From the NCBI GenBank assembly GCA_026983955.1, contig JALSTB010000012.1, positions 1-64,000 on the forward strand: a stretch of DNA of 64,000 nt. The letters run 5' to 3'. Positions 1 through 64,000 of this stretch are shown in pieces (within the stretch, counting starts at the first letter, position 1; each line of letters starts with the position of its first letter). The notes beneath the pieces are model-generated. The model was given only the letters and a program-made list of their open reading frames with translations. It ran no database searches and had not been told where the DNA came from. Source of the DNA: Melioribacteraceae bacterium. Its GTDB lineage: Bacteria > Bacteroidota > Ignavibacteria > Ignavibacteriales > Melioribacteraceae. Position numbers and translations under genes: made by a program.

Positions 1-2711
1 ATGAATTTACTTAGAGCCCGCAACTTCTTTGTCTCCGTGGGTACAATCGAATGACGGGATTTGAAAATGTTTTGAATTGCCAACTCAAGGTTTTTCAAAA
101 ATGCGTAGTTCTGTTCCATTATTCCGGCATCGGATGCGGTAATAAGTTTTTGTTCTTTCAAATATTTTATTTTACCGGCAAAGTTTAATTCCGAGTTCCG
201 GTAACCGGTATAATGTTTTAATTGTAAGTATTGTACGATGAAGTCAAGCGTAATCAATGTGCCGCGGCTTTTCTTCAAATTGACGGAAGTCTGAAACTGT
301 CTGGGATTTTGCTTTCGCAATGTGTTGTACATTTCAACTGTTTCTTTAAGGATAATTTCTGCCGGAAATTTTTTTTGCGAGTGTTCCAGATGTTTTCTGA
401 AAGTCTCGAACAATTCTTTATTCCCCCAAATGAAAGTTAACTTTGTTAGTGCCAAAAATTCCCAAACTCTAGCGCGCTTTTCCAAATATTTTTTATATCC
501 TTCCAAATCCCAAACCAATGGTGAGCCTTCACCTTCGGGTCTCAAGCGGAAATCGACTTTGAACGGTTTGAATATTTGATTCATCTCTTTGAGTATTGCT
601 TGAAAAATATTTTGCAACTCGGGCGCTTTTTTGATATTTCCGGCTACCACAATCAAATCGATATCGGAATTAAAACTCATCTCATTAATCCCGGAACTTC
701 CGAGTCCGCCGATAAATAAATCTTGCTTTAAGTTTAAAGAATCGATGAGCTTGGCTATTTCAAGATGTAAATACCGTGTTAACAAACCGGCAAAACTTTC
801 GCGGTTTATAATTCCCAAGGTATATTGTACGCTTAATGTAAGCAGCAATCGCATGAGAGTAATTTGATTAAGTTCGTTTTTTTCGAGCGGGTAAAAGACA
901 AATTTGTTCAAGACAAAATCACTCAATTTGATATTTACGTTGAGAATGTCCATTGTCTGTTGGGAAAACTGGCACACATCTAAAAAGTTGCGGAAAAATT
1001 TTTTGTTTCTGAATTCGCTATACCACAAGGAAGGAAATTTTACCCTTTCGATAAACCGGGCGAAATTTTCAATTGTTTTATCCGGAAGAGGGGCGTTGCC
1101 CAAATAATTGAGCAGTGCGGGTTCTATTTCCGTAAACAGTTCAATTGTTTTTCTGTCGAATTTCTTTTGGCTAAGCAAACCCGAGCCGGTGCGTAAAAAT
1201 TCCAAATAGCGGTGGCTTCTGTTTACGTCTTCAAAATTAATTGATTCCGCTTCTTTGTCTTCAAGCGTTTCTTTTCCGGTTCCGGCAATTGATAAGAAAA
1301 TTTTCCTTACTTCTTTTCTAAAATCATCAAGTTTTTTCATGAAACCGTTTTTGGTTTTGAAGTTTAGGAAATGCACAAGTTTAAGGAAAATTTCATTGTC
1401 GGAAGGCAAGGAGTGTGTTTGTTTGTCATTCATTAATTGCAGAAAGTGTTCTATCAGCCGGTAGAATGTATATGCCTTACGGAAAGTGGCGGCTTCTCTT
1501 TCCGAAAGTAATTTGTACTTTCGTAAAACATTAATTGCTTGCAAAGTATTCGGTGTTTGCAGTTCGGGTATTCTCTTTCCGTTTATCAGTTGCAGAGCCT
1601 GAACGCTGAATTCTATATCCCGTATTCCGCCTTGGAATAATTTAACATTCGTATCAGTACTTCGTTTTTCGATATTTTTTTTCATACGTAAAATTACTTC
1701 ACCGGGGTTTTCTTTAAATGGCTGGGCGAAGATATACGAGCGTGTGAATTTTTTGAAGCGGTTATATAAAATTTTACTTCCGGCAACATAACCGGATTTA
1801 ATCAACATTTGTTTTTCCCAATCTTCACCTTTTGTTTCATAATAAGTAATGGTATCGGCAAGCGTACGGGCAAGCGGAGAGTGCCGCCCATCGGGTCTTA
1901 ACCGGAAATCCACTCTGTACAAATAACCTTTCGATGTAAATTCCGAAGCGGATTTGATAAACAATTGAGTTGCTTCTTCAAGTATTTCAAAATACTCTTT
2001 ACGTTTCCTGCCGGCTTTTCCGTTTTTATCAAAAAATAACATCAAATCGATATCCGAACTGTAATTTAGCTCGTTGCCACCCAGTTTGCCAAGGGAAATT
2101 AAACAATATGTGCGTTTCGTTCCGGTTATTCCGTACTTCGATAAAATTTCTTTATAACTCAATTCGAATAATGCGGAGATAATTGCATTTGCCAGAGACG
2201 AAAGATTAGCCGTTGTTTTAATTAAGGATTGACCGTATATGTCATTCAATGCTATCTTAAGAAAGTATCGTTGCTTTACGTTTTTAAGAAAGTTTAATTT
2301 TGAAGTGAAAGTTTTGTAACGTAAAATGTCGGTATTAATTTCAGTTATAAGATTTTGATAATTAATTTCTTCCGAAAGATAATCGTTATCGAAAAGTTGG
2401 TAAAGGTATCCCGGATTCCGGACTAATATATCAGTTAAATAATTGCTATTTGAAGCAATTGCAACCGTTATTTCCACCCGGTGTTTATATTTCAAGCAAT
2501 CGGAAATAAATGCTTTACCGTCGAACTGGGCATTGATTATTCTTATTAAGTTTGCTTCCGATGATGACGTAAAATAATGGTTTTCCGTTTCCGCCTGAAA
2601 AAGTGAGAACAATTTTTCAATCCCGCTGGAAGATAAAAATCCTTCGGATGTATCGACAAGAAATTTGTAAAATCCGTCACTTAACTTGTATTTTGCTTTT
2701 TTCCGGGGCAT
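1..2711 (-). CDS. glnE: Glutamine synthetase adenylyltransferase/deadenylylase GlnE (3' end cut by window)
   Basis: This gene reads leftward and leaves the window before its stop codon; about 903 residues are visible, close to the usual 940 or so of the family. GlnE attaches and removes AMP on glutamine synthetase in response to PII and glutamine. Two nucleotidyltransferase halves are visible. The first has GKLGGNELNYSSDIDL near residue 207 and RVDFRLRPDGRHSPLA after it. The second has GLGSSGINEMSFNSDIDL near residue 670 and KVDFRLRPEGEGSPLV after it. Each keeps the paired aspartates (SDIDL) that bind metal. The start is the ATG at 2711, beginning MPRKKAKYKLSDG. Its divergent neighbour is secA, and a PII gene lies 3.4 kb away. 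The identification is firm because both catalytic motifs are intact. Confidence 0.93.
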   Translation of the reverse strand, partial: MPRKKAKYKLSDGFYKFLVDTSEGFLSSSGIEKLFSLFQAETENHYFTSSSEANLIRIINAQFDGKAFISDCLKYKHRVEITVAIASNSNYLTDILVRNPGYLYQLFDNDYLSEEINYQNLITEINTDILRYKTFTSKLNFLKNVKQRYFLKIALNDIYGQSLIKTTANLSSLANAIISALFELSYKEILSKYGITGTKRTYCLISLGKLGGNELNYSSDIDLMLFFDKNGKAGRKRKEYFEILEEATQLFIKSASEFTSKGYLYRVDFRLRPDGRHSPLARTLADTITYYETKGEDWEKQMLIKSGYVAGSKILYNRFKKFTRSYIFAQPFKENPGEVILRMKKNIEKRSTDTNVKLFQGGIRDIEFSVQALQLINGKRIPELQTPNTLQAINVLRKYKLLSEREAATFRKAYTFYRLIEHFLQLMNDKQTHSLPSDNEIFLKLVHFLNFKTKNGFMKKLDDFRKEVRKIFLSIAGTGKETLEDKEAESINFEDVNRSHRYLEFLRTGSGLLSQKKFDRKTIELFTEIEPALLNYLGNAPLPDKTIENFARFIERVKFPSLWYSEFRNKKFFRNFLDVCQFSQQTMDILNVNIKLSDFVLNKFVFYPLEKNELNQITLMRLLLTLSVQYTLGIINRESFAGLLTRYLHLEIAKLIDSLNLKQDLFIGGLGSSGINEMSFNSDIDLIVVAGNIKKAPELQNIFQAILKEMNQIFKPFKVDFRLRPEGEGSPLVWDLEGYKKYLEKRARVWEFLALTKLTFIWGNKELFETFRKHLEHSQKKFPAEIILKETVEMYNTLRKQNPRQFQTSVNLKKSRGTLITLDFIVQYLQLKHYTGYRNSELNFAGKIKYLKEQKLITASDAGIMEQNYAFLKNLELAIQNIFKSRHSIVPTETKKLRALSKF

Positions 2712-2988
2712 TACGTTGCTAAAATAATATATTCGAAAAACATTTTTTCAAATAATAACCTGATGTTTGGATAAATATTTTCCCAATGCGAATAAAAACC
2801 GGTAGAAAAAGTTTTCCGGCAAAGCCGTTGGAAAATTCTTAAACTAAACAAAAGAAACAAATTGCAATTATTGTTTTATAATGTAGAACATAAAAAGTAA
2901 GATTACCGGCTTGAGGGCAGCGTTAAGTTCATTGCTTTTCAAAAGGGCTTTGGTTAATTTTATTAAATTAAATATTTAGGAGATTTTG

Positions 2989-5900
2989 ATGCTACAAGGT
3001 TTACTCAAGAAAGTATTCGGAGACAAAAATACCAAAATTTTAAAAGAACTTTGGCCGATAGTTGACCAAATAAACGAGGAATATGAAAAAATTAAAGATT
3101 ATTCCGATGACCAACTCCGCGCTAAAACGGCTGAATTTAAGGAGCGGTTGCAGAACGAAACGAAAGATTTGCGTGAGCGGATTGACGAATTAAAAAACAA
3201 ATTAACTTCCGATGAATTTGATGAAGATTACGAAGAGATTCACGAAGAACTTAAAGAATTGGAAGAACAACTTGATGCCAAGTACGAGGAAATATTGGAT
3301 GATATTTTACCTGAAGCATTTGCTGTGGTAAAAGCAACCTGTAAAGCTTTATTGGGTAAATCATGGGAAGTTGCCGGAAATAAAATCACTTGGGATATGG
3401 TGCCCTACGATGTTCAATTGTTAGGCGGCATAGTTCTCCATCGTGGAAAAATCGCCGAGATGGCAACCGGTGAAGGTAAAACACTTGTCGCTTCGTTGCC
3501 AATATATTTGAATGCTTTAACCGGACGCGGTGTTCACTTGGTGACCGTAAACGATTATCTGGCTAAGCGCGATAGCGAATGGATGGGTGAAATCTATAAA
3601 TTTCACGGCTTAACCGTTGGCGTTATACTTAATACAATGGATCCAGAACAACGGAAAAAAATGTATAACTGCGATATTACTTACGGAACCAACAACGAGT
3701 TCGGTTTCGATTATCTCCGGGATAACATGGCAATATCGAAAGAAAATGTCGTTCAACGCGGGCACAATTACGCAATCGTTGATGAGGTCGATTCCGTTTT
3801 GATAGACGAAGCGCGAACCCCGTTGATTATTTCCGGACCCGTTGAAGCCTCCGAACACAAATTTTACGAAATGAAACCTCCGGTCGAACGGCTTTTCAGA
3901 AAACAAGCAAACTTGGTAGCGAAAATTGTGCAGGAAGCCGAAAAGAGATTGAGCGAGGGCAAATATGACGAGCAGACCGGAATACTGTTGCTCAGGGCGT
4001 TCCGCGGGTTTCCTAAGAATAAAAAATTACTTAAAATTTTAAGTGAACCGGAAAATAAAAAACTGCTCCAACAAACGGAGCTCGAATTTTTAAAAGAGAA
4101 AGAAAAGCGGATGCCTGAAATTGACGAAGAACTTTACTTCGCAATTGATGAAAAAAATAATTCCGTAAACTTGACCGATAAAGGAAGGGAAGAGCTTGCG
4201 CAAGGTTCGCCGGAAGGAAAAGAATTTTTCGTATTGCCCGATTTGGGAACGGAAATTCACGAAATTGAAAACAATCCGGCTCTTTCCGAAGAAGAAAAAT
4301 TGAAAAAGAAAGACGAACTTTATCATCTTTACAGTGAACGTAGCGACAGAATTCACACTATCAATCAATTATTGAAAGCCTACGCTTTGTTTGCAAAAGA
4401 CGACGAATACGTTATAACGGAAGACGGAAAGGTTGCAATTGTGGATGAATTTACCGGTAGAATTCTTCCGGGCAGAAGATATTCCGACGGTCTTCATCAA
4501 GCGATTGAAGCAAAGGAAAACGTTAAGGTTGAAAAGGACACACAAACGCTCGCAACGATAACACTTCAAAATTATTTCAGACTTTATAAAAAGCTTGCGG
4601 GAATGACCGGTACGGCGGAAACCGAAGAAGCGGAATTTGAAGAAATTTACGGACTGGAAGTTGTTGTAATTCCAACCAATAAACCCGTTGCCCGGATTGA
4701 TGAAGACGATGCAATTTACAGAACAAAACGCGAAAAGTTGAATGCAATTGTTGAAAAAATCAAGGAGCTGCGTGAGGAAAGACGCCCCGTACTTGTAGGT
4801 ACAACAACGGTTGAGGCTTCCGAAACAATAAGCCGGATGCTGAAACGGCAAGGGATTCCACATAATGTGTTGAATGCCAAACATCATCAACGTGAAGCGG
4901 AAATTGTTGCATTTGCAGGTCAACCCGGTGCCGTTACAATCGCTACAAACATGGCCGGGCGCGGTACCGATATTAAACTTGGCGAAGGTGTTGTGGAAAA
5001 AGGCGGGCTTTACATTCTCGGAACCGAACGTCATGAATCGCGCCGTATCGACAGACAGTTGAGAGGTCGTGCCGGCCGGCAAGGAGATCCCGGAACCTCC
5101 AAATTTTTTATCTCGCTCGAAGACGATTTAATGCGCCTTTTCGGTGGCGACCGTGTAACAAACGTTATGCGCAGAATCGGAATTGAAGAAGGAGAAGCCC
5201 TTCAACATCCGATGATTACCAAATCCGTTGAACGGGCACAGAAAAAAGTGGAAGAAAACAACTTCGCAATTCGTAAACGCCTTTTGGAATACGACAACGT
5301 TATGAATCAACAACGCGAAGTGATTTATACCCGCAGAAGACGTGCACTGGAAGGTGAACGCCTTAAAACCGAAATTTACGAATTGCTGGAAGAATATATC
5401 GACGATTTGCTCGATGAACATTATGAAAACGTTGAAGTGGAGCAAATCCGCGAAAAAATGTTGAAAAACTTGCTCGTTGAAGTGAAACTTGAACCTGAGG
5501 AATTTGAAAAACTTGGACGCGACGGAATTAAAGAAAAATTGATCTCAGCTGCAAAAGAGTTTTACGAAAAGAAAGAAGAAATGCTCGGCTCCGAATTGAT
5601 GGCAAGGCTCGAACGTTACGCTATGTTAAGTGTGATAGACGAAAAATGGAAAGAACATTTGCGGGATATGGATGATTTGAAAGAAGGAATAGGATTGCGG
5701 GCATACGGCCAGAAAGACCCGTTAATCGAATATAAAACCGAAGCGTACAAGTTGTTTGTCGATTTGCTTGTTGAAATTAGAAACGATGTGGTTTCATTCA
5801 GCTTTAAATTTTTCCCGCAAATGCCCGAAGAAGTTCAAGAAAGAAGAGTAAAACGGCCGCAAAGATTAAGAACCGTTAAAGCCGATTCTTCGAATATGGG

Positions 5901-6048
5901 AATAAGAACCGGTGCACAGCAAACCGATGAAGGAGCAAAACGCGGTAAACAACAGCCGATTCGGGTTGAAACCAAAGTGGGCAGAAACGATCCTTGTCCT
6001 TGTGGCAGCGGTAAAAAATATAAACATTGCCACGGACGGAATGCTTAA
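2989..6048 (+). CDS. secA: Preprotein translocase ATPase SecA
   Basis: SecA is the ATP-driven motor that pushes preproteins through SecYEG at the inner membrane. Visible are Walker A (MATGEGKT, near residue 160), DEVDS near 265, the TTTVEASE and [10 protein letters not shown] helicase motifs, and a C-terminal zinc-binding SEC-C tail ([13 protein letters not shown], near 1003-1015) that binds SecB or lipids in known SecAs. At 1019 residues it is longer than the E. coli protein (901). The extra length lies in a Glu/Lys-rich coil near residues 55-95 and a long insertion near 300-430, as is common in Bacteroidota/Chlorobiota SecA. I chose the ATG at 2989 rather than the TTG one codon earlier because an AGGAGA ribosome site ends about 6 bases before it. 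Confidence 0.97.
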
Positions 6049-6408
<360 letters not shown>

Positions 6409-6414
6409 CATAAA

Positions 6415-8517
6415 ATGAAATTAGTTAAAAATACAAAAATAGCAATTTTAATAATTGCGATTGTTTTAATTAACGGTTGTGGTTTTTGGACGGATTTCAC
6501 CACATATTTTAATCGTTACTACAATGCATCCAAGCTGTTCGAAGAAGTGGAAACACATCTTCTTAAAAACAAAAAAGATATCTTCGAATTCAAGCTGGAT
6601 GACCTTAAAGGGCAAGATAAAACCAAACTCAAAAAAGTAATTGAAAAAACATCCAAAATATTTCAATTTCAAAGTGAATCTTCTTATTTCCCCGATGCTT
6701 TGTTGCTGACCGGTAAAGCATTCTACTATCAGCAGGATTTTTCAAAAGCCCTGAGAAAATTTAACGAGTTGCTCTCGTTAAATTTGGAAGATTATAATTT
6801 GGAAACAATGCTGTGGATTGGTAAAACACAATTGCAATTGAGGGAATTCGATAAAGGCTTGGAAACATTGGATAGGGTAATCAATCTTGCAGCCGAAAAG
6901 GGAAACGAAGATGTACTCAAAGAGGCTTATGTAGCACAAATCGCATTTCTAACTTACCGCGAACGGATTCCCGAAGCAATTGAACTTTGTAATAAATTTC
7001 TTGCCGTTTCGGATGACGATTATATCAATGCAAAAACATCTTACCATTTGGGCGAGCTTCAGCTTCAGTTGGATAATTTGGAAGAAGCGATTGCCGCTTT
7101 TCAAGCCGTTGACAATTACGAACCGGATTTTACTACGGAGTTCAACAGTAAATTGAAAATAGCCCAGATTTATAAAGAGCTCGGCAATACCGAAAAGAGT
7201 CTTGAGCTATTGGAAGAATTAAAAAACGAGAATAAATTTCAAGACTTCTCCGATAAAATTGATTTGGAAATCGGACAAATATATTATGAAAAAGGTTTGG
7301 TTGAAGATGCCGTTACCCAATTTGCGGCAGTCGATTCTGTTTATACAAATGTGGAAACAGGCGGAATTGCCAGCTATCACATCGGAGGAATTTTGATGCG
7401 AGATTACCATGATTATGACAGTGCAAAAATTTATTTCGACAAAACTCTCCGTTCAAAAGCTCCGCTTGAAATTAAAACCGAAGCAAGAAAAGAATCAAAT
7501 TTAATTAATAAATACTTAAAACTTATCCGCAAGTTAAAAACCCAAAAAAAACAATTGCTTTATGCTACCGATGACGATGCGTTTATTCTCGATTCACTTG
7601 CGTATGAAGAAGCTCTCAGAAAAGATACAATGAAAAACAAAGGAGAAAATATAACCGGCAGCGAAACTAAAAACAGATTCAATAAGAGAAGCAGAAGTAA
7701 ATTCGACAAGGGTAAAAGAAAAGGTCCGAGAAAGCCGGTACGACCTAAAATTCCGGTGGATTCATTGCATACACTTATCAGTAACACTGAATTTGAGCTC
7801 GCTAATATTTTCTTCACCGAATTCAACGTGCCGGATTCGGCATATTTTTATTATACCAAATCGCTCGAAGATAATGAAAACAATCCGCAAAAGCCTCAAA
7901 TACTTTACGCACTCGGCAGTTATTACGAATTAACCGGTGATTCGGCTAAAGCGGACAGTGTTTTTGAAATAATTTACGAAGATTACAAAGGAAACGAAAT
8001 TGTTAACAGGGTAGCGGAAAAATTGCATCTACCGGAAGTTAAAAGTCAAACCGGACCTGCCGAAAAAAGTTATTTAAATGCGGAAACCCTGATTGATAAA
8101 AACAATTTTTCCCAAGCCATACCGGAACTGAAATCAATTTTCGATAAATATCCGAAATCCACTTATGCGGCAAAATCACTCTACGCAATTGGCTGGATCT
8201 ACGAAAACAAATTGGATAATCCCGATTCCGCAGCAGCTTATTATGATTTGCTAAATACCAAATTCGGCAATTCAGCTTATGCGAAAAAAATAAAAACCAA
8301 AATTTATTTTTATAAAAAAGAACAAGCGAAGAAAAAAGCCGGAGCCGATTCAACCGGTGGAGATTCAAACGGCAAAACTTTACGGAACAGCTCTGCAACC
8401 GTAAAGAATAAAACCCAAAGAGACAAAAACGCTTCGGGGAAAGTTCACAGACCCGGAACAAAAACATCAAAACTGCAGGAAAACGGAACCGGAATTAAAA
8501 AGCCCGGAAGCAAATAA
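6415..8517 (+). CDS. TPR-rich lipoprotein, possibly PorW/SprE-like
   Basis: A 700-residue predicted lipoprotein. The N terminus is a hydrophobic signal peptide ending in a lipobox (I-N-G-Cys22). It then has GFWTDFTTYFNRYYNASKLF, which resembles the start of mature PorW/SprE proteins of the type IX secretion/gliding machinery, where an aromatic Y-N-x-Y-F-N stretch follows the lipid cysteine. Many TPR-like helical pairs follow (about residues 70-370 and 460-640). Two basic, low-complexity stretches (about 405-450 and 645-700, rich in Lys, Ser and Asn) interrupt and end the protein. It starts 6 bases after glnB, so it is probably co-transcribed. The lipoprotein and TPR calls are firm. The PorW/SprE link is an inference from architecture only. 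Confidence 0.75.
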   Translation: MKLVKNTKIAILIIAIVLINGCGFWTDFTTYFNRYYNASKLFEEVETHLLKNKKDIFEFKLDDLKGQDKTKLKKVIEKTSKIFQFQSESSYFPDALLLTGKAFYYQQDFSKALRKFNELLSLNLEDYNLETMLWIGKTQLQLREFDKGLETLDRVINLAAEKGNEDVLKEAYVAQIAFLTYRERIPEAIELCNKFLAVSDDDYINAKTSYHLGELQLQLDNLEEAIAAFQAVDNYEPDFTTEFNSKLKIAQIYKELGNTEKSLELLEELKNENKFQDFSDKIDLEIGQIYYEKGLVEDAVTQFAAVDSVYTNVETGGIASYHIGGILMRDYHDYDSAKIYFDKTLRSKAPLEIKTEARKESNLINKYLKLIRKLKTQKKQLLYATDDDAFILDSLAYEEALRKDTMKNKGENITGSETKNRFNKRSRSKFDKGKRKGPRKPVRPKIPVDSLHTLISNTEFELANIFFTEFNVPDSAYFYYTKSLEDNENNPQKPQILYALGSYYELTGDSAKADSVFEIIYEDYKGNEIVNRVAEKLHLPEVKSQTGPAEKSYLNAETLIDKNNFSQAIPELKSIFDKYPKSTYAAKSLYAIGWIYENKLDNPDSAAAYYDLLNTKFGNSAYAKKIKTKIYFYKKEQAKKKAGADSTGGDSNGKTLRNSSATVKNKTQRDKNASGKVHRPGTKTSKLQENGTGIKKPGSK

Positions 8518-8528
8518 ATTTAACTGCC

Positions 8529-9185
8529 ATGAACAGAAGAAAACTCCTTGAACTTATTGAGCAAGGTGAAAATCTTAATGTGGAATTCAAACAACGATTT
8601 TCCACTTATGAAAAAATAGCAAAAGAATTTATTGCTTTTGCCAACACGCGCGGCGGTTATATTTTGTTCGGAATAGATGATGATAAATCGATTCACGGTG
8701 TGGAAAGTGAAAAGGGTGAAGCCGAGTTGATAAAGATTACCGCCCGGCAATATTGCGAGCCGCCGGTTAAGTATAATATTCATTATATCAATATCGATAA
8801 CAAAGAAATTGTTGTTGCGGAAATTTTTGAATCCGCTAACAAACCGCACCGTATCCAAGATTATTTGGAGCAGTTGGATTTAAATAGATCGGAAGTGTTC
8901 GTAAGAGTAAACGATAAAAGTGTTCCGGCTAGCAAAGAGATGATTAAAATTATGCAAACCCGCTCGCGTGCAATCCCGCTTAAAAATTACCAAATCGGTA
9001 AAAATGAAAAAATTGCTTTTGAGTTTTTGGATAAACACGAAACGATAACCGTTAAACAGTTAAGTGAAATTGCAAATTTATCAAGGCGGAGGGCATCGAG
9101 GACGTTAATCAAATTGGTGAGGGCTAACTTGCTTTTAATTCACACAAAAGAGAACGGGGAAGATTATTTCACTTATGCCGGTTAA
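8529..9185 (+). CDS. AlbA_2/Schlafen-type putative DNA-binding protein with C-terminal winged helix
   Basis: A 218-residue protein. Residues 1-135 match the AlbA_2 (Schlafen AlbA-like) fold: ENLNVEFKQRF near the start, FIAFANTRGGYILFGIDDD around residues 38-56, and a later VFVRVNDKSVPAS. Residues 155-215 look like a helix-turn-helix: ETITVKQLSEIANLSRRRAS and LIKLVRANLLLIH. Proteins of this kind are usually transcriptional regulators or nucleic-acid-binding proteins of unknown specificity. It lies 11 bases after the TPR lipoprotein, so it is the last gene of the secA-glnB run, and it abuts the convergent RNA methyltransferase gene with no spacer. The fold is moderately sure; the target is unknown. 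Confidence 0.8.
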   Translation: MNRRKLLELIEQGENLNVEFKQRFSTYEKIAKEFIAFANTRGGYILFGIDDDKSIHGVESEKGEAELIKITARQYCEPPVKYNIHYINIDNKEIVVAEIFESANKPHRIQDYLEQLDLNRSEVFVRVNDKSVPASKEMIKIMQTRSRAIPLKNYQIGKNEKIAFEFLDKHETITVKQLSEIANLSRRRASRTLIKLVRANLLLIHTKENGEDYFTYAG

Positions 9186-9722
9186 TTATTCCGTGTCGAA
9201 AATTTTTCTCAATTCGAATACAGCGATTCCGTAAGCCACTGCAACGTTAAGCGATTGTTTGATTCCGTATTGGGGTATTTCAATTGCTGCATCGCAAAGG
9301 TCAATAAGCTCTTGTGAAACACCGGTTATTTCGTTTCCAACAATAAGACACAACGGAAAATCATTTTTCGATAAAGAGTAATAAGGAATATTTTCGTCAG
9401 TCTGCTCCAACGCAATTATTTTCACACCTTGTTTTTTCAGTTTCTTTACCGTTTCAACCGGATTTTCCGCATATTCCCATTTAACGCTTTCTTGCGAGCC
9501 CAGAGCGGTTTTCAGAACTTCTTTTTTGGGCGGATGCGGAGTGTAACCGCAAAGATATAGCTTTTCGATCATTGCACCGTCCGATGTCCGGAAGATTGAG
9601 CCTACATTGTATGAACTTCTGATGCTGTTCAACACAACGTAAACCGGCAATTTTTGTACTGTGTCTAATGTTTCGAGTGTGCTTCTTTTGGCGGATATTT
9701 CGGCGTGAGTAAGTTTTTTCAT
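9186..9722 (-). CDS. SpoU/TrmH-family RNA 2'-O-methyltransferase
   Basis: A SPOUT-class methyltransferase of 178 residues that would transfer a methyl group from SAM to a ribose 2'-OH in tRNA or rRNA. The three family motifs are present: VLNSIRSSYNVGSIFRTSDG (motif 1), LIVGNEITGVSQELIDLCD (motif 2) and IEIPQYGIKQSLNVAVAYGI (motif 3), which together build the trefoil knot. A longer reading frame exists upstream to 9770 but overlaps rlmN. I chose the ATG at 9722 (MKKLTHAEI), 7 bases after the rlmN stop, as the likely start. Which RNA it modifies cannot be told from sequence. It forms an RNA-modification pair with rlmN. Confidence 0.9.
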   Translation of the reverse strand: MKKLTHAEISAKRSTLETLDTVQKLPVYVVLNSIRSSYNVGSIFRTSDGAMIEKLYLCGYTPHPPKKEVLKTALGSQESVKWEYAENPVETVKKLKKQGVKIIALEQTDENIPYYSLSKNDFPLCLIVGNEITGVSQELIDLCDAAIEIPQYGIKQSLNVAVAYGIAVFELRKIFDTE

Positions 9723-9729
9723 AATTGTT

Positions 9730-10794
9730 TTATTTGTTTTTTGCGGCGAGCTGCCCGCATGCAGCTGCAATATCGTCGCCTTGCGTTTTTCTGATCATTA
9801 CCGTAACGTTGTTTTCCCTTAAAGTTTGAACAAAATCATCAATACGGTCTTTCGGTGTGGGTTCCAATGTTGCCCCGAAACCACCGGGATTCATGTGCGC
9901 AATGCTGTTGAAAGGAATAACGTTTATTTTACATGAAAGCTGGCGGCATAATTTGGTTAATGCTTTTATGTCTTCGTCTCTGTCGTTAACGTCTTTAAAC
10001 ATTGTATATTCGAAAACAATGGGTGTCTTGGTTTTCTTGGAATAATATTTAATTGCTTCAATGTTTTGTTCCACCGGATATTTTTTGTTAATTGGCATAA
10101 GTTTGCCCCGGATATCATTAAAACAAGAATGAAGCGAGAGTGCCAACTTTACGCGCAATCCGCTATCTGCCAATTCTTTTATTTTATGTGGAATTCCCGC
10201 CGTGGAAACCGTAATTCTGTTTCTGCTAAGACCTTTGTTAAGCTCGCTGGTAAAAATGGAAAGTGTTTTAACCGTCGTTTCAAAATTCAATAACGGCTCT
10301 CCCATTCCCATGTAAACTATATTCGTTATGTTTTTCTTGCCGTAATCTTTCGCTGCAAGTAAATATTGGTCAACTATTTCCGCGGCGGTTAAATTCCGTG
10401 TATAGCCCATTAATCCGGTTGCACAAAATTTACAATCGAGCGGACAACCTACTTGCGTTGAAATACACAATGTATTACGGTTTTTATCCGGTATTACAAC
10501 GGATTCGATTTTATTACCGTCTTCCGTACGGAAAAGATATTTCTTTGTTCCGGTTTCGGGAGAATTTTGCACGGTAACCAGTTTTAACGATTCCAGCGAA
10601 AATTTTTCGCTCAACTTTTCCCTCAATGATTTCGAAAGATTTAACATTTCACCGAAATCGTTTGATAGATGGTTATACATCCAATTAAACACCTGCTCGC
10701 CGCGGTATTTCGGTTCGCCCAATCCCTTGAACAATTGTTGTAATTCGTTTAGCGTTAACCCTTTTAATTGATATTTACCGTTTCCGTTTTTCAT
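9730..10794 (-). CDS. rlmN: Dual-specificity rRNA/tRNA m2A methyltransferase RlmN
   Basis: A radical-SAM enzyme that methylates C2 of adenosine 2503 in 23S rRNA and adenosine 37 in some tRNAs. The cluster motif CPLDCKFCATG binds the [4Fe-4S]; YMGMGEPLLNF is the SAM-binding GEP motif. The C-terminal catalytic cysteine lies in GDDIAAACGQL, and the other conserved cysteine in LSLHSCFNDIRGKLMP. Length (354 residues) is typical. I use the ATG at 10794 (MKNGNGKYQ) rather than a TTG three codons upstream. It is followed 7 bases later by the SpoU methyltransferase. Confidence 0.95.
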   Translation of the reverse strand: MKNGNGKYQLKGLTLNELQQLFKGLGEPKYRGEQVFNWMYNHLSNDFGEMLNLSKSLREKLSEKFSLESLKLVTVQNSPETGTKKYLFRTEDGNKIESVVIPDKNRNTLCISTQVGCPLDCKFCATGLMGYTRNLTAAEIVDQYLLAAKDYGKKNITNIVYMGMGEPLLNFETTVKTLSIFTSELNKGLSRNRITVSTAGIPHKIKELADSGLRVKLALSLHSCFNDIRGKLMPINKKYPVEQNIEAIKYYSKKTKTPIVFEYTMFKDVNDRDEDIKALTKLCRQLSCKINVIPFNSIAHMNPGGFGATLEPTPKDRIDDFVQTLRENNVTVMIRKTQGDDIAAACGQLAAKNK

Positions 10795-10905
10795 AGCGAG
10801 CAAATATACAAATGTTTAATCAAATTATCAGCTTTACCAAGGGGTTTGAATAGATTCTTATAAAACTTATTTTTACATATATAAAATTCGCTTGGAAATT
10901 ATTAA

Positions 10906-11259
10906 ATGAGACAGAGAACCAACCTGGATACCTCGGAAGCAAATTTTGTTTATGCACGCGTATTACTTGAACTTAACAAATACGATAAATTTCAAAATCT
11001 GTTTGTTACCGACCGGAATAAAATCATCGATGAAATATGCCTGGCGGTAATTGATGAAGCAAATGAAAAAGAGGAAGACCGTGAAGCTCTTAAATTTGAA
11101 ATCATGTCGTATAAACTTCCCGCCGAAGAGAAAGAAAAGTATTTCAGTCCACCGCTGTATATAAGCGGCTTGAAGAAACCGGAAGAGTTTGATAAAAAGC
11201 TGAATAAAAAGTATGGTTCAATTATTAAAAAATATATAAAAGAAAAATTTATTAATTAA
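10906..11259 (+). CDS. Hypothetical charged protein
   Basis: I do not recognise this 117-residue protein. It starts MRQRTNLDTSEANFVYARVL, is strongly helical and charged (Lys/Glu-rich), has no signal peptide or membrane segment, and ends in a basic tail (KKYGSIIKKYIKEKFIN). It is divergent from rlmN and single, with about 190 bases of AT-rich spacer after it. Codon use resembles its neighbours, so I believe it is a real gene, but no function can be given. Confidence 0.6.
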   Translation: MRQRTNLDTSEANFVYARVLLELNKYDKFQNLFVTDRNKIIDEICLAVIDEANEKEEDREALKFEIMSYKLPAEEKEKYFSPPLYISGLKKPEEFDKKLNKKYGSIIKKYIKEKFIN

Positions 11260-11269
11260 AAGCTAAAAA

Positions 11270-11283
11270 TTGATTTAAATCAC
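11270..11283. promoter_or_regulatory. Crp/Fnr-like palindrome
   Basis: TTGAT-TTAA-ATCAC, a 9-of-10 match to the Fnr-type half-site pair TTGAT-N4-ATCAA. It lies about 165 bases upstream of the spermidine-synthase-like gene and just after the preceding stop codon. The same ATCAC right arm appears in candidate sites at 45805, 46034 and 52637. This is a pattern match only. Confidence 0.4.
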
Positions 11284-11448
11284 ATTGGTTAACTTATAAA
11301 ATTGTTATTATAAATTAAAATGTGCAATAAAATAATTTCATCTTCTGTTTAATCCTCTAAATCTGATCAACTTTGAAATTAAAAATATAACATCCGGCGA
11401 TAAAGAACACGGAATTCGTTAATATAAATTATCAACCAAGGGTATGTT

Positions 11449-13881
11449 ATGAAAAAGATATACGCCGGTTTGTTTTTAATTTCGTGCGCCACCTTGTTAT
11501 TAGAATTATCATTGTTAAGAGTATTCGATGTAATTTTATACTCTAACATTTCTTACTTGGTTATCACCTCGGCACTTTTTTGCTTTGGTTTAGCGGGTGT
11601 TTATTCTTCAATTCGGCCTTTGCCGTCTAGAGTATACCTACATAATTATATTTCAAAACTTTCTGCACTTTTTGCTATTTCGGCTATATTAATTCTTCCG
11701 GTAACTAATACTTTGCCGTTCGATTATGGTATGATTTCGAAAGAACCTGTGATGCAATTGTTTTATTTTTTACTTTTATATTTTTTTCTTGCATTGCCTT
11801 TCTTTTTTGCCGGGTTAATGTTTACAACTATTTTTACAATATATGCATTAAAAATTCAAAGATTATATTTCTGGGATTTATTCGGAGCGGCAATAGGTAG
11901 TGCGGTTATCATACCACTCGTGCCTGTTATAGGCCCTGCTGGAAATTTGTTTGTAGTAACTTCTTTTGGGTTATTAGCAGGAGCGCTTTTCAGCATAAAC
12001 TGGAAATACAAATTAACAGGCGTTTTTCTGGCGGTGATTGTTTTTGCCGTGCCTTTCTTAAAATCAGACTATTTTGAATTCACAGTTCATGTTAATAAAA
12101 GAGGAATAAAAACAGCATCGGAGAAAAATTGGATTGAATATACATACTGGGATCCTATTTCAAAAATTGATGTAATTAATCCGCCACACGGTAAATTCAA
12201 ACATATTGCATACGATGGCGGTTCCCAAAGTAGTTTTATTTATCCTTTTGACGGGGATTATAATAAGTTAAGAAATGAATTGCCGGACTCGGTTACAAAA
12301 CATTTTTGGTCGCGCGGCGTAATTGTTTCACATTTTTTAAAGCAAAATGAAAGCTATGATGCATTGATAATAGGCAGTGCGGGTGGCCAAGAGACAAAAG
12401 CCGCACTAACTTTTGGCGCTAAAAGCATTGACGCGGTTGAAATGGTAGGTGCGGTTGTTGATATTGGTAAACACAAATATGCAAAATACAATGGCAATAT
12501 TTTTAATCACCCAAAGGTAACTTGTGTTGTGGAGGAAGGCAGAAGCTTTTTAAGAAGGACAAATAAGAAATATGACATCATCCAAATTTTCAGTAATCAC
12601 ACATCGTCAAGCATTGCTGCCGGCACGGGCGCAATGGCTACAACTTATTTACAAACCGCTGAAGCATACGTGGAATATTTTACTCATTTGAAACCTTCGG
12701 GTATTCTTCATATTAATCACCATGTTTATCCGAAGGAAATTACTACTGCCGCCCTTGCATGGAAAAGTTTGGGATTAAAAGATTTCAAAAAACACGTTAT
12801 TGTATATGAACTGCAAGGGATACAAGATAATCTACCGACTTTGTTGATAAAAATGAGTCCTTGGACGGAAAGTGAATTCCGAAAACTTCAATACTTTTTT
12901 AGTTTGGAAACCGATGAAAAAAAATATAATTGGGTTTATAAACCTGTTGTTAATCCATTTGTAGAACGGGACAATTTTTTAAGTGATGATTTTTTCACGG
13001 GAAATATTCCGGAAGAACTCATTGATAAAATACCTTTTAGAGTAGCTCCATCAACTGACGATAAACCATATTTTAATTTTTTAAGAAAAAAATATAAAGT
13101 TTTAAATGAAGATTCGTCCAGTTACCTCAACCTCTCTACAGCAAGTTTGTTAAATAAACAACTTAAAGGTGGAATTATTCCAGTAGACGTAATCCATCTT
13201 ATTGTTACTGCGGTTCTCTCTGTAATATTTATCTTCTTGTTTGTTTTTATCCCGCTTCGTTTCTCCAACGCCGGGAAATCCGGAAAGTGGTCGGGTAAGA
13301 AGAATACTCTGGTTTATTTCAGTTGTTTAGGTATGGGTTTTATAATTTTAGAACTTGTACTCATTCAAATTTTTATGAAATTAATTGGTTCGCCTCTTTA
13401 CACTTATTCCACAATTGTTTTCGTCCTTCTTGTTGCTGCCGGTTTGGGTAGCTTCTATACAAACAAGTTGAATATTTCTCTCGAAAACCGGTGGTACTTG
13501 CCTTTCGTAGGAATAATTGTAACTAGTGCAGTGCTGTTAATAATACATCCATATATATTTTATTTTTATTTAGCTTCAGATATAATAATTAGAATTCTAG
13601 TGGCAATTATTTTATTAGCTCCCCTCGGATTTTTCCTCGGAATGCCGTTTCCGTTGGGAATATTGGCAACAGAAAAACAACCCATAGGTGCAATTGCATG
13701 GGCGTGGGCAATGAATGGACTCTTTACGGTTGTGGGCGGATTGCTCAGCGTTTTTTTGTCAATTCAATTCGGTTTCCGTATCACCTTGATTATTGCGATA
13801 ATTATTTATGGTATGGCTTTCTTGGTTTTTTCGAGGGTGAGGAATACAGTTGTAGGTCAAATTGAACTCTATAAAACATAA
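11449..13881 (+). CDS. Large membrane protein with spermidine-synthase-like domain
   Basis: An 810-residue protein in three parts: about six membrane helices (residues 1-215), a soluble Rossmann-type methyltransferase domain like spermidine synthase (about 220-560), and six to seven more helices (about 580-800). The cofactor loop reads IIGSAGGQETKAALTFGA, a G-S-A-G-G form where true spermidine synthases have GGGxG. VEMVG follows as the acidic strand. YDIIQIFSNHTSSSIAAGTG stands where the gate-keeping loop (D-x-x-x-D in polyamine enzymes) would be, and has no aspartate pair. So aminopropyl transfer to putrescine is doubtful. Fused membrane/spermidine-synthase proteins are widespread but uncharacterised. 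Composition is more AT-rich than its neighbours. It appears to be a single gene. Confidence 0.85.
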   Translation: MKKIYAGLFLISCATLLLELSLLRVFDVILYSNISYLVITSALFCFGLAGVYSSIRPLPSRVYLHNYISKLSALFAISAILILPVTNTLPFDYGMISKEPVMQLFYFLLLYFFLALPFFFAGLMFTTIFTIYALKIQRLYFWDLFGAAIGSAVIIPLVPVIGPAGNLFVVTSFGLLAGALFSINWKYKLTGVFLAVIVFAVPFLKSDYFEFTVHVNKRGIKTASEKNWIEYTYWDPISKIDVINPPHGKFKHIAYDGGSQSSFIYPFDGDYNKLRNELPDSVTKHFWSRGVIVSHFLKQNESYDALIIGSAGGQETKAALTFGAKSIDAVEMVGAVVDIGKHKYAKYNGNIFNHPKVTCVVEEGRSFLRRTNKKYDIIQIFSNHTSSSIAAGTGAMATTYLQTAEAYVEYFTHLKPSGILHINHHVYPKEITTAALAWKSLGLKDFKKHVIVYELQGIQDNLPTLLIKMSPWTESEFRKLQYFFSLETDEKKYNWVYKPVVNPFVERDNFLSDDFFTGNIPEELIDKIPFRVAPSTDDKPYFNFLRKKYKVLNEDSSSYLNLSTASLLNKQLKGGIIPVDVIHLIVTAVLSVIFIFLFVFIPLRFSNAGKSGKWSGKKNTLVYFSCLGMGFIILELVLIQIFMKLIGSPLYTYSTIVFVLLVAAGLGSFYTNKLNISLENRWYLPFVGIIVTSAVLLIIHPYIFYFYLASDIIIRILVAIILLAPLGFFLGMPFPLGILATEKQPIGAIAWAWAMNGLFTVVGGLLSVFLSIQFGFRITLIIAIIIYGMAFLVFSRVRNTVVGQIELYKT

Positions 13882-13891
13882 ATAACTTTTT

Positions 13892-13928
13892 AGAGAAGTC
13901 ATTTCGAGGATAGCTCACCTCTCTTTTT
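13892..13928 (+). terminator. Weak possible terminator
   Basis: AGAGA (13892-13896) can pair with TCTCT (13920-13924), or GAGG (13906-13909) with CCTC (13918-13921), just before a run of Ts. Either stem is short, so this is a weak call placed after the spermidine-synthase-like gene. Confidence 0.3.
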
Positions 13929-13967
13929 AATTTGTCTTATTGTATTTTCCCGCCTTTAATATCCGAA

Positions 13968-13975
13968 TAATTTTG
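13968..13975 (+). promoter_or_regulatory. Possible -7 promoter element of acyl-CoA dehydrogenase gene
   Basis: TAATTTTG fits the Bacteroidota -7 consensus TAnnTTTG and is identical to the one before pyrR. No good TTTG box stands 19 bases upstream, only TTTT. The start codon is about 50 bases downstream. Confidence 0.35.
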
Positions 13976-14026
13976 TAATTTTAGTTATAAGTATGAATTT
14001 GTTCAAAAAAATTGCGGAGTTTTAAA

Positions 14027-15175
14027 ATGAATTTTGAATTAAACGAAGAACAACTAATGATTCAACAAACGGCGCGGGAATTTGCCGAAACGGAAATCGC
14101 ACCATCCACAATTGAACGCGATATTAAAGCGGAATTCCCCACTGAAATTGTAAAAAAATTGGGTGAGCTCGGATTTATGGGAATGATGGTTTCCCCCGAG
14201 TACGGTGGCGCCGGTTTGGATACGGTAAGTTATGTGTTGGCACTGATAGAAATTTCCAAAGTTGATGCCAGCGTTGGAGTAATAATGTCGGTGAATAACT
14301 CGCTTGTCAATTTCGGCTTGGAAAAATGGGGGTCTGAATATATCAAAAAGACTTACTTAACCCCTTTGGCGCAAGGTGAAAAGTTGGGTGCATTTGCCCT
14401 TTCGGAGCCTGAAGCGGGCAGCGATGCAACGCAACAGAGAACAATGGCGGAAAAAGACGGAAAATATTGGGTTCTCAATGGAATTAAGAATTGGATTACA
14501 AACGGAACGTCAGCAGATTATTACATAGTGATGGCACAGACCGATAAAGAAAAACGGCATAAAGGAATCACCGCTTTCCTTGTTGAAAAGGGAACCCCCG
14601 GGTTTGAGCATGGCGTTAAAGAAGACAAATTGGGAATCAGAAGCTCGGATACGTGTTCTCTGACGTTTACCAATTGCCGCGTTCCCGAAGAAAATGTTAT
14701 TTGGGATGTGGGAAAAGGATTTTACTTCGCAATGAATACCCTTAACGGCGGAAGATACGGTATTGCCTCGCAAGCAGTTGGTATTGCAACGGCAGCATAC
14801 GAGAAGGCATTGAAATATTCACTCGAGCGAAAAGCGTTCGGTACCGAAATCTTTAATCATCAGGCAATTCAATTTAAATTATCGGAAATGGCAACCAATG
14901 TGGAAGCCGCACGATTATTAACTTTACAAGCAGCCGCCTTGAAAGATGCCGGAAAGGATTATATAAAACAAGCATCCATGGCTAAATTGTTTGCCAGCGA
15001 AACAGCCGTTAAATGTGCTCTCGAAGCAATTCAAATTCACGGCGGTTACGGTTACGTAAGAGAATATCTGGTTGAAAGATATCTTCGCGATGCCAAAATA
15101 ACAGAGATTTATGAAGGAACTTCGGAAATACAAAAAATTATTATTGCACGCGAAATAATGAAGGAAATCCAATAA
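14027..15175 (+). CDS. Acyl-CoA dehydrogenase (short/medium-chain type)
   Basis: A 382-residue FAD enzyme that oxidises acyl-CoA to trans-2-enoyl-CoA and passes electrons to ETF (etfBA is in this window at 41-42.7 kb). The full family pattern is present: MNFELNEEQLMIQQTAREFA at the start, GAFALSEPEAGSDA and KNWITNGTSADYYIVMAQT for flavin and substrate binding, and IYEGTSEIQKIIIAREI with the catalytic glutamate near the C terminus. I start at ATG 14027, preceded by GCGGAG about 8 bases upstream, rather than the TTG at 14012. Substrate chain length cannot be read from sequence. It stands apart from the fad operon and is followed 20 bases later by the YidD-like gene. Confidence 0.93.
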   Translation: MNFELNEEQLMIQQTAREFAETEIAPSTIERDIKAEFPTEIVKKLGELGFMGMMVSPEYGGAGLDTVSYVLALIEISKVDASVGVIMSVNNSLVNFGLEKWGSEYIKKTYLTPLAQGEKLGAFALSEPEAGSDATQQRTMAEKDGKYWVLNGIKNWITNGTSADYYIVMAQTDKEKRHKGITAFLVEKGTPGFEHGVKEDKLGIRSSDTCSLTFTNCRVPEENVIWDVGKGFYFAMNTLNGGRYGIASQAVGIATAAYEKALKYSLERKAFGTEIFNHQAIQFKLSEMATNVEAARLLTLQAAALKDAGKDYIKQASMAKLFASETAVKCALEAIQIHGGYGYVREYLVERYLRDAKITEIYEGTSEIQKIIIAREIMKEIQ

Positions 15176-15195
15176 TATTTTGTCTCTCGTAAATC

Positions 15196-15651
15196 ATGAA
15201 ATTTAAATTATTACTAATTTTATCATTTGTATATGGAAATTTAATTGCACAAACGGATTGGGAAAGATGGGATGCGGATAATTCCGTTTTTCAACTCAAA
15301 GGAATTCAAGAGAGGGATTATTCACTCGACAAAAGTAATGTTGGTATGATGGCACTTACCGCATTGAGGGACTTGTATTGGTTTGCGTTTTCGGATCTCG
15401 ACGGAGATAATTGTCCGTTTCATCCCACGTGCTCTTCATTTTTTGTCGAAGCGGTAAAAAAAACAAACCTGCTTCAAGGATTGCTAATGTTTGCCGATAG
15501 ATTTACGAGAGACACTAATTTTTTCAAAGGATTTAACCATTACGAAATTGATGAAACCGGAAAATTTTTCGATCCCGTTGATAATTACACTTTAACCGGT
15601 ACATACATCCGTAAGCAATCATACCACAAAAGGAAGTATAAACTTAAATAA
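15196..15651 (+). CDS. Exported YidD-domain protein
   Basis: A 151-residue protein with a Sec signal peptide (MKFKLLLILSFVYGNLIAQ, cleavage likely after Ala18-Gln19). A YidD-like core follows: CPFHPTCSSFFVEAV (Cys73, Cys79) and LLQGLLMFADRF, matching the YidD pattern C-x-x-x-P-T-C-S-x-x-x-x-E-A-x-x...G. Classic YidD is a short cytosolic protein anchored by an amphipathic helix that helps YidC insert membrane proteins. This one appears to be exported and carries a C-terminal extension (about 110-151). It is followed with no gap by two related TPR/membrane proteins, which suggests a shared job at the cell envelope. The domain call is fairly sure; the function is not known. Confidence 0.78.
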   Translation: MKFKLLLILSFVYGNLIAQTDWERWDADNSVFQLKGIQERDYSLDKSNVGMMALTALRDLYWFAFSDLDGDNCPFHPTCSSFFVEAVKKTNLLQGLLMFADRFTRDTNFFKGFNHYEIDETGKFFDPVDNYTLTGTYIRKQSYHKRKYKLK

Positions 15652-16506
15652 TTGAAAATATTAATATATTTCACATATTTTTTACTTTTGCCAATCGTTT
15701 TGTTAGCCCAACCGGCTGAATTGTTTCAACCCGGGAATAGATTGAAATTCGGAAATTATCTTTTTTGCTCGAACGATTATTTACGTGCCATTGACGAATT
15801 CCAAAACTTTTTGAAGTATAAAAAGAATGATACGGTCTTTTTTAAAATAGGTTTGGCATATGAAAAAATGCGGAAATATGATATCGCACAATTGTATTTT
15901 GCATCGTATCCGGAAAAGAATGCTTTTTATCCGGAAGCCCGGCTTGAATTTCATAAATTATTTTTTTTGAAAAAAGAATTTTCCGCACTGAGAGAAAACG
16001 TTGCTCGAACCGGAAAAAATTTTGAATACTATCCTGAAATAAAAAGGTTAAGCTACATCAGTTACTTGTTCGATGATACGGATTTACCCGATTCAAATAA
16101 TTTCAAACTCTGGTTTAATAATTCCGGACAAAAGAAAATTATCCGTTACTACAGAATAAAACTGAATTTACCACAAAAAAGTTTAACTGTTGCCGGAATG
16201 CTTTCGGCGGTGATTCCGGGCTTGGGAAAAATTTATGCCGGCGAAACTGGCGATGGAATAACCGCTTTAATTGTCAACGGGCTTCTCGGCTTTTTGGCCT
16301 ATGATAATTTCCGTGCCGGTCATAAATTCAGAGGTTGGTTGTTTTCGGGACTTACCGCATTCTTTTATGCAGGGAATATTTACGGCTCGGTTGCAGCTGC
16401 TCAAATTTATAATAATAAAATCAAAACCGGTTACAAGCAAGAACTGGAAATGTTTTTGGAACGGGAAAATTATTTTTTACCGGATTACAAAAATTTATGT
16501 AAATGA
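15652..16506 (+). CDS. TPR protein with C-terminal membrane domain (first of pair)
   Basis: A 284-residue protein starting at a TTG directly after the YidD-like stop codon (no ATG fits the signal peptide MKILIYFTYFLLLPIVLLAQ). Residues 25-125 form TPR-like helices (DYLRAIDEFQNFLKY, KIGLAYEKMRKYDIAQLYF). Residues about 180-265 form a membrane domain with the signature AGMLSAVIPGLGKIYAGETG, which recalls the P-G-x-G-x-x-Y-x-G motif of TM2/DUF5683-like domains. The protein therefore seems to have a periplasmic repeat domain joined to an inner-membrane hairpin domain. The next gene has the same plan, so the two are probably ancient duplicates. No function is known to me. Confidence 0.72.
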   Translation: MKILIYFTYFLLLPIVLLAQPAELFQPGNRLKFGNYLFCSNDYLRAIDEFQNFLKYKKNDTVFFKIGLAYEKMRKYDIAQLYFASYPEKNAFYPEARLEFHKLFFLKKEFSALRENVARTGKNFEYYPEIKRLSYISYLFDDTDLPDSNNFKLWFNNSGQKKIIRYYRIKLNLPQKSLTVAGMLSAVIPGLGKIYAGETGDGITALIVNGLLGFLAYDNFRAGHKFRGWLFSGLTAFFYAGNIYGSVAAAQIYNNKIKTGYKQELEMFLERENYFLPDYKNLCK

Positions 16507-16509
16507 GTA

Positions 16510-17346
16510 ATGAATAAAAATTTAATAATTATAATTATAATAAGTTTGACGGCTTTTAATTTACCGGCACAAACCAATCTCCGCTGGCAAGCGGCATATG
16601 CGGATTCTTTGTTTGCTTCGGCACAATATTTTGATGCAATTACCGAGTATAAACGCTTGCTTTTCTTTGACAAGGAAAATAAATATTCGTTTTCCGGAAA
16701 TTATAAAATAGGGCTATCTTACAAGAAAGGCGGTAAATTTGACGATGCAATAAAATATTTCAGATTGGCTGAAAAGAATGCAAAACGTGATTCCGGAAAA
16801 CTCAAAGCGAAGTTTCAAATTATAAGAACCAATATTTTAAGGGGTACAACGGAAATTGCTCTGAATCATCTGAGGCAATTGGCAAAGGAATTAAACGATT
16901 CTCTATCACTGAAAAAAATCCGGTATTGGAAAGGCTGGGCGTTTATGTTTTCGGACAAATGGGATTCCGCAAAAGCCGAATTCACCCGGATTAATCCAAA
17001 CCATGAGTTGATAAAAATTTGTGACAATGTGATAAATCAAAAATATTCCGTAACTTTTGCCAAACTATTTTCTTATATTTTACCCGGAGCAGGTCAATTT
17101 TATACCGGACATTATCTTTCGGGATTGATGTCGCTTGGTATGAATGTTTTATGGGGTTATTTTACGGTAAAGGCTTTCATCGCCGATAGGGTTTTTGACG
17201 GAATAGTTACCGGAAATTTGTTATGGTTCAGGTTTTACAGGGGAAATTTTCAAAATGCAGAAAAATTTGCGCTGCAAAAAAATATCGAAATTGCTAACGA
17301 AGCTTTAAGGAAAATACAATTAGAATATAAAGGAGAAAAACCGTGA
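16510..17346 (+). CDS. TPR protein with C-terminal membrane domain (second of pair)
   Basis: A 278-residue protein with signal peptide MNKNLIIIIIISLTAFNLPAQ. TPR-like repeats follow (YFDAITEYKRLLFFDKENKY, YKIGLSYKKGGKFDDAIKYF), then a membrane segment near residues 180-245 with SYILPGAGQFYTGHYLSGL. This repeats the layout of the gene 4 bases upstream: a P-G-x-G-x-x-Y-x-G motif followed by hydrophobic helices. Sequence identity is low but the order of parts is the same. Its stop codon overlaps the GTG start of the ACT-domain gene (GTGA), so the run continues. An envelope role together with the YidD-like protein is inferred. Confidence 0.72.
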   Translation: MNKNLIIIIIISLTAFNLPAQTNLRWQAAYADSLFASAQYFDAITEYKRLLFFDKENKYSFSGNYKIGLSYKKGGKFDDAIKYFRLAEKNAKRDSGKLKAKFQIIRTNILRGTTEIALNHLRQLAKELNDSLSLKKIRYWKGWAFMFSDKWDSAKAEFTRINPNHELIKICDNVINQKYSVTFAKLFSYILPGAGQFYTGHYLSGLMSLGMNVLWGYFTVKAFIADRVFDGIVTGNLLWFRFYRGNFQNAEKFALQKNIEIANEALRKIQLEYKGEKP

Positions 17347-17771
17347 GTCTTTCCGAAAGTGAGTTAAGAAAAATTACTTTGGAAGCAATCGAGGAATTGG
17401 GCGAAAATGCAACACCGCAACTTGTAAAAGAAGTTGTTGAAAAAGCAGTTAGAAAATTGGAAGGTGAGGAACAACGGCCTGAAAAAACATCGTCCGATTC
17501 TGGACGTGTAATCCTTACTTCGTTCGGAATGAATCATCCCGGAATTGTTGCCGGAATTACAAAAGCATTGTATGAAGCAGGGTGCGATATTCTCGATATC
17601 AGTCAAAAAATTTTATCCGATTTCTATACAATGATGATGGTTGTCAATATCAGTTCATCGAAACAAGGGTTGAGAGAGCTGCAGGAAACAATGAACAAAG
17701 TAGCGGATGATCTTAAAGTTAAAATTTACATTCAGCATGAAGATGTGTTCAGATATATGCACCGTGTATAA
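17343..17771 (+). CDS. ACT-domain protein, UPF0237 type, with N-terminal helical extension
   Basis: Residues 55-142 form an ACT domain of the UPF0237 group: VILTSFGMNHPGIVAGITKALYEAG and ILDISQKILSDFYTMMMVV are close to the family pattern. ACT domains bind small ligands, often amino acids, and control a partner. Residues 1-50 are an extra charged helical part not found in the shortest family members. The start is a GTG that overlaps the previous stop. The next gene, 16 bases on, encodes the UPF0210 protein, the usual partner of this ACT family in many bacteria. Ligand and role are unknown. Confidence 0.88.
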   Translation: MSLSESELRKITLEAIEELGENATPQLVKEVVEKAVRKLEGEEQRPEKTSSDSGRVILTSFGMNHPGIVAGITKALYEAGCDILDISQKILSDFYTMMMVVNISSSKQGLRELQETMNKVADDLKVKIYIQHEDVFRYMHRV

Positions 17772-17787
17772 AATTAAGGAATAAATC

Positions 17788-19149
17788 ATGCCGTACGAAT
17801 TTGAAGAAGTACTCGAAACAATCAAAATGACGGAAATCGAACATTTCGATATCCGTACGGTTACAATGGGAATCAGCTTGCGGGATTGCTACGATCGTAA
17901 TTTGGAAATAACGAAAGAAAAAATTTATTCCAAGATATTAAAGTATGCGAAAAACCATGTGAGTTACGCTGAACAAGTTGAAGCCCAATTCGGAATTTCG
18001 ATTGCAAACAAAAGAATTGCCGTAACCCCCGTTTCCATCGCTTTCGATGGTTTGGATGCCGGAGGCTTTATAGAAGTGGCGAAGGTTTTGGATAAAGCGG
18101 CAAAGGATGTTGGTGTGGATTACATCGGAGGATTTTCCGCACTGGTACAAAAAGGTTTTACCAGGAGTGAAGCGGAAATGATTAAAGCAATTCCTCATGC
18201 CCTATCTCAAACGGAGAGGGTCGTATCAAGTGTCAATGTTGCATCGACAAAAGCCGGAATAAACATGGATGCCGTAAATATGATGGCTGCTGCAGTAAAG
18301 AAAACGGCTGAGCTTACCAAAGATAAAGATTCTGTGGGTTGTGCAAAACTGGTGGTCTTCTGCAACGTACCCGAAGATAATCCCTTTGTAGCAGGCGCCT
18401 TTCACGGGGTTTCCGAAGCGGAAGTTTCGCTTAATATGGGAATCAGTGGTCCCGGTGTGGTTTTGGATGCAATAAAAAACGCCGGCAAAGTCGATTTGCA
18501 ACAGCTTGCCGAAGTGATCAAAAAAACCACATTTAAAATTACGAGGGCAGGAGAATTGATTGGAAGAAAAGTAGCCGCTTTGCACGGAATACCCTTCGGA
18601 ATTATTGATATTTCATTGGCACCTACACCGGCGGAAGGCGACAGTATTGCCGATGTATTAAAAGCAATGGGCGTGGAAGACGTTGGGGCAGCTGGAACTA
18701 CAGCCGCATTGGCAATGTTGAATGATGCAGTGAAAAAAGGCGGGCTTATGGCAAGCTCGTCAGTTGGCGGCATGAGCGGCGCATTTATTCCCGTTAGCGA
18801 AGATCAAGGAATGATTCGTGCAGCGGAAAAAGGTCATATCTCAATCGAAAAATTGGAAGCCATGACTTCTGTTTGCTCGGTGGGACTCGATATGATTGCA
18901 ATACCCGGCGATACGGACGAATCAACTATTGCCGGAATTATTGCCGATGAATGTGCAATCGGTGTAATTAACGATAAAACAACGTCGGCACGTTTAATCC
19001 CCGCTTATGGTAAAAAAGTAGGCGACTATGTTGATTACGGCGGTTTGCTTGGTCGCGCTCCGGTAATGAAAGTATCGGATTTGAGTCCGGCAAAATTTGT
19101 ATCACGTGGCGGCAGAATTCCAGCGCCAATGAGAAGTTTAACCAATTAA
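17788..19149 (+). CDS. UPF0210 (PFL-like) family protein
   Basis: A 453-residue member of the UPF0210/DUF711 family, structurally related to glycyl-radical proteins but without known activity. Conserved stretches include [13 protein letters not shown] near the start, [34 protein letters not shown], and [18 protein letters not shown]. The length is normal. It follows the ACT gene by 16 bases and has an AATTAAGGAA-type leader. The ACT/UPF0210 pairing is conserved in distant phyla, so the ACT protein probably regulates this one. The family identification is firm and the biochemistry unknown. Confidence 0.92.
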
Positions 19150-19164
19150 ATCTCAGGAGGTTGA

Positions 19165-19761
19165 ATGAAAAAAATCGGTTGTGGAGTAGCTCTTGCTATT
19201 CTGATAGTTATAATCGGTGCAATAATTTGGGGCGTCGGAGTATATAATAATTTGGTTACTCTTGACGAAAAAGTAATGCAACAATGGAGCCAAGTTGAAA
19301 ACCAATATCAACGAAGGGCAGATTTAATTCCCAATTTGGTTGAAACCGTAAAAGGTGTTGCAAAATTTGAAAAGGAAACATACACGGCTGTAACCGAAGC
19401 ACGGGCGAAAGTAAATCAAATAAAATTAACACCGGAATTGCTAAGCGACCCGCAAGCATTTCAAAAATTCCAAGCTGCGCAAGACGGTTTGAGCAGCGCC
19501 CTTTCACGTTTGCTGGTTACTGTTGAACGTTATCCCGAATTGAAAGCAAACGAGAATTTTTTGCAACTGCAAGCCCAGTTGGAAGGTACAGAAAACAGAA
19601 TTGCTGTAGAAAGAAGAAAATTCAATCAGGTTGTACAAGAATACAATACAACAATCAGAAGATTTCCTGCAAACTTTATTGCCAATTTGACGGGCTTCAG
19701 GGAAAAACAATATTTCAAATCCGTTGAAGGTTCGGAGAAACCACCGAAAGTACAATTTTAA
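19165..19761 (+). CDS. lemA: LemA family protein
   Basis: A 198-residue LemA protein: one N-terminal membrane helix (about residues 5-28, short N terminus) followed by a long alpha-helical domain facing outward. The family signature is visible: NNLVTLDEKVMQQWSQVENQ and YQRRADLIPNLVETVKGVA, then NRIAVERRKFNQVVQEYNTT. A strong AGGAGG ribosome site precedes the ATG. It lies 3 bases before a TPM-domain gene. LemA and TPM proteins are adjacent in very many genomes and probably act together at the membrane, but no activity is established. Confidence 0.95.
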   Translation: MKKIGCGVALAILIVIIGAIIWGVGVYNNLVTLDEKVMQQWSQVENQYQRRADLIPNLVETVKGVAKFEKETYTAVTEARAKVNQIKLTPELLSDPQAFQKFQAAQDGLSSALSRLLVTVERYPELKANENFLQLQAQLEGTENRIAVERRKFNQVVQEYNTTIRRFPANFIANLTGFREKQYFKSVEGSEKPPKVQF

Positions 19762-19764
19762 TTT

Positions 19765-20478
19765 ATGAAATACCTAAAAATTTTAATATTAACGTTACTC
19801 TCGGGATTGAGTATTTGGGCTCAACCCGGGATACCTGTTCTGAAAAATTATGTTAATGATTTTACGGGAACGCTGACAAATGATCAGAAAACGTATTTGG
19901 AAAGGGCGCTGAAAGCTTTCGACGATTCAACTTCAACCCAAATAGTTGTTCTGATGATTAATTCGCTGGAAGGTTACCCGGTTGAAATGTATGCTAATGA
20001 AACCGCCGAAAAAAACAGAATAGGAACAAAAGAAAACGACAATGGAATTCTTTTTTTGATTGCGAAAGACGACCGGAAAATGCGAATCGAAGTAGGATAC
20101 GGTCTTGAAGGCGCTCTGCCCGATGCATTGGCAAGTTCCATATTGAGAAATGAAGTGGCTCCTTACTTCAAACGGGGTGAATATTACAAAGGCATTGTAT
20201 CCGGAATAAGCGCTATTATTAAAGCTACAAAGGGTGAATACACACGAAAGCGTCCCCGCGAAAGAAACGACGGATGGAACATTTTTGTTTTTTATCTGAT
20301 ATTGTTTTTCATTTTGTTTATTCTTTCTTCGAGGCGGAGAAGAGGCGGCGGAGGTGGAATAATTTATTACGGCGGCGGTTTCGGTGGCGGAGGCTTCTCC
20401 GGTGGCGGTGGAAGTTTCGGCGGATTTTCTGGCGGAGGCGGATCATTTGGAGGAGGCGGCGCCAGCGGTAGTTGGTAA
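19765..20478 (+). CDS. TPM-domain membrane protein with glycine-rich tail
   Basis: A 237-residue protein: signal peptide (MKYLKILILTLLSGLSIWAQ), a TPM (Repair_PSII/YgcG) domain at about 25-150 with YVNDFTGTLTNDQ, QIVVLMINSLEGYPVEMYAN and DNGILFLIAKDDRKMRIEVG. A membrane helix follows near 172-188, then a basic RRRR stop. The last 50 residues are nearly all Gly, Ser and Phe and end GGGGASGSW, the usual ending in this family. TPM domains have weak phosphatase or chaperone roles in the few cases studied. Its upstream partner is LemA. The glycine tract comes from GGCGGN repeats in the DNA. Confidence 0.9.
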   Translation: MKYLKILILTLLSGLSIWAQPGIPVLKNYVNDFTGTLTNDQKTYLERALKAFDDSTSTQIVVLMINSLEGYPVEMYANETAEKNRIGTKENDNGILFLIAKDDRKMRIEVGYGLEGALPDALASSILRNEVAPYFKRGEYYKGIVSGISAIIKATKGEYTRKRPRERNDGWNIFVFYLILFFILFILSSRRRRGGGGGIIYYGGGFGGGGFSGGGGSFGGFSGGGGSFGGGGASGSW

Positions 20479-20572
20479 TAATATTTTATCCTCTAAAATA
20501 AGAAGCTTTTGTCTTGTTTTTTGTTTTCCCTTTTTTTATAATTGAGTGAGTTCATATTTATGTTTTTCTTTG

Positions 20573-20603
20573 TTTGTCATTTAACTGGAACTTAGTATTT
20601 TTG
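20573..20603 (+). promoter_or_regulatory. Bacteroidota-type promoter of the ferredoxin gene
   Basis: TTTG (20573-20576), a 19-base spacer, then TATTTTTG (20596-20603), which fits TAnnTTTG. Transcription would begin near 20610 and leave a leader of about 70 bases before the ferredoxin ATG. The same geometry is seen before pyrR and the XRE regulator. Confidence 0.6.
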
Positions 20604-20680
20604 TTTGTAGATTATTTCGTGTTTTGGAAATTTTATAATATTAAATAACTTTTTACCAGTAATTACAAAGGAGTTAGGCC

Positions 20681-21016
20681 ATGGCTATAATGATAACTGA
20701 CGAGTGCATCAATTGCGGTGCTTGCGAACCGGAATGCCCGAACAATGCAATCTACGAGGGCGGTACGGAATGGGAATTGGGCGGTAAAACTTACGGACCG
20801 GACGATCCCGCACCTTCCGGAGCAACTGGTTTTTATTCTGATGAGTTTTATTATATCGTACCCGATAAATGTACCGAATGTGTCGGCTTCTACGATGAAC
20901 CGCAATGTGCGGCTGTTTGTCCCGTTGATTGTTGTGTCCCCGATCCTAATCACGTTGAAGATAAAGAAACTCTTATGAAGAAAAAAGAAATGTTGGACGA
21001 AATAGAAGGCCGTTAA
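20681..21016 (+). CDS. Alvin-type 2[4Fe-4S] ferredoxin
   Basis: A 111-residue low-potential electron carrier. The first cluster motif is [12 protein letters not shown]. The second is [22 protein letters not shown], with the insertion between the second and third cysteines that marks the Chromatium/Alvin and Chlorobium type. An acidic C-terminal helix follows ([18 protein letters not shown]). Such ferredoxins serve pyruvate and 2-oxoglutarate:ferredoxin oxidoreductases in green sulfur bacteria and relatives. It has its own promoter (20573-20603), an AAGGAG ribosome site and its own terminator (21045-21078), so it is a single-gene unit. Confidence 0.95.
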
Positions 21017-21044
21017 TAACGGTATTTCATCATAAAAAAAATTG

Positions 21045-21078
21045 AACCGCAATGAAGTTTTTCGTTGCGGTTTTTTTA
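21045..21078 (+). terminator. Rho-independent terminator after ferredoxin
   Basis: AACCGCAA (21045-21052) pairs perfectly with TTGCGGTT (21065-21072), followed by a T run. Confidence 0.85.
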
Positions 21079-21124
21079 TTTTAAATATAGGGTTTTCAAT
21101 TAAACAATTTCTGGAAGGAGAACA

Positions 21125-21970
21125 ATGAAAATAGGCAAATATGATGTGAGATTTTTACCCACAGCAAGCTTCGGATTGGACGGTGGTGCAATGTTTGGTA
21201 TTATTCCCAAAGTGCTCTGGCAAAAAACCAATCCCCCAGACGATGCAAACAGAATTACGCTTGGCACCAGGTGTATCTTACTGCAAAGTGATTCAAAAAA
21301 CATTCTCGTCGATACCGGAATCGGCGATTTTTGGGATGAAAAATTCAATAAAATTTACAGAATAGATAAATCGGAATCGTATTTAGAAAAATCGTTGAAG
21401 GATTTGAACCTTTCTGCCGGAGATATAACCGATGTGATTCTGACACATTTGCACTTCGATCATACCGGCGGCTCAACGGTTTTGGATAATGAAAAAATGA
21501 TTCCCGCCTTTCCAAATGCAAATTATTATGTGCAGAAAAAGCATTTCGAATGGGCAATGAATCCATCCGATAGGGACAAAGGCAGTTTTATTCAAAACAG
21601 ATTCGTGCCTTTGCACGAAAACGGTGTCCTTAACTTCATCGAAGGAGACAGCCGTTTCGACGATGAAATCGAATTACTTGTGATTAACGGGCACACTTTC
21701 GCTCAGCAGATGATTAAACTTTCCGGTGGAAACGAAACCTTGCTTTTTTGCGGTGATTTGATTCCAACCGCATCGCATGTTCCCGTTCCTTATGTTATGG
21801 GTTACGATATTCAACCTCTTGTTACGGTGGAGGAAAAGAAAAAATACCTCTCGCTTGCTGTAGAAGAAGAATGGAAATTGGTCTTTGAGCACGACCCTTT
21901 CGTAACAGCAGCAACGGTTACCAAGACGGCAAAAGGATTTGCAGTTAAAGAAAAATTCGGGAAACTGTAA
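21125..21970 (+). CDS. MBL-fold metallohydrolase
   Basis: A 281-residue metallo-beta-lactamase-fold enzyme. The metal site THLHFDHTGG gives His108, His110, Asp112 and His113. NGHTFAQQMI and LLFCGDLIPTASHVP supply the later histidine and aspartate ligands, and VFEHDP the last histidine. It resembles lactonase/hydrolase members of the family; the substrate is unknown. The start is supported by GGAAGGAG 8 bases before ATG. The next gene, a Rieske protein, starts in the overlapping TAATG, so the two are translationally coupled. Confidence 0.88.
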   Translation: MKIGKYDVRFLPTASFGLDGGAMFGIIPKVLWQKTNPPDDANRITLGTRCILLQSDSKNILVDTGIGDFWDEKFNKIYRIDKSESYLEKSLKDLNLSAGDITDVILTHLHFDHTGGSTVLDNEKMIPAFPNANYYVQKKHFEWAMNPSDRDKGSFIQNRFVPLHENGVLNFIEGDSRFDDEIELLVINGHTFAQQMIKLSGGNETLLFCGDLIPTASHVPVPYVMGYDIQPLVTVEEKKKYLSLAVEEEWKLVFEHDPFVTAATVTKTAKGFAVKEKFGKL

Positions 21971-22305
21971 TGTCCGGGACAACCGAATATTCTAAAATTT
22001 GCCATATTTCGGAATTGAAAGAGGGAACCGGCAAAAGGTTTTTTATTAATGAAACCGAAATCGCCGTTTTTAAAATTAAAGAGAGAATTTTTGCCGTATC
22101 GAATATTTGTCCGCATCAAAAAACAGCTTCAATGTTCGAAGGTGAAGTTGAAAACGGTTTTGTTATTTGCCCGTTCCACGGTTGGAAATTCAATCTGGAA
22201 ACAGGCAACACACCTTCCGGAGGAAACGGACTCAAAACCTACGATGTGAAAATCGAAAATGATTTCGTTTTTGTAAAAGTTGTGCCGGCGGAATTAAATT
22301 GGTAA
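21970..22305 (+). CDS. Rieske [2Fe-2S] protein, NirD/ferredoxin-like
   Basis: A 111-residue soluble Rieske protein. The two cluster motifs are CPHQKTAS (Cys-x-His) and CPFHGWKFNLETG (Cys-x-x-His), as in NirD and the ferredoxin parts of dioxygenases. No signal peptide or membrane helix is present, so it is cytosolic. It overlaps the stop of the MBL hydrolase gene by one base and lies 7 bases before queG. No nitrite reductase large subunit or dioxygenase is nearby, so its electron partner is unknown. Confidence 0.88.
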   Translation: MSGTTEYSKICHISELKEGTGKRFFINETEIAVFKIKERIFAVSNICPHQKTASMFEGEVENGFVICPFHGWKFNLETGNTPSGGNGLKTYDVKIENDFVFVKVVPAELNW

Positions 22306-22312
22306 AACCAAA

Positions 22313-23242
22313 ATGAAAATTACCAACGGGATTGTTTTGGAATTGGCAAAAGAAACCGGCTTTGATTTGGTTGGATTTTCCAAAGCGGAAATTCTGGAGA
22401 AAGAAACCGCACAGCTGGAAGAATGGTTGAGCAATAATTATCATGCCGGTATGAGTTACATGGCAAGAAACGTAGAGAAAAGGAAAGATGTAAGAAAAAT
22501 TTTATCGAATGCTGAAAGCGTAATAAGCGTTGGCCTGAATTACTATAACAAAGGGGAATTTTCGGGCGATGGCAATTACGGAAAAGTTTCAAGATATGCT
22601 TGGGGTAAAGATTACCATTTTGTGATGTGGGAAATGCTCGAAGAACTGACTTCAAAACTAAAATCAATGGATGAAAATTTCGAATCGGTTTATTATGTGG
22701 ATACCGGACCGGTTATGGATAAAGCTTGGGCGCAACGCAGCGGAATTGGTTGGTTGGGAAAACATTCGAATATAATCACGAGACAATTGGGCAGTTGGAT
22801 TTTTCTCGGTGAAATCATTACAAATTATAAATTTTCATACAATGAACCCCAGCCCGATTTTTGCGGTACCTGTACTGCCTGTTTGGATGCTTGTCCTACA
22901 AACGCAATTGTTGAAAATTATGTGGTCGATTCGAGTAAATGCATATCGTATTTGACAATTGAGAACAAAGATGAAATTCCCAACGAATTTTTAGGTAAAT
23001 TTGAAAACTGGATTTTCGGCTGCGATATTTGTCAGGATGTGTGCCCGTGGAATAAAAAATTTTCACGGCAAACCGGACATCCCGGACTGAAAAATATTAA
23101 AAATAAAGAACTTAAAATTGATGAAATATTAAATATGAATAATAAAGAATTTAAGAGTAAATTTAAAGATAGTCCCATTTACAGGGCAAAATTGAAAGGG
23201 TTGAAAAGAAATGCGGAATTCATAAAAAAGAATGATTCTTAA
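22313..23242 (+). CDS. queG: Epoxyqueuosine reductase QueG
   Basis: A 309-residue cobalamin and iron-sulfur enzyme that reduces epoxyqueuosine to queuosine in the anticodon loop of tRNAs. Visible are the central YYVDTGPVMDKAWAQRSGIG substrate/B12 region with WLGKHSNII after it. Two [4Fe-4S] motifs follow (CGTCTACLDACPTNAIV and CDICQDVCPWN), with CISYLTIE between them. The length is at the short end of the family, lacking the C-terminal HEAT-like part. It is the third gene of a coupled run with the MBL and Rieske genes. Confidence 0.93.
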   Translation: MKITNGIVLELAKETGFDLVGFSKAEILEKETAQLEEWLSNNYHAGMSYMARNVEKRKDVRKILSNAESVISVGLNYYNKGEFSGDGNYGKVSRYAWGKDYHFVMWEMLEELTSKLKSMDENFESVYYVDTGPVMDKAWAQRSGIGWLGKHSNIITRQLGSWIFLGEIITNYKFSYNEPQPDFCGTCTACLDACPTNAIVENYVVDSSKCISYLTIENKDEIPNEFLGKFENWIFGCDICQDVCPWNKKFSRQTGHPGLKNIKNKELKIDEILNMNNKEFKSKFKDSPIYRAKLKGLKRNAEFIKKNDS

Positions 23243-23333
23243 AATTATTTTGAACCCTTATCGGCTTTTGTGAATCATATATAATTTGAAAATAATAAGA
23301 CAAGACAATTTGTGAAATAAAAACGGAGTTACA

Positions 23334-24284
23334 ATGTCAGAAAATCATCACAAAGTGATAATTATCGGGTCAGGTCCGGCCGGCTTAACAGCGGCAATTT
23401 ATGCCGGCAGAGCCGAATTGAGTCCGGTTATTTTTGAAGGAATGCAACCCGGCGGCCAATTAACAATAACAACCGAAGTGGAAAATTATCCCGGCTTCGA
23501 AAACGGTATACAAGGTCCGGAACTTATGGACGTAATGAGAAAGCAAGCTTGCAAGTTCGGGGCTACATGTTTTTTCAAGGAAGTAAGCGAAGTTGATTTT
23601 TCGGTTCGACCCTTTGTAGTTAAAACGGGCGATGAAGTGCATACCGCCGATTCCGTAATTATTGCAACCGGTGCATCGGCTAAACTGCTCGGTTTGGAAA
23701 GCGAGCAAAAATATATGGGTTATGGAGTTTCGGCTTGCGCTACATGCGACGGCTTTTTCTATAAAGACAAAAAAGTTATTGTTGTTGGAGGTGGCGATAC
23801 TGCAATGGAAGAAGCAACTTATCTTACTAAATTTGCTTCCGAAGTCCTTCTCGTCCACCGCCGCGAAGGTTTCAGGGCATCTAAAATAATGCTCGATAGA
23901 GCCAAGAAAAATCCTAAAATTAAATTCATTACAAATGCTGTTATAAAAGAAGTGTTGGGTAAAGAAGAAAACGGTATTAAATTCGTTACCGGAGCATTAT
24001 TGGAAAATACGAAAGACGGTTCGACGCAAAAAGTTGACGTTGACGGTATTTTTATTGCAATCGGTCATAAACCCAACACCGATATTTTCAAAGGTCAGCT
24101 TGAAATGGACGAAACCGGATACTTAATTGTTAAACCCGGTACAACCAAAACAAATATAGAAGGTGTTTTTGCTGCCGGAGACGTAGCCGATAAAGTCTAC
24201 CGCCAAGCCGTTACCGCTGCGGGTACCGGTTGCATGGCCGCTTTGGATGCCCAGCACTATCTCGAAGAAAAAGAATTAGCTTGA
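23334..24284 (+). CDS. trxB: Thioredoxin-disulfide reductase
   Basis: A 316-residue flavoprotein that uses NADPH to reduce thioredoxin. FAD-binding [16 protein letters not shown] is at the N terminus, the redox pair CATC lies in [13 protein letters not shown], the NADPH motif [10 protein letters not shown] follows, and the last FAD motif is [20 protein letters not shown]. Length and order are normal. It has a 91-base leader and is closed by a terminator. No thioredoxin gene is adjacent. Confidence 0.96.
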
Positions 24285-24291
24285 TTTTCCA

Positions 24292-24325
24292 AACCGTCCG
24301 GGCTTTGCCGGGCGGTTCTTTCTTT
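24292..24325 (+). terminator. Rho-independent terminator after trxB
   Basis: AACCGTCCGG (24292-24301) pairs with CCGGGCGGTT (24308-24317) with one G-T wobble, then a T-rich stretch. Confidence 0.8.
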
Positions 24326-24394
24326 TTGTGTTTGCCTTTCATAACCTCAATTTCTATTTTGCAACTTAATATTTTTAATCTAAATTTAACGGGA

Positions 24395-25309
24395 ATGTCA
24401 ATGAAGACTAAAGCCGGATACGTAGCCATTATCGGCAAACCGAATGTAGGAAAATCAACATTGATGAATGCATTGATCGGCGAAAAGCTTTCCATCACTA
24501 CCAAAAAACCTCAAACCACGCGAAAAAATATTTTGGGAATTTTGAGCGATGATAATTATCAAATAATATTCTTGGATACACCCGGAATTTTGAAACCGTC
24601 TTACCTTCTCCAAAAAAAGATGTTGGAATATGTGTTGAATTCCGTAAAAGATGCCGACGTACTTTTATTTATGATTGACGCCTCGGCCGATCCAAATGCT
24701 GCGGCTCTGCAAGATGAGAGGGTTCAGGAAATAATCAATAAAGTCGATATTCCCAAAATCATGTTGATTAATAAAATCGATCTTTCCAACGAAACCGTTT
24801 TGACGAGGTTGATGAATTCCATTGAGAAAACCGGACTGTTCAAAAAAGTAATTCCAGTTTCTGCATCGTTGGGTGTAAATCTTTCGCAAGTTCTCGATGC
24901 CATATTGGAATATTTGCCCGAAGGTCCGAAATATTATCCGGATGATCAACTTTCGGATAGAGATGAAAGATTTTTTGTTTCGGAATTAATCCGTGAGAAA
25001 ATATTCGAATTTTACCGGGACGAAGTTCCATTCAGCACCGAAGTCATTATTGAAGATTTCAAAGAGCGCGATAAAGGCAAAGATTATATAGCGGCAAGCA
25101 TTATTGTTGAAAAGGAAACCCAGAAGCCGATCATAATCGGGAAGAACGGTGAGCAAATCAAAAAACTCGGTAAAGTTGCCCGTGAAGCGGTGGAGCGCTT
25201 TTTAGGTCGCCCCGTATTTTTGGAATTGCGTGTTAAGGTAAGGCCCAAGTGGCGCTCAAATCCGAATATTCTTAAAAGATTCGGTTACGTTACCGGTGAT
25301 GAAAAATAA
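24395..25309 (+). CDS. era: GTPase Era
   Basis: A ribosome-assembly GTPase of about 304 residues that binds the 3' end of 16S rRNA. G1 is GKPNVGKS, G2 lies in TTKKPQTTRKNI, G3 is DTPG, and G4 is NKID. The C-terminal KH domain has IIIGKNGEQIKKLGKVAREA and LRVKVRPKWR. The open frame runs 55 codons further upstream, but that part overlaps trxB and its terminator. The true start is ATG 24395 or the ATG two codons later at 24401. Its end overlaps the next gene by 11 bases. Confidence 0.95.
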   Translation: MSMKTKAGYVAIIGKPNVGKSTLMNALIGEKLSITTKKPQTTRKNILGILSDDNYQIIFLDTPGILKPSYLLQKKMLEYVLNSVKDADVLLFMIDASADPNAAALQDERVQEIINKVDIPKIMLINKIDLSNETVLTRLMNSIEKTGLFKKVIPVSASLGVNLSQVLDAILEYLPEGPKYYPDDQLSDRDERFFVSELIREKIFEFYRDEVPFSTEVIIEDFKERDKGKDYIAASIIVEKETQKPIIIGKNGEQIKKLGKVAREAVERFLGRPVFLELRVKVRPKWRSNPNILKRFGYVTGDEK

Positions 25310-26246
25310 AGTCGGTGCATTTGGTCAAAAATATTTTGCCGAATCGGCTCTTCTCTTAGCCACGGTTTTTTGGAGCGGAACTTTTGTAATTGTCAAGGTC
25401 TCGTTACAAGATATTTCATCGATGTTGTTTATCGGTTTGCGGTTTCTTCTTGCAACTGTTTTGTTATTGCCGTTTGCAATTAAATATAAACGTGAATTCA
25501 ATAAAAGCGCAATTTTATCCGGAACTTTGCTCGGTATATTTTTCTTTCTCGGTTTTGCCACCCAAACGGTAGGATTAAAATTCACAACCGCAACAAATTC
25601 GGCATTCATTACCGGTTCATCGGTGGTTCTGGTTCCCGTACTTCAAACAATAATAGAAAGAAAGCCTCCTACCAAAGGTTCGGTTACCGGAATTATTTTT
25701 GTTTTTACCGGAATATTGTTTTTATCCGGCGGGGGCAACTCGATTTTCACTTTTCTTTCCGATTTGGCATCGAATTTTAACATAGGCGATTTATTTACTT
25801 TGTTTTGTGCGGTGTTTTTCGCAATATATGTTGTTTATCTCGATGTTTCAACTAACAAACACGGCTTTACGGTAATTTTGTTTATGCAGATGTTTGTAAC
25901 TGCGGCAGCTGCTTTTCTTGCATCCTCTTTTTTTGATTTAATTAATATTGAAAAAATTAAAATTGAATACACAAATAACTTAATATTTGGAATTTTATAC
26001 ACATCAATTTTCGCAACCTTAATCACAACTGCAATAATTACACGTTATCAAAAAAATGTAACGCCTACAAAAGCCGCAATTATTTATTCGTTGGAACCAA
26101 TCTTTGCTTCCGTTCTTGCATTCTTTTTATTAAATGAAAAAATCACTAATTTTGGAATCTTAGGTGCGGCATTAATATTTACCGGTTTGATTATTTCGGA
26201 AACCTACGATTATATTAAAAATGGCAGAGAAAAAAGCAAGAGCTGA
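25299..26246 (+). CDS. EamA/DMT-family transporter
   Basis: A 315-residue inner-membrane protein with about ten hydrophobic helices arranged as two EamA repeats: one beginning ESALLLATVFWSGTFVIVKV and one near GDLFTLFCAVFFAIYVVYLD. The second ends with TPTKAAIIYSLEPIFASVLA and LIFTGLIISET, a very typical DMT ending. The substrate (amino acid, sugar or other metabolite) cannot be predicted. I start at ATG 25299; a GTG lies one codon earlier. It overlaps era at its start and acyP at its end (26 bases). Confidence 0.9.
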   Translation: MKNKVGAFGQKYFAESALLLATVFWSGTFVIVKVSLQDISSMLFIGLRFLLATVLLLPFAIKYKREFNKSAILSGTLLGIFFFLGFATQTVGLKFTTATNSAFITGSSVVLVPVLQTIIERKPPTKGSVTGIIFVFTGILFLSGGGNSIFTFLSDLASNFNIGDLFTLFCAVFFAIYVVYLDVSTNKHGFTVILFMQMFVTAAAAFLASSFFDLINIEKIKIEYTNNLIFGILYTSIFATLITTAIITRYQKNVTPTKAAIIYSLEPIFASVLAFFLLNEKITNFGILGAALIFTGLIISETYDYIKNGREKSKS

Positions 26247-26505
26247 AATTATTGCAAGTGGAGTTGTGCAAGGTGTGGGTTTCAGATATTTTGTTTTAAG
26301 AAATGCACAACAATTGGGTTTGAAAGGTTATACAAAAAATTTGTTTACCGGTGAAGTTCTAACCGTTGCCGAGGGTCCGGAATTTTTGGTAAAAGAACTT
26401 ATAAATCAAATTAAAATCGGACCTTCACACGCTTATGTAAAGGATGTAAAAGTTAAATGGAGCGAACCAACCGGTGAGTTCGATAGTTTCGAGGTGAGAT
26501 ATTGA
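26221..26505 (+). CDS. acyP: Acylphosphatase
   Basis: A 94-residue enzyme that hydrolyses acyl phosphates. Catalytic Arg22 lies in [20 protein letters not shown] and Asn40 in GYTKN, both at the family positions. The start overlaps the end of the transporter gene and the end overlaps the TTG start of ispF, so the genes are tightly packed. Confidence 0.93.
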
Positions 26506-26996
26506 GTAACCCTTATAGAATCGGTTTCGGATATGACGTACACAAATTTGCCACAGGCAGAAAACTTGTTTTAGGTGGAATTGCAATTCCGTATGAGAAA
26601 GGACTTGCTGGGCATTCCGATGCCGACGTTTTATTACACGCTATTAGCGATGCAATGCTTGGCGCGTTGGCTCTTGGGGATATTGGAAAACATTTCCCCG
26701 ATAACGATGAACGGTATAAAAATATCGACAGTAAAATTCTTCTTGAAAAAGTAAACAACTTGATACGGCAAAAAGATTACAAAGTCGGTAATATCGATTC
26801 GACGGTTGTTGCGGAAAAACCTAAATTACAACCCTACATAAATGATATGCGTAAAACAATTTCCCGGATATTGAATATACAAACTGAGAACGTTTCCGTT
26901 AAAGCCACTACCTCGGAAAAAATGGGTTTTGCCGGAAGGGAAGAAGGAATAATTGCTCAAGCTGTTGTACTCCTTATCGAAGATCAAAATGATTGA
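26502..26996 (+). CDS. ispF: 2-C-methyl-D-erythritol 2,4-cyclodiphosphate synthase
   Basis: A 164-residue enzyme of the MEP isoprenoid pathway that cyclises CDP-ME 2-phosphate. The metal ligands Asp12 and His14 are in GFGYDVHKF. Further signatures are [29 protein letters not shown] and the C-terminal [17 protein letters not shown]. It begins at a TTG in the overlapping TTGA with acyP. No other MEP gene is in the window. Confidence 0.95.
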
Positions 26997-27609
26997 AGAA
27001 ATAATTGCATACATCAGTTCGCTCGATCCCGTTTGGATTTACTTTATTTTGTTTTTCTTTGCTTTTATTGAAAATGTATTCCCGCCTTCACCAAGTGACG
27101 TTGTTGTTGTAATCGGCGCTTCGCTTATTGCCACAACTTCGGTCAGCTTTATTCCGGTTTTATTTATCACCAGCATAGGAAGTGCGCTCGGTTTTATATT
27201 GATGTATTATGTAGGTTATTTTTTAAGCGAAAAAATTCTTAGAACAGGTAAACTTAAGTTTATCAGTCCGGATGCTTTGAAAAAAACCGACGCATGGTTT
27301 TCCAAATACGGTTATTGGATTGTATTGGCAAACAGATTTTTACCCGGTACACGTTCCGTTATTAGTTTTTTCTCTGGCGTGCACGAGCTTCAAGTAAGTA
27401 AAACATTTCTGTTTGCATTAATCAGTGCATTCCTCTGGAACACATTGATTATTTTTATGGGGATGCAGCTTGGCAGAAACGCAAAACTGATTGATTACTA
27501 TCTCACTACATATTCCCATATAGTTTACGCCGTTACCGCATTAGTGATTCTTTACTTTATAATTAAATATTTTATAAATAAAAGAAAATCAACAGTTGAA
27601 AATAATTAA
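26989..27609 (+). CDS. DedA-family membrane protein
   Basis: A 206-residue DedA (SNARE-associated/VTT domain) protein. Family marks are [20 protein letters not shown] near the N terminus, [14 protein letters not shown], and the signature [20 protein letters not shown]. Several DedA proteins flip undecaprenyl phosphate or phospholipids, and that is the likely type of role. I start at ATG 26989 (MIEEIIAYI), which overlaps ispF by 8 bases; a longer frame upstream is not needed. Its end overlaps lnt by 14 bases. Confidence 0.9.
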
Positions 27610-29266
27610 TTATATTTCGGGAAAAGACTTGACGCCTCAAAAACGGAAAGTGAGGAAACAAAAATATCTTTACGGATTTATTAGCGGCGTTTTACTCGGT
27701 TTGTCTTTCCCGCCAATTCCACTGCCGTATTTGGCTTTTGTTGCATTTGTTCCTTACTTGCTCAAGTTGGAAAAGTTAAGCGGACTGGGCGAGATAAACA
27801 GATTCACATATTTTACCGCATTCATTTTCAATTTAGTTACTCTTTATTGGGTTGGGAGCTGGACGCCGGATGCCGATCCTTTTTTGCTTATTGCCGGTAC
27901 CGTACTTATGTTTTTCAATCCGCTTCTTTTTCTTATTCCCTCAACGTTGTTTTATTTTGCTAAAAAATCTTTTCCGCTTAGATTTTCGGTTTTCCTTTTA
28001 CCCGTCTTTTGGGTAACATACGAATATCTTTACAGTGTTACGGAATTCCGGTTCCCTTGGCTGACGCTTGGAAACAGTTTACCGTATTTTAATTCGTTCA
28101 TTCAAATTGCCGATGTTGTTGGCGCCTACGGTTTGTCTTTGCTGGTTTTTTACATAAATATTTTCGTCTTTTACAATTTGAAGTTTTATTTTACAAATAA
28201 AAGAATTTCCTACAGCTATTTAATCATAGCTCTGATTCTGTTAATATTTCCGGTAATTTACGGGAACATTAAAATTGCAGAGTACACTTTGCCGTCAAGT
28301 AAAGTTAAAGTGGGATTAATCCAACCCAATCTAAATCCTTGGAAGAAATGGCAAGCAGGCAATTTGGATGAGCAATTAGACCTTTATCTTAACTTATCCC
28401 GAAAGGCAATTGAAAAAGGAGCGCAAGTACTAGTTTGGCCAGAAACGGCGTTGCCCGTTTTTCTACTAAACGGAAGTTATCAAAAACAATTGCAAAGAAT
28501 TCATAACTTTTTGGATAAGAATTCGGTTTCATTAATTACCGGGATGCCAAATGCCAAATTTTATTTTGAACCGGAAAAAGCTCCACCGGATGCAAAGAAA
28601 ATAAAAAATTCGAAAACACTTTATACTTCTTACAATTCCGCTTTGGCATTTAATCCTTACACAGTCGAAGTTCAAACGTACGGAAAAATAAAACTGGTGC
28701 CTTTTGGGGAAAGAGTTCCGTATGTGGAAAAATTGCCTTTCTTGGGTAAGTGGATTAAGTGGAACGTTGGTATTTCAAGCTGGAATACCGGAACGGATAC
28801 AACGGTATTTACGTTAAAAATTAAAGATTTAAATAAAATAGTAAGGGCAGCACCGCTTATTTGCATCGAATCGATTTACCCCGATTTCGTAGCTTCCTTT
28901 GTTGATAAGGGCGCCGAGTTTATTGCGGTTGTAACAAACGACAGCTGGTACGGTAATTCAAGCGGTCCGTACCAACATAAAGAAATCAGTGTTTTAAGAG
29001 CGGTTGAAAACCGGCGTTATGTTGTACGGGCAGCAAACGGTGGTATAAGTTGTATTATCGACCCTCTCGGAAGGACGGTGAAATCGAGCCGTATGTTTGA
29101 AAGAACCGTGGTTGTGGGCGACGTTTATCTTTTAAACGAAATAACGTTCTATACAAAGCATAAGCTGTTGATTCCCACTATTGTCTTATTCATAACGGTG
29201 TTAGTTTTATTATTTGTTGCTATTAACTCATTGAAACAAAAATTAGGATTGAAAAAAATAAAATGA
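27596..29266 (+). CDS. lnt: Apolipoprotein N-acyltransferase
   Basis: A 556-residue inner-membrane enzyme that adds the third acyl chain to the N-terminal cysteine of lipoproteins. Six or so membrane helices (1-235) are followed by a nitrilase-like domain with the catalytic triad: Glu283 (VWPETALP), Lys366 ([13 protein letters not shown]) and Cys423 ([10 protein letters not shown]), and a last helix near 525. It starts at a TTG overlapping the DedA gene. Predicted lipoproteins in this window that would be its substrates begin at 6415 and 57122. All key residues are present. Confidence 0.93.
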
Positions 29267-30291
29267 CGAAATTTATTGATTTAAGAAGCGATACGGTAAC
29301 GAAACCATCCGCAGAAATGAGAAAAGCCATGTACGAAGCAGAAGTAGGCGACGATGTTTACGGTGAAGATCCGACGGTGAACAAGCTGCAAGAATATGTT
29401 GCGGAACTTTTGGGCAAAGAAGCCGCATTGTTTGTGCCAAGCGGATTAATGGGAAACCAGATTTGCTTGAATGTTTTAACTTCTCCTGGAGATGAAGTGA
29501 TTTGTGAAGCCGATGCCCATATTTTTCAATATGAATCGGGAACACCGGCGGCTGTGAGCGGAATCCAACTTTATCCGGTTAAAGGTGAGAACGGGATTAT
29601 TACGCCGGAGATTGTAGAGCCGTTAATCAGACCGGCAAGCGCATATTACATGCCGAAAACAAAGGTTGTTGAAGTTGAAAATACACACAACCGGGCGGGT
29701 GGAACAATTCAACCCTTGGAGGTGATAAAATCACTCCGGCAGTTGGTCGATAAATACAATTTGAAATTTCATTTGGACGGTGCACGGCTTTGGAATGCTT
29801 CCGTTGCTACGGGAATTGAACTTTCCGGTTATGCTGCGTACTTCGATTCCGTTTCAGTTTGTTTGTCGAAGGGTCTCGGAGCTCCTATCGGTTCGGTGAT
29901 TGCCGGAACGGAAGATTTCATTAAAGAAGCGTTCCGCGTAAGAAAAGCGTGGGGAGGAGGAATGCGGCAAGTGGGCGTTATTGCTGCTGCCGGTTTGTAT
30001 GCCGTTCAAAATAATATTCAAAGATTATCCGAAGATCATGAAAAAGCAAAACTTCTGGCTGAACATATTGCCGGGCTCGATAATTTTGAGATCAATCTCT
30101 CCAACGTACAAACTAATATTTTGATATTCAAACATTTGAATATTCCGGTAGAAGAAATTTTAGCGAAGGCAAAGGAAAAAGGGTTGTTGTTATCAGTGGG
30201 AACAGTAGGCTCGCTCAGAGCCGTAACACACATGGACGTGAGCTTTGAAGAAATTGAAAAAGCAAAAGATATTTTAAGTGAACTGAATTAA
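29263..30291 (+). CDS. ltaE: Low-specificity L-threonine aldolase
   Basis: A 342-residue PLP enzyme that splits L-threonine or allo-threonine to glycine and acetaldehyde. The N terminus [20 protein letters not shown] and [15 protein letters not shown] are hallmark sequences. Lys203 in [13 protein letters not shown] binds PLP, and [16 protein letters not shown] contributes the aspartate and arginine. It overlaps lnt by ATGA and ends two bases before the convergent XRE regulator stop. Confidence 0.95.
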
Positions 30292-30293
30292 AA

Positions 30294-31802
30294 TTAACGG
30301 ACCGGGGATTCTTTCAATAATTTTTGAATTAATAAATCAACTTTCTCTTTATTTTGTTTCGACTCAAGTATCTCCGGTGCGGCTACCCTTTCTTTACAAT
30401 CTGAAATACCGCACCTTTCACAAGTATCGTGAACTTTTACGGTTTGTATTTTGGGGTCGTTCCAAAATTTTATGATTCTTTTTGCCGCCTCATCCAAAAG
30501 AAAACCAACCGTAATACTGATCAGATTGTCCGGCAGTAATGTACTGGGGCGCGCTACCGAAATTGTAAGAAAGTATTCACCGGTTTCGTAAAAATGGGAA
30601 ATTTGTATTCCTACCGGATTTTCTTTAAAGTTTTTCCCTTTCTTAATTGCCTTCTCTAAATTTTGAAGAACGCCGACCGATATCCATCTGCGGCAATAGT
30701 GCTCGTTTGTATTGTAGCCGCCCGGATTTTGCCGGATGTTCAAACGCATTTCTTTCGAAAGGCGGATTTCATGTTCGCCGATTTTCTTGTTGAATCTCAG
30801 AAAAAAGAATCCGGATAATTCCAAGAATTTGGATGCAATGTTTGTCAACCTCTGCATAAACATTTCCGGCGTTGCGTTATGTTTGGAAATTAATTTCCGG
30901 AGCTGCTTTTCATCCCAATTTTTTTTATTGAAGAATGACTTAATGTCTTTAATGAAAATATTCTTATCGATGATTAAAGAGGTTGCGAAATAAGAAGTCC
31001 GGTAATTGTTTAATAATTCGTCAAAAGAATTTAATGGATATCGTGCATAAACATAAGATCTTTCTTTAATATTCATAAAGAGATAGCCGAGTTCCTTTGC
31101 CAGAATAAATAATTTTTGTTCCGGTTTTAATTTTTTATTTATTAATAATTTTGAGTGCGAACCGGGAATAACAATCGCCCGTATAGAAGCAAGTTCAGGT
31201 TCTTTTTCGATAACCGACTCATCGATTATGTAAGAATATTTTTCCGTAAGTATATTTTTCAGTTTGGTTAAACTGACCGGTGATGTTTTGGTGATATGGA
31301 ACCTACGTTTAAAGTTGCTCGAGAGCTTCTCGATATCTTCAAAATAATTTTCATTTAATTCTTTGTATGTGCGCAGTGCTGTCTTACTGAAGTTATTATT
31401 ACTTAACTCGGAGCTTCTGGCCATTTCTATTAAAGTGGAAATTAATGCGTTCAACTGCACCGGTGCATTGGAAAGGAGAACAATAAGCTTGTGGAGATCA
31501 ATTCCGTAATGATCCAACGGAAGTTGTTCAAGTATATTGGATTCAAGTAATTCACCAATGGGAGCCAGCTTTTTGTTCAGTTTGAGGGAAACAAGTTTGT
31601 CGTAAGGAATGTTCAATGCCTTTGCCAGCGCGGCAATTTTATCTTGCTTGGGATATTTTTTTCCGCTTTCTATTTCATTTAAATATGAAACTGACAAATC
31701 GGATTTTTTTGCCAATTCACCCAACGAGAGGTTCTTCTCCAACCGGAATTGTTTGAGTTTTAATCCGAATATCAGCTTTATATATTTTGAAGAAACGTCC
31801 AT
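30294..31802 (-). CDS. XRE-family regulator with IrrE/ImmA-like and DUF2083-like domains (fatty-acid metabolism)
   Basis: A 502-residue transcription regulator. Residues 10-70 are an XRE helix-turn-helix (KLKQFRLEKNLSLGELAKKS, SVSYLNEIESGKKYPKQ). The middle, about 205-350, resembles an ImmA/IrrE-type domain but has lost the HExxH zinc site: the matching stretch reads LAKELGYLF. The C terminus ends with a cysteine cluster, CERCGISDCKERVA. This is the architecture of RamB/ScfR-type regulators that control acetate, propionate and short-chain acyl-CoA metabolism. It is divergent from the fad genes, with operator-like repeats between, so it probably controls them and itself. The ATG at 31802 is preferred over a TTG two codons upstream. 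The effector, perhaps an acyl-CoA, is inferred. Confidence 0.85.
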   Translation of the reverse strand: MDVSSKYIKLIFGLKLKQFRLEKNLSLGELAKKSDLSVSYLNEIESGKKYPKQDKIAALAKALNIPYDKLVSLKLNKKLAPIGELLESNILEQLPLDHYGIDLHKLIVLLSNAPVQLNALISTLIEMARSSELSNNNFSKTALRTYKELNENYFEDIEKLSSNFKRRFHITKTSPVSLTKLKNILTEKYSYIIDESVIEKEPELASIRAIVIPGSHSKLLINKKLKPEQKLFILAKELGYLFMNIKERSYVYARYPLNSFDELLNNYRTSYFATSLIIDKNIFIKDIKSFFNKKNWDEKQLRKLISKHNATPEMFMQRLTNIASKFLELSGFFFLRFNKKIGEHEIRLSKEMRLNIRQNPGGYNTNEHYCRRWISVGVLQNLEKAIKKGKNFKENPVGIQISHFYETGEYFLTISVARPSTLLPDNLISITVGFLLDEAAKRIIKFWNDPKIQTVKVHDTCERCGISDCKERVAAPEILESKQNKEKVDLLIQKLLKESPVR

Positions 31803-31823
31803 AATCAATTTTTAATGGCTATG

Positions 31824-31854
31824 CAAATATAACTAAATCTGGAAAATCAGCAAA
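31824..31854 (-). promoter_or_regulatory. Promoter of the XRE regulator gene
   Basis: On the reverse strand: TTTG (31854-31851), a 19-base spacer, then TATATTTG (31831-31824), which fits TAnnTTTG. Transcription would begin near 31817. The -33 box lies inside the AGCAAAT repeats, so self-regulation is likely. Confidence 0.6.
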
Positions 31855-31886
31855 TAGCAAAAATTCATTATTAGCGAAATTTCGCT
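31849..31886. promoter_or_regulatory. Operator region: AGCAAA direct repeats and AGCGAAATTTCGCT palindrome
   Basis: AGCAAAT (31849-31855) and AGCAAAA (31856-31862) are tandem, 7 bases apart. They are followed by the perfect 14-base palindrome AGCGAAATTTCGCT (31873-31886). A further half-site TTCGCTAA (31927-31934) is the exact inverse of TTAGCGAA (31871-31878). These sites touch the -33 boxes of both divergent promoters. The likely binder is the adjacent XRE regulator. Confidence 0.6.
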
Positions 31887-31916
31887 TGACAATCAATCCG
31901 CATATTCATATTTTTG
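31886..31916 (+). promoter_or_regulatory. Promoter of the fad operon
   Basis: TTGACA (31886-31891) and TATTTTTG (31909-31916); from TTG the spacer is 20 bases. The left box begins on the last base of the 14-base palindrome, so a bound regulator would block or position RNA polymerase. Confidence 0.6.
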
Positions 31917-31951
31917 TTTTGTACAATTCGCTAACAGCCAACGGACGAAGT

Positions 31952-33760
31952 ATGACACGAACCGAAAAAAAAGTAACCCGCTTGTTCGATGTCGTTCCGT
32001 ATCAAATTGAAAAATATTTTAACGAGGATGCCCTTTGCGATAAAATTGGAGGAAAGTGGAGAAAATATAACTCCAAGCAAATTCAAGAGATTGTAGATAA
32101 ATTAAGCTTGGGTCTGATAGCCAAGGGTTATGGTAAAGACGATAAAATCGCTATAATTTCGCATAACAGGGTTGAATGGAATTTTACGGATATTGCGGCT
32201 TTGCAAATCGGAGCTGTTGTTGTACCGCTTTACCCTAACATGAGTGAAGAAAATTACCTTTATATTTTTACCGATGCACATGTAAAGTTGATATTTGTGG
32301 AAAATCCGGAATTGTATGAAAAAGTTCAAAGGGTTCTGGAAAAAATCAATTGGCCGGTTGAGGTTTATACCTTTGATGATGTGGAAAACGCAAAAAAGTG
32401 GACTGAGGTTTCCGGAGCCGGGAACGATTCGTTCAGAAACAAACTTGACGAAATAAAAAAGTCGATTGCTGCCGGTGATCTTGCAACAATCATTTACACA
32501 TCCGGAACCACCGGTATTCCAAAAGGCGTTATGCTTTCCCATAACAATATAATTTCAAATATAACAGATTTAATTAATATTATGCCGATAGCACACGAGC
32601 ATAGAATAATAAGTTTTCTCCCGCTTTGCCATATATTCGAAAGAACGGCTTCGTTTTATTATTTGACCGTTGGAGCGCAAATTTATTATGCGGAAAGTGT
32701 GGATAAAATCGGTGATAATATAAGGGAAGTTAAACCTCACTTTTTTACTACCGTACCGAGATTAATAGAAAAGATTTTCGAAAGAATAATGGAGAAGGGA
32801 AGGGAGCTCAAGGGAATCAAAAAAGCAATTTTCGGTTGGTCACTTGCGGTTGCGAATTCCTATCACCCTATGGGAAAAAACGGATGGTTTTATAAATTTA
32901 AATTGGCTGTTGCAAGAAAGCTGGTTTTTGAGAAATGGATTGAAGCTTTGGGTGGTGAAATTGTCGGAATAATAAGCGGGGCGGCATCATTGCAACCACG
33001 ATTGGCCAGAATATTTACAGCGGCTGGAATTCCTATCCGCGAAGGATACGGATTAACCGAAACTTCACCTGTTATTACTTGCAACAGGTTTAAGGATGGT
33101 GAATACTATTTGGGCTCTGTCGGTCTCCCCTTACCCCGGGTGGAAGTTAAATTATCTGACCAAGGCGAAATACTGGCGAAAGGTCCTAATGTAATGCTTG
33201 GTTATTACCAAAAGCCTGAAGAAACCGGAAAGGCTATAGATGAAGACGGTTGGTTCCATACCGGAGATATAGGCGAATTTGTTGAGGGAAAATTTCTTAA
33301 AATAACGGACAGGGTGAAAGAAGTTTTTAAAACTTCCGGAGGGAAATTCGTTGCTCCGTTACCCATTGAAAATAAAATGAAAGAATCGAATTTTATCGAA
33401 CAGATAATGGTAATCGGAGAAAACAGAAAATTCCCCGCCGCAATTATTGTTCCTAATTTTAAATTTATTGTTAAGTGGTGTGAAAAAAAATGCGTGGAAA
33501 GAAAAACCCGTGAAGAAATTATAACTTCGGAAGTTGTTAAAAAAAGAATTTGGGATGATGTCCAAATGTACAATAAACGATTTGGTAAAGTTCAACAAGT
33601 GAAGAAAATTGCTTTGGTACCGGATGAATGGACCGTTGAAACGGGTGAACTTACTCCCACTTTAAAATTGAAAAGAAGAGTATTACTTAAAAAGTATGCC
33701 GATCTGATCGAAGCAATATACGATCCTGAGAAGGAAAGAAAATATAAAAATATTTTATAA
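31952..33760 (+). CDS. Long-chain-fatty-acid-CoA ligase
   Basis: A 602-residue AMP-forming ligase (FadD15-like) that activates fatty acids to acyl-CoA. The P-loop is IIYTSGTTGIPKGVMLSHNN. Further motifs are FLPLCHIFERTASFYYLTVG, REGYGLTETSPVI and GWFHTGDIGEF, and KITDRVKEVFKTSGGKFVAP carries the hinge. I start at ATG 31952 (MTRTEKKVT). The open frame begins upstream at a TTG that is really the promoter box. It is the first gene of the beta-oxidation operon and lies 30 bases before the next. Confidence 0.92.
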   Translation: MTRTEKKVTRLFDVVPYQIEKYFNEDALCDKIGGKWRKYNSKQIQEIVDKLSLGLIAKGYGKDDKIAIISHNRVEWNFTDIAALQIGAVVVPLYPNMSEENYLYIFTDAHVKLIFVENPELYEKVQRVLEKINWPVEVYTFDDVENAKKWTEVSGAGNDSFRNKLDEIKKSIAAGDLATIIYTSGTTGIPKGVMLSHNNIISNITDLINIMPIAHEHRIISFLPLCHIFERTASFYYLTVGAQIYYAESVDKIGDNIREVKPHFFTTVPRLIEKIFERIMEKGRELKGIKKAIFGWSLAVANSYHPMGKNGWFYKFKLAVARKLVFEKWIEALGGEIVGIISGAASLQPRLARIFTAAGIPIREGYGLTETSPVITCNRFKDGEYYLGSVGLPLPRVEVKLSDQGEILAKGPNVMLGYYQKPEETGKAIDEDGWFHTGDIGEFVEGKFLKITDRVKEVFKTSGGKFVAPLPIENKMKESNFIEQIMVIGENRKFPAAIIVPNFKFIVKWCEKKCVERKTREEIITSEVVKKRIWDDVQMYNKRFGKVQQVKKIALVPDEWTVETGELTPTLKLKRRVLLKKYADLIEAIYDPEKERKYKNIL

Positions 33761-33790
33761 ACTAAATTTACTAATAAAATTAAAGTTAAA

Positions 33791-36196
33791 ATGAATAGAA
33801 TAATAAAAAAAGTTGCGGTTTTAGGTTCGGGAGTTATGGGTTCCCGCATTGCTTGCCATTTTGCAAATATCGGTTGTGAAGTTTATTTGCTCGATATTGT
33901 TCCGCGGGAACTCACCGAAGAAGAAAAAAATAAAGGACTATCTTTACAAGATTCTGTCGTACGGAACAGAATAGTTAATGATAATCTGAAAAACGTTCTG
34001 AAGTCCAAGCCTTCACCAATTTATCACAAGTCCCTTGCTTCAAGGATTCAAACCGGAAATTTTGAAGATAATATGGATTGGCTTGGTCAAGCGGATTGGA
34101 TTATCGAAGCAGTGGTAGAAAATCTGGAAATTAAAAGAAACGTTTTTGCCCAAGTGGAAAAATTCAGAAGACCCGGAACCTTGGTTTCGACGAATACTTC
34201 GGGTATCCCGGTTCACCAAATTGCCGAAGGCAGGAGCGAAGATTTTCAAAAACATTTTTGCGGAACACACTTTTTTAATCCTCCGCGGTATTTGCAACTG
34301 TTGGAACTGATACCGGCACCGCAAACCGGTAAAAATGTAATTGATTTCATATCATACTATGGCGATGTGTTTCTTGGAAAAACTGTGGTTATTTGTAAAG
34401 ACACCCCGGCTTTTATAGCCAATAGAATCGGGGTTTACAGCATTATGGCTGTTTTCAAACTGATGCAGGAAATGGATTTGTCTGTTAAAGAAATTGATAT
34501 ATTAACAGGCCCGCTTACCGGTAAACCCAAATCCGCAACGTTCCGTACATCCGATGTAGTTGGCTTGGACACATTGGTTAAAGTTGCAACTAATCTTTAT
34601 AACGATTGCCCGGATGATGAAGAACGTGAATTATTTAAAATTCCGGACTTTGTAAATAAGATGGTGGAAAATAATTGGTTGGGGGATAAAACCAAGCAAG
34701 GCTTCTACAAAAAAACAAAAGATGAACAAGGTAATAGAGTAATACTTGAGCTCGATGTCAAAACACTTGAATACAACCCGCCTTCCAAACCAAAGTTTGC
34801 ATCCGTTGCAGCGGCTAAACCGATTGACGACTTGAGAGAAAGATTAAGATTTCTCGTTACGCAAAAAGATAAAGCTGGAGAATTTTTAAGAAAACTCTCA
34901 TTTATGATTTTCAGATATGCATCGAACCGGATTCCGGAAATAGCAGACGAGCTGTATAAAATAGATGATGCAATGCGTGCAGGATTCGGCTGGGAGCTCG
35001 GTCCGTTTGAACAATGGGATGTGCTTGGAGTAGAAAAGACTGTGAAGAAAATGGAGGAATCAGGATTTAAACCCGCGCAATGGGTTTATGATATGCTCGA
35101 TAACGGCATCGCTTCATTTTACAAAACGGAGAAAGGCAGAAAACAATTTTATGATATCGGAAGCAAATCTTACAAAACCATTCCGGGCAAGGAAGGATTT
35201 ATTATACTTGACAATTACAGAGGGGAAAAACCGGTCTGGGAAAACTCCGGTACAACTCTTCACGATATTGGCGACGGGGTTTTGAATCTGGAATTTCATA
35301 CAAAAATGAACAGCATAGGCACTGAGATTTTGGAGGGAATAAACAAAGCTATTGAAATAGCAGAGAAAGACTACCGCGGTTTGGTTATCGGCAACAACGG
35401 TCAGCACTTCTCAGCCGGTGCAAATTTGGCTATGATATTCATGCTGGCAACGGAACAGGAATACGAAGAAATTGATTTTGCAGTCAGATCTTTTCAAAAC
35501 ACAATGATGCATATCCGTTACTCCGCTGTACCCGTGGTTGCAGCTCCGCATAATCTTGCAATTGGCGGCGGTTGCGAATTATGTTTGCATTCCGATATGA
35601 TTAATGCTTCTGCGGAAACTTATATCGGATTGGTGGAAGTTGGAGTTGGAATAATTCCTGCCGGCGGTGGAACAAAAGAAATGGTTCTTCGTGCATCAGC
35701 TTCTTACGTGGAAGGAGGCATTGAATTGCCCGAACTTCAAAACCGGTTTTTAACTATTGGTCAAGCCAAAGTGGCCACATCCGCTTACGAAGCTTACGAT
35801 TTGGGATTGTTCAGAAAAGGGTTGGATGTTTATACCGTTAATCCCAACCGGGTAATTGCCGAAGCTAAAAAATCCGTATTGCGATTGGCAGAAAGGGGAT
35901 ACACACAACCGGTTCCAAGAAAAGATATTAAAGTTTTGGGAAGATCGGGATTGGCAACACTAATGTTAGGCGCTTATTCATTTTTTAAAGCCAATTACAT
36001 TTCGGAACATGATAAAAAAATTGCAGAGAAACTTGCCTACGTAATGTGCGGTGGGGATCTTAGCGAAGGTACATTGGTTGATGAACAATATTTGCTCGAT
36101 CTGGAACGTGAAGCTTTCTTAAGCCTTGTAGGGGAAAGAAAAACCCTGGAGAGAATTCAACATACACTTAACACTGGAAAACCATTAAGAAATTAA
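33791..36196 (+). CDS. fadN: 3-hydroxyacyl-CoA dehydrogenase / enoyl-CoA hydratase fusion (FadN type)
   Basis: An 801-residue bifunctional beta-oxidation enzyme. Residues 1-190 are the NAD-binding dehydrogenase part (VAVLGSGVMGSRIACHFANI; FCGTHFFNPPRYLQLLELIP). Next come the C-terminal dehydrogenase helices (about 195-430; FIANRIGVYSIMAVF; DKTKQGFYKK). The hydratase/isomerase crotonase fold comes last (about 490-700; AIGGGCELCLHSDMINASAE; EVGVGIIPAGGGTKEM). The order dehydrogenase-then-hydratase is that of Bacillus FadN, opposite to E. coli FadB. It sits between the acyl-CoA ligase and the thiolase. Confidence 0.92.
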   Translation: MNRIIKKVAVLGSGVMGSRIACHFANIGCEVYLLDIVPRELTEEEKNKGLSLQDSVVRNRIVNDNLKNVLKSKPSPIYHKSLASRIQTGNFEDNMDWLGQADWIIEAVVENLEIKRNVFAQVEKFRRPGTLVSTNTSGIPVHQIAEGRSEDFQKHFCGTHFFNPPRYLQLLELIPAPQTGKNVIDFISYYGDVFLGKTVVICKDTPAFIANRIGVYSIMAVFKLMQEMDLSVKEIDILTGPLTGKPKSATFRTSDVVGLDTLVKVATNLYNDCPDDEERELFKIPDFVNKMVENNWLGDKTKQGFYKKTKDEQGNRVILELDVKTLEYNPPSKPKFASVAAAKPIDDLRERLRFLVTQKDKAGEFLRKLSFMIFRYASNRIPEIADELYKIDDAMRAGFGWELGPFEQWDVLGVEKTVKKMEESGFKPAQWVYDMLDNGIASFYKTEKGRKQFYDIGSKSYKTIPGKEGFIILDNYRGEKPVWENSGTTLHDIGDGVLNLEFHTKMNSIGTEILEGINKAIEIAEKDYRGLVIGNNGQHFSAGANLAMIFMLATEQEYEEIDFAVRSFQNTMMHIRYSAVPVVAAPHNLAIGGGCELCLHSDMINASAETYIGLVEVGVGIIPAGGGTKEMVLRASASYVEGGIELPELQNRFLTIGQAKVATSAYEAYDLGLFRKGLDVYTVNPNRVIAEAKKSVLRLAERGYTQPVPRKDIKVLGRSGLATLMLGAYSFFKANYISEHDKKIAEKLAYVMCGGDLSEGTLVDEQYLLDLEREAFLSLVGERKTLERIQHTLNTGKPLRN

Positions 36197-36226
36197 AAAT
36201 TTAATAATAAAAATATTAAGGTAAAA

Positions 36227-37399
36227 ATGAAAGAAGCGTACATAGTAGCCGGATACAGAACGGCTGTGGGAAAAGCAAAAAAAGGCGGATTCCGGTTTTA
36301 CCGCCCGGACGACCTCGCAGCAGACGTAATTAATTACATGCTCGATAAATTTCCGCAACTCGATAAAAAACGGATAGACGACGTAATTGTTGGAAATGCT
36401 TTTCCCGAAGCGGAACAAGGTTTGCAAATAGGAAGGATGATTGCATTACAATGCTTACCCCAAGATGTTCCCGGGGTTACGGTAAACCGGTTCTGTGCAT
36501 CCGGGGTGGAAACCATATCGATAGGTGTTTCAAAAATTAGAGCCGGAATGGCTGATTGCATAATTGCCGGAGGAACCGAATCAATGTCGATGGTTCCGAT
36601 GACCGGTTGGAAACTTGCACCCAATTACAATGTGGTTGTAAATCATCCCGAATATTACTTGGGTATGGGATTAACCGCCGAAGAGATTGCTAAGGATTTT
36701 AACATTTCACGTGAAGAGCAAGACGAATTTTCTTACAATTCACACATGAAAGCGTTAAATGCAATTGAAAAAGGTTACTTTAAAGATCAAATTGTTCCGG
36801 TAGAAGTTGAACATGTTTTTGTGGAAGACGGGAAACGGAAAACCAGAAAATTTGTGGTGGATACCGATGAAGGACCGCGTAAAGATACAACAATGGAAGC
36901 TTTGGCACGACTAAAGCCGGCATTTGCCCAAGGGGGAACGGTAACTGCCGGCAATTCTTCCCAAACTTCGGACGGTGCCGCTTTTGTGCTTATAATGTCC
37001 GAAGACATGGTGAAAGAATTAAACATTCATCCTGTTGCCCGGATGGTTTCTTATGCCGTTGCGGGTGTGGACCCGAGAATTATGGGTATAGGTCCCGTTG
37101 CCGCAGTGCCGAAAGCATTAAAAAAAGCCGGCATGAATTTAAATGATATCGATTTGATTGAGCTGAACGAAGCTTTTGCAGCTCAATCTTTGGCTGTCAT
37201 CAAGCAATTGGATTTGAATACCGAAATTCTAAATGTTAACGGTGGAGCTATTGCACTTGGGCATCCGTTGGGTTGCACGGGAGCAAAACTTACGGTTCAA
37301 ATATTAAATGAATTGGAAAGAAGAAACAAAAAATATGGAATGGTTACCGCTTGTGTAGGCGGCGGTCAAGGAGTAGCTTCAATATTTGAAAAATTATAA
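36227..37399 (+). CDS. fadA: Acetyl-CoA C-acyltransferase (thiolase)
   Basis: A 390-residue thiolase that releases acetyl-CoA in the last beta-oxidation step. The nucleophilic cysteine is in [12 protein letters not shown], the catalytic histidine in [13 protein letters not shown], and the second cysteine in [12 protein letters not shown]. The [11 protein letters not shown] motif is also present. It is 30 bases after the fadN-like gene and 38 before fadE, so the three are one operon as in B. subtilis fadNAE. Confidence 0.94.
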
Positions 37400-37437
37400 A
37401 AATTTAAATTATTATAAACAAATTTGGAATAAATAAA

Positions 37438-39219
37438 ATGGAAAAAGAATTGCTTAAAGGTGGTGGGTTTTTAATTAAGGAAAGTAAACCCGAATCGGTT
37501 TTCATTCCGGAAGACATTACCGAAGAACAAAAAATGATGGCGGAAATGGTTGGCGAATTTTTGGAAAAAGAAATTTGGCCTAACCTCGATGCCATCGATA
37601 AACAAAGCTCCGATCATCAACTTACAATTCAATTACTTAATAAAGCCGGCGAACTGGGTTTGCTTGGTACGGCAATTCCGGAAGAATACGGCGGACTTGG
37701 TGAAGATTTTAATACAAATACAATTCTTGCTATGGCAATGGGTCCAAGCCATTCTTTTGGAGTTTCATTTGCTGCACATACCGGAATAGGAACCTTGCCG
37801 ATTTTGTATTACGGAACCGAAGAACAAAAGAAAAAATATTTACCGAAACTGGTTACGGGCGAATGGAAATCGGCTTATTGTTTAACGGAACCTACTTCTG
37901 GCTCCGATGCACTTTCGGCTAAAACAACAGCGACACTTTCCGATGATGGGAATTATTACATTCTGAACGGTCAGAAAATGTGGATTACCAACGGTGGCTT
38001 TGCTGATATCCTGATTACTTTTGCACAAGTTGACGGGGATAAATTTACTTGTTTTATCATTCCTACCGATTCCGAAGGATTTACCAAAGGTGAAGAAGAA
38101 AACAAACTTGGAATTAAAGGCTCTTCAACGAGAGCTTTGTTTTTGGATAATGTTAAAGTGCCTAAAGAAAATATCCTCGGTGAAATCGGGAAAGGTCATT
38201 ATGTTGCATTTAATATATTAAATATAGGAAGATTTAAACTTGGTGCAATGACTACCGGAGGTGCAAAAAGATTTATTTCCATTGCAGTGCAATACGCTAA
38301 CGAACGTAAGCAATTCGGAAAAACCATTGCTAGTTTTGGCGCCATTAAACATAAACTTGCGGAAATGGCTGTTAAAACTTTTGTTTCCGAAGCTGCAATT
38401 TTAAGGACAAGCGGACTGATTGACGATATGGTGAAAAAATTGATGAGCGAGGGAATGGCTTACAGCGATGCTTTAATAAAAGCAGCGGAAGAATATGCAA
38501 TCGAGTCATCCATAATGAAAGTTTTCGGCTCCGAAATGCTCGATTTTGTTGTGGATGAAGTTGTTCAGGTCTTCGGCGGTTACGGTTATTCGGAAGAATA
38601 TCCTGCAGCCCGTGCTTATCGGGATTCAAGAATAAACAGAATATTCGAAGGAACAAATGAAATTAACAGATTGCTCATTGTCGATATGCTTGTCAAACGT
38701 TCGATGAAAGGAAGAATTGATTTGATGGGACCCGCAATGGGTGTGCAGAAAGAATTAATGTCTATTCCTTCGTTTGGTGAAGAACCGGAAGGAACACTGG
38801 CAAAAGAACTTAAAGCTATAAATAATGCTAAAAAAGCAATTTTGATGATAGCCGGTTCTGCGGTTCAAAAATTCATGCAAAAATTAGCCGACGAGCAGGA
38901 AATAATTATGAATATTACCGATATGTTAATCGAAGTTTTTGTTTCGGAATCCGCAATTTTAAGAACGCAAAAACTGGCTTTACAAAACGTGGAAAGTGCA
39001 GCTCCGTTTGTTGAAATGACCAGGATTTACGTTAGCGATGCACTCGAAAGAATTAACAATTACGGGAAACATGCAATTTCCGCTTTTGCCGAAGGTGATG
39101 AATTGAAAATGTTATTATTAGGCTTAAAACGCTTTACCAAATTCGATCCGGTAAATACTATAAAATTAAGGAGAAGTATAGCGGATAAATTAATTGAAGC
39201 TAACGAATATTGCTTCTAA
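37438..39219 (+). CDS. fadE: Acyl-CoA dehydrogenase (FadE type, long form)
   Basis: A 593-residue acyl-CoA dehydrogenase of the longer FadE/VLCAD-like class. The N-terminal two thirds is the standard fold: AYCLTEPTSGSDALSAKTTA, GQKMWITNGGFADILITFAQ, YANERKQFGKTIASFGAIKH, QVFGGYGYSEEYPAARAYRD and the glutamate in RIFEGTNEINRLLI. The last 180 residues are an extra helical domain typical of this class. Electrons would go to EtfAB, encoded by the convergent genes at 41-42.7 kb. Confidence 0.93.
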   Translation: MEKELLKGGGFLIKESKPESVFIPEDITEEQKMMAEMVGEFLEKEIWPNLDAIDKQSSDHQLTIQLLNKAGELGLLGTAIPEEYGGLGEDFNTNTILAMAMGPSHSFGVSFAAHTGIGTLPILYYGTEEQKKKYLPKLVTGEWKSAYCLTEPTSGSDALSAKTTATLSDDGNYYILNGQKMWITNGGFADILITFAQVDGDKFTCFIIPTDSEGFTKGEEENKLGIKGSSTRALFLDNVKVPKENILGEIGKGHYVAFNILNIGRFKLGAMTTGGAKRFISIAVQYANERKQFGKTIASFGAIKHKLAEMAVKTFVSEAAILRTSGLIDDMVKKLMSEGMAYSDALIKAAEEYAIESSIMKVFGSEMLDFVVDEVVQVFGGYGYSEEYPAARAYRDSRINRIFEGTNEINRLLIVDMLVKRSMKGRIDLMGPAMGVQKELMSIPSFGEEPEGTLAKELKAINNAKKAILMIAGSAVQKFMQKLADEQEIIMNITDMLIEVFVSESAILRTQKLALQNVESAAPFVEMTRIYVSDALERINNYGKHAISAFAEGDELKMLLLGLKRFTKFDPVNTIKLRRSIADKLIEANEYCF

Positions 39220-39227
39220 ACCATACA

Positions 39228-39283
39228 GGTTGTACACAAGTAAAATTTTTCCTTTCTCACCGGATATGGTTATACTTGTAACC
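39228..39283. repeat. Spaced inverted repeat upstream of the SDR gene
   Basis: ACAAGTA (39236-39242) is repeated in inverse as TACTTGT (39273-39279), with GGTT and AACC further out. A 30-base gap separates the arms. It could be a weak hairpin or a spaced operator between fadE and the SDR gene. Confidence 0.35.
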
Positions 39284-39315
39284 GGCCAATTTTTATATTA
39301 TTTCCGGGATAAAAA

Positions 39316-40197
39316 ATGAATGATAAAATTTATACACAACCGATGTTAAAAGAAAATGCGCTTGATGGAAAAGTGATTGTTGTAACCGGCGGGGGAACGG
39401 GTCTTGGTAAATCAATGACAAAATACTTCTCGGATTTAGGTGCGAAGGTTGTTATTGCAAGCAGAAAATTTGATGTTTTGAAAAATACGGCTGCCGAAAT
39501 CGAACAACATTCGGGGAATAGAGTTTTACCCGTAAAATGTGATGTCACTTCTTTCGACGATATTCGAAACTTGTTGACTCAAACACTAAATGAATTCAGC
39601 AGAGTGGATGTTTTAGTTAACAACGCAGCCGGTAATTTTATAAGTCCTACTGAAAGGTTGTCCCATCGTGCGTTCGACATTATAGTGAATATTGTTTTGC
39701 GCGGAACATATTATGCTACATTAAGTTTCGGTAAACATTGGATAAAAAACCGGCATACTGCCTCTGTTCTGAATATCGTAACAACCTACGCGTGGACGGG
39801 CTCGGGTTATGTTGTTCCATCTGCAGTTGCAAAAGCCGGAGTGCTTGCGCTTACCCGTTCGCTTGCAGTGGAATGGGCAAAATACGGTATCAGATTGAAC
39901 GCAATTGCGCCGGGACCTTTCCCAACAAAAGGTGCATGGGACAGATTATTCCCCGAAGAATTAAGAACCAAATTTGCCGTCGAAAAAAAAATACCGTTAC
40001 GAAGAACCGGTGAACATCAAGAGCTTGCTAACCTTGCCGCTTACCTTGTTTCCGATTATTCCGCATTTATTAACGGCGAAGTTGTCACAATCGATGGTGG
40101 CGAATGGTTGAAAGGAGCGGGCGAATTTAACTTTTTGGATGAAATACACCCGGAAATGTGGGACGAGATAGAAAAAATTATTCGTAGCAAAAAATAA
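39316..40197 (+). CDS. SDR oxidoreductase, 2,4-dienoyl-CoA reductase-like
   Basis: A 293-residue short-chain dehydrogenase. The cofactor motif is TGGGTGLGK and NNAAG follows. The usual Y-x-x-x-K is absent. Instead Tyr158 and Lys173 stand 15 residues apart in TTYAWTGSGYVVPSAVAKAG, the arrangement of mitochondrial 2,4-dienoyl-CoA reductase (DECR). RLNAIAPGPFPTKGAWDRL also matches DECR. It would reduce dienoyl-CoA made from unsaturated fatty acids, which fits its place after fadE. The 96-base gap before it leaves room for its own regulation. Confidence 0.87.
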   Translation: MNDKIYTQPMLKENALDGKVIVVTGGGTGLGKSMTKYFSDLGAKVVIASRKFDVLKNTAAEIEQHSGNRVLPVKCDVTSFDDIRNLLTQTLNEFSRVDVLVNNAAGNFISPTERLSHRAFDIIVNIVLRGTYYATLSFGKHWIKNRHTASVLNIVTTYAWTGSGYVVPSAVAKAGVLALTRSLAVEWAKYGIRLNAIAPGPFPTKGAWDRLFPEELRTKFAVEKKIPLRRTGEHQELANLAAYLVSDYSAFINGEVVTIDGGEWLKGAGEFNFLDEIHPEMWDEIEKIIRSKK

Positions 40198-40280
40198 TAA
40201 TCAATTTATCCAATATCTTGATATAAAAGATTTAAAATATTAAATTTCCTACTGTATCATTCCCAATATCATTTATTAAA

Positions 40281-40964
40281 ATGAAGCGATTAATATTTGA
40301 CATTGAAACCGTAGGATATGAATTCGATACACTGTCACCTTCCCAACAAGAATACATTTTACGTTACGCCGAAAGGGAAAAAGACGAACAAATCAAGCAA
40401 GAGAAAATTGACGAATCCAAACGGTACTTGAGTTTATACCCTTTTACCGCAAAAGTTGTGGCAATTGGAATGTTGAATGTAGAATCCGGCGGTTCGCTGG
40501 TTTTATATGAAGGAAAAGATAATTGGAAAGCTGAAGATAAAAATATTGAATATAAAGGTTTTAAAGAAAAAGAAATGTTGGAATTATTTTGGAATTATGT
40601 TTCAAAAGTTGACCAGGTAATAACATTTAACGGCAGAAATTTCGACGTTCCTTTCCTAATGCTGCGTTCGGCAATGTTGCAAGTAAAACCTTGTATTAAC
40701 TTAATTCAAAGCAGATACGCTTTAACACATCATGTCGATTTGTTGGATCAGTTTACGTTTTACGGATTGGTTCGCAAATTCAATTTGGATTTTTATTGTA
40801 ATGCATTTGGTATTGAATCACCGAAGAGCAAAGGAATAACCGGCATGGAAGTAAAGGAATTGTATAAAGCCGGAAGGGTAAAAGATATAGCAATTTATTG
40901 CGGGGACGATATCAAAGCAACTTACGAGTTATACAAAGTTTGGAATGAATATTTGAACATATAA
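40281..40964 (+). CDS. DEDD-type 3'-5' exonuclease-like protein
   Basis: A 227-residue ribonuclease-H-like protein related to the proofreading domain of family B DNA polymerases. The first motif is LIFDIETVG (Asp7, Glu9), the second TFNGRNFDVPFLMLRS, and the third CGDDIKATYELYKVW. These supply the four acidic metal ligands. No polymerase domain is attached. Its substrate is unknown, and it has no clear link to the preceding fatty-acid genes. Confidence 0.83.
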   Translation: MKRLIFDIETVGYEFDTLSPSQQEYILRYAEREKDEQIKQEKIDESKRYLSLYPFTAKVVAIGMLNVESGGSLVLYEGKDNWKAEDKNIEYKGFKEKEMLELFWNYVSKVDQVITFNGRNFDVPFLMLRSAMLQVKPCINLIQSRYALTHHVDLLDQFTFYGLVRKFNLDFYCNAFGIESPKSKGITGMEVKELYKAGRVKDIAIYCGDDIKATYELYKVWNEYLNI

Positions 40965-40992
40965 AAAAGCCCGGCGTTTAACGGCACCGGGC
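40963..40992 (-). terminator. Terminator of etfBA
   Basis: Read on the reverse strand, GCCCGG (40992-40987) pairs with CCGGGC (40974-40969), followed by six Ts (40968-40963). It may also stop the forward exonuclease gene, but the T run favours the reverse direction. Confidence 0.75.
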
Positions 40993-41001
40993 ATAAACCG
41001 A

Positions 41002-41973
41002 CTATCCTTCTTTAAGTTTTTTGATCTCTTCAATCATAGCTGGAACAACCTCGAAAACGTCGCCGGTAATTCCGTAATCCGCCACTTGAAAAATAGGTGC
41101 ATCCGGATCTTTATTTACAGCCACAATATATTTGGACGAGCGCATACCGGCCAAATGCTGAATGGCTCCGGAGATTCCAAGAGCAATGTATAAATTTGGC
41201 GATACCGTTTTCCCGGTCTGACCCACTTGCTCGCTATGAGGACGCCATCCGGCATCAACAACCGCACGCGAAGCTCCAACAGCTGCGCCCAATAAATCAG
41301 CCAGTTCTTCCACGAGATGAAAATTCTCCGGTCCTTTCATTCCGCGACCGCCTGAAACAATTATAGAAGCTTCGGCAACGTCAAGTTTACCTTCCGATTT
41401 CTTAAGCTCAACAACGCGAACACTTAAATTGGGATTAGCCACTTCTTTGACTTCAACTTCGGCTTTGGCACCGGAGGGTTCGCCGGGATTGAATACATTG
41501 GGGCGTAGTGTGAAAATCTTTTTCCCGCTGGTTAATTTGACATCGATTAACGCTTTGCCCGCATAAACCGGACGCGTAGCAATTAACTCACCGTCTTCGA
41601 TTTCAAATGCGGTACAATCCATCGCAATTCCGGCGTTAAGTTTTACTGCAACTTTCGGCGCCAAATCTTTGCCCATTGCCGTATTGCCGAAGAAAATAAT
41701 ATCGTTTCCGGAATTGTTAACATGCTCCGCAATTATGTCTCCGTAAGCTGAAGAAGAATAATTGTGCAAATCGGCATGTTTGTAATGTGTTACTTTTTCA
41801 ACCCCGTAACCACCAACGTTTTCAATTCCTTCAACTTCATTTCCAATCACAACCGCCTCAACTCCGGCATTTAATTTTTGAGCAATGTCCGATGCTGCTC
41901 TTGCTACTTCAAATGAAATTTTTTTGAGTTTTCCGTCTCTTTGTTCAAGTACAGCTAAAATTTTATTTGCCAT
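41002..41973 (-). CDS. etfA: Electron transfer flavoprotein alpha subunit
   Basis: A 323-residue subunit that binds FAD and carries electrons from acyl-CoA dehydrogenases to the quinone pool. The C-terminal FAD-binding region is intact: VSGGRGMKGPENFHLVEELA, AVGASRAVVDAGWRPHSEQV, GQTGKTVSPNLYIALGISGA and IQHLAGM. It follows etfB by 11 bases and ends at a strong terminator. The location next to the fad operon fits its role. Confidence 0.95.
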   Translation of the reverse strand: MANKILAVLEQRDGKLKKISFEVARAASDIAQKLNAGVEAVVIGNEVEGIENVGGYGVEKVTHYKHADLHNYSSSAYGDIIAEHVNNSGNDIIFFGNTAMGKDLAPKVAVKLNAGIAMDCTAFEIEDGELIATRPVYAGKALIDVKLTSGKKIFTLRPNVFNPGEPSGAKAEVEVKEVANPNLSVRVVELKKSEGKLDVAEASIIVSGGRGMKGPENFHLVEELADLLGAAVGASRAVVDAGWRPHSEQVGQTGKTVSPNLYIALGISGAIQHLAGMRSSKYIVAVNKDPDAPIFQVADYGITGDVFEVVPAMIEEIKKLKEG

Positions 41974-41984
41974 AACAAAACTCC

Positions 41985-42731
41985 TTATATTACTTTTGCT
42001 TCTTCTCTTAATAAACGAATTAGTTCGGGAACGGCGCTTGCATCCGAGCCGATAATTTTACCGGGTTGTTTAGGAGCGGGTTTTTTCATTCTGATTATTT
42101 CCACATAATTATCCGCCGGTGCAGCTTCTTTTTCTTCTATGGTTTTTCTTTTAGCTGCCATTATTCCTTTTAGAGAAGCGTAACGCGGTTCGTTTAATCC
42201 TTTCTGAGCCGTAATTACTACCGGTAAAGTTGTTTCCACAACTTCACGGCCACCTTCAATTTCCCGTTCGGCTATAACTTTATTCCCGTCTATTTTAAGA
42301 TCGACAACAACGCTTACATAATTGTAACCGAGGAGTTCGGCTGTAAGCTGTCCGGTAATCGAATTATCATAATCGACCGATTGTTTACCGAAGAAAACAA
42401 TTTCGGCGCCTTGATTTTTTATTTCTTCTGCAAGGGCTTTGGCAACAGCAAAGGAATCCCTTTGTTTATCGTCTTTCAAGAGCACTGCACTGTCGGCTCC
42501 CATAGCCAATGCTTTTCTAAGTGATTCTTTGTTCGCTTCGGTACCAAGGCTGATTACAACAACCTCTCCGCCAAGCTGCTCTTTGGTTTTTAGAGCTTCT
42601 TCAATTGCGAATTCGTCGTACGGGTTAACTACGTAAGTAACTCCGGACGGATCAATAGATTTTCCGTCGGAACCTATTTTTACTTTCGTAGCCGTATCGG
42701 GGACATGACTAACGCAAACTGCAATTTTCAT
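41985..42731 (-). CDS. etfB: Electron transfer flavoprotein beta subunit
   Basis: A 248-residue subunit, partner of EtfA. Typical parts are MKIAVCVSHVPDTATKVKIG, VNPYDEFAIEEALKTKEQLG, GADSAVLLKD and the signature VVETTLPVVITAQKGLNEPR with YASLKGIMAAKRK, the recognition-loop region. GGAGG stands 5 bases before the ATG. It is the first gene of the pair, with 154 AT-rich bases to the divergent GMC oxidoreductase. Confidence 0.95.
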   Translation of the reverse strand: MKIAVCVSHVPDTATKVKIGSDGKSIDPSGVTYVVNPYDEFAIEEALKTKEQLGGEVVVISLGTEANKESLRKALAMGADSAVLLKDDKQRDSFAVAKALAEEIKNQGAEIVFFGKQSVDYDNSITGQLTAELLGYNYVSVVVDLKIDGNKVIAEREIEGGREVVETTLPVVITAQKGLNEPRYASLKGIMAAKRKTIEEKEAAPADNYVEIIRMKKPAPKQPGKIIGSDASAVPELIRLLREEAKVI

Positions 42732-42885
42732 TATACCTCCGTTTAGTTTAAATTTTTTAAGTAATATAAAAAATCTTGCGACTGTAAAATAATATAATTA
42801 ATGTTACAAATATAATATATTTATACTAAATTATCCTTTTATAATGTCAATAAAATCAAGCGTTTACAAGAAATAAAGGGGAAAA

Positions 42886-44433
42886 ATGAATAATCCGGAA
42901 TATGATTTTATCGTTATCGGTTCAGGCTTCGGCGGCTCGGTTGCCGCGTTACGATTGGCGGAGAAAAATTATAAAGTTTTGGTAATCGAAAAAGGGAAAC
43001 GGCTTAAACCGCATGATTTTCCTGAAACAAATTGGAACCTAAAAAAGTGGATGTGGATTCCCGCGCTTAGATTTTTCGGGTTATTTAAAATTTCTTTTTT
43101 CAGACATATAACGGTTCTTTCCGGTGTTGGTGTTGGCGGTGGTTCATTGGTTTATGCAAATACATTGGCAATTCCTAAAAGCGAGTTTTATGCTAGCGGC
43201 AGCTGGAGCGGATTAGCCGATTGGCGAGATGAACTCAAACCGTTTTATTCAAAAGCTTTACAAATGTTAAGTGCAGTTGAAAATCCTAGATTGGAAACCG
43301 GCGATTTGGCGTTAAAAAAGTTGGGTGTGCAAATTGGGAGAGCAGATGATTTTTTCCCTACAACGGTTGCTGTAAGCATGCAAGAAAAATTTAAGAATAT
43401 TGCAGGTTATGAACTTACTGCTTGCAATTTTTGCGGTGGTTGTATGACGGGATGCCGTTATAACGCAAAAAACACGCTCGATAAAAATTATCTTTACCTT
43501 GCAGAACAACTCGGTGTTAAAATTCTACCCGAAACGGAGGTTGTGGATGTTATTCCGGCCGGTAATAAAAACGGGGAAAACGGTTATGAATTAATTACGG
43601 TAAGTTCCACTTCAATTTTTAAACACAAGAAAAGATTCACATCGAAAGGGGTGGTTTTTGCCGGCGGTGTTTTGGGAACTGTGAAATTGTTATTAAAACT
43701 TAAAGACTCGTCCTTGCCGCGTTTATCCGATAGGGTAGGCTACGATATAAGAACAAACTCCGAAAGTTTGGTTGGTGTTACAACATTTGACAAGGCAAAG
43801 TCATTTTCCGATGGGGTTGCAATCGGTTCCATTTTATACACCGGAAACAAAACGCACTTGGAACCGGTGCGTTACGGTTCCGGTTCGGGTTTTTGGCGGA
43901 TTTTAATGTCTCCAATGGTCACGGGTAAATCAGCTATTGAAAGAATTAAAAATATTTTAATTGATTTATTAAAAAATCCTATTAAAAATTTAAAAGTTTT
44001 TACGGTATGGAATTGGGCAAAGAGAACCCAAATTTTGTTGTTCATGCAAACAATCGATTCCAAAATAAAATTTACTTTGGGTAAACTGGGCATGAAGACG
44101 GAAATGCAAGAAGGCAAGGCTCCTTCGGCTTTCATTCCGCATGCTAAAGAGTTGTCTGAAAAATATGCTGAAATTGTTAATGGAAAACCAATGGTTTTGT
44201 TAACGGAAACATTGGGCGGAATTCCCACAACTGCGCATATTTTGGGAGGTGCGGTAATTGGCAAAGATAAAAACTCCGGCGTAATTGATTCCAACCAAAA
44301 AGTATTCGGTTACGAAAATTTGTGGGTTTGCGACGGTTCGGCTATTTCGGCCAATCCCGGAGTTAATCCATCGCTAACAATTCTGGCAATGACCGAACGG
44401 GCAATGGATAAAGTTCCGGGTAAAGCCGATTAA
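42886..44433 (+). CDS. GMC-family FAD oxidoreductase (cholesterol-oxidase-like)
   Basis: A 515-residue flavoprotein. The FAD motif is FIVIGSGFGGSVAALRLAE. GVGVGGGSLVYANTLA and the C-terminal CDGSAISANPGVNPSLTILA are typical of the cholesterol-oxidase-like branch of the GMC family. A cysteine-rich stretch, CNFCGGCMTGCRYNAKNTLD, is usual in the bacterial relatives and may bind iron-sulfur or metal. There is no twin-arginine or Sec signal. The substrate, some alcohol or sterol-like compound, is unknown. Its last four bases (TTAA) form overlapping stop codons with the convergent M23 gene. Confidence 0.85.
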   Translation: MNNPEYDFIVIGSGFGGSVAALRLAEKNYKVLVIEKGKRLKPHDFPETNWNLKKWMWIPALRFFGLFKISFFRHITVLSGVGVGGGSLVYANTLAIPKSEFYASGSWSGLADWRDELKPFYSKALQMLSAVENPRLETGDLALKKLGVQIGRADDFFPTTVAVSMQEKFKNIAGYELTACNFCGGCMTGCRYNAKNTLDKNYLYLAEQLGVKILPETEVVDVIPAGNKNGENGYELITVSSTSIFKHKKRFTSKGVVFAGGVLGTVKLLLKLKDSSLPRLSDRVGYDIRTNSESLVGVTTFDKAKSFSDGVAIGSILYTGNKTHLEPVRYGSGSGFWRILMSPMVTGKSAIERIKNILIDLLKNPIKNLKVFTVWNWAKRTQILLFMQTIDSKIKFTLGKLGMKTEMQEGKAPSAFIPHAKELSEKYAEIVNGKPMVLLTETLGGIPTTAHILGGAVIGKDKNSGVIDSNQKVFGYENLWVCDGSAISANPGVNPSLTILAMTERAMDKVPGKAD

Positions 44434-45407
44434 TCGATGGCAAATGCTAAAGCTTTTTTTTGTTCACTCTGAAATTCTTTTCTTTTTTCCTTGTATTCAA
44501 AAATGTCTATATCATCGAATATGAAATTTTTAGGATTTAAAGCAATGCCTTTGTACCGTACTTCGTAATGTAAGTGCGGACCCGTGGAAAGGCTGCCGGA
44601 GTTTCCCGAAATGGCAATCAAATCGCCCCGTTTTACATATTGCCTTCTTTTAACTTTTATCTTTTTAAGGTGAGCGTATAAAGTTACGTAACCGTAACCA
44701 TGATCGATTTTTAATGTTAAACCGTATCCACCGTTTCTACCCGCATAAATTACCCTGCCTGCACCCGTTGCGTAAACGGGTGTTCCGGTATTCGCAAGAA
44801 AATCAATGCCGGCGTGCATTCTCCGGATTTTTAATATCGGATGGAAACGCATACCGAATCTGTCGCCGTATGCAGCTTGCACCGGTTTTATTGCAGGAAT
44901 ACATTCGTAGAATTTTTCGTTTTCAACAAGTTTGGTTTTTACTTCGGAATAGCTCTCAAGTTCGTTTTTTACTTTTATATCCAGTTTGTTTGCAAGGTCG
45001 GATAACTGCAGCAGTAGTTTTTTCTCTTCATCAGTATTTCGCGGATCTACATTTTCGAACAGTGAACCGCCTGTTCCGAATTCTTCTTGTTTTTCTTCCG
45101 GCGGCAAGTTTACCGCAAGTCTCAACTCATTATTTTTATTGAAAAGTTTATCTACTTTCTTTTCCAAATCTTTGTATTGTTTTCCAAGTAATTTTAATTG
45201 TGCTAAAAGTTGAACGTTTCTGGCTTTCAATTCACTTAAATTTTGTTGCGGATTTACCCACTTTGTATATGAAATGTAAAGAAAGGAAAATGTTAAACCC
45301 GAAATAACAACGGTGATTAAAAGGGCGATTAAGAATTTCGTGTAAAAATTCTGAACCGGAACAAATCTTAATTCTTCTTTGGAATAGTAATAAAATTTAT
45401 TTTTCAT
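44430..45407 (-). CDS. M23 family peptidase (membrane-anchored, LytM domain)
   Basis: A 325-residue protein: short cytoplasmic N terminus (MKNKFYYYSKEELRFVPVQ), one membrane helix near 28-50, a coiled coil (about 65-110), and a C-terminal LytM domain. The zinc site is complete: RMHAGIDF (His, Asp) and PHLHYEV (His-x-His), with the GDRFGMRFHPILK lead-in. It would cut or regulate cutting of peptidoglycan in the periplasm. I chose ATG 45407, 10 bases after the preceding gene; the longer frame to 45503 overlaps that gene. Confidence 0.9.
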   Translation of the reverse strand: MKNKFYYYSKEELRFVPVQNFYTKFLIALLITVVISGLTFSFLYISYTKWVNPQQNLSELKARNVQLLAQLKLLGKQYKDLEKKVDKLFNKNNELRLAVNLPPEEKQEEFGTGGSLFENVDPRNTDEEKKLLLQLSDLANKLDIKVKNELESYSEVKTKLVENEKFYECIPAIKPVQAAYGDRFGMRFHPILKIRRMHAGIDFLANTGTPVYATGAGRVIYAGRNGGYGLTLKIDHGYGYVTLYAHLKKIKVKRRQYVKRGDLIAISGNSGSLSTGPHLHYEVRYKGIALNPKNFIFDDIDIFEYKEKRKEFQSEQKKALAFAID

Positions 45408-45417
45408 TTTTTTAATT

Positions 45418-45723
45418 TCAGCTTGCTCTGGAAAGGGTATTCTTTCTTGTTTTGATTTCATCGACGATTTTCTTGTAAACTTCCCATTCATTAATCCAAT
45501 CATCGGGATTTGAACTCCGGAGTTTATATCTCAAATTTTTAATCCGGGCAAACTTATCCAGATCGTAAAGTATGGCTTGTTTTTCTATCCGTTCCAGTTT
45601 TTTCAGTTCGTTACGGAAAAAGTAATCTTTGGTTTTTTCAAGAATAGTTTTACAAATTAACAGATGTTCAACCGGTAAATCGTGAATTGATTTAATTGCA
45701 GTTGCCGTGCCGTTTTTGTGCAT
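45418..45723 (-). CDS. Hypothetical helical protein upstream of M23 peptidase
   Basis: A 101-residue protein I do not recognise. It begins MHKNGTATAIKSIHDLPVEH and is charged and helical (LKKLERIEKQAILYDLDKFA), with no signal peptide. The start at 45723 is supported by GGAGG 7 bases upstream; the frame extends to 45792 but without a ribosome site. It is probably co-transcribed with the M23 peptidase. Confidence 0.65.
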   Translation of the reverse strand: MHKNGTATAIKSIHDLPVEHLLICKTILEKTKDYFFRNELKKLERIEKQAILYDLDKFARIKNLRYKLRSSNPDDWINEWEVYKKIVDEIKTRKNTLSRAS

Positions 45724-46226
45724 ATCAACCTCCGCCCGCCCTTGGTGAGAATTGTAATTGGATGGGTCCTTTTTTGAATGTAAGAAAATCATTTTTTATG
45801 CCATTTGATTTTTATCACAAAATGTTAATTTTTTTAATGAAAACACTATACCCGTTTTCAGCTAAAAAGCACAAAGGGTGCAACTAAATTTGACGCAATT
45901 TACGCACTTTCGTGTAACCCTTTTGTATTTATTGCTTTGCAAGCATTATGTATTATTTGTACTGCAAAAAAAATTGCACCGGTTTTCAGAAGCATGTTTC
46001 AGGTCCATAAGCCATTTAATTTTTGCTCAAATTTTGTTCCAGATCACAAATATTTTGTTATGAATCGTTTTTCAAACATAAGTTTACAGTGAAATTTAAA
46101 TGTCTCAATACGTCGGAAAAAAATGAGACAAATTCTTATTTTGTTGAAAGTTCCGTCTATAATTTCTGCGGATTTTTCCGATAATCAGGTGGACAATCTG
46201 AATATTCGGAAAAAGGAAAAAAAGGA
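45724..46226. promoter_or_regulatory. 500-bp divergent intergenic region with Crp/Fnr-like sites
   Basis: No credible gene lies here. It holds TTGAT-TTTT-ATCAC (45805-45818) and TTGTT-CCAG-ATCAC (46034-46047), both near the Crp/Fnr pattern TTGAT-N4-ATCAA. A hairpin GCAC-AAAGG-GTGC lies at 45869-45881, and an inverted repeat TGTCTCA/TGAGACA at 46101-46107 and 46124-46130. It separates the reverse M23 unit from the forward histidine kinase, so it should hold promoters for both; TAAATTTG (45885-45892) is a possible forward -7 box. Confidence 0.45.
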
Positions 46227-47825
46227 ATGGATTCCAACCGCACTTCTTCATCAAATTTGTTTGAATCGATAAACCGGCTTATCAGTTCATTGGAAAACTC
46301 CGGAATTGAAAACATTGAAGAATACAGTCCGGCTCTCGTAGGAATTTTTAAAAGGGAAGTCGATGCACTTTGGAACAATCCCGCTTACGGTGCATTGTTA
46401 ACCGACTTGCACGGTAGCATTTTGCGGGTGAACAAATCTTTTCTTCAATTTTCAGGTTATGAAGAAACCGAAGTTCTCGATTCGTCATGGCACGATTTCG
46501 GAATTTCAGTCGAGCGGAAAGAACTTGAAGATAAAGTTGGAAAGTTAATCGATACAAAGGAAGAGTTCGTTCAATTCCATTTTTCATTCTTAACAAAATC
46601 CACACGTGTAATACCAACGGATTACTTTGTTACAACAGTTTTTGATGACGATGGTGAACCGGAAAATTTACTGCATATAATTATTCCACGGGATAATTTT
46701 TCCCGGAGCGAACCTATTCTAAAATATCAAAAAGACTTTCTCCATACGCTGCTAAACAGTATTCCGAATCCGGTTTATTATAAAAACAATAAGGGAATTT
46801 TTCTCGGATGCAATAAAAAGTTTGAGGAACTTTTTAACGAAAAAGTTGATGAAATATTCGGAAAATCGGAATATGAAGTTTTCCCCGGAGAAATAGCCGC
46901 AAAAGAATATAATACGGATTTGGAAGTAGTCAATTCTAAAAATAAAATATCATATTTTGCAACTTATGTGAAAGACGGTAATCAAGCAATTGAACTGGAA
47001 ATAAACAAAACAGTTTTTTTCGATAAGAGCGGAAACGTTGCCGGGATAATCGGGATAATTAACGATGTTACCCGGCAAAAGGAATTTGAAATTACTTTAA
47101 TTGAATCGAAAGAAAAACTAAAAGAATCGAACAAAAACAGGGATAAGTTATTTTCCATTATTTCCCATAACTTGCGCAGTCCGTTCACAACCATATTGGG
47201 CTTTGCGGACATTTTGGTGGACGAGTATGATAGTTACAGTGACGAAGACAAAAAATCATTTGCACTTGAAATACAAAAATCGGCAAGGTTTGCCTATTCA
47301 TTATTGAATAATTTGTTGCTGTGGACAAAATCGCAAATAGGCAATTTACAGCCCAAGGAAGAATTTTTGGATCTCACTCTTTTTGTTGATGAAGTAATTC
47401 ACCGGTTGAAACAAAAAGCCGGAAAGAAAAACATTACCCTGGAAAACAGAATCCCTGAACACTTCAACGTTTTTGCGGATAAAACATTGTTAACCAATAT
47501 TCTGGAAAATATTCTGGATAACGCAATCAAGTTTTCTTATGACAAAAGCAGAGTGGTTATTTCAGCGGACAAAAGCGATGATCATATATTGCTACAAGTA
47601 AAAGATTCGGGTGTTGGCATAAGCGAAGAAAAACTTTCGCGTTTGATAAACTTCGAAGAACACGTTACAAGTTACGGAACCGGAAAAGAGAAAGGGACCG
47701 GACTCGGATTGGTTATCTGTAAAGAATTATTGGGCAAAATGAACGGTGAGCTGGAAATAGAAAGCCAAGAAGACGTGGGAACAACCGTAACTATTAAATT
47801 ACCAAAAACTGTAAAATCCGGTTAA
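46227..47825 (+). CDS. PAS-domain histidine kinase
   Basis: A 532-residue cytosolic sensor kinase without membrane helices. Two PAS-type domains are visible (about 45-160, with GALLTDLHGSILRVNKSFLQ; about 170-290, with NSIPNPVYYKNNKGIFLGCN). A short coil leads to the HisKA domain with the phospho-accepting His314 in IISHNLRSPFTTILGFADIL. The HATPase part has NILENILDNAIKFS (N box), VKDSGVGISEEKL (G1) and GTGLGLVICKELLG (G2). No response regulator is adjacent; the nearest is the CheY-like gene at 53118. It is followed 14 bases later by a small two-helix membrane protein. Confidence 0.92.
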   Translation: MDSNRTSSSNLFESINRLISSLENSGIENIEEYSPALVGIFKREVDALWNNPAYGALLTDLHGSILRVNKSFLQFSGYEETEVLDSSWHDFGISVERKELEDKVGKLIDTKEEFVQFHFSFLTKSTRVIPTDYFVTTVFDDDGEPENLLHIIIPRDNFSRSEPILKYQKDFLHTLLNSIPNPVYYKNNKGIFLGCNKKFEELFNEKVDEIFGKSEYEVFPGEIAAKEYNTDLEVVNSKNKISYFATYVKDGNQAIELEINKTVFFDKSGNVAGIIGIINDVTRQKEFEITLIESKEKLKESNKNRDKLFSIISHNLRSPFTTILGFADILVDEYDSYSDEDKKSFALEIQKSARFAYSLLNNLLLWTKSQIGNLQPKEEFLDLTLFVDEVIHRLKQKAGKKNITLENRIPEHFNVFADKTLLTNILENILDNAIKFSYDKSRVVISADKSDDHILLQVKDSGVGISEEKLSRLINFEEHVTSYGTGKEKGTGLGLVICKELLGKMNGELEIESQEDVGTTVTIKLPKTVKSG

Positions 47826-47839
47826 GGAGTGAAATTATA

Positions 47840-48124
47840 ATGAATGTATCTGTTGATTCGAATAAAACGAAAGAAAAAGTTCAAAAAATTTATTTGAAAA
47901 AAATCGGTCGCGATTATATTGTAATGCCGCTTGAAATAGGTCTTTACGGTTTTGCAGCCGCTTTCACTCTAATAATTTTAATAAGATTGTTCGCATTTTT
48001 AGTGGGAATATTCGAAACTTTCCAAGTAACAATTAACGATTTTCTAACGGCATTGTGGGGTTTCCTGTTCATTTCTTTTGTTACGGTAATTAAGCATTAT
48101 CGCGATATGCAAAAATCACATTAG
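47840..48124 (+). CDS. Small two-helix membrane protein (family member A)
   Basis: A 94-residue protein: charged N-terminal part (1-28), then two membrane helices (about 31-53 and 64-84) and a short charged tail. PLEIGLYGFAAAFTLIILI and VTINDFLTALWGFLFISFV closely match the protein at 53625 (GGVYGFALLFTLILMMKIL; VTVYDVLISFYGFLLSALV). AAGGAG precedes the ATG. It lies 14 bases after the PAS kinase and is probably co-translated with it. I know no named family. A role in the kinase's signalling is inferred from position only. Confidence 0.75.
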   Translation: MNVSVDSNKTKEKVQKIYLKKIGRDYIVMPLEIGLYGFAAAFTLIILIRLFAFLVGIFETFQVTINDFLTALWGFLFISFVTVIKHYRDMQKSH

Positions 48125-48132
48125 CTGAAATT

Positions 48133-48199
48133 CACACCATTTCGTATAACCTTAATTTTAATAATTTGTATTGAGCAACTACGCACCATTTTATATTGG
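48133..48199. repeat. Two copies of a CACCATTT-centred element
   Basis: The element at 48133-48151 (CACACCATTTCGTATAACC) and the one at 48181-48199 (ACGCACCATTTTATATTGG) share CACCATTT and flank a 29-base gap. A third, weaker version is at 45902-45920 (ACGCACTTTCGTGTAACCC). They sit in the spaces on either side of the kinase/small membrane protein pair. Confidence 0.3.
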
Positions 48200-48256
48200 C
48201 TTTTTTAGGTGAAGCGAAAATATTATATTTCGTTTTACTAAAAAAATGATAAGCGG

Positions 48257-50479
48257 ATGAAGGAACCGGAAGTTACATTAGAATTGGCACTCGAACACGG
48301 ACTAACCGAGGAAGAGTATAAAAAAATATGCGAGCGTCTGGGAAGAAAACCCAATTATACCGAATTGGGAATTTTCAGTGTAATGTGGAGCGAGCATTGC
48401 AGCTATAAAAATTCGATTGCATTGATTAAAACCTTACCGAGAAGCGGTAAAAATCTTCTGGTAGGCGCAGGCGAAGAAAACGCCGGATTGGTTGATATTG
48501 GCGATGGACAAGCGGTTGCATTCAAAATAGAAAGTCACAATCATCCTTCCGCAGTTGAACCGTATCAAGGAGCGGCAACCGGAGTAGGCGGAATTTTAAG
48601 GGATATTTTTACAATGGGTGCTAGACCGGTAGCGGCTTTGAATTCTTTGCGGTTCGGAACCCTTGACGATGCCCGTACACGTTACTTGTTCGAAGGTGTT
48701 GTAAAAGGAATTGCCGATTACGGCAATTGTTTCGGTGTTCCGACGGTTGGCGGTGAAGTCTATTTCGACGAAGTGTATAAAGAAAATCCGCTTGTAAATG
48801 CAATGGCAATCGGAATTGTGGATACCGATAAAGTAGTGTCGGCAGTGGCAAAAGGTGAGGGCAATCCCGTAATGATTGTAGGTTCGGCTACGGGTAGAGA
48901 CGGAATACACGGAGCCACATTCGCATCGGAAGAAATTTCGGAAGAATCCGAAGCCAAGCGCCCATCCGTGCAAGTTGGCGACCCATTTACCGAAAAATTG
49001 CTGCTCGAAGCCACTCTCGAAGTAATTGAAAAAGGTTTGGTGGTCGGCATTCAAGATATGGGCGCGGCGGGAATTTCTTGCTCCACTTCCGAAATGAGTG
49101 AAAAAGGCGGTGCGGGAATGAAAATAAATCTCGATAAAGTTCCTCTGCGCGAGAAAAATATGACGGCTTACGAAATTATGCTTTCCGAAAGTCAAGAAAG
49201 AATGCTGGTGGTTGCTAAAAAAGGTTTTGAAGATGAAGTAAAAAAGATTTTCGAAAAATGGGATTTGAGTTGCGAAATTATTGGTGAGGTTACAAACGGA
49301 CCGTTTATAGAAGTTGAACATTACGGGAAAGACAAAGCAAAAATTGAAGCATTCGATCTTGTGCTTGGCGGTGGCGCTCCGGTTTATTACAGGGATGCGA
49401 AAAAACCAAGTTATATCGATGAAATAAAAAACTTCGATTTTTATTCACTGCCCGAACCGGAAAATTTGGAAGAAACATTCTTAAAAGTATTTTCATCACC
49501 CAACATTGCATCCAAAAAGTGGGTTTACAGGCAATATGATTCTATGGTTCAAACGAATACTGTGGTTGGTCCCGGTTGCGATTCCGCCGTAATAAGAGTT
49601 AAAAATTACAATAAAGCCATAGCAGCTAAAACGGATTGTAACGGAAGATATGTTTATCTAAATCCGAAAGAGGGAACAAAAGCCGCAGTTGCCGAAGCGG
49701 CGCGGAACATAGTTTGTTCGGGTGGTAAACCTTTGGCAATTACCAATTGTTTGAATTTCGGTAACCCGTATAAACCCGAAATGTATTGGTTATTTAAAGA
49801 ATCGGTAGCCGGAATGAAGGAGGCATGCGAATTTTTCGAGACCCCGGTAACAGGAGGAAATGTCAGCTTTTATAATGAAAGTCCGGAAAGAGCTGTTTAT
49901 CCCACTCCCGTGATTGGTATGATTGGTTTAATTAACAATTTGAAAAATATTACCACTTGCTATTTCAAAAACGAAGGGGATTCGATTTTTGTTTTGGGAG
50001 AAGATTTTGAAGAACTTGGCGGAAGTGAGTATTTGAAAGTGATTCACAATTTGGTAAAAGGGAACGCCCCGGCGCTTGATTTGCAGCGGGAGAAAAACTT
50101 ACATTCGGCTTTACTTGAAATGATTGAAGAAGGTTTTGTAAACTCTGCTCATGACGTTTCCGAAGGTGGGATTCTTGCAGCTTTGGCAGAATGCTGCATT
50201 GTTAACGAAGAAAACCAGCTTGGCTGCGAAGTTACAGTACCGGTTAAATCACGCAAGGATTTTACTTACTTTTCCGAATCACAATCCAGAATTATCATTT
50301 CGACCGCACCTCAATATGAGGACAATATTAAGAAAATTGCCGGGAAATTTGATATCCCGGTTTACAAGCTTGGCAAGGTAGGCGGAGCGTCGTTAATGGT
50401 TGCCGATGACTTGAATATTGATGTAAATAAATTGTCTGATATTTATTTTAATACAATCGCCAGAATAATGAATGAGTAA
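48257..50479 (+). CDS. purL: Phosphoribosylformylglycinamidine synthase subunit II
   Basis: A 740-residue stand-alone PurL that makes FGAM from FGAR, ATP and glutamine-derived ammonia in purine synthesis. Clear motifs are [40 protein letters not shown] with VGGILRD, and the second-half [20 protein letters not shown] and [19 protein letters not shown]. As a small-type PurL it needs PurS and PurQ, which are not in the window. It interrupts the signalling island and overlaps yihY by 8 bases. Confidence 0.95.
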
Positions 50480-51431
50480 GTTCCGTTTACTAAAATTTAT
50501 TGCAAAATATTTTTCCCTTGATACGTACCGGAAAATGGTTGAATTTTTCCGTTATTATATCATCGGATTGTACCACCGGATAGACGAACACCATATCTTC
50601 CTTTCGGGCGGCGGAGTGGCATTTTCGCTGTTGTTAAGCATAATTCCCATTTTGCTTTTGGCTTTTGCAATTTTGGGCAACATAATAAATCCGGTCACTT
50701 TGCATAACCAAATCAGTAATTTGATAGATACAATAATCCCGTATCCCGAATATGCCGCATATACGAAAAGGGTAATACTTTCCCGCTTGCCTGAAGTGAT
50801 TGAATATAAAACATTGGCTGCCTACCTTGGTGCAATAGGTCTGTTTTTCACCTCAACTTGGCTTTTCAGCAGTATGCGTACAATTTTGAATAAAGTTTAT
50901 AGGGTAAAGAAAACAAGAAGTGTTTGGATCGGTTTGCTAAGGGATTTCGGAATGGTAATTCTTTTAATATTTCTAATTTTATTATCCACTTTTATTTTTC
51001 CAATTGTACATGTGCTTCTCAGCTCGGCAAAAGAAATTGAGTTTTTAAAAATGTTTATTGTTACCGATTTGGTAAATTCGGTCTTCTCGGTAGCCTCCGT
51101 TGTTGTGATTTTTACCTTGTTTTTCCTTTTTTATATGTTGATTCCTTATGAAAAAATCAACAGAAAAGCGTTATTGGTAAGTGCTTTTTGGGCAACGCTG
51201 CTGTGGGAGTTGGCAAGAAAAATTTTTGAATTTTACATTGCTCACTTTCTTTCGTCGAACAAACTGTACGGAGCTTTTGTTTTGATTATTGTGGTTCTGT
51301 TTTGGATTTTTTATTCTTCTTGCTTATTCATTGTCGGTGCGGAAATCGGACAGCTTTACAGGGAAAAATTAAAGGAAAAAGAATCGCTTTCCCGCTCCAA
51401 TCATAAACTGGCTAATCGAGGTTTAACTTAG
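50472..51431 (+). CDS. YihY/BrkB family membrane protein
   Basis: A 319-residue inner-membrane protein with about six to seven helices. Family marks are [20 protein letters not shown] near the start, [40 protein letters not shown], and [20 protein letters not shown] with [11 protein letters not shown] near the end. Once annotated as RNase BN, it is now regarded as a membrane protein of unknown role. The start overlaps the purL stop, and its end overlaps the convergent STAS gene by 20 bases. Confidence 0.92.
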
Positions 51432-51897
51432 AATAAGCTTCTTCCAAATTTGTGAAGGTTGTGAAAATTTTTGCCAGACCTGTTTCCGTGAAAAGTGGAA
51501 TTTGTTTTTCCGGATCGTACACCAAAAAAACATTTCCGTTAGTCGTTTTTGCCTTTTTCAATGCTCCTACAATTACACCGAAGAAGGTGGAATCTATAAA
51601 TTCACAATTATTCAAATCTATAATTAAATTATTTATTCCTTCATTAAGTATTGTGAAAAGGTATTTTTTGAAATCCCCAGCTTCCGCAAGCGTTGCTCTA
51701 TCCAAATTTACCCGTACAACAACAAAATTATTTGGTTTTGTGGCAATTATTTGAAACGGCCCAACTTTTGCTTCGCTATCGGGCAAATTGCCGTTTACAC
51801 GGGTTACACCGGTAAGTTCCATTTGTTGTTTATCTATTGCGGTTGATATGTTGTATCCGGTTCCGCTTTTCATTTGTTTGAAATATGACCTATTCAT
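51412..51897 (-). CDS. STAS-domain protein (anti-sigma-factor-antagonist-like)
   Basis: A 161-residue protein. The first 50 residues are a variable extension. Residues 55-155 form a STAS domain: VVVRVNLDRATLAEAGDFKK, then LIIDLNNCEFIDSTFFGVIV, in which the serine of EFIDSTFFG is the usual phosphorylation site of SpoIIAA/RsbV-type antagonists, and [16 protein letters not shown] at the end. Such proteins act in partner-switching with a kinase of the RsbW type. No RsbW-like kinase or PP2C phosphatase is in the window. Its 3' end overlaps yihY by 20 bases. Confidence 0.85.
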   Translation of the reverse strand: MNRSYFKQMKSGTGYNISTAIDKQQMELTGVTRVNGNLPDSEAKVGPFQIIATKPNNFVVVRVNLDRATLAEAGDFKKYLFTILNEGINNLIIDLNNCEFIDSTFFGVIVGALKKAKTTNGNVFLVYDPEKQIPLFTETGLAKIFTTFTNLEEAYSKLNLD

Positions 51898-51975
51898 TTC
51901 CCCAGACCTGATTTTGTTTTTATTGTAATTAATTATCGGACTTTTGGTTATAAGCTTTAATCGTATTTTGTGACC

Positions 51976-52194
51976 TCAATCAAAGTCCGTGTTTATGGAT
52001 TTTTCCCGGGATATCATACTCTGAATCATTTTGCTTACTTCATTCCTGTCGTAATCGTTTTCAATTGTATCGGTCATTACGTGCAAAATGCACTCGTTTG
52101 TAATATTCCCGAACTTATCCATTTTATATTGATAAATTTTTGTCCGGTGTTTTATTTTATAGATACCGTCTTGTCCTTCAACCAGTGTGTTCAT
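51976..52194 (-). CDS. Hypothetical small protein
   Basis: A 72-residue soluble protein I do not recognise (MNTLVEGQDGIYKIKHRTKI at the start). It contains YQYKMDKFGNITNECILHVM and a charged C-terminal helix. GGAGAAG stands before the ATG at 52194, which favours this start over the longer frame to 52269. It belongs to a row of reverse genes with the STAS protein and small membrane proteins. Confidence 0.55.
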   Translation of the reverse strand: MNTLVEGQDGIYKIKHRTKIYQYKMDKFGNITNECILHVMTDTIENDYDRNEVSKMIQSMISREKSINTDFD

Positions 52195-52314
52195 TTTACT
52201 TCTCCGGTTATTAAATTTTACTATCACAAAGGAAATGAAAAATTTCCGTAAGTATGTGATTTGTAACAACTTATAATCGGTAAAAAGGATTGGTTTTTTA
52301 ATTGTTTTATAAAG

Positions 52315-52590
52315 TTAAAACTTTTTATAGCGTGTTATTTCGAGAAGGGCAAAAAGATAAGAAAGAATAAATCCTGCAAATGCTATAATTAAATCGAATA
52401 TTTCGATATTAAAATCATATTCGCTGATAAAAAAGTATTTAAGAATTTTAATGGAAAGTATGAGAATGAAGAAAAGAACAAAACCCGATATGGCCGATTT
52501 AAGAGGACGGAACAAATATTTTTTCAATTTGTAAATAAAGCCGCCGGCTTGAGCTTCAATATTATTCCATCTGTTTTGTTCAAATTCCAT
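52315..52590 (-). CDS. Small two-helix membrane protein (family member B)
   Basis: A 91-residue protein: charged N-terminal 28 residues, helix 1 (about 32-54) and helix 2 (about 65-84), then a basic end (EITRYKKF). PLKSAISGFVLFFILILSIK and EIFDLIIAFAGFILSYLFAL line up with members A and D: a proline or turn before the first helix, G-F two residues into it, F-x-L-I-L, an acidic residue before the second helix, and G-F in its middle. A near-perfect Crp-like palindrome stands 47 bases upstream of its start. Function unknown. Confidence 0.7.
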   Translation of the reverse strand: MEFEQNRWNNIEAQAGGFIYKLKKYLFRPLKSAISGFVLFFILILSIKILKYFFISEYDFNIEIFDLIIAFAGFILSYLFALLEITRYKKF

Positions 52591-52636
52591 AAAAATTTAA
52601 TTTTTATTTTTATAAATATGTTTATTCATCGTATTC

Positions 52637-52658
52637 AAATGTGACGGAAATCACATTT
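52637..52658. promoter_or_regulatory. Crp-like palindrome
   Basis: AAATGTGA-CGGAAA-TCACATTT: two perfect 8-base arms with a 6-base centre, containing the full TGTGA-N6-TCACA core of Crp-family sites. It lies 47-68 bases upstream of the start of the small membrane protein gene at 52590, a suitable distance for an activator. Confidence 0.6.
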
Positions 52659-52675
52659 ACCGTTTTTTTGTTCAA

Positions 52676-52948
52676 TTATTTCGGCTGTTTTGCGTACAGT
52701 TGAAAAAATCTTATCGCAAAAATATTTCCGAAAGCGAGTAAACTGACTAATACTTCGTTTATTCCCAATGCAAAATGTTCGTTTACAAAGAAAGCAAGAA
52801 TGTTAAGTTTTATTAAAAGGAACAGAACCAAAGCGAACCATAATAATGCGTCGCTTACCGCCGTTTTAATTGATTTGAACAGATGTGTGTTGAATGTTGA
52901 AACTGATACTGTTTGTTCTAATTCTCTTGTATACAATTTTTTCCTCAC
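52676..52948 (-). CDS. Small two-helix membrane protein (family member C, diverged)
   Basis: A 90-residue protein with two hydrophobic helices (about 33-52 and 62-80). LFKSIKTAVSDALLWFALVL and INEVLVSLLAFGNIFAIRFF resemble members A, B and D but less closely; the first-helix G-F is missing. The start is uncertain: GTG at 52948, or TTG at 52936 with a GAGGA ribosome site in front. It lies just upstream of member B on the same strand, separated by the Crp-like palindrome. Confidence 0.62.
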   Translation of the reverse strand: MRKKLYTRELEQTVSVSTFNTHLFKSIKTAVSDALLWFALVLFLLIKLNILAFFVNEHFALGINEVLVSLLAFGNIFAIRFFQLYAKQPK

Positions 52949-53117
52949 TATTAATTAAAATTTCTAACCCCAATTAAATGTAAAGCAATACCCAATGCTG
53001 TGATGGAAAGCAAACGGTGTTAAAAAATAAGTCACCTTAATTGTTTCGTTTTGAAACCGATGATATTACCGTATATTCTTTAATTTTATTATATTGGGAA
53101 AAGCAAAAAGGTAAGTC

Positions 53118-53501
53118 ATGGAAATCAAAAAAATTTTAATAATTGACGATAATAAAAACGAACAGCTGTTTTTAACACGGGCCCTTTCCAAATTGTATTC
53201 ATGTGAAGTTATAACGGCAGATAACGGTCAACAAGGATTGCAAAAAATAGTTTTGGATAATCCGGATCTTATTTTTCTTGATGTAATGATGCCCGTGATG
53301 GACGGAATACAAATGCTTGAAATTCTTAGAGTACAACATCCGCAAATTACCACCCCGGTAATTGCGCTTACAGCACGTAGTGACGGTGCGACTTTAAATA
53401 AACTGCTCACACTAAATGTTGACGAATATTTGCTCAAACCTATCAATTTTGAGCAAATTGCTAATAAAATTGATAAAATTGCGGGAAAAAGTAACTTTTA
53501 G
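53118..53501 (+). CDS. Single-domain response regulator (CheY-like)
   Basis: A 127-residue receiver domain with no output domain. The acidic pocket is IIDDNKNE at the start, the phosphorylated Asp55 is in FLDVMMPVMDG, the threonine is in ALTARSDG, and Lys107 is in YLLKPINF. AAGG precedes the ATG. It may receive phosphate from the PAS kinase at 46227, the nearest kinase, but this is inference. It is flanked by members C and D of the small membrane family. Confidence 0.92.
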   Translation: MEIKKILIIDDNKNEQLFLTRALSKLYSCEVITADNGQQGLQKIVLDNPDLIFLDVMMPVMDGIQMLEILRVQHPQITTPVIALTARSDGATLNKLLTLNVDEYLLKPINFEQIANKIDKIAGKSNF

Positions 53502-53624
53502 CCGGAAAATTTTCATGTTAATTCTTTAAAATCACAAAATTTGCTACAATTTTCTCACTTTTTTCTTTACATAAAGCCAATAATTTCTTATATTTCAATA
53601 GGTTATAAATAATTTTCAAGTAAG

Positions 53625-53930
53625 ATGGCTGAAGTAAAACACATATTTACTTCGGATGATTTGTTCACAACGCTGAATACAAGCCGAAATTCTAAGAAAA
53701 TTGTGCAAGTTTTCCTTTTCGGAACAATTCGCGGCGGGGTTTACGGTTTTGCTCTTCTTTTCACTCTCATTTTAATGATGAAAATTTTGATTTTCGTTTT
53801 TTCATCCGCAAGTCAATTGAATGTAACGGTTTACGATGTTTTAATTTCCTTTTACGGTTTTTTACTTTCCGCATTGGTTAATTTTCTCTCGCTAATTAAA
53901 AAGTATCTGCATCTCTCACGAAGCCGTTAG
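53625..53930 (+). CDS. Small two-helix membrane protein (family member D)
   Basis: A 101-residue protein: a charged N-terminal segment (1-35), helix 1 (about 38-60) and helix 2 (about 71-90), and a basic tail (KKYLHLSRSR). GGVYGFALLFTLILMMKIL and VTVYDVLISFYGFLLSALV match member A (47840) best, with identical YGFA, FTLI and GFL positions. It lies 124 bases after the response regulator gene on the same strand. An ATCACAAA half-site (53530-53537) stands about 90 bases upstream. Function unknown. Confidence 0.75.
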   Translation: MAEVKHIFTSDDLFTTLNTSRNSKKIVQVFLFGTIRGGVYGFALLFTLILMMKILIFVFSSASQLNVTVYDVLISFYGFLLSALVNFLSLIKKYLHLSRSR

Positions 53931-53981
53931 TTTAACCGGCGGACAAATTGCCCGGATTTTTTACATTTATTTTCATTCCGC

Positions 53982-54012
53982 TTTGAACTCTCACACTTTT
54001 TTTCTAATTTTG
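53982..54012 (+). promoter_or_regulatory. Promoter of the pyrRBC operon
   Basis: TTTG (53982-53985), a 19-base spacer, then TAATTTTG (54005-54012). Transcription would start near 54019, giving a leader of about 110 bases that carries the PyrR hairpin and the terminator. Confidence 0.65.
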
Positions 54013-54032
54013 AGAAACAATTTTACCTTTAA

Positions 54033-54052
54033 TTTTATCCCGAGAGATAAAA
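54033..54052 (+). promoter_or_regulatory. PyrR-binding RNA hairpin (anti-antiterminator)
   Basis: TTTTATC (54033-54039) pairs with GATAAAA (54046-54052) and closes the loop CCGAGA. This fits the hexaloop consensus CNGNGA and the wider UCCNGNGAG of PyrR sites known from Bacillus. It sits between the pyr promoter and a terminator, in the place expected for attenuation. Confidence 0.7.
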
Positions 54053-54092
54053 AAGGAAATGAACATAATTTTACAATTTATTTTAAGGAAGA

Positions 54093-54126
54093 CCTCAGAG
54101 ACGACAAGTCGATGAGGATTTTTTTT
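54093..54126 (+). terminator. Attenuator terminator before pyrR
   Basis: CCTCA (54093-54097) pairs with TGAGG (54113-54117). Inside, GAC pairs with GTC across a loop GACAA, with GA opposite GA between the two stems. Eight Ts follow (54119-54126), only four bases before the pyrR ATG. Confidence 0.75.
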
Positions 54127-54130
54127 AAAT

Positions 54131-54676
54131 ATGAAAATAAAAGCTCAAATAATTGACGAAGCCGGACTAAACCGGACAATTACCCGGCTTGCCCATGAAA
54201 TTCTGGAAAGAAACAAAGGTTCGGAAAATATAGTTTTGATCGGTATGAGAACACGCGGGGAATTTATTGCAAAAAGAATTCACGGGAAAATAAAAGAAAT
54301 CGATAACAGCAATCCACCGTTGGGCGTTTTGGATGTAACTTTGTACCGCGATGATTTCCGAACGAGATTAAAACAACCTGAAGTTTCCGTAACAAATATA
54401 ACATTCGATATTAACGAAAAAGATATTATTCTGATTGACGATGTGCTTTTCTCGGGAAGAACCGCCCGGGCGGCTTTGGATGCTTTAATGGATTTGGGCA
54501 GACCGAATACAATCCAGCTCTGTGTTTTAATCGACCGCGGACACCGCGAAATGCCAATCCGTGCCGATTTTGTTGGGAAAAATATTCCGACTTCCATAAA
54601 TGAAGAAATTAAAGTTAAAATGAAAGAGGTTGACGGCGAAGATGCCGTCTATTTAATAGATATCTCGGAAGATTAA
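54131..54676 (+). CDS. pyrR: Bifunctional pyr operon attenuator / uracil phosphoribosyltransferase PyrR
   Basis: A 181-residue PyrR. The PRPP loop is IDDVLFSGRTAR (about 102-113). The N-terminal TRLAHEILERNKG puts Thr18, Arg19 and His22 at the same positions as B. subtilis PyrR, where Thr18 and His22 are needed for RNA binding. NIPTSINEE and DRGHREMPIRADFVGKN also match. The leader in front has a PyrR-type hairpin and terminator, so this copy very likely binds RNA and stops transcription of the operon when UMP is plentiful. It is followed 3 bases later by pyrB. Confidence 0.95.
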   Translation: MKIKAQIIDEAGLNRTITRLAHEILERNKGSENIVLIGMRTRGEFIAKRIHGKIKEIDNSNPPLGVLDVTLYRDDFRTRLKQPEVSVTNITFDINEKDIILIDDVLFSGRTARAALDALMDLGRPNTIQLCVLIDRGHREMPIRADFVGKNIPTSINEEIKVKMKEVDGEDAVYLIDISED

Positions 54677-54679
54677 TTT

Positions 54680-55600
54680 ATGTCACTTTCAAGCAAACAT
54701 TTGCTCGGACTCTACGGTGTTCCGAAAGAAGATATCCAAACAATTTTGGATACCGCAACAACTTTCCGTGAAGTTTTGGAAAGACCGATTAAAAAAGTCC
54801 CCACCTTACAAGGCAAAACGGTTGTTAACCTGTTTTACGAAAGCTCGACCAGAACAAGAATATCTTTTGAATTGGCACAAAAAAGACTTTCGGCAGATAC
54901 GGTTAACTTTTCGAAAGCCGGTAGCAGTACCAGCAAAGGTGAAACTTTCAAGGATACAGTGAAAAATATCGAAGCTATGAAAATCGATATGATTGTTGTC
55001 CGCCACAGCTCTGCCGGGGTTCCGCATTATCTTACCAAAATAACTAACGCAAATATTATCAATGCCGGCGACGGCAGACACGAACATCCGACCCAGGCTC
55101 TGTTGGATATGTATTCCATTAGAGAAAAGATGGGAAAACTTGAGGGGTTGAAAATATGCATTGTTGGTGATATCGCCCACAGCAGGGTTGCTCTTTCAAA
55201 TATATTCGGACTCAAAACAATGGGTGCCGAAGTTAGCGTTTGCGGACCCGCTACAATGATTCCCAAAGGAATAGAGAAATTGGGAGTTAATGTTTTACAC
55301 GATATCGATAAAGCAATTGCCGGGCACGATGTGTTGAATGTGTTGCGTATTCAACTTGAACGGGCAGCCGGTTCTTCGATTCCTTCTTTAAGAGAATACC
55401 ACAACTTTTTCGGCATTACGGCTGAAAGAATAGAAAACAATAACAAAGATATTCTTATTTTACACCCCGGTCCGATTAACAGAGGAGTTGAATTATCTTC
55501 CGATGTTGCCGACGGACCGTATCAAGTAATACTCGATCAAGTTACAAACGGTGTAGCAATAAGAATGGCTGTTTTATATTTACTCGGTACAATGAACTAA
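54680..55600 (+). CDS. pyrB: Aspartate carbamoyltransferase catalytic subunit
   Basis: A 306-residue enzyme joining carbamoyl phosphate and aspartate, the first committed step of pyrimidine synthesis. The carbamoyl-phosphate loop is YESSTRTRISFELAQKRL, the 80s-type loop is KAGSSTSKGET, and GDGRHEHPTQALLDMYSI and LHPGPINRGVEL are complete. No regulatory subunit PyrI is next to it, so it is probably an unregulated or dihydroorotase-linked form. It lies between pyrR and pyrC. Confidence 0.96.
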   Translation: MSLSSKHLLGLYGVPKEDIQTILDTATTFREVLERPIKKVPTLQGKTVVNLFYESSTRTRISFELAQKRLSADTVNFSKAGSSTSKGETFKDTVKNIEAMKIDMIVVRHSSAGVPHYLTKITNANIINAGDGRHEHPTQALLDMYSIREKMGKLEGLKICIVGDIAHSRVALSNIFGLKTMGAEVSVCGPATMIPKGIEKLGVNVLHDIDKAIAGHDVLNVLRIQLERAAGSSIPSLREYHNFFGITAERIENNNKDILILHPGPINRGVELSSDVADGPYQVILDQVTNGVAIRMAVLYLLGTMN

Positions 55601-55619
55601 ATGAAGAAAAATAAAGATT

Positions 55620-56906
55620 ATGAAAATTTTATTAAAAAACGTAAACGTAATTGATCCTTCCGGAAATATTGAAGGAACAAAAGATATTTTAATTGAAGAC
55701 GGTACCATCTCGGAAATTGAGAATAGTTTGGGTTCAATTCCGGTTGACGAGACGTTTAACTTTTCCGGGAAATATGTTTCGCCCGGATTTTACGATATGC
55801 ATGTTCATTTGCGGGAACCGGGAAGGGAAGATGAAGAAACCGTTGTTACCGGAAGCAACGCCGCAGCAGCCGGCGGGTTTACCGGAATTGCTTGCATGCC
55901 GAACACCGATCCGGCAATTGATTCCGCTGAAGTGATTAATCTTATTAACCAAAAAGCAGCCGGACATTTGGTGGATGTTAATCCGATTGGTGCCGTTACT
56001 CTTGGGAGGAAAGGGGAAACTCTTGCACCCATGGCGGAACTTGTTGAAGCCGGCGCGGTTGCTTTCTCCGATGACGGAGTCGCAGTAAAAACGGCTGCAA
56101 TTCTTAGAAATGCTCTTGAATATTCACAAATGTACAACAAACCCGTTATAGAACATTGTGAAGACGAATCGCTTGCCGGAGGGTCGATGAACGAAGGTAT
56201 TACTTCCACTATGCTCGGATTGCCACCCGTTCCGTCCGTGGCGGAAGACTTGACTGTAATGCGCGATATTTTGATGGTCGAATATACCGGCGGCAGAGTT
56301 CATATCGCTCACATCAGTACCAAAAATGCCGTGGAATTAGTTAGACAAGCAAAGAAAAAGGGCTTGAATATTACAGCCGAAGTTACACCGCATCACTTTA
56401 CTCTCACGGAAGAACAATTAAAATCTTTCGATACGAATTTTAAAATGAATCCGCCGTTAAGATCACAAAGCGATGTGAAAGCAATTATCGAAGGTTTGAA
56501 AGACGGTACCATTGACTGTATTGCCAGCGACCATGCACCACATTCCCCCGAAGAAAAGGATATGGAGTTCACTCTTGCACCGAACGGCATTATAGGACTC
56601 GAAACACAATTGGGTTTGGCGCTTACGGAATTGGTTCACAAAGGACATATCTCGCTGAAACAAATGGTGGAAAAATTTGCAGTTAATCCGAGGAAAATTC
56701 TTAATCTGCCCGTGCCGCGCATAAAAAAAGGTGAAAAAGCAAATTTAACTATTTTTGATCCCGATGAAGTCTGGACGGTCGACATATCGAAATTCAAATC
56801 GAAATCGAAAAACTCGCCTTTCGATAAAAGACTTCTCACAGGAAAATCCGTTGCGGTAATCAATAACTACAAGATGTTTTACAAAGATGAATTTTTTGAA
56901 ATATGA
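55620..56906 (+). CDS. pyrC: Dihydroorotase
   Basis: A 428-residue amidohydrolase (class I/PyrC type) that closes carbamoyl-aspartate to dihydroorotate. Metal ligands are in YDMHVHLREPGREDEET, IEHCEDE, HIAHIST and CIASDHAPHSPEEKD; GFTGIACMPNTDPAID is also typical. It is the last gene of pyrRBC, 19 bases after pyrB, and is followed by 215 bases of AT-rich spacer. Confidence 0.95.
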   Translation: MKILLKNVNVIDPSGNIEGTKDILIEDGTISEIENSLGSIPVDETFNFSGKYVSPGFYDMHVHLREPGREDEETVVTGSNAAAAGGFTGIACMPNTDPAIDSAEVINLINQKAAGHLVDVNPIGAVTLGRKGETLAPMAELVEAGAVAFSDDGVAVKTAAILRNALEYSQMYNKPVIEHCEDESLAGGSMNEGITSTMLGLPPVPSVAEDLTVMRDILMVEYTGGRVHIAHISTKNAVELVRQAKKKGLNITAEVTPHHFTLTEEQLKSFDTNFKMNPPLRSQSDVKAIIEGLKDGTIDCIASDHAPHSPEEKDMEFTLAPNGIIGLETQLGLALTELVHKGHISLKQMVEKFAVNPRKILNLPVPRIKKGEKANLTIFDPDEVWTVDISKFKSKSKNSPFDKRLLTGKSVAVINNYKMFYKDEFFEI

Positions 56907-57121
56907 CAATGTTCGATTCCAAAGTTTTTATTTGTAAAATTCCGGTTTTAATTTACTGTTTACTTTAATATACATATTCAACCGAACTTTTATACAATCT
57001 TAACTTTTGCCGTATCCGGATTCTCCTTCTATGGTTTATTTTACAACAATTTTTGTTGGCACTCCAATTGCAACTAATGGATTGAACAAAACGGAAAAAT
57101 TGAATAAACCCGAGGTGCATT

Positions 57122-57973
57122 ATGAAAACCGGAAAAAGAATAATAAAAATTACAACAGTTTTAATTTTACTTGCGGTGGTTTTTTCCGGATGTCAGGAAT
57201 TCAAAACATATTATGACAATTCCCCGCCGTCGCCTCCGGAAAACGTAAGAACTTTTGCCGGTGATAATTTGGTGGAGATTACATGGGATTACAACAGTGA
57301 AAGTGACGTTGCCGGCTACAATGTTTATTATTCCGACAGTTACTGGGGTGAATATACTTTAATCGGTAGTACGGAGATAAACTCTTATGTGGACTACGAT
57401 GCCGAAAACGGCAGCCGTTATTATTACGCCGTGGCAGCATACGATTTCAACGGAAATGAAAGTGAGCTTAGTTACGACGAAGTTTACGGTGTTGCAAGAC
57501 CTGAAGGAATGAACCAAAAAATTTACGACTATAACGCTTTCCCCGATATTGCGGGTTACGATTTCAGCGAATACTCCGTTGTTCCTTTCGATGCCAATTC
57601 CAACGACCTTTCGGCAGATATGTTTTTCGAAAATTATGACGGGGTTTTATACATTAACGTTTGGGAAGATACCGATATTCAAGATATGGGTCCAACAACC
57701 GACTTGTATGAAATTACCGAAGCGCCGATTTCCGGTTGGGTTCCGCTAAACGACGGCGAAAACGTTAAATATGTTGAAGCTGTTGCCGGACACACTTACG
57801 TAATTTGGACTTGGGATAATCATTTTGCTAAAATCAGAATTAAAGATTTAAATGAGCAGAGAATGGTGTTCGATTGGGCGTATCAATTGTTGGAAGGAGA
57901 ACCGCAGCTGAAACTTAAAGCGGTTCCGGCACATAGGAATATTTCCCGGCAAATTATCAGAAAAAGCAAATAA
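57122..57973 (+). CDS. Lipoprotein with fibronectin type III domain
   Basis: A 283-residue predicted lipoprotein. The signal peptide ends in FSG-Cys24. A fibronectin type III domain spans about 35-125: PPSPPENVRTFAGDNLVEIT, YNVYYSDS, and RYYYAVAAYDFNGNESELS. The remaining 150 residues are rich in Asp, Tyr and Trp, look beta-stranded (GHTYVIWTWDNHFAKIRI), and match nothing I recognise. It is probably on the cell surface or in the periplasm. A GAGGTG ribosome site precedes the ATG, and a strong terminator follows the gene, so it stands alone. Confidence 0.82.
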   Translation: MKTGKRIIKITTVLILLAVVFSGCQEFKTYYDNSPPSPPENVRTFAGDNLVEITWDYNSESDVAGYNVYYSDSYWGEYTLIGSTEINSYVDYDAENGSRYYYAVAAYDFNGNESELSYDEVYGVARPEGMNQKIYDYNAFPDIAGYDFSEYSVVPFDANSNDLSADMFFENYDGVLYINVWEDTDIQDMGPTTDLYEITEAPISGWVPLNDGENVKYVEAVAGHTYVIWTWDNHFAKIRIKDLNEQRMVFDWAYQLLEGEPQLKLKAVPAHRNISRQIIRKSK

Positions 57974-57984
57974 GCGTTTCACAG

Positions 57985-58012
57985 GCATACCGGAAAAACG
58001 GTATGCTTTTTT
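57985..58012 (+). terminator. Rho-independent terminator
   Basis: GCATACCG (57985-57992) pairs perfectly with CGGTATGC (57999-58006) across the loop GAAAAA, followed by six Ts. Confidence 0.88.
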
Positions 58013-58055
58013 CTTATCTTTTGATTATTTTAATCATTAAAAAGTAGAAACAACG

Positions 58056-58490
58056 ATGAAAAATATTATCGTAACGGTGTTGTTTGTTTTGGTGAGCTTA
58101 ACCGGTTTAGCGGAAACCCGGGCAGTACAATCATTGAAATCGCAAAACACCAAACCGGACGAAATTTTCAACGATTTCAGAAACGGTGTGATTAACAATA
58201 ACATCGCTGAATTCACCCGGCATTTCCAAGGTGATGTTTTGATAAAATTAAGAAACGGGGTAGCCGATTATTTTTCGCCCAATCAAGCTTATTTTGTTTT
58301 GAAAGATTTTTTTGATTCTTACCAAGTTATAAGTTTCGGATATAAAAACATATCCGAAGATGGGAATTTCCCAAGCGCTTCGGGTGAGCTGAATTACAAG
58401 CATAACGGAATGAACGGTTCGGCGCTTGCTTTTATTTCTTTGGAGAAAAAAAATAACGAATGGGTAATAGTTCAAATAACCATCAACTAA
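58056..58490 (+). CDS. DUF4783-like exported protein
   Basis: A 144-residue protein with a signal peptide (MKNIIVTVLFVLVSLTGLAE). The rest is an NTF2-like/DUF4783 fold: IFNDFRNGVINNNIAEFTRH, FSPNQAYFVLKDFFDSYQVI, and a last strand NNEWVIVQITIN. DUF4783 proteins are common in Bacteroidota and have no known role. It ends 4 bases before a very large sensor kinase, so a periplasmic link to that kinase is possible. Confidence 0.8.
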   Translation: MKNIIVTVLFVLVSLTGLAETRAVQSLKSQNTKPDEIFNDFRNGVINNNIAEFTRHFQGDVLIKLRNGVADYFSPNQAYFVLKDFFDSYQVISFGYKNISEDGNFPSASGELNYKHNGMNGSALAFISLEKKNNEWVIVQITIN

Positions 58491-58494
58491 TTTA

Positions 58495-61400
58495 ATGTTT
58501 CCTGCCTTAAATAAACGCAATAAATTTTATTTAATTTTTACCGGTTTGCTGTTTTTATCCGTTGCTTTACTTGAATTTTCCAAATCATATTTTATCGAGG
58601 GTAAAAAAAAGAATTGGGCACATGAACTAAACTACCAAATCGAAAAAATCACCCTCGGAAGCCGCGAAATTTTCAATCTGAAACAAGATACCTTGCTGAA
58701 TACTTTTGCGTCAATTAAAAACCGATTGCAAAATCAAAAAGTTTCACAATCCGGATTGTTTACATTTATAAAAGAAAATCTTCCCGCTAAAATCGCAATT
58801 AAAATAACTTCACGTACCGATTCCGATTTTGTTTGGGCAGGTAAATATTTCCCCGGAATATACCGGACCGCCGGTTCAGGCAAAGAGTTGGGGAGTACCG
58901 GATTTGTTACATCCGACTTACTGATTTTGCTTGCCATCTCCGATTCCGTAACCAGCGGGGAAAAAAAATATTTTGTTTCCGTGTATTTGCCGGTTGAAAA
59001 AGAATATGAACTTCAAAACCGTTATTTTGAAAGAATCAATTTTACCGGCGAGTTAAGAACTAAATTCAAGACCGATTTTCATGTAAAATACTCTTCTACG
59101 GCAGACAAAAATAAAGACGGCCGTTATCATTCCTTTGAATTGCTGAATAACAAAGGTGAACCAATCGGAATTGTTTCGTTCAAGAAACCGACATTGGACG
59201 TTTACATTTCATCAATCCGTAAAGATATTGTGCTGATTGAATATTCGCTGCTGATTATTATTTACTTGATTATTGGTATTGTGCTTTGGTTGAACGGATT
59301 TTTAGGAAGAACGGAATTTATTCATTTGGTTATATTTATCATTTATGTTTTAGGTCTGCGGATTTTATTATTTGTTTCCGGTATTTCCGAATTTTTATTT
59401 CCCGCCGATTTTACAAATCCCGCTTACTTCGCTTCGAGGTTTGCATTCAGTATGGTTAGATCGCCGGCGGAACTGTTTATTACATCGCTGTTTATTGCAG
59501 TAATTTTAGTTAGAATTTTCAATTTCATTTTCAAGAACCGGAACGGAATTTTTGAACGCCTGAATGGATTTAATTTGACTTTCAAACTTGCTTTGGCAGT
59601 GCCGTCTTTATTTATCTATTTGCTTATTTACCGCGCGTTCGGCGCAACAATAAAAAGTATAATGTTCGATTCAACAATTATCTATTTTAAAGAATATGTA
59701 ATTATTCCAGAACCCGTGAAGGGATTTATGCTTTGCAACGTGCTGATAATTGCTTTTGTTTTTATTTTATCGAGCGTATTGTTTTTGAGTGTTTTATACC
59801 GTGCTTTCATAAAAAATAACAGAGTACAAATTCTCTACATGGTAATGTTGTTTTTGATTTTGCAAATTTCCGGTTATTTGTTCGATTATTTTCAACGGGA
59901 ACCGCAAGCTACGGACATAATAAGATTTTTATTCATTTCCCTAACATTATTTTTAACCGTTATTGCGGCGGACTTACTTCATAAAAAATTACTGTATTGG
60001 ATTTTTACATTGTTTGCGGGCTCGGTTCTTGCGGTGATAATGATGCTGCATTTTAACACCCAACTTGAAAAAGAATCTATAAAGATTTACGCAACCGAAC
60101 TGATAAAACCTAATGAAAGCTGGCTTAGATTTTTAATCACCGAAACATTATTGAGCGATTTTTCCCGGGAAGAGACTGTGCGCGTGTTAAGAAAAGAAAA
60201 TCCGAATTTCGATGCTTCCGCATTTAAAATTTGGACGAAAAGCCCGCTTCAACGGGAAGCAATTAATTCAAGTATTAACATATTAAATTATAAGAAAGAA
60301 ATCCTCGGCGGGTTCGGCATTGTAACCGATGAAACGGGATTGAATGATTGGCAGGAAAACCCCGAAGGAATCAATGATGTTCAAATTATACGCAAGGAAT
60401 TAAACGATAACGAAGGATTGTTGTTAAAAGGAATTTTTCCGGTAAAAGACAACTATTCCCTGCTCGGTTATTTGGAATGTTCAATATTGTTCGACATTAC
60501 CAATTTTACATTTAATAATTTGCCGGAGTTTTTATCACCTCCGCCGATGAGGCAAAAACTTATTGTTGGATTGAATGATATTAAAATTTTGGAATTTGTA
60601 AACGGCTCGTTAAAAAATGTAATAGGAAATATTAAACTCTCCGATACCGAAGTTAATGCAATAAAATCGGCAGGAATAACAAATAGGAAAGGGGAATGGT
60701 TCGAACTTAAAATTAACGGTACCGCATACCTTTTTTATTCGGTTGGTACAACCCAAAATAACAAAACAAAGTTTCTGGTTTTTGGAACCGGGAAAAAAAA
60801 TCTATCGAAATACCTGTTCGATTTTTTCACGGTAATATTTTTTCATTCTGTTTTAATTTTATTGTTTGCCGGCTTTGTTTTACTATTTGAATTAATCCGG
60901 AAGGAAAATATCGAAATTTCGTTGCGTGCTAAATTACTGATTGCTTTTTTGGTGATCTCAATAATTCCTTTGATTTTATTGGCAATCTATTTCCGCAATC
61001 TTACCGAAGAGAAGAACAGGGATTCGATATTTTACAAACTTGGCAAACGTGCATACAGAATAGAAAGTTATGTAAATTCAAGACCGGCAGATACATATCC
61101 CGATTTGTTCGCTGTTTTCGACCAGGCGGCAAAAGACTTGAACATCAATTTTACCGTGTTCGATCCCAAGTACACTGCTTACAGTACGGAAAGCCTTTTT
61201 TATCAAATAGGGTTAATTCCGCAAATAATTAATCCTGAAGCGTATTTAAGTATTATGAAACACGGTTCGCAAGATTTTATAACGAAAGAGAAGATAGAAA
61301 ATTACGGGCACAATGCATTTTATTATTATGCCGGATTAAGGGGAAAAGATTATATAATAAAAGTGAGTGATGCGTTTAATAAAGTCCTCCTCCCGATGTC

Positions 61401-62313
61401 CGGCAATGAAGTTGATGCCTTTTTGATTGTAAATTATTCGCTCGCCGTTTTACTTGTGTTAATTTTAAGTACATTTCTGGCTAATCAAATTTCCAAACCC
61501 ATCCGGAAATTAACCCGCGCTACAAAAGCGGTTGCAAGCGGCGATTTGAACATTGAACTTGATGAAAATGTAAAGGGTGAAGTAAAAGGTTTAGTGGACG
61601 GATTCAATTACATGGTGAAAGAGCTTAAGAAAAATCAAATTTTGCTTGCCGAAGTTGAACGCGAAGCCGCATGGAAAGAAATGGCCAAACAAGTAGCACA
61701 CGAAATTAAAAACCCGCTGACTCCAATGAAACTCGCTACGCAGCAATTAATTGCAGCGTATAATGATAAATCGGATAAGTTTGACGACATATTTAAAAAA
61801 GTAACAAAAACAATAATTTCCCAAATAGAAACGCTGGGCAATATTGCATCAGAATTTTCGCGGTTTGCCAGAATGCCTGCGGTGAAAGTGGAAGATGTAA
61901 ATCCCGTTGAAATCATCGACGATGTAATAAACTTATTTTCAGATGAAAATGTGGAAATAGAGTTAATTAATAACACCGCTGAAATTTCCGTTCAAGCCGA
62001 TGCCGATCAGTTAAAACGGACGATTATCAACATCATCAGAAATTCAATTCAAGCTCAAGCTACCAAAATTGTTGTTTCCGTATCGGGTTCAAAAGACCGC
62101 TTCGAAATCAGAATATCCGATAACGGTACGGGGATTGACAATTCGGTGGTAGATAAAATTTTCGATATGAATTTCACTACCAAAGAACACGGTACGGGAA
62201 TAGGATTGAGTATGGCGAAAAAATTTCTGGAATCAATTGGCGGTACAATAGAAGTGGAAAAAACGGATTCCGGTGGAACAACAATTTTAATAACATTAAA
62301 ATTTAAAAAATGA
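58495..62313 (+). CDS. Very large multi-helix histidine kinase, NtrY-like
   Basis: A 1272-residue sensor kinase. It has an N-terminal membrane helix (about 10-28), an extracytoplasmic domain (30-240), six or so membrane helices (about 245-520), and a second extracytoplasmic domain (about 525-780). Helices near 780 and 815, a third sensor region (about 840-975) and a last helix (about 980-1000) follow. A HAMP domain comes next (ISKPIRKLTRATKAVASGDL), then HisKA with His1069 in KQVAHEIKNPLTPMKLATQQ. The HATPase domain has NIIRNSIQAQ, ISDNGTGID and GTGIGLSMAK. The HAMP-kinase end is NtrY-like. No response regulator follows. Confidence 0.88.
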   Translation: MFPALNKRNKFYLIFTGLLFLSVALLEFSKSYFIEGKKKNWAHELNYQIEKITLGSREIFNLKQDTLLNTFASIKNRLQNQKVSQSGLFTFIKENLPAKIAIKITSRTDSDFVWAGKYFPGIYRTAGSGKELGSTGFVTSDLLILLAISDSVTSGEKKYFVSVYLPVEKEYELQNRYFERINFTGELRTKFKTDFHVKYSSTADKNKDGRYHSFELLNNKGEPIGIVSFKKPTLDVYISSIRKDIVLIEYSLLIIIYLIIGIVLWLNGFLGRTEFIHLVIFIIYVLGLRILLFVSGISEFLFPADFTNPAYFASRFAFSMVRSPAELFITSLFIAVILVRIFNFIFKNRNGIFERLNGFNLTFKLALAVPSLFIYLLIYRAFGATIKSIMFDSTIIYFKEYVIIPEPVKGFMLCNVLIIAFVFILSSVLFLSVLYRAFIKNNRVQILYMVMLFLILQISGYLFDYFQREPQATDIIRFLFISLTLFLTVIAADLLHKKLLYWIFTLFAGSVLAVIMMLHFNTQLEKESIKIYATELIKPNESWLRFLITETLLSDFSREETVRVLRKENPNFDASAFKIWTKSPLQREAINSSINILNYKKEILGGFGIVTDETGLNDWQENPEGINDVQIIRKELNDNEGLLLKGIFPVKDNYSLLGYLECSILFDITNFTFNNLPEFLSPPPMRQKLIVGLNDIKILEFVNGSLKNVIGNIKLSDTEVNAIKSAGITNRKGEWFELKINGTAYLFYSVGTTQNNKTKFLVFGTGKKNLSKYLFDFFTVIFFHSVLILLFAGFVLLFELIRKENIEISLRAKLLIAFLVISIIPLILLAIYFRNLTEEKNRDSIFYKLGKRAYRIESYVNSRPADTYPDLFAVFDQAAKDLNINFTVFDPKYTAYSTESLFYQIGLIPQIINPEAYLSIMKHGSQDFITKEKIENYGHNAFYYYAGLRGKDYIIKVSDAFNKVLLPMSGNEVDAFLIVNYSLAVLLVLILSTFLANQISKPIRKLTRATKAVASGDLNIELDENVKGEVKGLVDGFNYMVKELKKNQILLAEVEREAAWKEMAKQVAHEIKNPLTPMKLATQQLIAAYNDKSDKFDDIFKKVTKTIISQIETLGNIASEFSRFARMPAVKVEDVNPVEIIDDVINLFSDENVEIELINNTAEISVQADADQLKRTIINIIRNSIQAQATKIVVSVSGSKDRFEIRISDNGTGIDNSVVDKIFDMNFTTKEHGTGIGLSMAKKFLESIGGTIEVEKTDSGGTTILITLKFKK

Positions 62314-64000
62314 GTGTTTTAACCGAAAATCAGAAAAAAGCTTTAACTTACAAAAAGCATATTTCACTTACTGCCAACGCCGGTTCGGGTAAAACTTTCG
62401 TGTTTGCCAAACGCTATGTGGAAATTGCACTGAATCAAAATATTGATTTGGATAAAATTGTTGCAATAACTTTTACCGAAAAAGCGGCGGCTGAGTTGTA
62501 TTCAAGAATCGCTAGAGAGATTGGTGAGAGACTTGAGAAAGAAACAGACACGGATAAAGTTCAACGGCTTGAATCGATAAGACAAAATCTTGTTTCCGCA
62601 AATATTTCAACCATACATTCTTTCTGTATAAACATTCTAAAAGAAAATGCGCCCGATGCCGGTTTGGATGTTAATTTTATTCCGGTGGATGAAAGCGTAT
62701 CCGGTGAATTGATCGAAAAAAGTATAGAAGAATTGTTCAAAGCTTTCGTCCAGGAAAATCGATTGCAAGAAGAAATAAAATATTTAATTAGAATTTTCGG
62801 TTCAAAATTTATTTTGGCGAAAGAATTGACTTCCGCAATAAAAAACCGTAAAAATATTTTTCATGTGAAAGATAATATATACAAGTATCCGCCGGAAAAA
62901 ATTGCAAAAAACTTCGGGAAAATTTTCGAGAAAAATCTCAAAAGATATTTTGCCCGGGAAATAAAAAAAGTTATTGATTATATAAACGAAATTAACAACT
63001 TCGCCTTTTCGACCCAGAACCAAAACGAAATAGTTGACTCGATTAGTCGTGTTATGAATGAGGTGGAAAAAGCGAAAGGAATTATTGATAAAATCAAATT
63101 ATTGCGGAATGCTGGTGAAATATTGCTTACCAAAAGTGGTACGGTAAAGAAGCGCGGCTATCTTACTTCAGCCGGGTATGAGCTTTTGTCCGGACAGATA
63201 AATTACGTTAATGATTTTTACGCTTCTATAAAAAATCTCGAACTGAATGAAGAAAATGAATTGGTTGAGAAAAACCTGGCTGTTTTCGGAGTGAATTTTC
63301 TGAAGGTTTTTGAAGAGGTGTTTAGCATTTATCAAAAGAAAAAATCCGACAATGCATATCTGGATTACGAAGATATGCTTTTATTTACGGAACAATTGAT
63401 TCAAAAGCCGCGCATACAAGAGAAGCTGAGGGAAAAATATGAATTCATTATGATTGACGAATACCAAGACACGAATGAAGTCCAGTATAATATATTTATG
63501 CCAATCCTCGAGTATTTGCGAAAAGGAAATCTGTTTGTGGTTGGTGATGAAAAGCAAAGCATATATATGTTCCGCGGTGCCGAGCTTGAAGTTTTTAACA
63601 AAACCAAAGTTGAAATAAGTCGCGATGGCACTCCGTTGGTACTTCCGCACAGTTTCAGAATGGCACCGAATATTGCCGGTTTTACAAATTATGTATTCGA
63701 ACGGCTTTTCGAGTCACCGAATCCTGATTTCAACGAAGTTGAATATGAAAAAATCGTATGTGCTTATAACAAAGAAGGTGAAGGTGATATCGGGTTTTTA
63801 ATTGCCGATAAAGACGGGGAGGGACAAACCGAAAGTGAATTGGTAACTGCTAAAATCGTTGATTTGGTTAAAAATAAAAATATTAAATTTAGTGATATTG
63901 CAATTCTGTGCAGAAAACGTTCCGCCTTCGATGATTTGGAAAAGGAATTTGTTAAACACGATATTCCTTATGTAATTATCGGGGGAAAAGGATTTTATCA
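62310..64000 (+). CDS. UvrD/AddA-type helicase (5' part, cut by window end)
   Basis: The start of a superfamily 1 helicase; about 563 residues are visible. Walker A is LTANAGSGKTFVFAKRYVEI, motif Ia is VAITFTEKAAAELYSRI, STIHSFCINIL follows, Walker B is FIMIDEYQDTNEVQYNIFMP, then VVGDEKQSIYMFRGAE. These match the AddA/RecB-like branch, where AddA works with AddB in double-strand break repair. It starts at ATG 62310 in an overlapping ATGA with the kinase stop. No addB lies upstream, so the gene may encode AddA or another UvrD-like enzyme; the missing C terminus (a RecB nuclease domain in AddA) would decide. Confidence 0.88.
   Translation, partial: MSVLTENQKKALTYKKHISLTANAGSGKTFVFAKRYVEIALNQNIDLDKIVAITFTEKAAAELYSRIAREIGERLEKETDTDKVQRLESIRQNLVSANISTIHSFCINILKENAPDAGLDVNFIPVDESVSGELIEKSIEELFKAFVQENRLQEEIKYLIRIFGSKFILAKELTSAIKNRKNIFHVKDNIYKYPPEKIAKNFGKIFEKNLKRYFAREIKKVIDYINEINNFAFSTQNQNEIVDSISRVMNEVEKAKGIIDKIKLLRNAGEILLTKSGTVKKRGYLTSAGYELLSGQINYVNDFYASIKNLELNEENELVEKNLAVFGVNFLKVFEEVFSIYQKKKSDNAYLDYEDMLLFTEQLIQKPRIQEKLREKYEFIMIDEYQDTNEVQYNIFMPILEYLRKGNLFVVGDEKQSIYMFRGAELEVFNKTKVEISRDGTPLVLPHSFRMAPNIAGFTNYVFERLFESPNPDFNEVEYEKIVCAYNKEGEGDIGFLIADKDGEGQTESELVTAKIVDLVKNKNIKFSDIAILCRKRSAFDDLEKEFVKHDIPYVIIGGKGFY

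What the first reader, a model, noticed from the sequence alone, without database searches (positions are those of the whole stretch)
15196..17346. Exported YidD-like protein joined to two duplicated TPR/membrane proteins
The YidD core (Cys73, Cys79) follows a signal peptide, unlike the cytosolic YidD that helps YidC. The next two genes, packed with 0-4 base gaps, each have a signal peptide, TPR repeats and a membrane part with P-G-x-G-x-x-Y-x-G. This looks like a three-part envelope module, perhaps for membrane protein or lipoprotein handling on the periplasmic side. I know of no description of it.
Basis: partly seen in the sequence, partly recalled or inferred. Interest (0 to 1): 0.57.

Follow-up and report, generated by a model that had tools for sequence, protein, structure and literature searches.

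The report
Exported YidD-TPR envelope module
A relative of YidD, a small protein known for helping membrane-protein insertion from inside the cell, has here acquired an export signal and travels as a block, sometimes as a single fused protein, with TPR-containing membrane proteins, which points to an undescribed module working on the outer face of the inner membrane.

Summary
Window 15196-17346 encodes an exported YidD-domain protein (Y) and two paralogous signal peptide + TPR + PGxGxxYxG membrane proteins (T1, T2), with 0 and 3 bases between them. The genome also has a standard yidD between rnpA and yidC. The block is not local synteny: in 80 named relatives T1 follows Y in 77 of 77 loci with room; Y-T pairs recur in unrelated contexts in at least three classes of the phylum; four genomes carry one fused Y-T polypeptide. 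In 60 genomes tested, full-length T occurs in 20 of 20 with exported Y and 0 of 40 without. Three order members lacking Y also lack T1 and T2 at the syntenic site. An alanine-glutamine cleavage site is nearly invariant. 'Lipoprotein handling' has only suggestive support: a second lspA inside the operon in three genomes, a possibly LolA-like gene upstream in five loci, a PEGA-type lipoprotein upstream in six. Activity unknown. New variant of a known family; not found in the papers searched.

The parts
15196..15651 (+). Y: exported YidD-domain protein, 151 aa
   Evidence: PF01809 40.7 bits and TIGR00278 49.7 bits, both over cut-off
15196..15249 (+). signal peptide of Y (residues 1-18), predicted cleavage before Gln19
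   Evidence: Gln19 invariant in 29 of 29 order-type rows; small-x-small|Gln in 52 of 54 rows; Q-rule paper passages
15358..15531 (+). YidD core of Y with Cys73 and Cys79; the third cysteine of standard YidD is Asp106 here
15652..16506 (+). T1: signal peptide, TPR domain, C-terminal membrane hairpin (284 aa)
   Evidence: AlphaFold2 model pLDDT 93.7, pTM 0.79; sub-threshold TPR, TM2 and DUF5683 matches
16216..16242 (+). PGLGKIYAG motif of T1, between two short half-helices of the model
   Evidence: sequence; P189, G190, G192, Y195 invariant in 49 rows; helices 178-187 and 191-195
16510..17346 (+). T2: paralogue of T1 (278 aa), TPR plus membrane part
   Evidence: TPR_6 26.5 bits (cut-off 26.3), DUF5683 sub-threshold; homologous to T1
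17083..17109 (+). PGAGQFYTG motif of T2
   Evidence: sequence
14012..15175 (+). acyl-CoA dehydrogenase, conserved upstream neighbour in the order, not part of the core module
   Evidence: PF00441, PF02770, PF02771; upstream in 62 of 70 loci with room; absent beside Y-T in most loci outside the order
17343..17771 (+). ACT-domain protein, downstream neighbour overlapping T2 by 4 bases
   Evidence: PF13740; directly after T2 in 39 of 68 loci with room

Best explanation
Y, T1 and T2 form one periplasm-facing module of the inner membrane. Y is exported by Sec and cut by signal peptidase I; its YidD core then lies on the periplasmic face, opposite to standard YidD. T1 and T2 expose a TPR domain to the periplasm and are held in the membrane by a C-terminal hairpin. 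They bind Y (in four genomes Y and T are the same polypeptide) and bring it to a client at the membrane, such as a newly exported protein leaving Sec/YidC. The most likely clients are lipoprotein precursors or lipoproteins waiting for the Lol carrier. Shown here by sequence: domain content, signal peptides, linkage, fusion, co-occurrence, joint absence. Inferred: the complex, the sidedness, the chaperone- or insertion-like activity. Weakest step: that the clients are lipoproteins.
For: Four natural Y-T fusions (L165, L210, L211, L212). T found in 20 of 20 genomes with exported Y, 0 of 40 without. No Y, T1 or T2 at the syntenic site in G007, G041, G587. Y-T1 in 77 of 77 and T1-T2 in 71 of 72 loci with room, median gap -4 and 0 bases. 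Y-T in new contexts in the class and in other classes. Export signal (paper passages). T1 model: TPR helices 22-171, two short half-helices around PGxG, helix 199-221, long helix 225-272; the loop after the half-helices is acidic (mean charge -1.9) and the loop between the two long helices slightly basic (+0.6, range -2 to 4). Lipoprotein hints: lspA between Y and T1 in 3 same-genus genomes; weakly LolA-like gene directly before Y in L163, L164, L213, L223 and L263; PEGA lipoprotein before Y in six loci.
Against: The LolA likeness is sub-threshold (best NCBIfam E 0.0024; hhalign probability 48% to true LolA over 45 columns). The lspA insertion is probably one event in one genus and absent from the window species. 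No lipoprotein gene was recognised beside the order-type module. The charge difference between the T1 loops is small. Both YidD and DUF5683-like functions are poorly known, so the activity cannot be read off. In G054 Y and T1 are unlinked.
Confidence: 0.4

Rival explanations
1. A general periplasmic folding or insertion aid for inner-membrane or outer-membrane proteins (a trans-side partner of Sec/YidC, or TPR scaffolding of BamD or YfgM type), with no special link to lipoproteins.
For: Relationship to YidD, described as an insertion efficiency factor (PMC8082313 table entry; PMC3573977 passages). T1's TPR domain aligns with BamD (Z 12.2, rmsd 2.5, 123 residues) and YfgM in the PpiD-YfgM complex (Z 10.5, rmsd 4.8, 150 residues), but in a tie with many unrelated TPR proteins. 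Vertical conservation in the order.
Against: Does not explain the lspA, LolA-like and PEGA-lipoprotein neighbours.
Confidence: 0.33
2. A secreted membrane-active (haemolysin-like) protein Y with T1/T2 as immunity or export proteins.
For: PF01809 was once named a haemolytic domain because of B. subtilis YtjA (PMC3573977 passages). Y is exported.
Against: Two or more YidD copies in 55 of 59 genomes of the order with conserved synteny, unlike a variable toxin locus; T is fused to Y in four genomes; no PADLOC match; no nearby toxin-delivery genes were recognised by eye in the loci read.
Confidence: 0.05
3. Only neighbouring genes kept together by slow genome rearrangement, with no joint function.
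For: The surrounding gene order (acyl-CoA dehydrogenase to LemA) is itself conserved in Ignavibacteriales.
Against: Y-T pairs in unrelated contexts, four fusions, 20/20 against 0/40 co-occurrence, joint absence at the syntenic site.
Confidence: 0.03
4. The N-terminal helix of Y is an uncleaved anchor and the YidD core stays in the cytosol like standard YidD.
For: No experiment here; other second YidD copies (L219, L221) have an N-terminal hydrophobic anchor and no visible cleavage site by eye.
Against: Small-x-small|Gln in 52 of 54 Y rows matching the Q-rule; in the fusions the same start precedes both Y and T.
Confidence: 0.07

Closest known systems
YidD (PF01809, TIGR00278), membrane protein insertion efficiency factor
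   Same: Core family match over both curated cut-offs; C-x5-C-S, an Arg near the end of the core and a later Asp-Pro retained
   Different: Signal peptide, about 150 aa instead of about 70, third Cys replaced by Asp in the order type, not beside rnpA/yidC, tied to TPR membrane proteins; grouped apart from standard YidD in a weakly supported tree
DUF5683 (PF18935) and TM2 (PF05154) membrane domains
   Same: PGxGxxYxG with following hydrophobic helices; sub-threshold Pfam matches
   Different: Below the curated cut-offs; preceded by a TPR domain and tied to exported YidD
Periplasmic TPR proteins BamD and YfgM
   Same: TPR fold of T1 (BamD 3qky Z 12.2, YfgM 8zht Z 10.5)
   Different: T1 has a C-terminal membrane hairpin; the structural matches are tied with many unrelated TPR proteins
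LolA, outer-membrane lipoprotein carrier (upstream gene in five loci only)
   Same: Best though weak NCBIfam matches are LolA models in three of three proteins scanned
   Different: Far below cut-offs; each of the four genomes tested that carry the gene (G163, G184, G513, G603) also has a better LolA elsewhere

Membership tests
YidD (PF01809 / TIGR00278) | profile match over curated cut-off | tested here: met
   40.7 bits (cut-off 27) and 49.7 bits (cut-off 40)
YidD (PF01809 / TIGR00278) | C-x5-C-S pair of the core | tested here: met
   Cys73 and Cys79 invariant in 54 rows
YidD (PF01809 / TIGR00278) | third cysteine (R-C) of the core (motif recalled, and seen in the standard copy) | tested here: not met
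   Asp106 invariant in 29 of 29 order-type rows; the Cys is present in several copies outside the order
standard YidD orthologue | cytosolic, no signal peptide | tested here: not met
   predicted signal peptide and cleavage site; location itself not testable here
standard YidD orthologue | gene between rnpA and yidC | tested here: not met
   that place is held by another copy
DUF5683 (PF18935) | match over curated cut-off 26.7 | tested here: not met
   best 23.8 bits in relatives, 13-15 bits in the window T proteins
TPR proteins | TPR repeats | tested here: met
   TPR_6 26.5 bits over its cut-off in T2; T1 model aligns with TPR structures up to Z 12.5
LolA (upstream gene in five loci) | match over curated cut-off | tested here: not met
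   13.6 bits vs 23.6; NCBIfam 13.8-17.3 vs 112-120; hhalign 48%
lspA between Y and T1 in the sister species | TIGR00077 cut-off | tested here: met
   87.5 and 86.3 bits vs 73.95 for two of the three copies; all three match PF01252 over its cut-off

The most novel reading that the evidence does not exclude
Bacteroidota-type bacteria possess a second, periplasmic YidD machine: an exported YidD core carried by TPR/re-entrant-hairpin membrane proteins that receives lipoprotein precursors as they leave the translocon and hands them to LspA and a LolA-like carrier. This would mean that the YidD core acts on the membrane surface itself and can work from either side.
Probability: 0.22. Interest if true: 0.78.

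Novelty: new variant of a known kind. Interest (0 to 1): 0.6.

Why it matters
YidD is found in most bacteria yet its activity is unclear. A version that has moved to the other side of the membrane and is fused to its partner gives a handle on what the core does: a Y-T fusion is a single protein that can be purified. It also marks an undescribed envelope module conserved in nearly a whole bacterial order and scattered through the phylum, in genomes where the TIGR00278 model would name it simply a second membrane protein insertion efficiency factor.

Tried and rejected
A combined alignment of fusions with separate Y and T rows (A2) put TPR stretches on the YidD core and was not used. Fold search of the Y model (pLDDT 81.6, pTM 0.59) found nothing: best E 5.8, best Z 3.5; no PDB chain matches standard YidD and only one unconvincing chain (E 0.31) matches the Y profile. 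T1's membrane part was not searched alone, so no statement is made on its fold. PADLOC gave no match. Literature: nothing; no description of an exported YidD in the listings; DUF5683 only in an unrelated nematode paper; one unrelated paper each in the listings. The main YidD paper (PMC3187451) is not held, so its content is recalled or taken from the two citing papers. A toxin-immunity reading and a mere-synteny reading were considered and put low.

Rows dropped or against: second YidD copies without T were found in G424, G497, G527, G325, the third copy of G047, and in G080, G134, G145, G248, G266, G289, G311, G381 (for the last eight only about 1.5 kb each side was looked at); none shows the Ala-Gln signal peptide by eye. 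G473's second hit lies at a contig end with an internal stop; G307's second hit is under the cut-off. L056 has T2 2.7 kb from T1. L094 has T1 in two pieces. G054 has Y and T1 unlinked. Six of 68 loci have neither ACT nor LemA directly after T2.

Full report
What is there. Y, T1 and T2 lie at 15196-15651, 15652-16506 and 16510-17346 on the + strand. Y passes the curated cut-offs of both YidD models. T1 and T2 each carry a TPR stretch and a PGxGxxYxG membrane segment with sub-threshold similarity to DUF5683 or TM2, and they are paralogues.

Standard copy. The same genome has a 71-aa YidD (114.9 bits) between rnpA and yidC. Y is therefore an additional protein. In the order, 55 of 59 sampled genomes have two or more YidD matches; in the rest of the class, 14 of 235; in other classes of the phylum, 13 of 297.

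Export. All 54 Y rows have a strongly hydrophobic N-terminus and 52 have a small-x-small|Gln site; for T1 the numbers are 49 of 49 and 41 of 49 (a simple home-made rule, not SignalP). Gln19 of Y and Gln20 of T1 are nearly invariant. In Ignavibacterium album 77% of predicted signal-peptidase-I substrates begin with Gln (PMC5837995, passages read). Location itself is not tested.

Conservation of the block. In the 80 named loci, T1 follows Y in 77 of 77 with room (70 within 10 bases, median -4) and T2 follows T1 in 71 of 72 (median 0); an acyl-CoA dehydrogenase lies upstream in 62 of 70 and an ACT gene overlaps T2 by 4 bases in 39 of 68. Since this neighbourhood is conserved as a whole in the order, it alone proves little.

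Independence from synteny. Of the 14 class genomes outside the order with a second YidD, 11 have an exported Y with T (G159, G163, G184, G268, G442, G456, G493, G502, G513, G544, G553) and three do not (G424, G473, G497). G456 keeps the order-type neighbourhood; the others do not. Three genomes of other classes have it: G063, G232 with Y-T1-T2 and G271 with Y-T. In G159, G442, G544 and G502 Y and T are one polypeptide, in frames of 398-443 aa, with one N-terminal signal. G603 has two sets, one in each style.

Co-occurrence. A T1 profile was run on 60 chosen genomes: all class genomes then known to have exported Y outside the order, seven from the order plus G054, one from another class, order members without Y, and a set of class genomes without it. 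Full-length T (E at most 2.5e-23) was found in 20 of 20 with exported Y and 0 of 40 without (best E 3.8e-11, TPR part only). The genomes are related, so this is not a p-value. In the order members G007, G041 and G587 the dehydrogenase is followed by ACT or LemA about 150, 40 and 350 bases on, with no Y, T1 or T2 between; G043 has no synteny there. G007 is 88% complete. G054 has Y and T1 on different contigs.

Origin. On 87 columns, 22 of 23 exported Y fall together apart from the 17 standard copies, with weak support (74/99); one clade is not rejected (AU p 0.41). This fits one ancient export event but does not show it.

Structure. T1 is predicted with high confidence (pLDDT 93.7): TPR helices to residue 171, two half-helices (178-187, 191-195) around PGxG, a helix at 199-221 and a long helix at 225-272. 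The loop after the half-helices is acidic and the next loop slightly basic, which by the positive-inside rule (recalled) suggests that the half-helices form a re-entrant turn and the two long helices a hairpin, with TPR and C-terminus in the periplasm; the charge difference is small. TPR matches include BamD and YfgM but are tied with many others. The Y model gave no fold match.

Hints to function. (a) In G001, G002 and G003, sister species of the window genome, an lspA gene (signal peptidase II) sits between Y and T1; it is a second copy, the window genome having one elsewhere. (b) In L163, L164, L213, L223 and L263 a homologous 230-250 aa exported protein lies directly before Y; in L263 it matches the other four at 96% hhalign probability. 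Its best NCBIfam matches are LolA models, below cut-off, and its profile match to true LolA is weak. In four of these it is preceded by a small exported protein (about 135 aa) of unknown family. (c) In L165, L210, L211, L214, L215 and L217 a PEGA-type lipoprotein lies directly before Y or the fusion: over the Pfam cut-off in L165, L210, L211, L215; just below in L217; in L214 recognised by sequence. Three different lipoprotein-type neighbours in three settings suggest lipoprotein traffic. Each is weak alone, and adjacency was not tested against a background of neighbours.

Mechanism proposed. Y keeps the family core (Cys pair, an Arg, a later Asp-Pro; [quoted passage not shown] PMC8082313 table entry). 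Carried by T1/T2 it would act on the periplasmic face on proteins emerging from Sec/YidC. That lipoproteins are the main clients is a minority guess (about 0.3 to 0.4).

Novelty. Eight literature searches over open-licence papers listed no exported YidD or Y-T module; subscription papers were not covered. The exported protein is a member of the YidD sequence family but not of the standard orthologue group.

Noticed in passing
L034:2707-3294 (+), L035:7783-8289 (-), L033 between Y and T1: A second lspA gene lies inside the Y-T1-T2 block in three same-genus genomes but not in the window species.
   Followed up: partly
L165, L210, L211, L214, L215, L217, directly upstream of Y: A PEGA-type lipoprotein repeatedly precedes exported YidD.
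   Followed up: partly
L163:1456-1869, L164:8614-9015, L213:4497-4898, L223:6287-6676: A small exported protein (about 135 aa) of no known family precedes the possibly LolA-like gene; it may be a further module member.
   Followed up: no
L219:6829-7128, L221:349-639: Another kind of second YidD with an N-terminal hydrophobic anchor and no T partner, in family f15.
   Followed up: no
L252-L261: Further second YidD-like copies in other classes (families f27, f30, f32), without signal peptide by eye and without T nearby.
   Followed up: partly
L037, L038, L044, L047 and others, between the acyl-CoA dehydrogenase and Y: A small gene of about 92 aa (resembles DUF2442, recalled) is often inserted directly before Y; in L052 and L058 a pair resembling HEPN/MNT genes (recalled) sits there.
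   Followed up: no
G054 (L168, L226): Only the exported YidD was found in this genome; no standard copy was detected, perhaps an assembly gap, and its T1 is unlinked beside genes that look like lepA and lepB (recalled).
   Followed up: partly
L263:4447-4899 (+): A 150-aa protein that looks like a TM2-domain protein (by eye) lies next to the module in G232.
   Followed up: no
window 11449-13881: An 810-aa membrane protein with a spermidine-synthase domain (PF01564) upstream; not studied.
   Followed up: no

What the first reader, a model, noticed from the sequence alone, without database searches (positions are those of the whole stretch)
52637..52658. Near-ideal Crp-family palindrome between two members of the small membrane family
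AAATGTGA-N6-TCACATTT has perfect 8-base arms and sits 47-68 bases upstream of the member B start, where an activator would bind. No Crp/Fnr gene is in the window, so the island would belong to a wider regulon.
Basis: partly seen in the sequence, partly recalled or inferred. Interest (0 to 1): 0.52.

Follow-up and report, generated by a model that had tools for sequence, protein, structure and literature searches.

The report
CRP-type binding site of a regulon
A near-perfect binding site for a cyclic-AMP-receptor-type gene switch sits in front of a small membrane protein gene in a poorly studied bacterium, and matching sites in related species suggest that the switch controls a set of signalling and membrane genes.

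Summary
The palindrome is real: AAATGTGA-N6-TCACATTT at 52637-52658, its core 49 bp upstream of the 91-aa membrane-protein gene 52315-52590. Best reading: the operator of a CRP-type activator at a Bacteroidota-type promoter. In the 3.12-Mb genome (family Melioribacteraceae) TKTGAYNNNNRTCAMA occurs 27 times against 4 for its reversed control; all 23 sites with a TGTGA half lie at or near a gene start (6 overlap the edge of a called frame or a short frame), while the 4 with two TTTGA halves lie inside genes. All three genus relatives keep an exact site before the homologous gene (35-59 bp; proteins 28-75% identical). Neighbouring genes (paralogue, 72-aa, STAS) carry weaker sites. The likely regulator is the Crp paralogue on contig 176, with close orthologs in 57 of 58 genomes and helix RETISR; in other genera its own gene carries such a box (16 of 77 loci, control 0 of 77; 8 of the 16 are TTTGA-type), but not in this genome. 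A TAnnTTTG element is enriched 20-22 nt after the site, giving class II geometry. One class III cyclase exists. The membrane family is unnamed, has 10 copies here and was found only in this order. Binding, activation and cAMP dependence are inferred.

The parts
52637..52658 (.). CRP-type operator (core 52640-52655) of the 91-aa gene
   Evidence: exact site kept before the homologous gene in G001, G003, G002
52613..52620 (-). putative -7 element CATATTTA (2 mismatches to TAnnTTTG), 20 nt after the site
   Evidence: inference for this promoter
52315..52590 (-). 91-aa membrane protein, two hydrophobic regions; the finding's 'member B'; inferred target
52676..52948 (-). paralogue of the small membrane family; start may be TTG at 52936
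52999..53014 (.). weaker CRP-type site TGTGATGGAAAGCAAA between the divergent paralogue 52676-52948 and response regulator 53118-53501
   Evidence: p 0.002, shuffle floor; kept in G001
52255..52270 (.). weaker CRP-type site, 60 bp before the 72-aa gene
   Evidence: (p 0.012); G001, G003, G002 p 0.014, 0.016, 0.006
51976..52194 (-). 72-aa protein of unknown function, conserved in the genus cluster
   Evidence: no PHROGs hit
51969..51984 (.). CRP-type site TGTGACCTCAATCAAA, 71 bp before the STAS gene; overlaps the end of the 72-aa gene
   Evidence: (p 0.004)
51412..51897 (-). STAS-domain protein, 161 aa
   Evidence: Pfam STAS 3.5e-13
53118..53501 (+). single-domain response regulator
   Evidence: Response_reg 2.1e-24
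53625..53930 (+). small membrane family member after the response regulator; no site directly upstream (p 0.395)
45804..45819 (.). CRP-type site TTTGATTTTTATCACA; 11 bp from a 124-aa frame, about 400 bp before kinase 46227-47825; target unclear
46033..46048 (.). weaker site TTTGTTCCAGATCACA, 178 bp before the kinase gene
   Evidence: p 0.004
46227..47825 (+). PAS-domain histidine kinase
47840..48124 (+). small membrane family member directly after the kinase
   Evidence: own weak site p 0.022

Best explanation
The palindrome is an operator for the Crp/Fnr-family regulator encoded on contig 176 (227 aa, helix TSRETISRTL). Supported by sequence: the motif is in excess, lies at gene starts, is kept before the homologous gene in genus relatives, and a matching box precedes this regulator's own gene in part of its orthologs in other genera. 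Inferred: the dimer, probably with cAMP bound, sits at about -40 and activates a TAnnTTTG-type promoter (class II) of the small membrane protein, while neighbouring genes are switched by weaker sites of their own. Crp would thus tie a membrane and signalling module (small membrane proteins, STAS proteins, PAS kinases, response regulators) to carbon or energy state.
For: Excess over reversed control 8 vs 1 and 27 vs 4. 23 of 23 sites with a TGTGA half at or near a gene start, 4 of 4 two-TTTGA sites inside genes. Exact site 47, 59 and 35 bp before the homologous gene in 3 of 3 genus relatives. Six further gene sets with sites in own genome and a genus relative. Crp-176 orthologs in 57 of 58 genomes; box before this gene in 8 of 30 loci at p<=0.01 and 16 of 77 loci vs 0 of 77 reversed control. 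Helix R-E-T-I-S-R fits TGTGA reading as described for E. coli CRP (PMC11253593, passages). TAnnTTTG at 20-22 nt: 7 vs 1.1 expected, 28 own promoters. One class III cyclase.
Against: No binding or expression data. In the window's own genome, G001 and G003 the crp gene has no box. Half of the 16 crp boxes are TTTGA-TCAAA type. The exact TGTGA motif is not in excess outside the family (6 vs 13) although the helix is the same. At this promoter the -7 element has 2 mismatches. By eye against the recalled E. coli CRP sequence, the Thr127-Ser128 pair of the cAMP pocket is replaced. Two other Crp paralogues exist.
Confidence: 0.78

Rival explanations
1. The site belongs to another Crp/Fnr paralogue of the genome (contig 75 or 177), for example a redox or NO sensor.
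For: Contig 75 has the similar helix THREVISR, and it is present in own genome, G001 and G003.
Against: The contig-75 protein has a relative in only 7 of 58 genomes at E<=1e-30 and not in G002, G017, G028 or G029, which carry exact sites. The contig-177 helix reads SRQTVNS. The boxes at crp genes are at orthologs of the contig-176 gene; the other two genes were not surveyed for boxes in relatives.
Confidence: 0.13
2. Crp binds here as a repressor or roadblock rather than as an activator.
For: Boxes 4-44 bp before the crp start codon in other genera would suit autorepression; at this promoter the -7 element is poor.
Against: Over 28 own sites the -7 element peaks at class II spacing.
Confidence: 0.15
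3. The inverted repeat is an RNA hairpin, such as a terminator of the paralogue 52676-52948.
For: It can fold: -8.9 kcal/mol, z -1.9 here; -11.6, z -4.7 in G003.
Against: No T-run follows on the minus strand and the terminator scan finds none here. In relatives the 16-bp core is kept while the outer arms change.
Confidence: 0.03
4. Chance palindrome in AT-rich DNA.
For: Weak matches in the window are no commoner than in shuffles.
Against: Exact sites exceed the control, and the site recurs before the homologous gene in 3 of 3 genus relatives though the proteins are only 75, 33 and 28% identical.
Confidence: 0.01

Closest known systems
E. coli CRP (CAP) and its TGTGA-N6-TCACA class II sites
   Same: Same core motif; Arg-Glu-x-x-x-Arg recognition helix (PMC11253593, passages); site centre near -41.5 (class II position recalled).
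   Different: Half-sites TTTGA are also used, the helix has Ser where CRP has Gly, the promoter has a Bacteroidota-type -7 box, and the targets are signalling and membrane genes. Ligand untested.
CRP/FNR homologues of Ignavibacteria in an anammox microbiome (PMC8510549; abstract and passages)
   Same: CRP/FNR-family regulators of the same class of bacteria, predicted to sense carbon.
   Different: Those were scanned with a Bacteroides MalR matrix; the term TGTGA has 0 occurrences in that main text.
FNR-type sites TTGAT-N4-ATCAA
   Same: The inner part of many sites here (TTTGAT, ATCAAA halves) resembles it; Ser in the helix as in FNR (recalled).
   Different: In this genome every site near a gene start has at least one TGTGA half; TTTGAT-N4-ATCAAA occurs 0 times.

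Membership tests
CRP-type operator | TGTGA-N6-TCACA palindrome | tested here: met
   exact match at 52640-52655
CRP-type operator | genome-wide excess and location at gene starts | tested here: met
   8 vs 1, 27 vs 4; 23 of 23 at or near a start, 6 of them overlapping the edge of a called frame or a short frame
CRP-type operator | conserved before the same gene in relatives | tested here: met
   3 of 3 genus relatives
CRP-type operator | class II spacing to the promoter | tested here: inconclusive
   met for the site set; weak -7 element at this promoter
CRP-type operator | bound by the regulator | not testable with these tools
   needs gel shift or ChIP
CRP (regulator protein) | cNMP-binding domain plus Crp-type HTH | tested here: met
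   Pfam cNMP_binding 2.9e-27; NCBIfam CRP model 1.5e-30 over residues 19-218, but 106 bits against a cut-off of 266
CRP (regulator protein) | NCBIfam equivalog cut-off for E. coli-type CRP | tested here: not met
   106.3 of 266 bits: CRP-like, not filed as the CRP equivalog
CRP (regulator protein) | Arg180, Glu181, Arg185 equivalents | tested here: met
   TSRETISR invariant in 9 aligned orthologs; seen in 79 of 80 named loci, 1 unreadable
CRP (regulator protein) | cAMP dependence | not testable with these tools
   Arg-Ser pocket pair present; Thr-Ser pair replaced, by eye; one class III cyclase
CRP (regulator protein) | activating regions AR1-AR3 | not tested
   none

The most novel reading that the evidence does not exclude
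In this Melioribacteraceae genus a cAMP-Crp system has been redirected from central carbon genes (sites between crp and a gapA-like gene, and before an enolase-like gene, in other genera) to a lineage-specific membrane-signalling module, in which an expanded family of two-helix membrane proteins, STAS proteins, response regulators and PAS kinases are given Crp promoters of their own. A recognition helix combining CRP-like Arg and FNR-like Ser would explain the tolerance of TGTGA and TTTGA halves.
Probability: 0.4. Interest if true: 0.55.

Novelty: new member of a known kind. Interest (0 to 1): 0.42.

Why it matters
It gives a candidate regulon, a likely regulator and a promoter geometry for Melioribacteraceae, where the one published prediction found (PMC8510549, passages) borrowed a Bacteroides matrix. 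It also gives a functional handle (shared control with STAS, response-regulator and PAS-kinase genes) on a small membrane protein family without a match in the libraries scanned.

Tried and rejected
Counting loose matches in the window: no excess (23 vs 21.1 expected), so weak sites were used only with a matrix, shuffles and relatives. Sites with two TTTGA halves in this genome (4 of 27) lie inside genes and were treated as chance. TTTGAT-N4-ATCAAA in 58 genomes is in moderate excess (80 vs 31 in the window's family with own genome, 43 vs 19 in other families, 0 vs 0 in own genome, sums); other lineages may use that half-site; not followed up. TATAAT at fixed spacing: no significant peak (p 0.076). 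Terminator or RNA hairpin: rejected. Contig-75 paralogue as regulator: disfavoured. No structure job was run: the stated rule does not list loci from the genome search, so the family alignment was not sent, and a single-sequence model of a 91-aa membrane protein would have said little.

Full report
WHAT IS THERE. AAATGTGA-CGGAAA-TCACATTT is at 52637-52658 as described. Its 16-bp core lies 49 bp upstream of the ATG of the 91-aa gene 52315-52590 and 20 bp after the stop codon of the paralogue 52676-52948, both on the minus strand. It is the only exact TGTGA-N6-TCACA of the window; looser matches are no commoner than in shuffled DNA (23 vs 21.1).

GENOME. The window lies in a 3.12-Mb draft of 190 contigs. 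Exact TGTGA-N6-TCACA occurs 8 times against 1 for the reversed pattern, 72 against 44 with one mismatch allowed, and TKTGAYNNNNRTCAMA 27 against 4. I read the surroundings of all 27. Of the 23 with at least one TGTGA half, 22 have the start of a called frame (60 codons or more) 11-142 bp away; the last (C40:18214) lies in the 5' part of a STAS frame, before a likely inner ATG. Seventeen of the 23 are in gaps between called frames; 6 overlap the end of a called frame or a short one (51969, C37, C40:18214, C51, C120:41615, C178). The 4 with two TTTGA halves are inside long frames. Gene starts are my own frame calls. Three of the 27 are in this 64-kb window.

CONSERVATION. The 91-aa protein has a match in 25 of 58 genomes, own included. 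In the three genus relatives G001, G003 and G002 the cluster paralogue / 91-aa / 72-aa / STAS is kept, and the homologue of the 91-aa gene has an exact site 47, 59 and 35 bp upstream; protein identities are 75, 33 and 28%. A matrix built from 19 own sites outside this cluster (500 shuffles, floor 0.002) finds sites before the 72-aa gene (own p 0.012; relatives 0.014, 0.016, 0.006), the STAS gene (0.004; 0.010, 0.004, 0.008) and the paralogue (0.002; 0.004, 0.034, 0.096) (its own 72-aa start was 3 bp off, corrected). Six further gene sets have sites in own genome and a genus relative: a 325-aa protein (G001 and G003), a PAS sensor, a lipoprotein, a 93/109-aa protein (its G001 site lies inside another called frame), a 64-aa protein, and a secreted protein (G002). 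One fetched G001 site (L104) and one G003 site (L081) matched no own target. TGTGAYNNNNRTCACA counts against the reversed control are 21 vs 1 in the genus (4 genomes), 28 vs 9 in the other 30 genomes of the family and 6 vs 13 in 24 genomes of other families (sums): the excess fades with distance.

THE SMALL MEMBRANE FAMILY. The profile finds 10 members in this genome. In a phylum sample 12 of 296 genomes match, all in the same order (at most 17 candidates per genome were scored, so misses are possible). Members scanned have no Pfam match over its cut-off (4 members), and no NCBIfam or PHROGs match at E up to 0.01. Of the 10, five have a matrix site at p<=0.02 directly upstream (52315, 52676, contig 18, and two on contig 82). 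Three more have one only before the preceding gene of the presumed operon (53625 p 0.395 itself; 47840 p 0.022 itself; contig 124 p 0.299 itself). The third on contig 82 is doubtful (p 0.134) and contig 120 has none (p 0.984). Outside the genus 9 of 22 tested members have p<=0.05 and 13 do not (the G006 hit was left out for want of a called frame, and hits without a fetched locus were not tested).

THE REGULATOR. Six cNMP-binding matches exist, none on this contig. Three are full Crp/Fnr-type regulators, on contigs 176, 177 and 75. The contig-176 protein has a close relative in 57 of 58 genomes, own included (others 64-99% identity; G002 only in part at a contig end; G015 weak only). In 8 of 30 loci of this gene the upstream region has a site at p<=0.01 (single-base shuffles). 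Exact sites lie at this gene in G005, G008, G016, G029 and G032. Among 80 named loci, 77 could be tested (1 unreadable, 2 without enough upstream): 16 have a site with at most 1 mismatch within 120 bp, against 0 of 77 for the reversed pattern and 0.7% in shuffles. Eight of the 16 have a TGTGA half; the other 8 are of TTTGA-TCAAA type, some loci are near-duplicates, and many genomes recur. In the window's genome, G001 and G003 there is no such box. In G005, G008, G016 and G032 the box lies between crp and a divergent gene that I recognise as glyceraldehyde-3-phosphate dehydrogenase, and in G021 one lies before an enolase-like gene (no family scan). The helix TSRETISR keeps the Arg, Glu and Arg that read TGTGA in E. 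coli CRP (PMC11253593, passages), with Ser where I recall FNR having Ser. The protein scores 106 bits on the NCBIfam CRP model, below its cut-off of 266: CRP-like, not the CRP equivalog. The contig-75 paralogue is in 7 of 58 genomes only. Named contigs place the genus in Melioribacteraceae; by matching coordinates G001 is isolate 134-614, G003 isolate 356-308 and G002 BMS3Abin04.

MECHANISM. TAnnTTTG, the sigma-A -7 box at -12 to -5 in a flavobacterium (PMC9723704, passages), is enriched 20-22 nt after the site: with at most 1 mismatch 7 vs 1.1 expected among 28 own promoters (p 0.0005, the floor, for that window; 0.002 for the best of any window). One search agrees with 43 promoters, orthologs included. 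At divergent sites I chose the direction. The site centre would be at -39.5 to -41.5. At the window promoter itself the element is poor (CATATTTA). The one class III cyclase has KTIGD and YDIWGDTVN, recalled as adenylyl-type, after a sensor-like N-terminal part. cAMP as ligand is plausible but not shown.

LITERATURE. Searches (listings) showed no description of this motif or regulon in Ignavibacteria; the nearest, PMC8510549 (abstract and passages), predicts MalR-like control with a Bacteroides matrix. The library holds open-licence papers only.

VERDICT. It is a known kind of regulation, newly placed, with an unusual target set.

Noticed in passing
window 52676-52948: The start of this gene may be TTG at 52936 rather than GTG at 52948: the GTG is out of frame in G001 while the TTG is kept.
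   Followed up: partly
L025 1589-2020; L027 1000-1515: Two further STAS-domain genes of the genome have a CRP-type site upstream, so three STAS genes share it.
   Followed up: partly
L119 1405-1448; L075; L074: The family member next to a peptide-chain-release-factor-like gene has two tandem CRP-like boxes 28 bp apart, with a similar layout in G001 and G003.
   Followed up: partly
L125 349-2206: Contig 82 holds small membrane gene - response-regulator-like gene - small membrane gene - small membrane gene, with CRP-like boxes between them.
   Followed up: partly
L127 1-2094: The only class III cyclase found in the genome is fused to a sensor-like N-terminal part; a one-mismatch CRP-type site lies after it, 99 bp before the next gene.
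   Followed up: no
L085, L087, L089, L090: In four other genera a CRP box lies between crp and a divergent gapA-like gene.
   Followed up: partly
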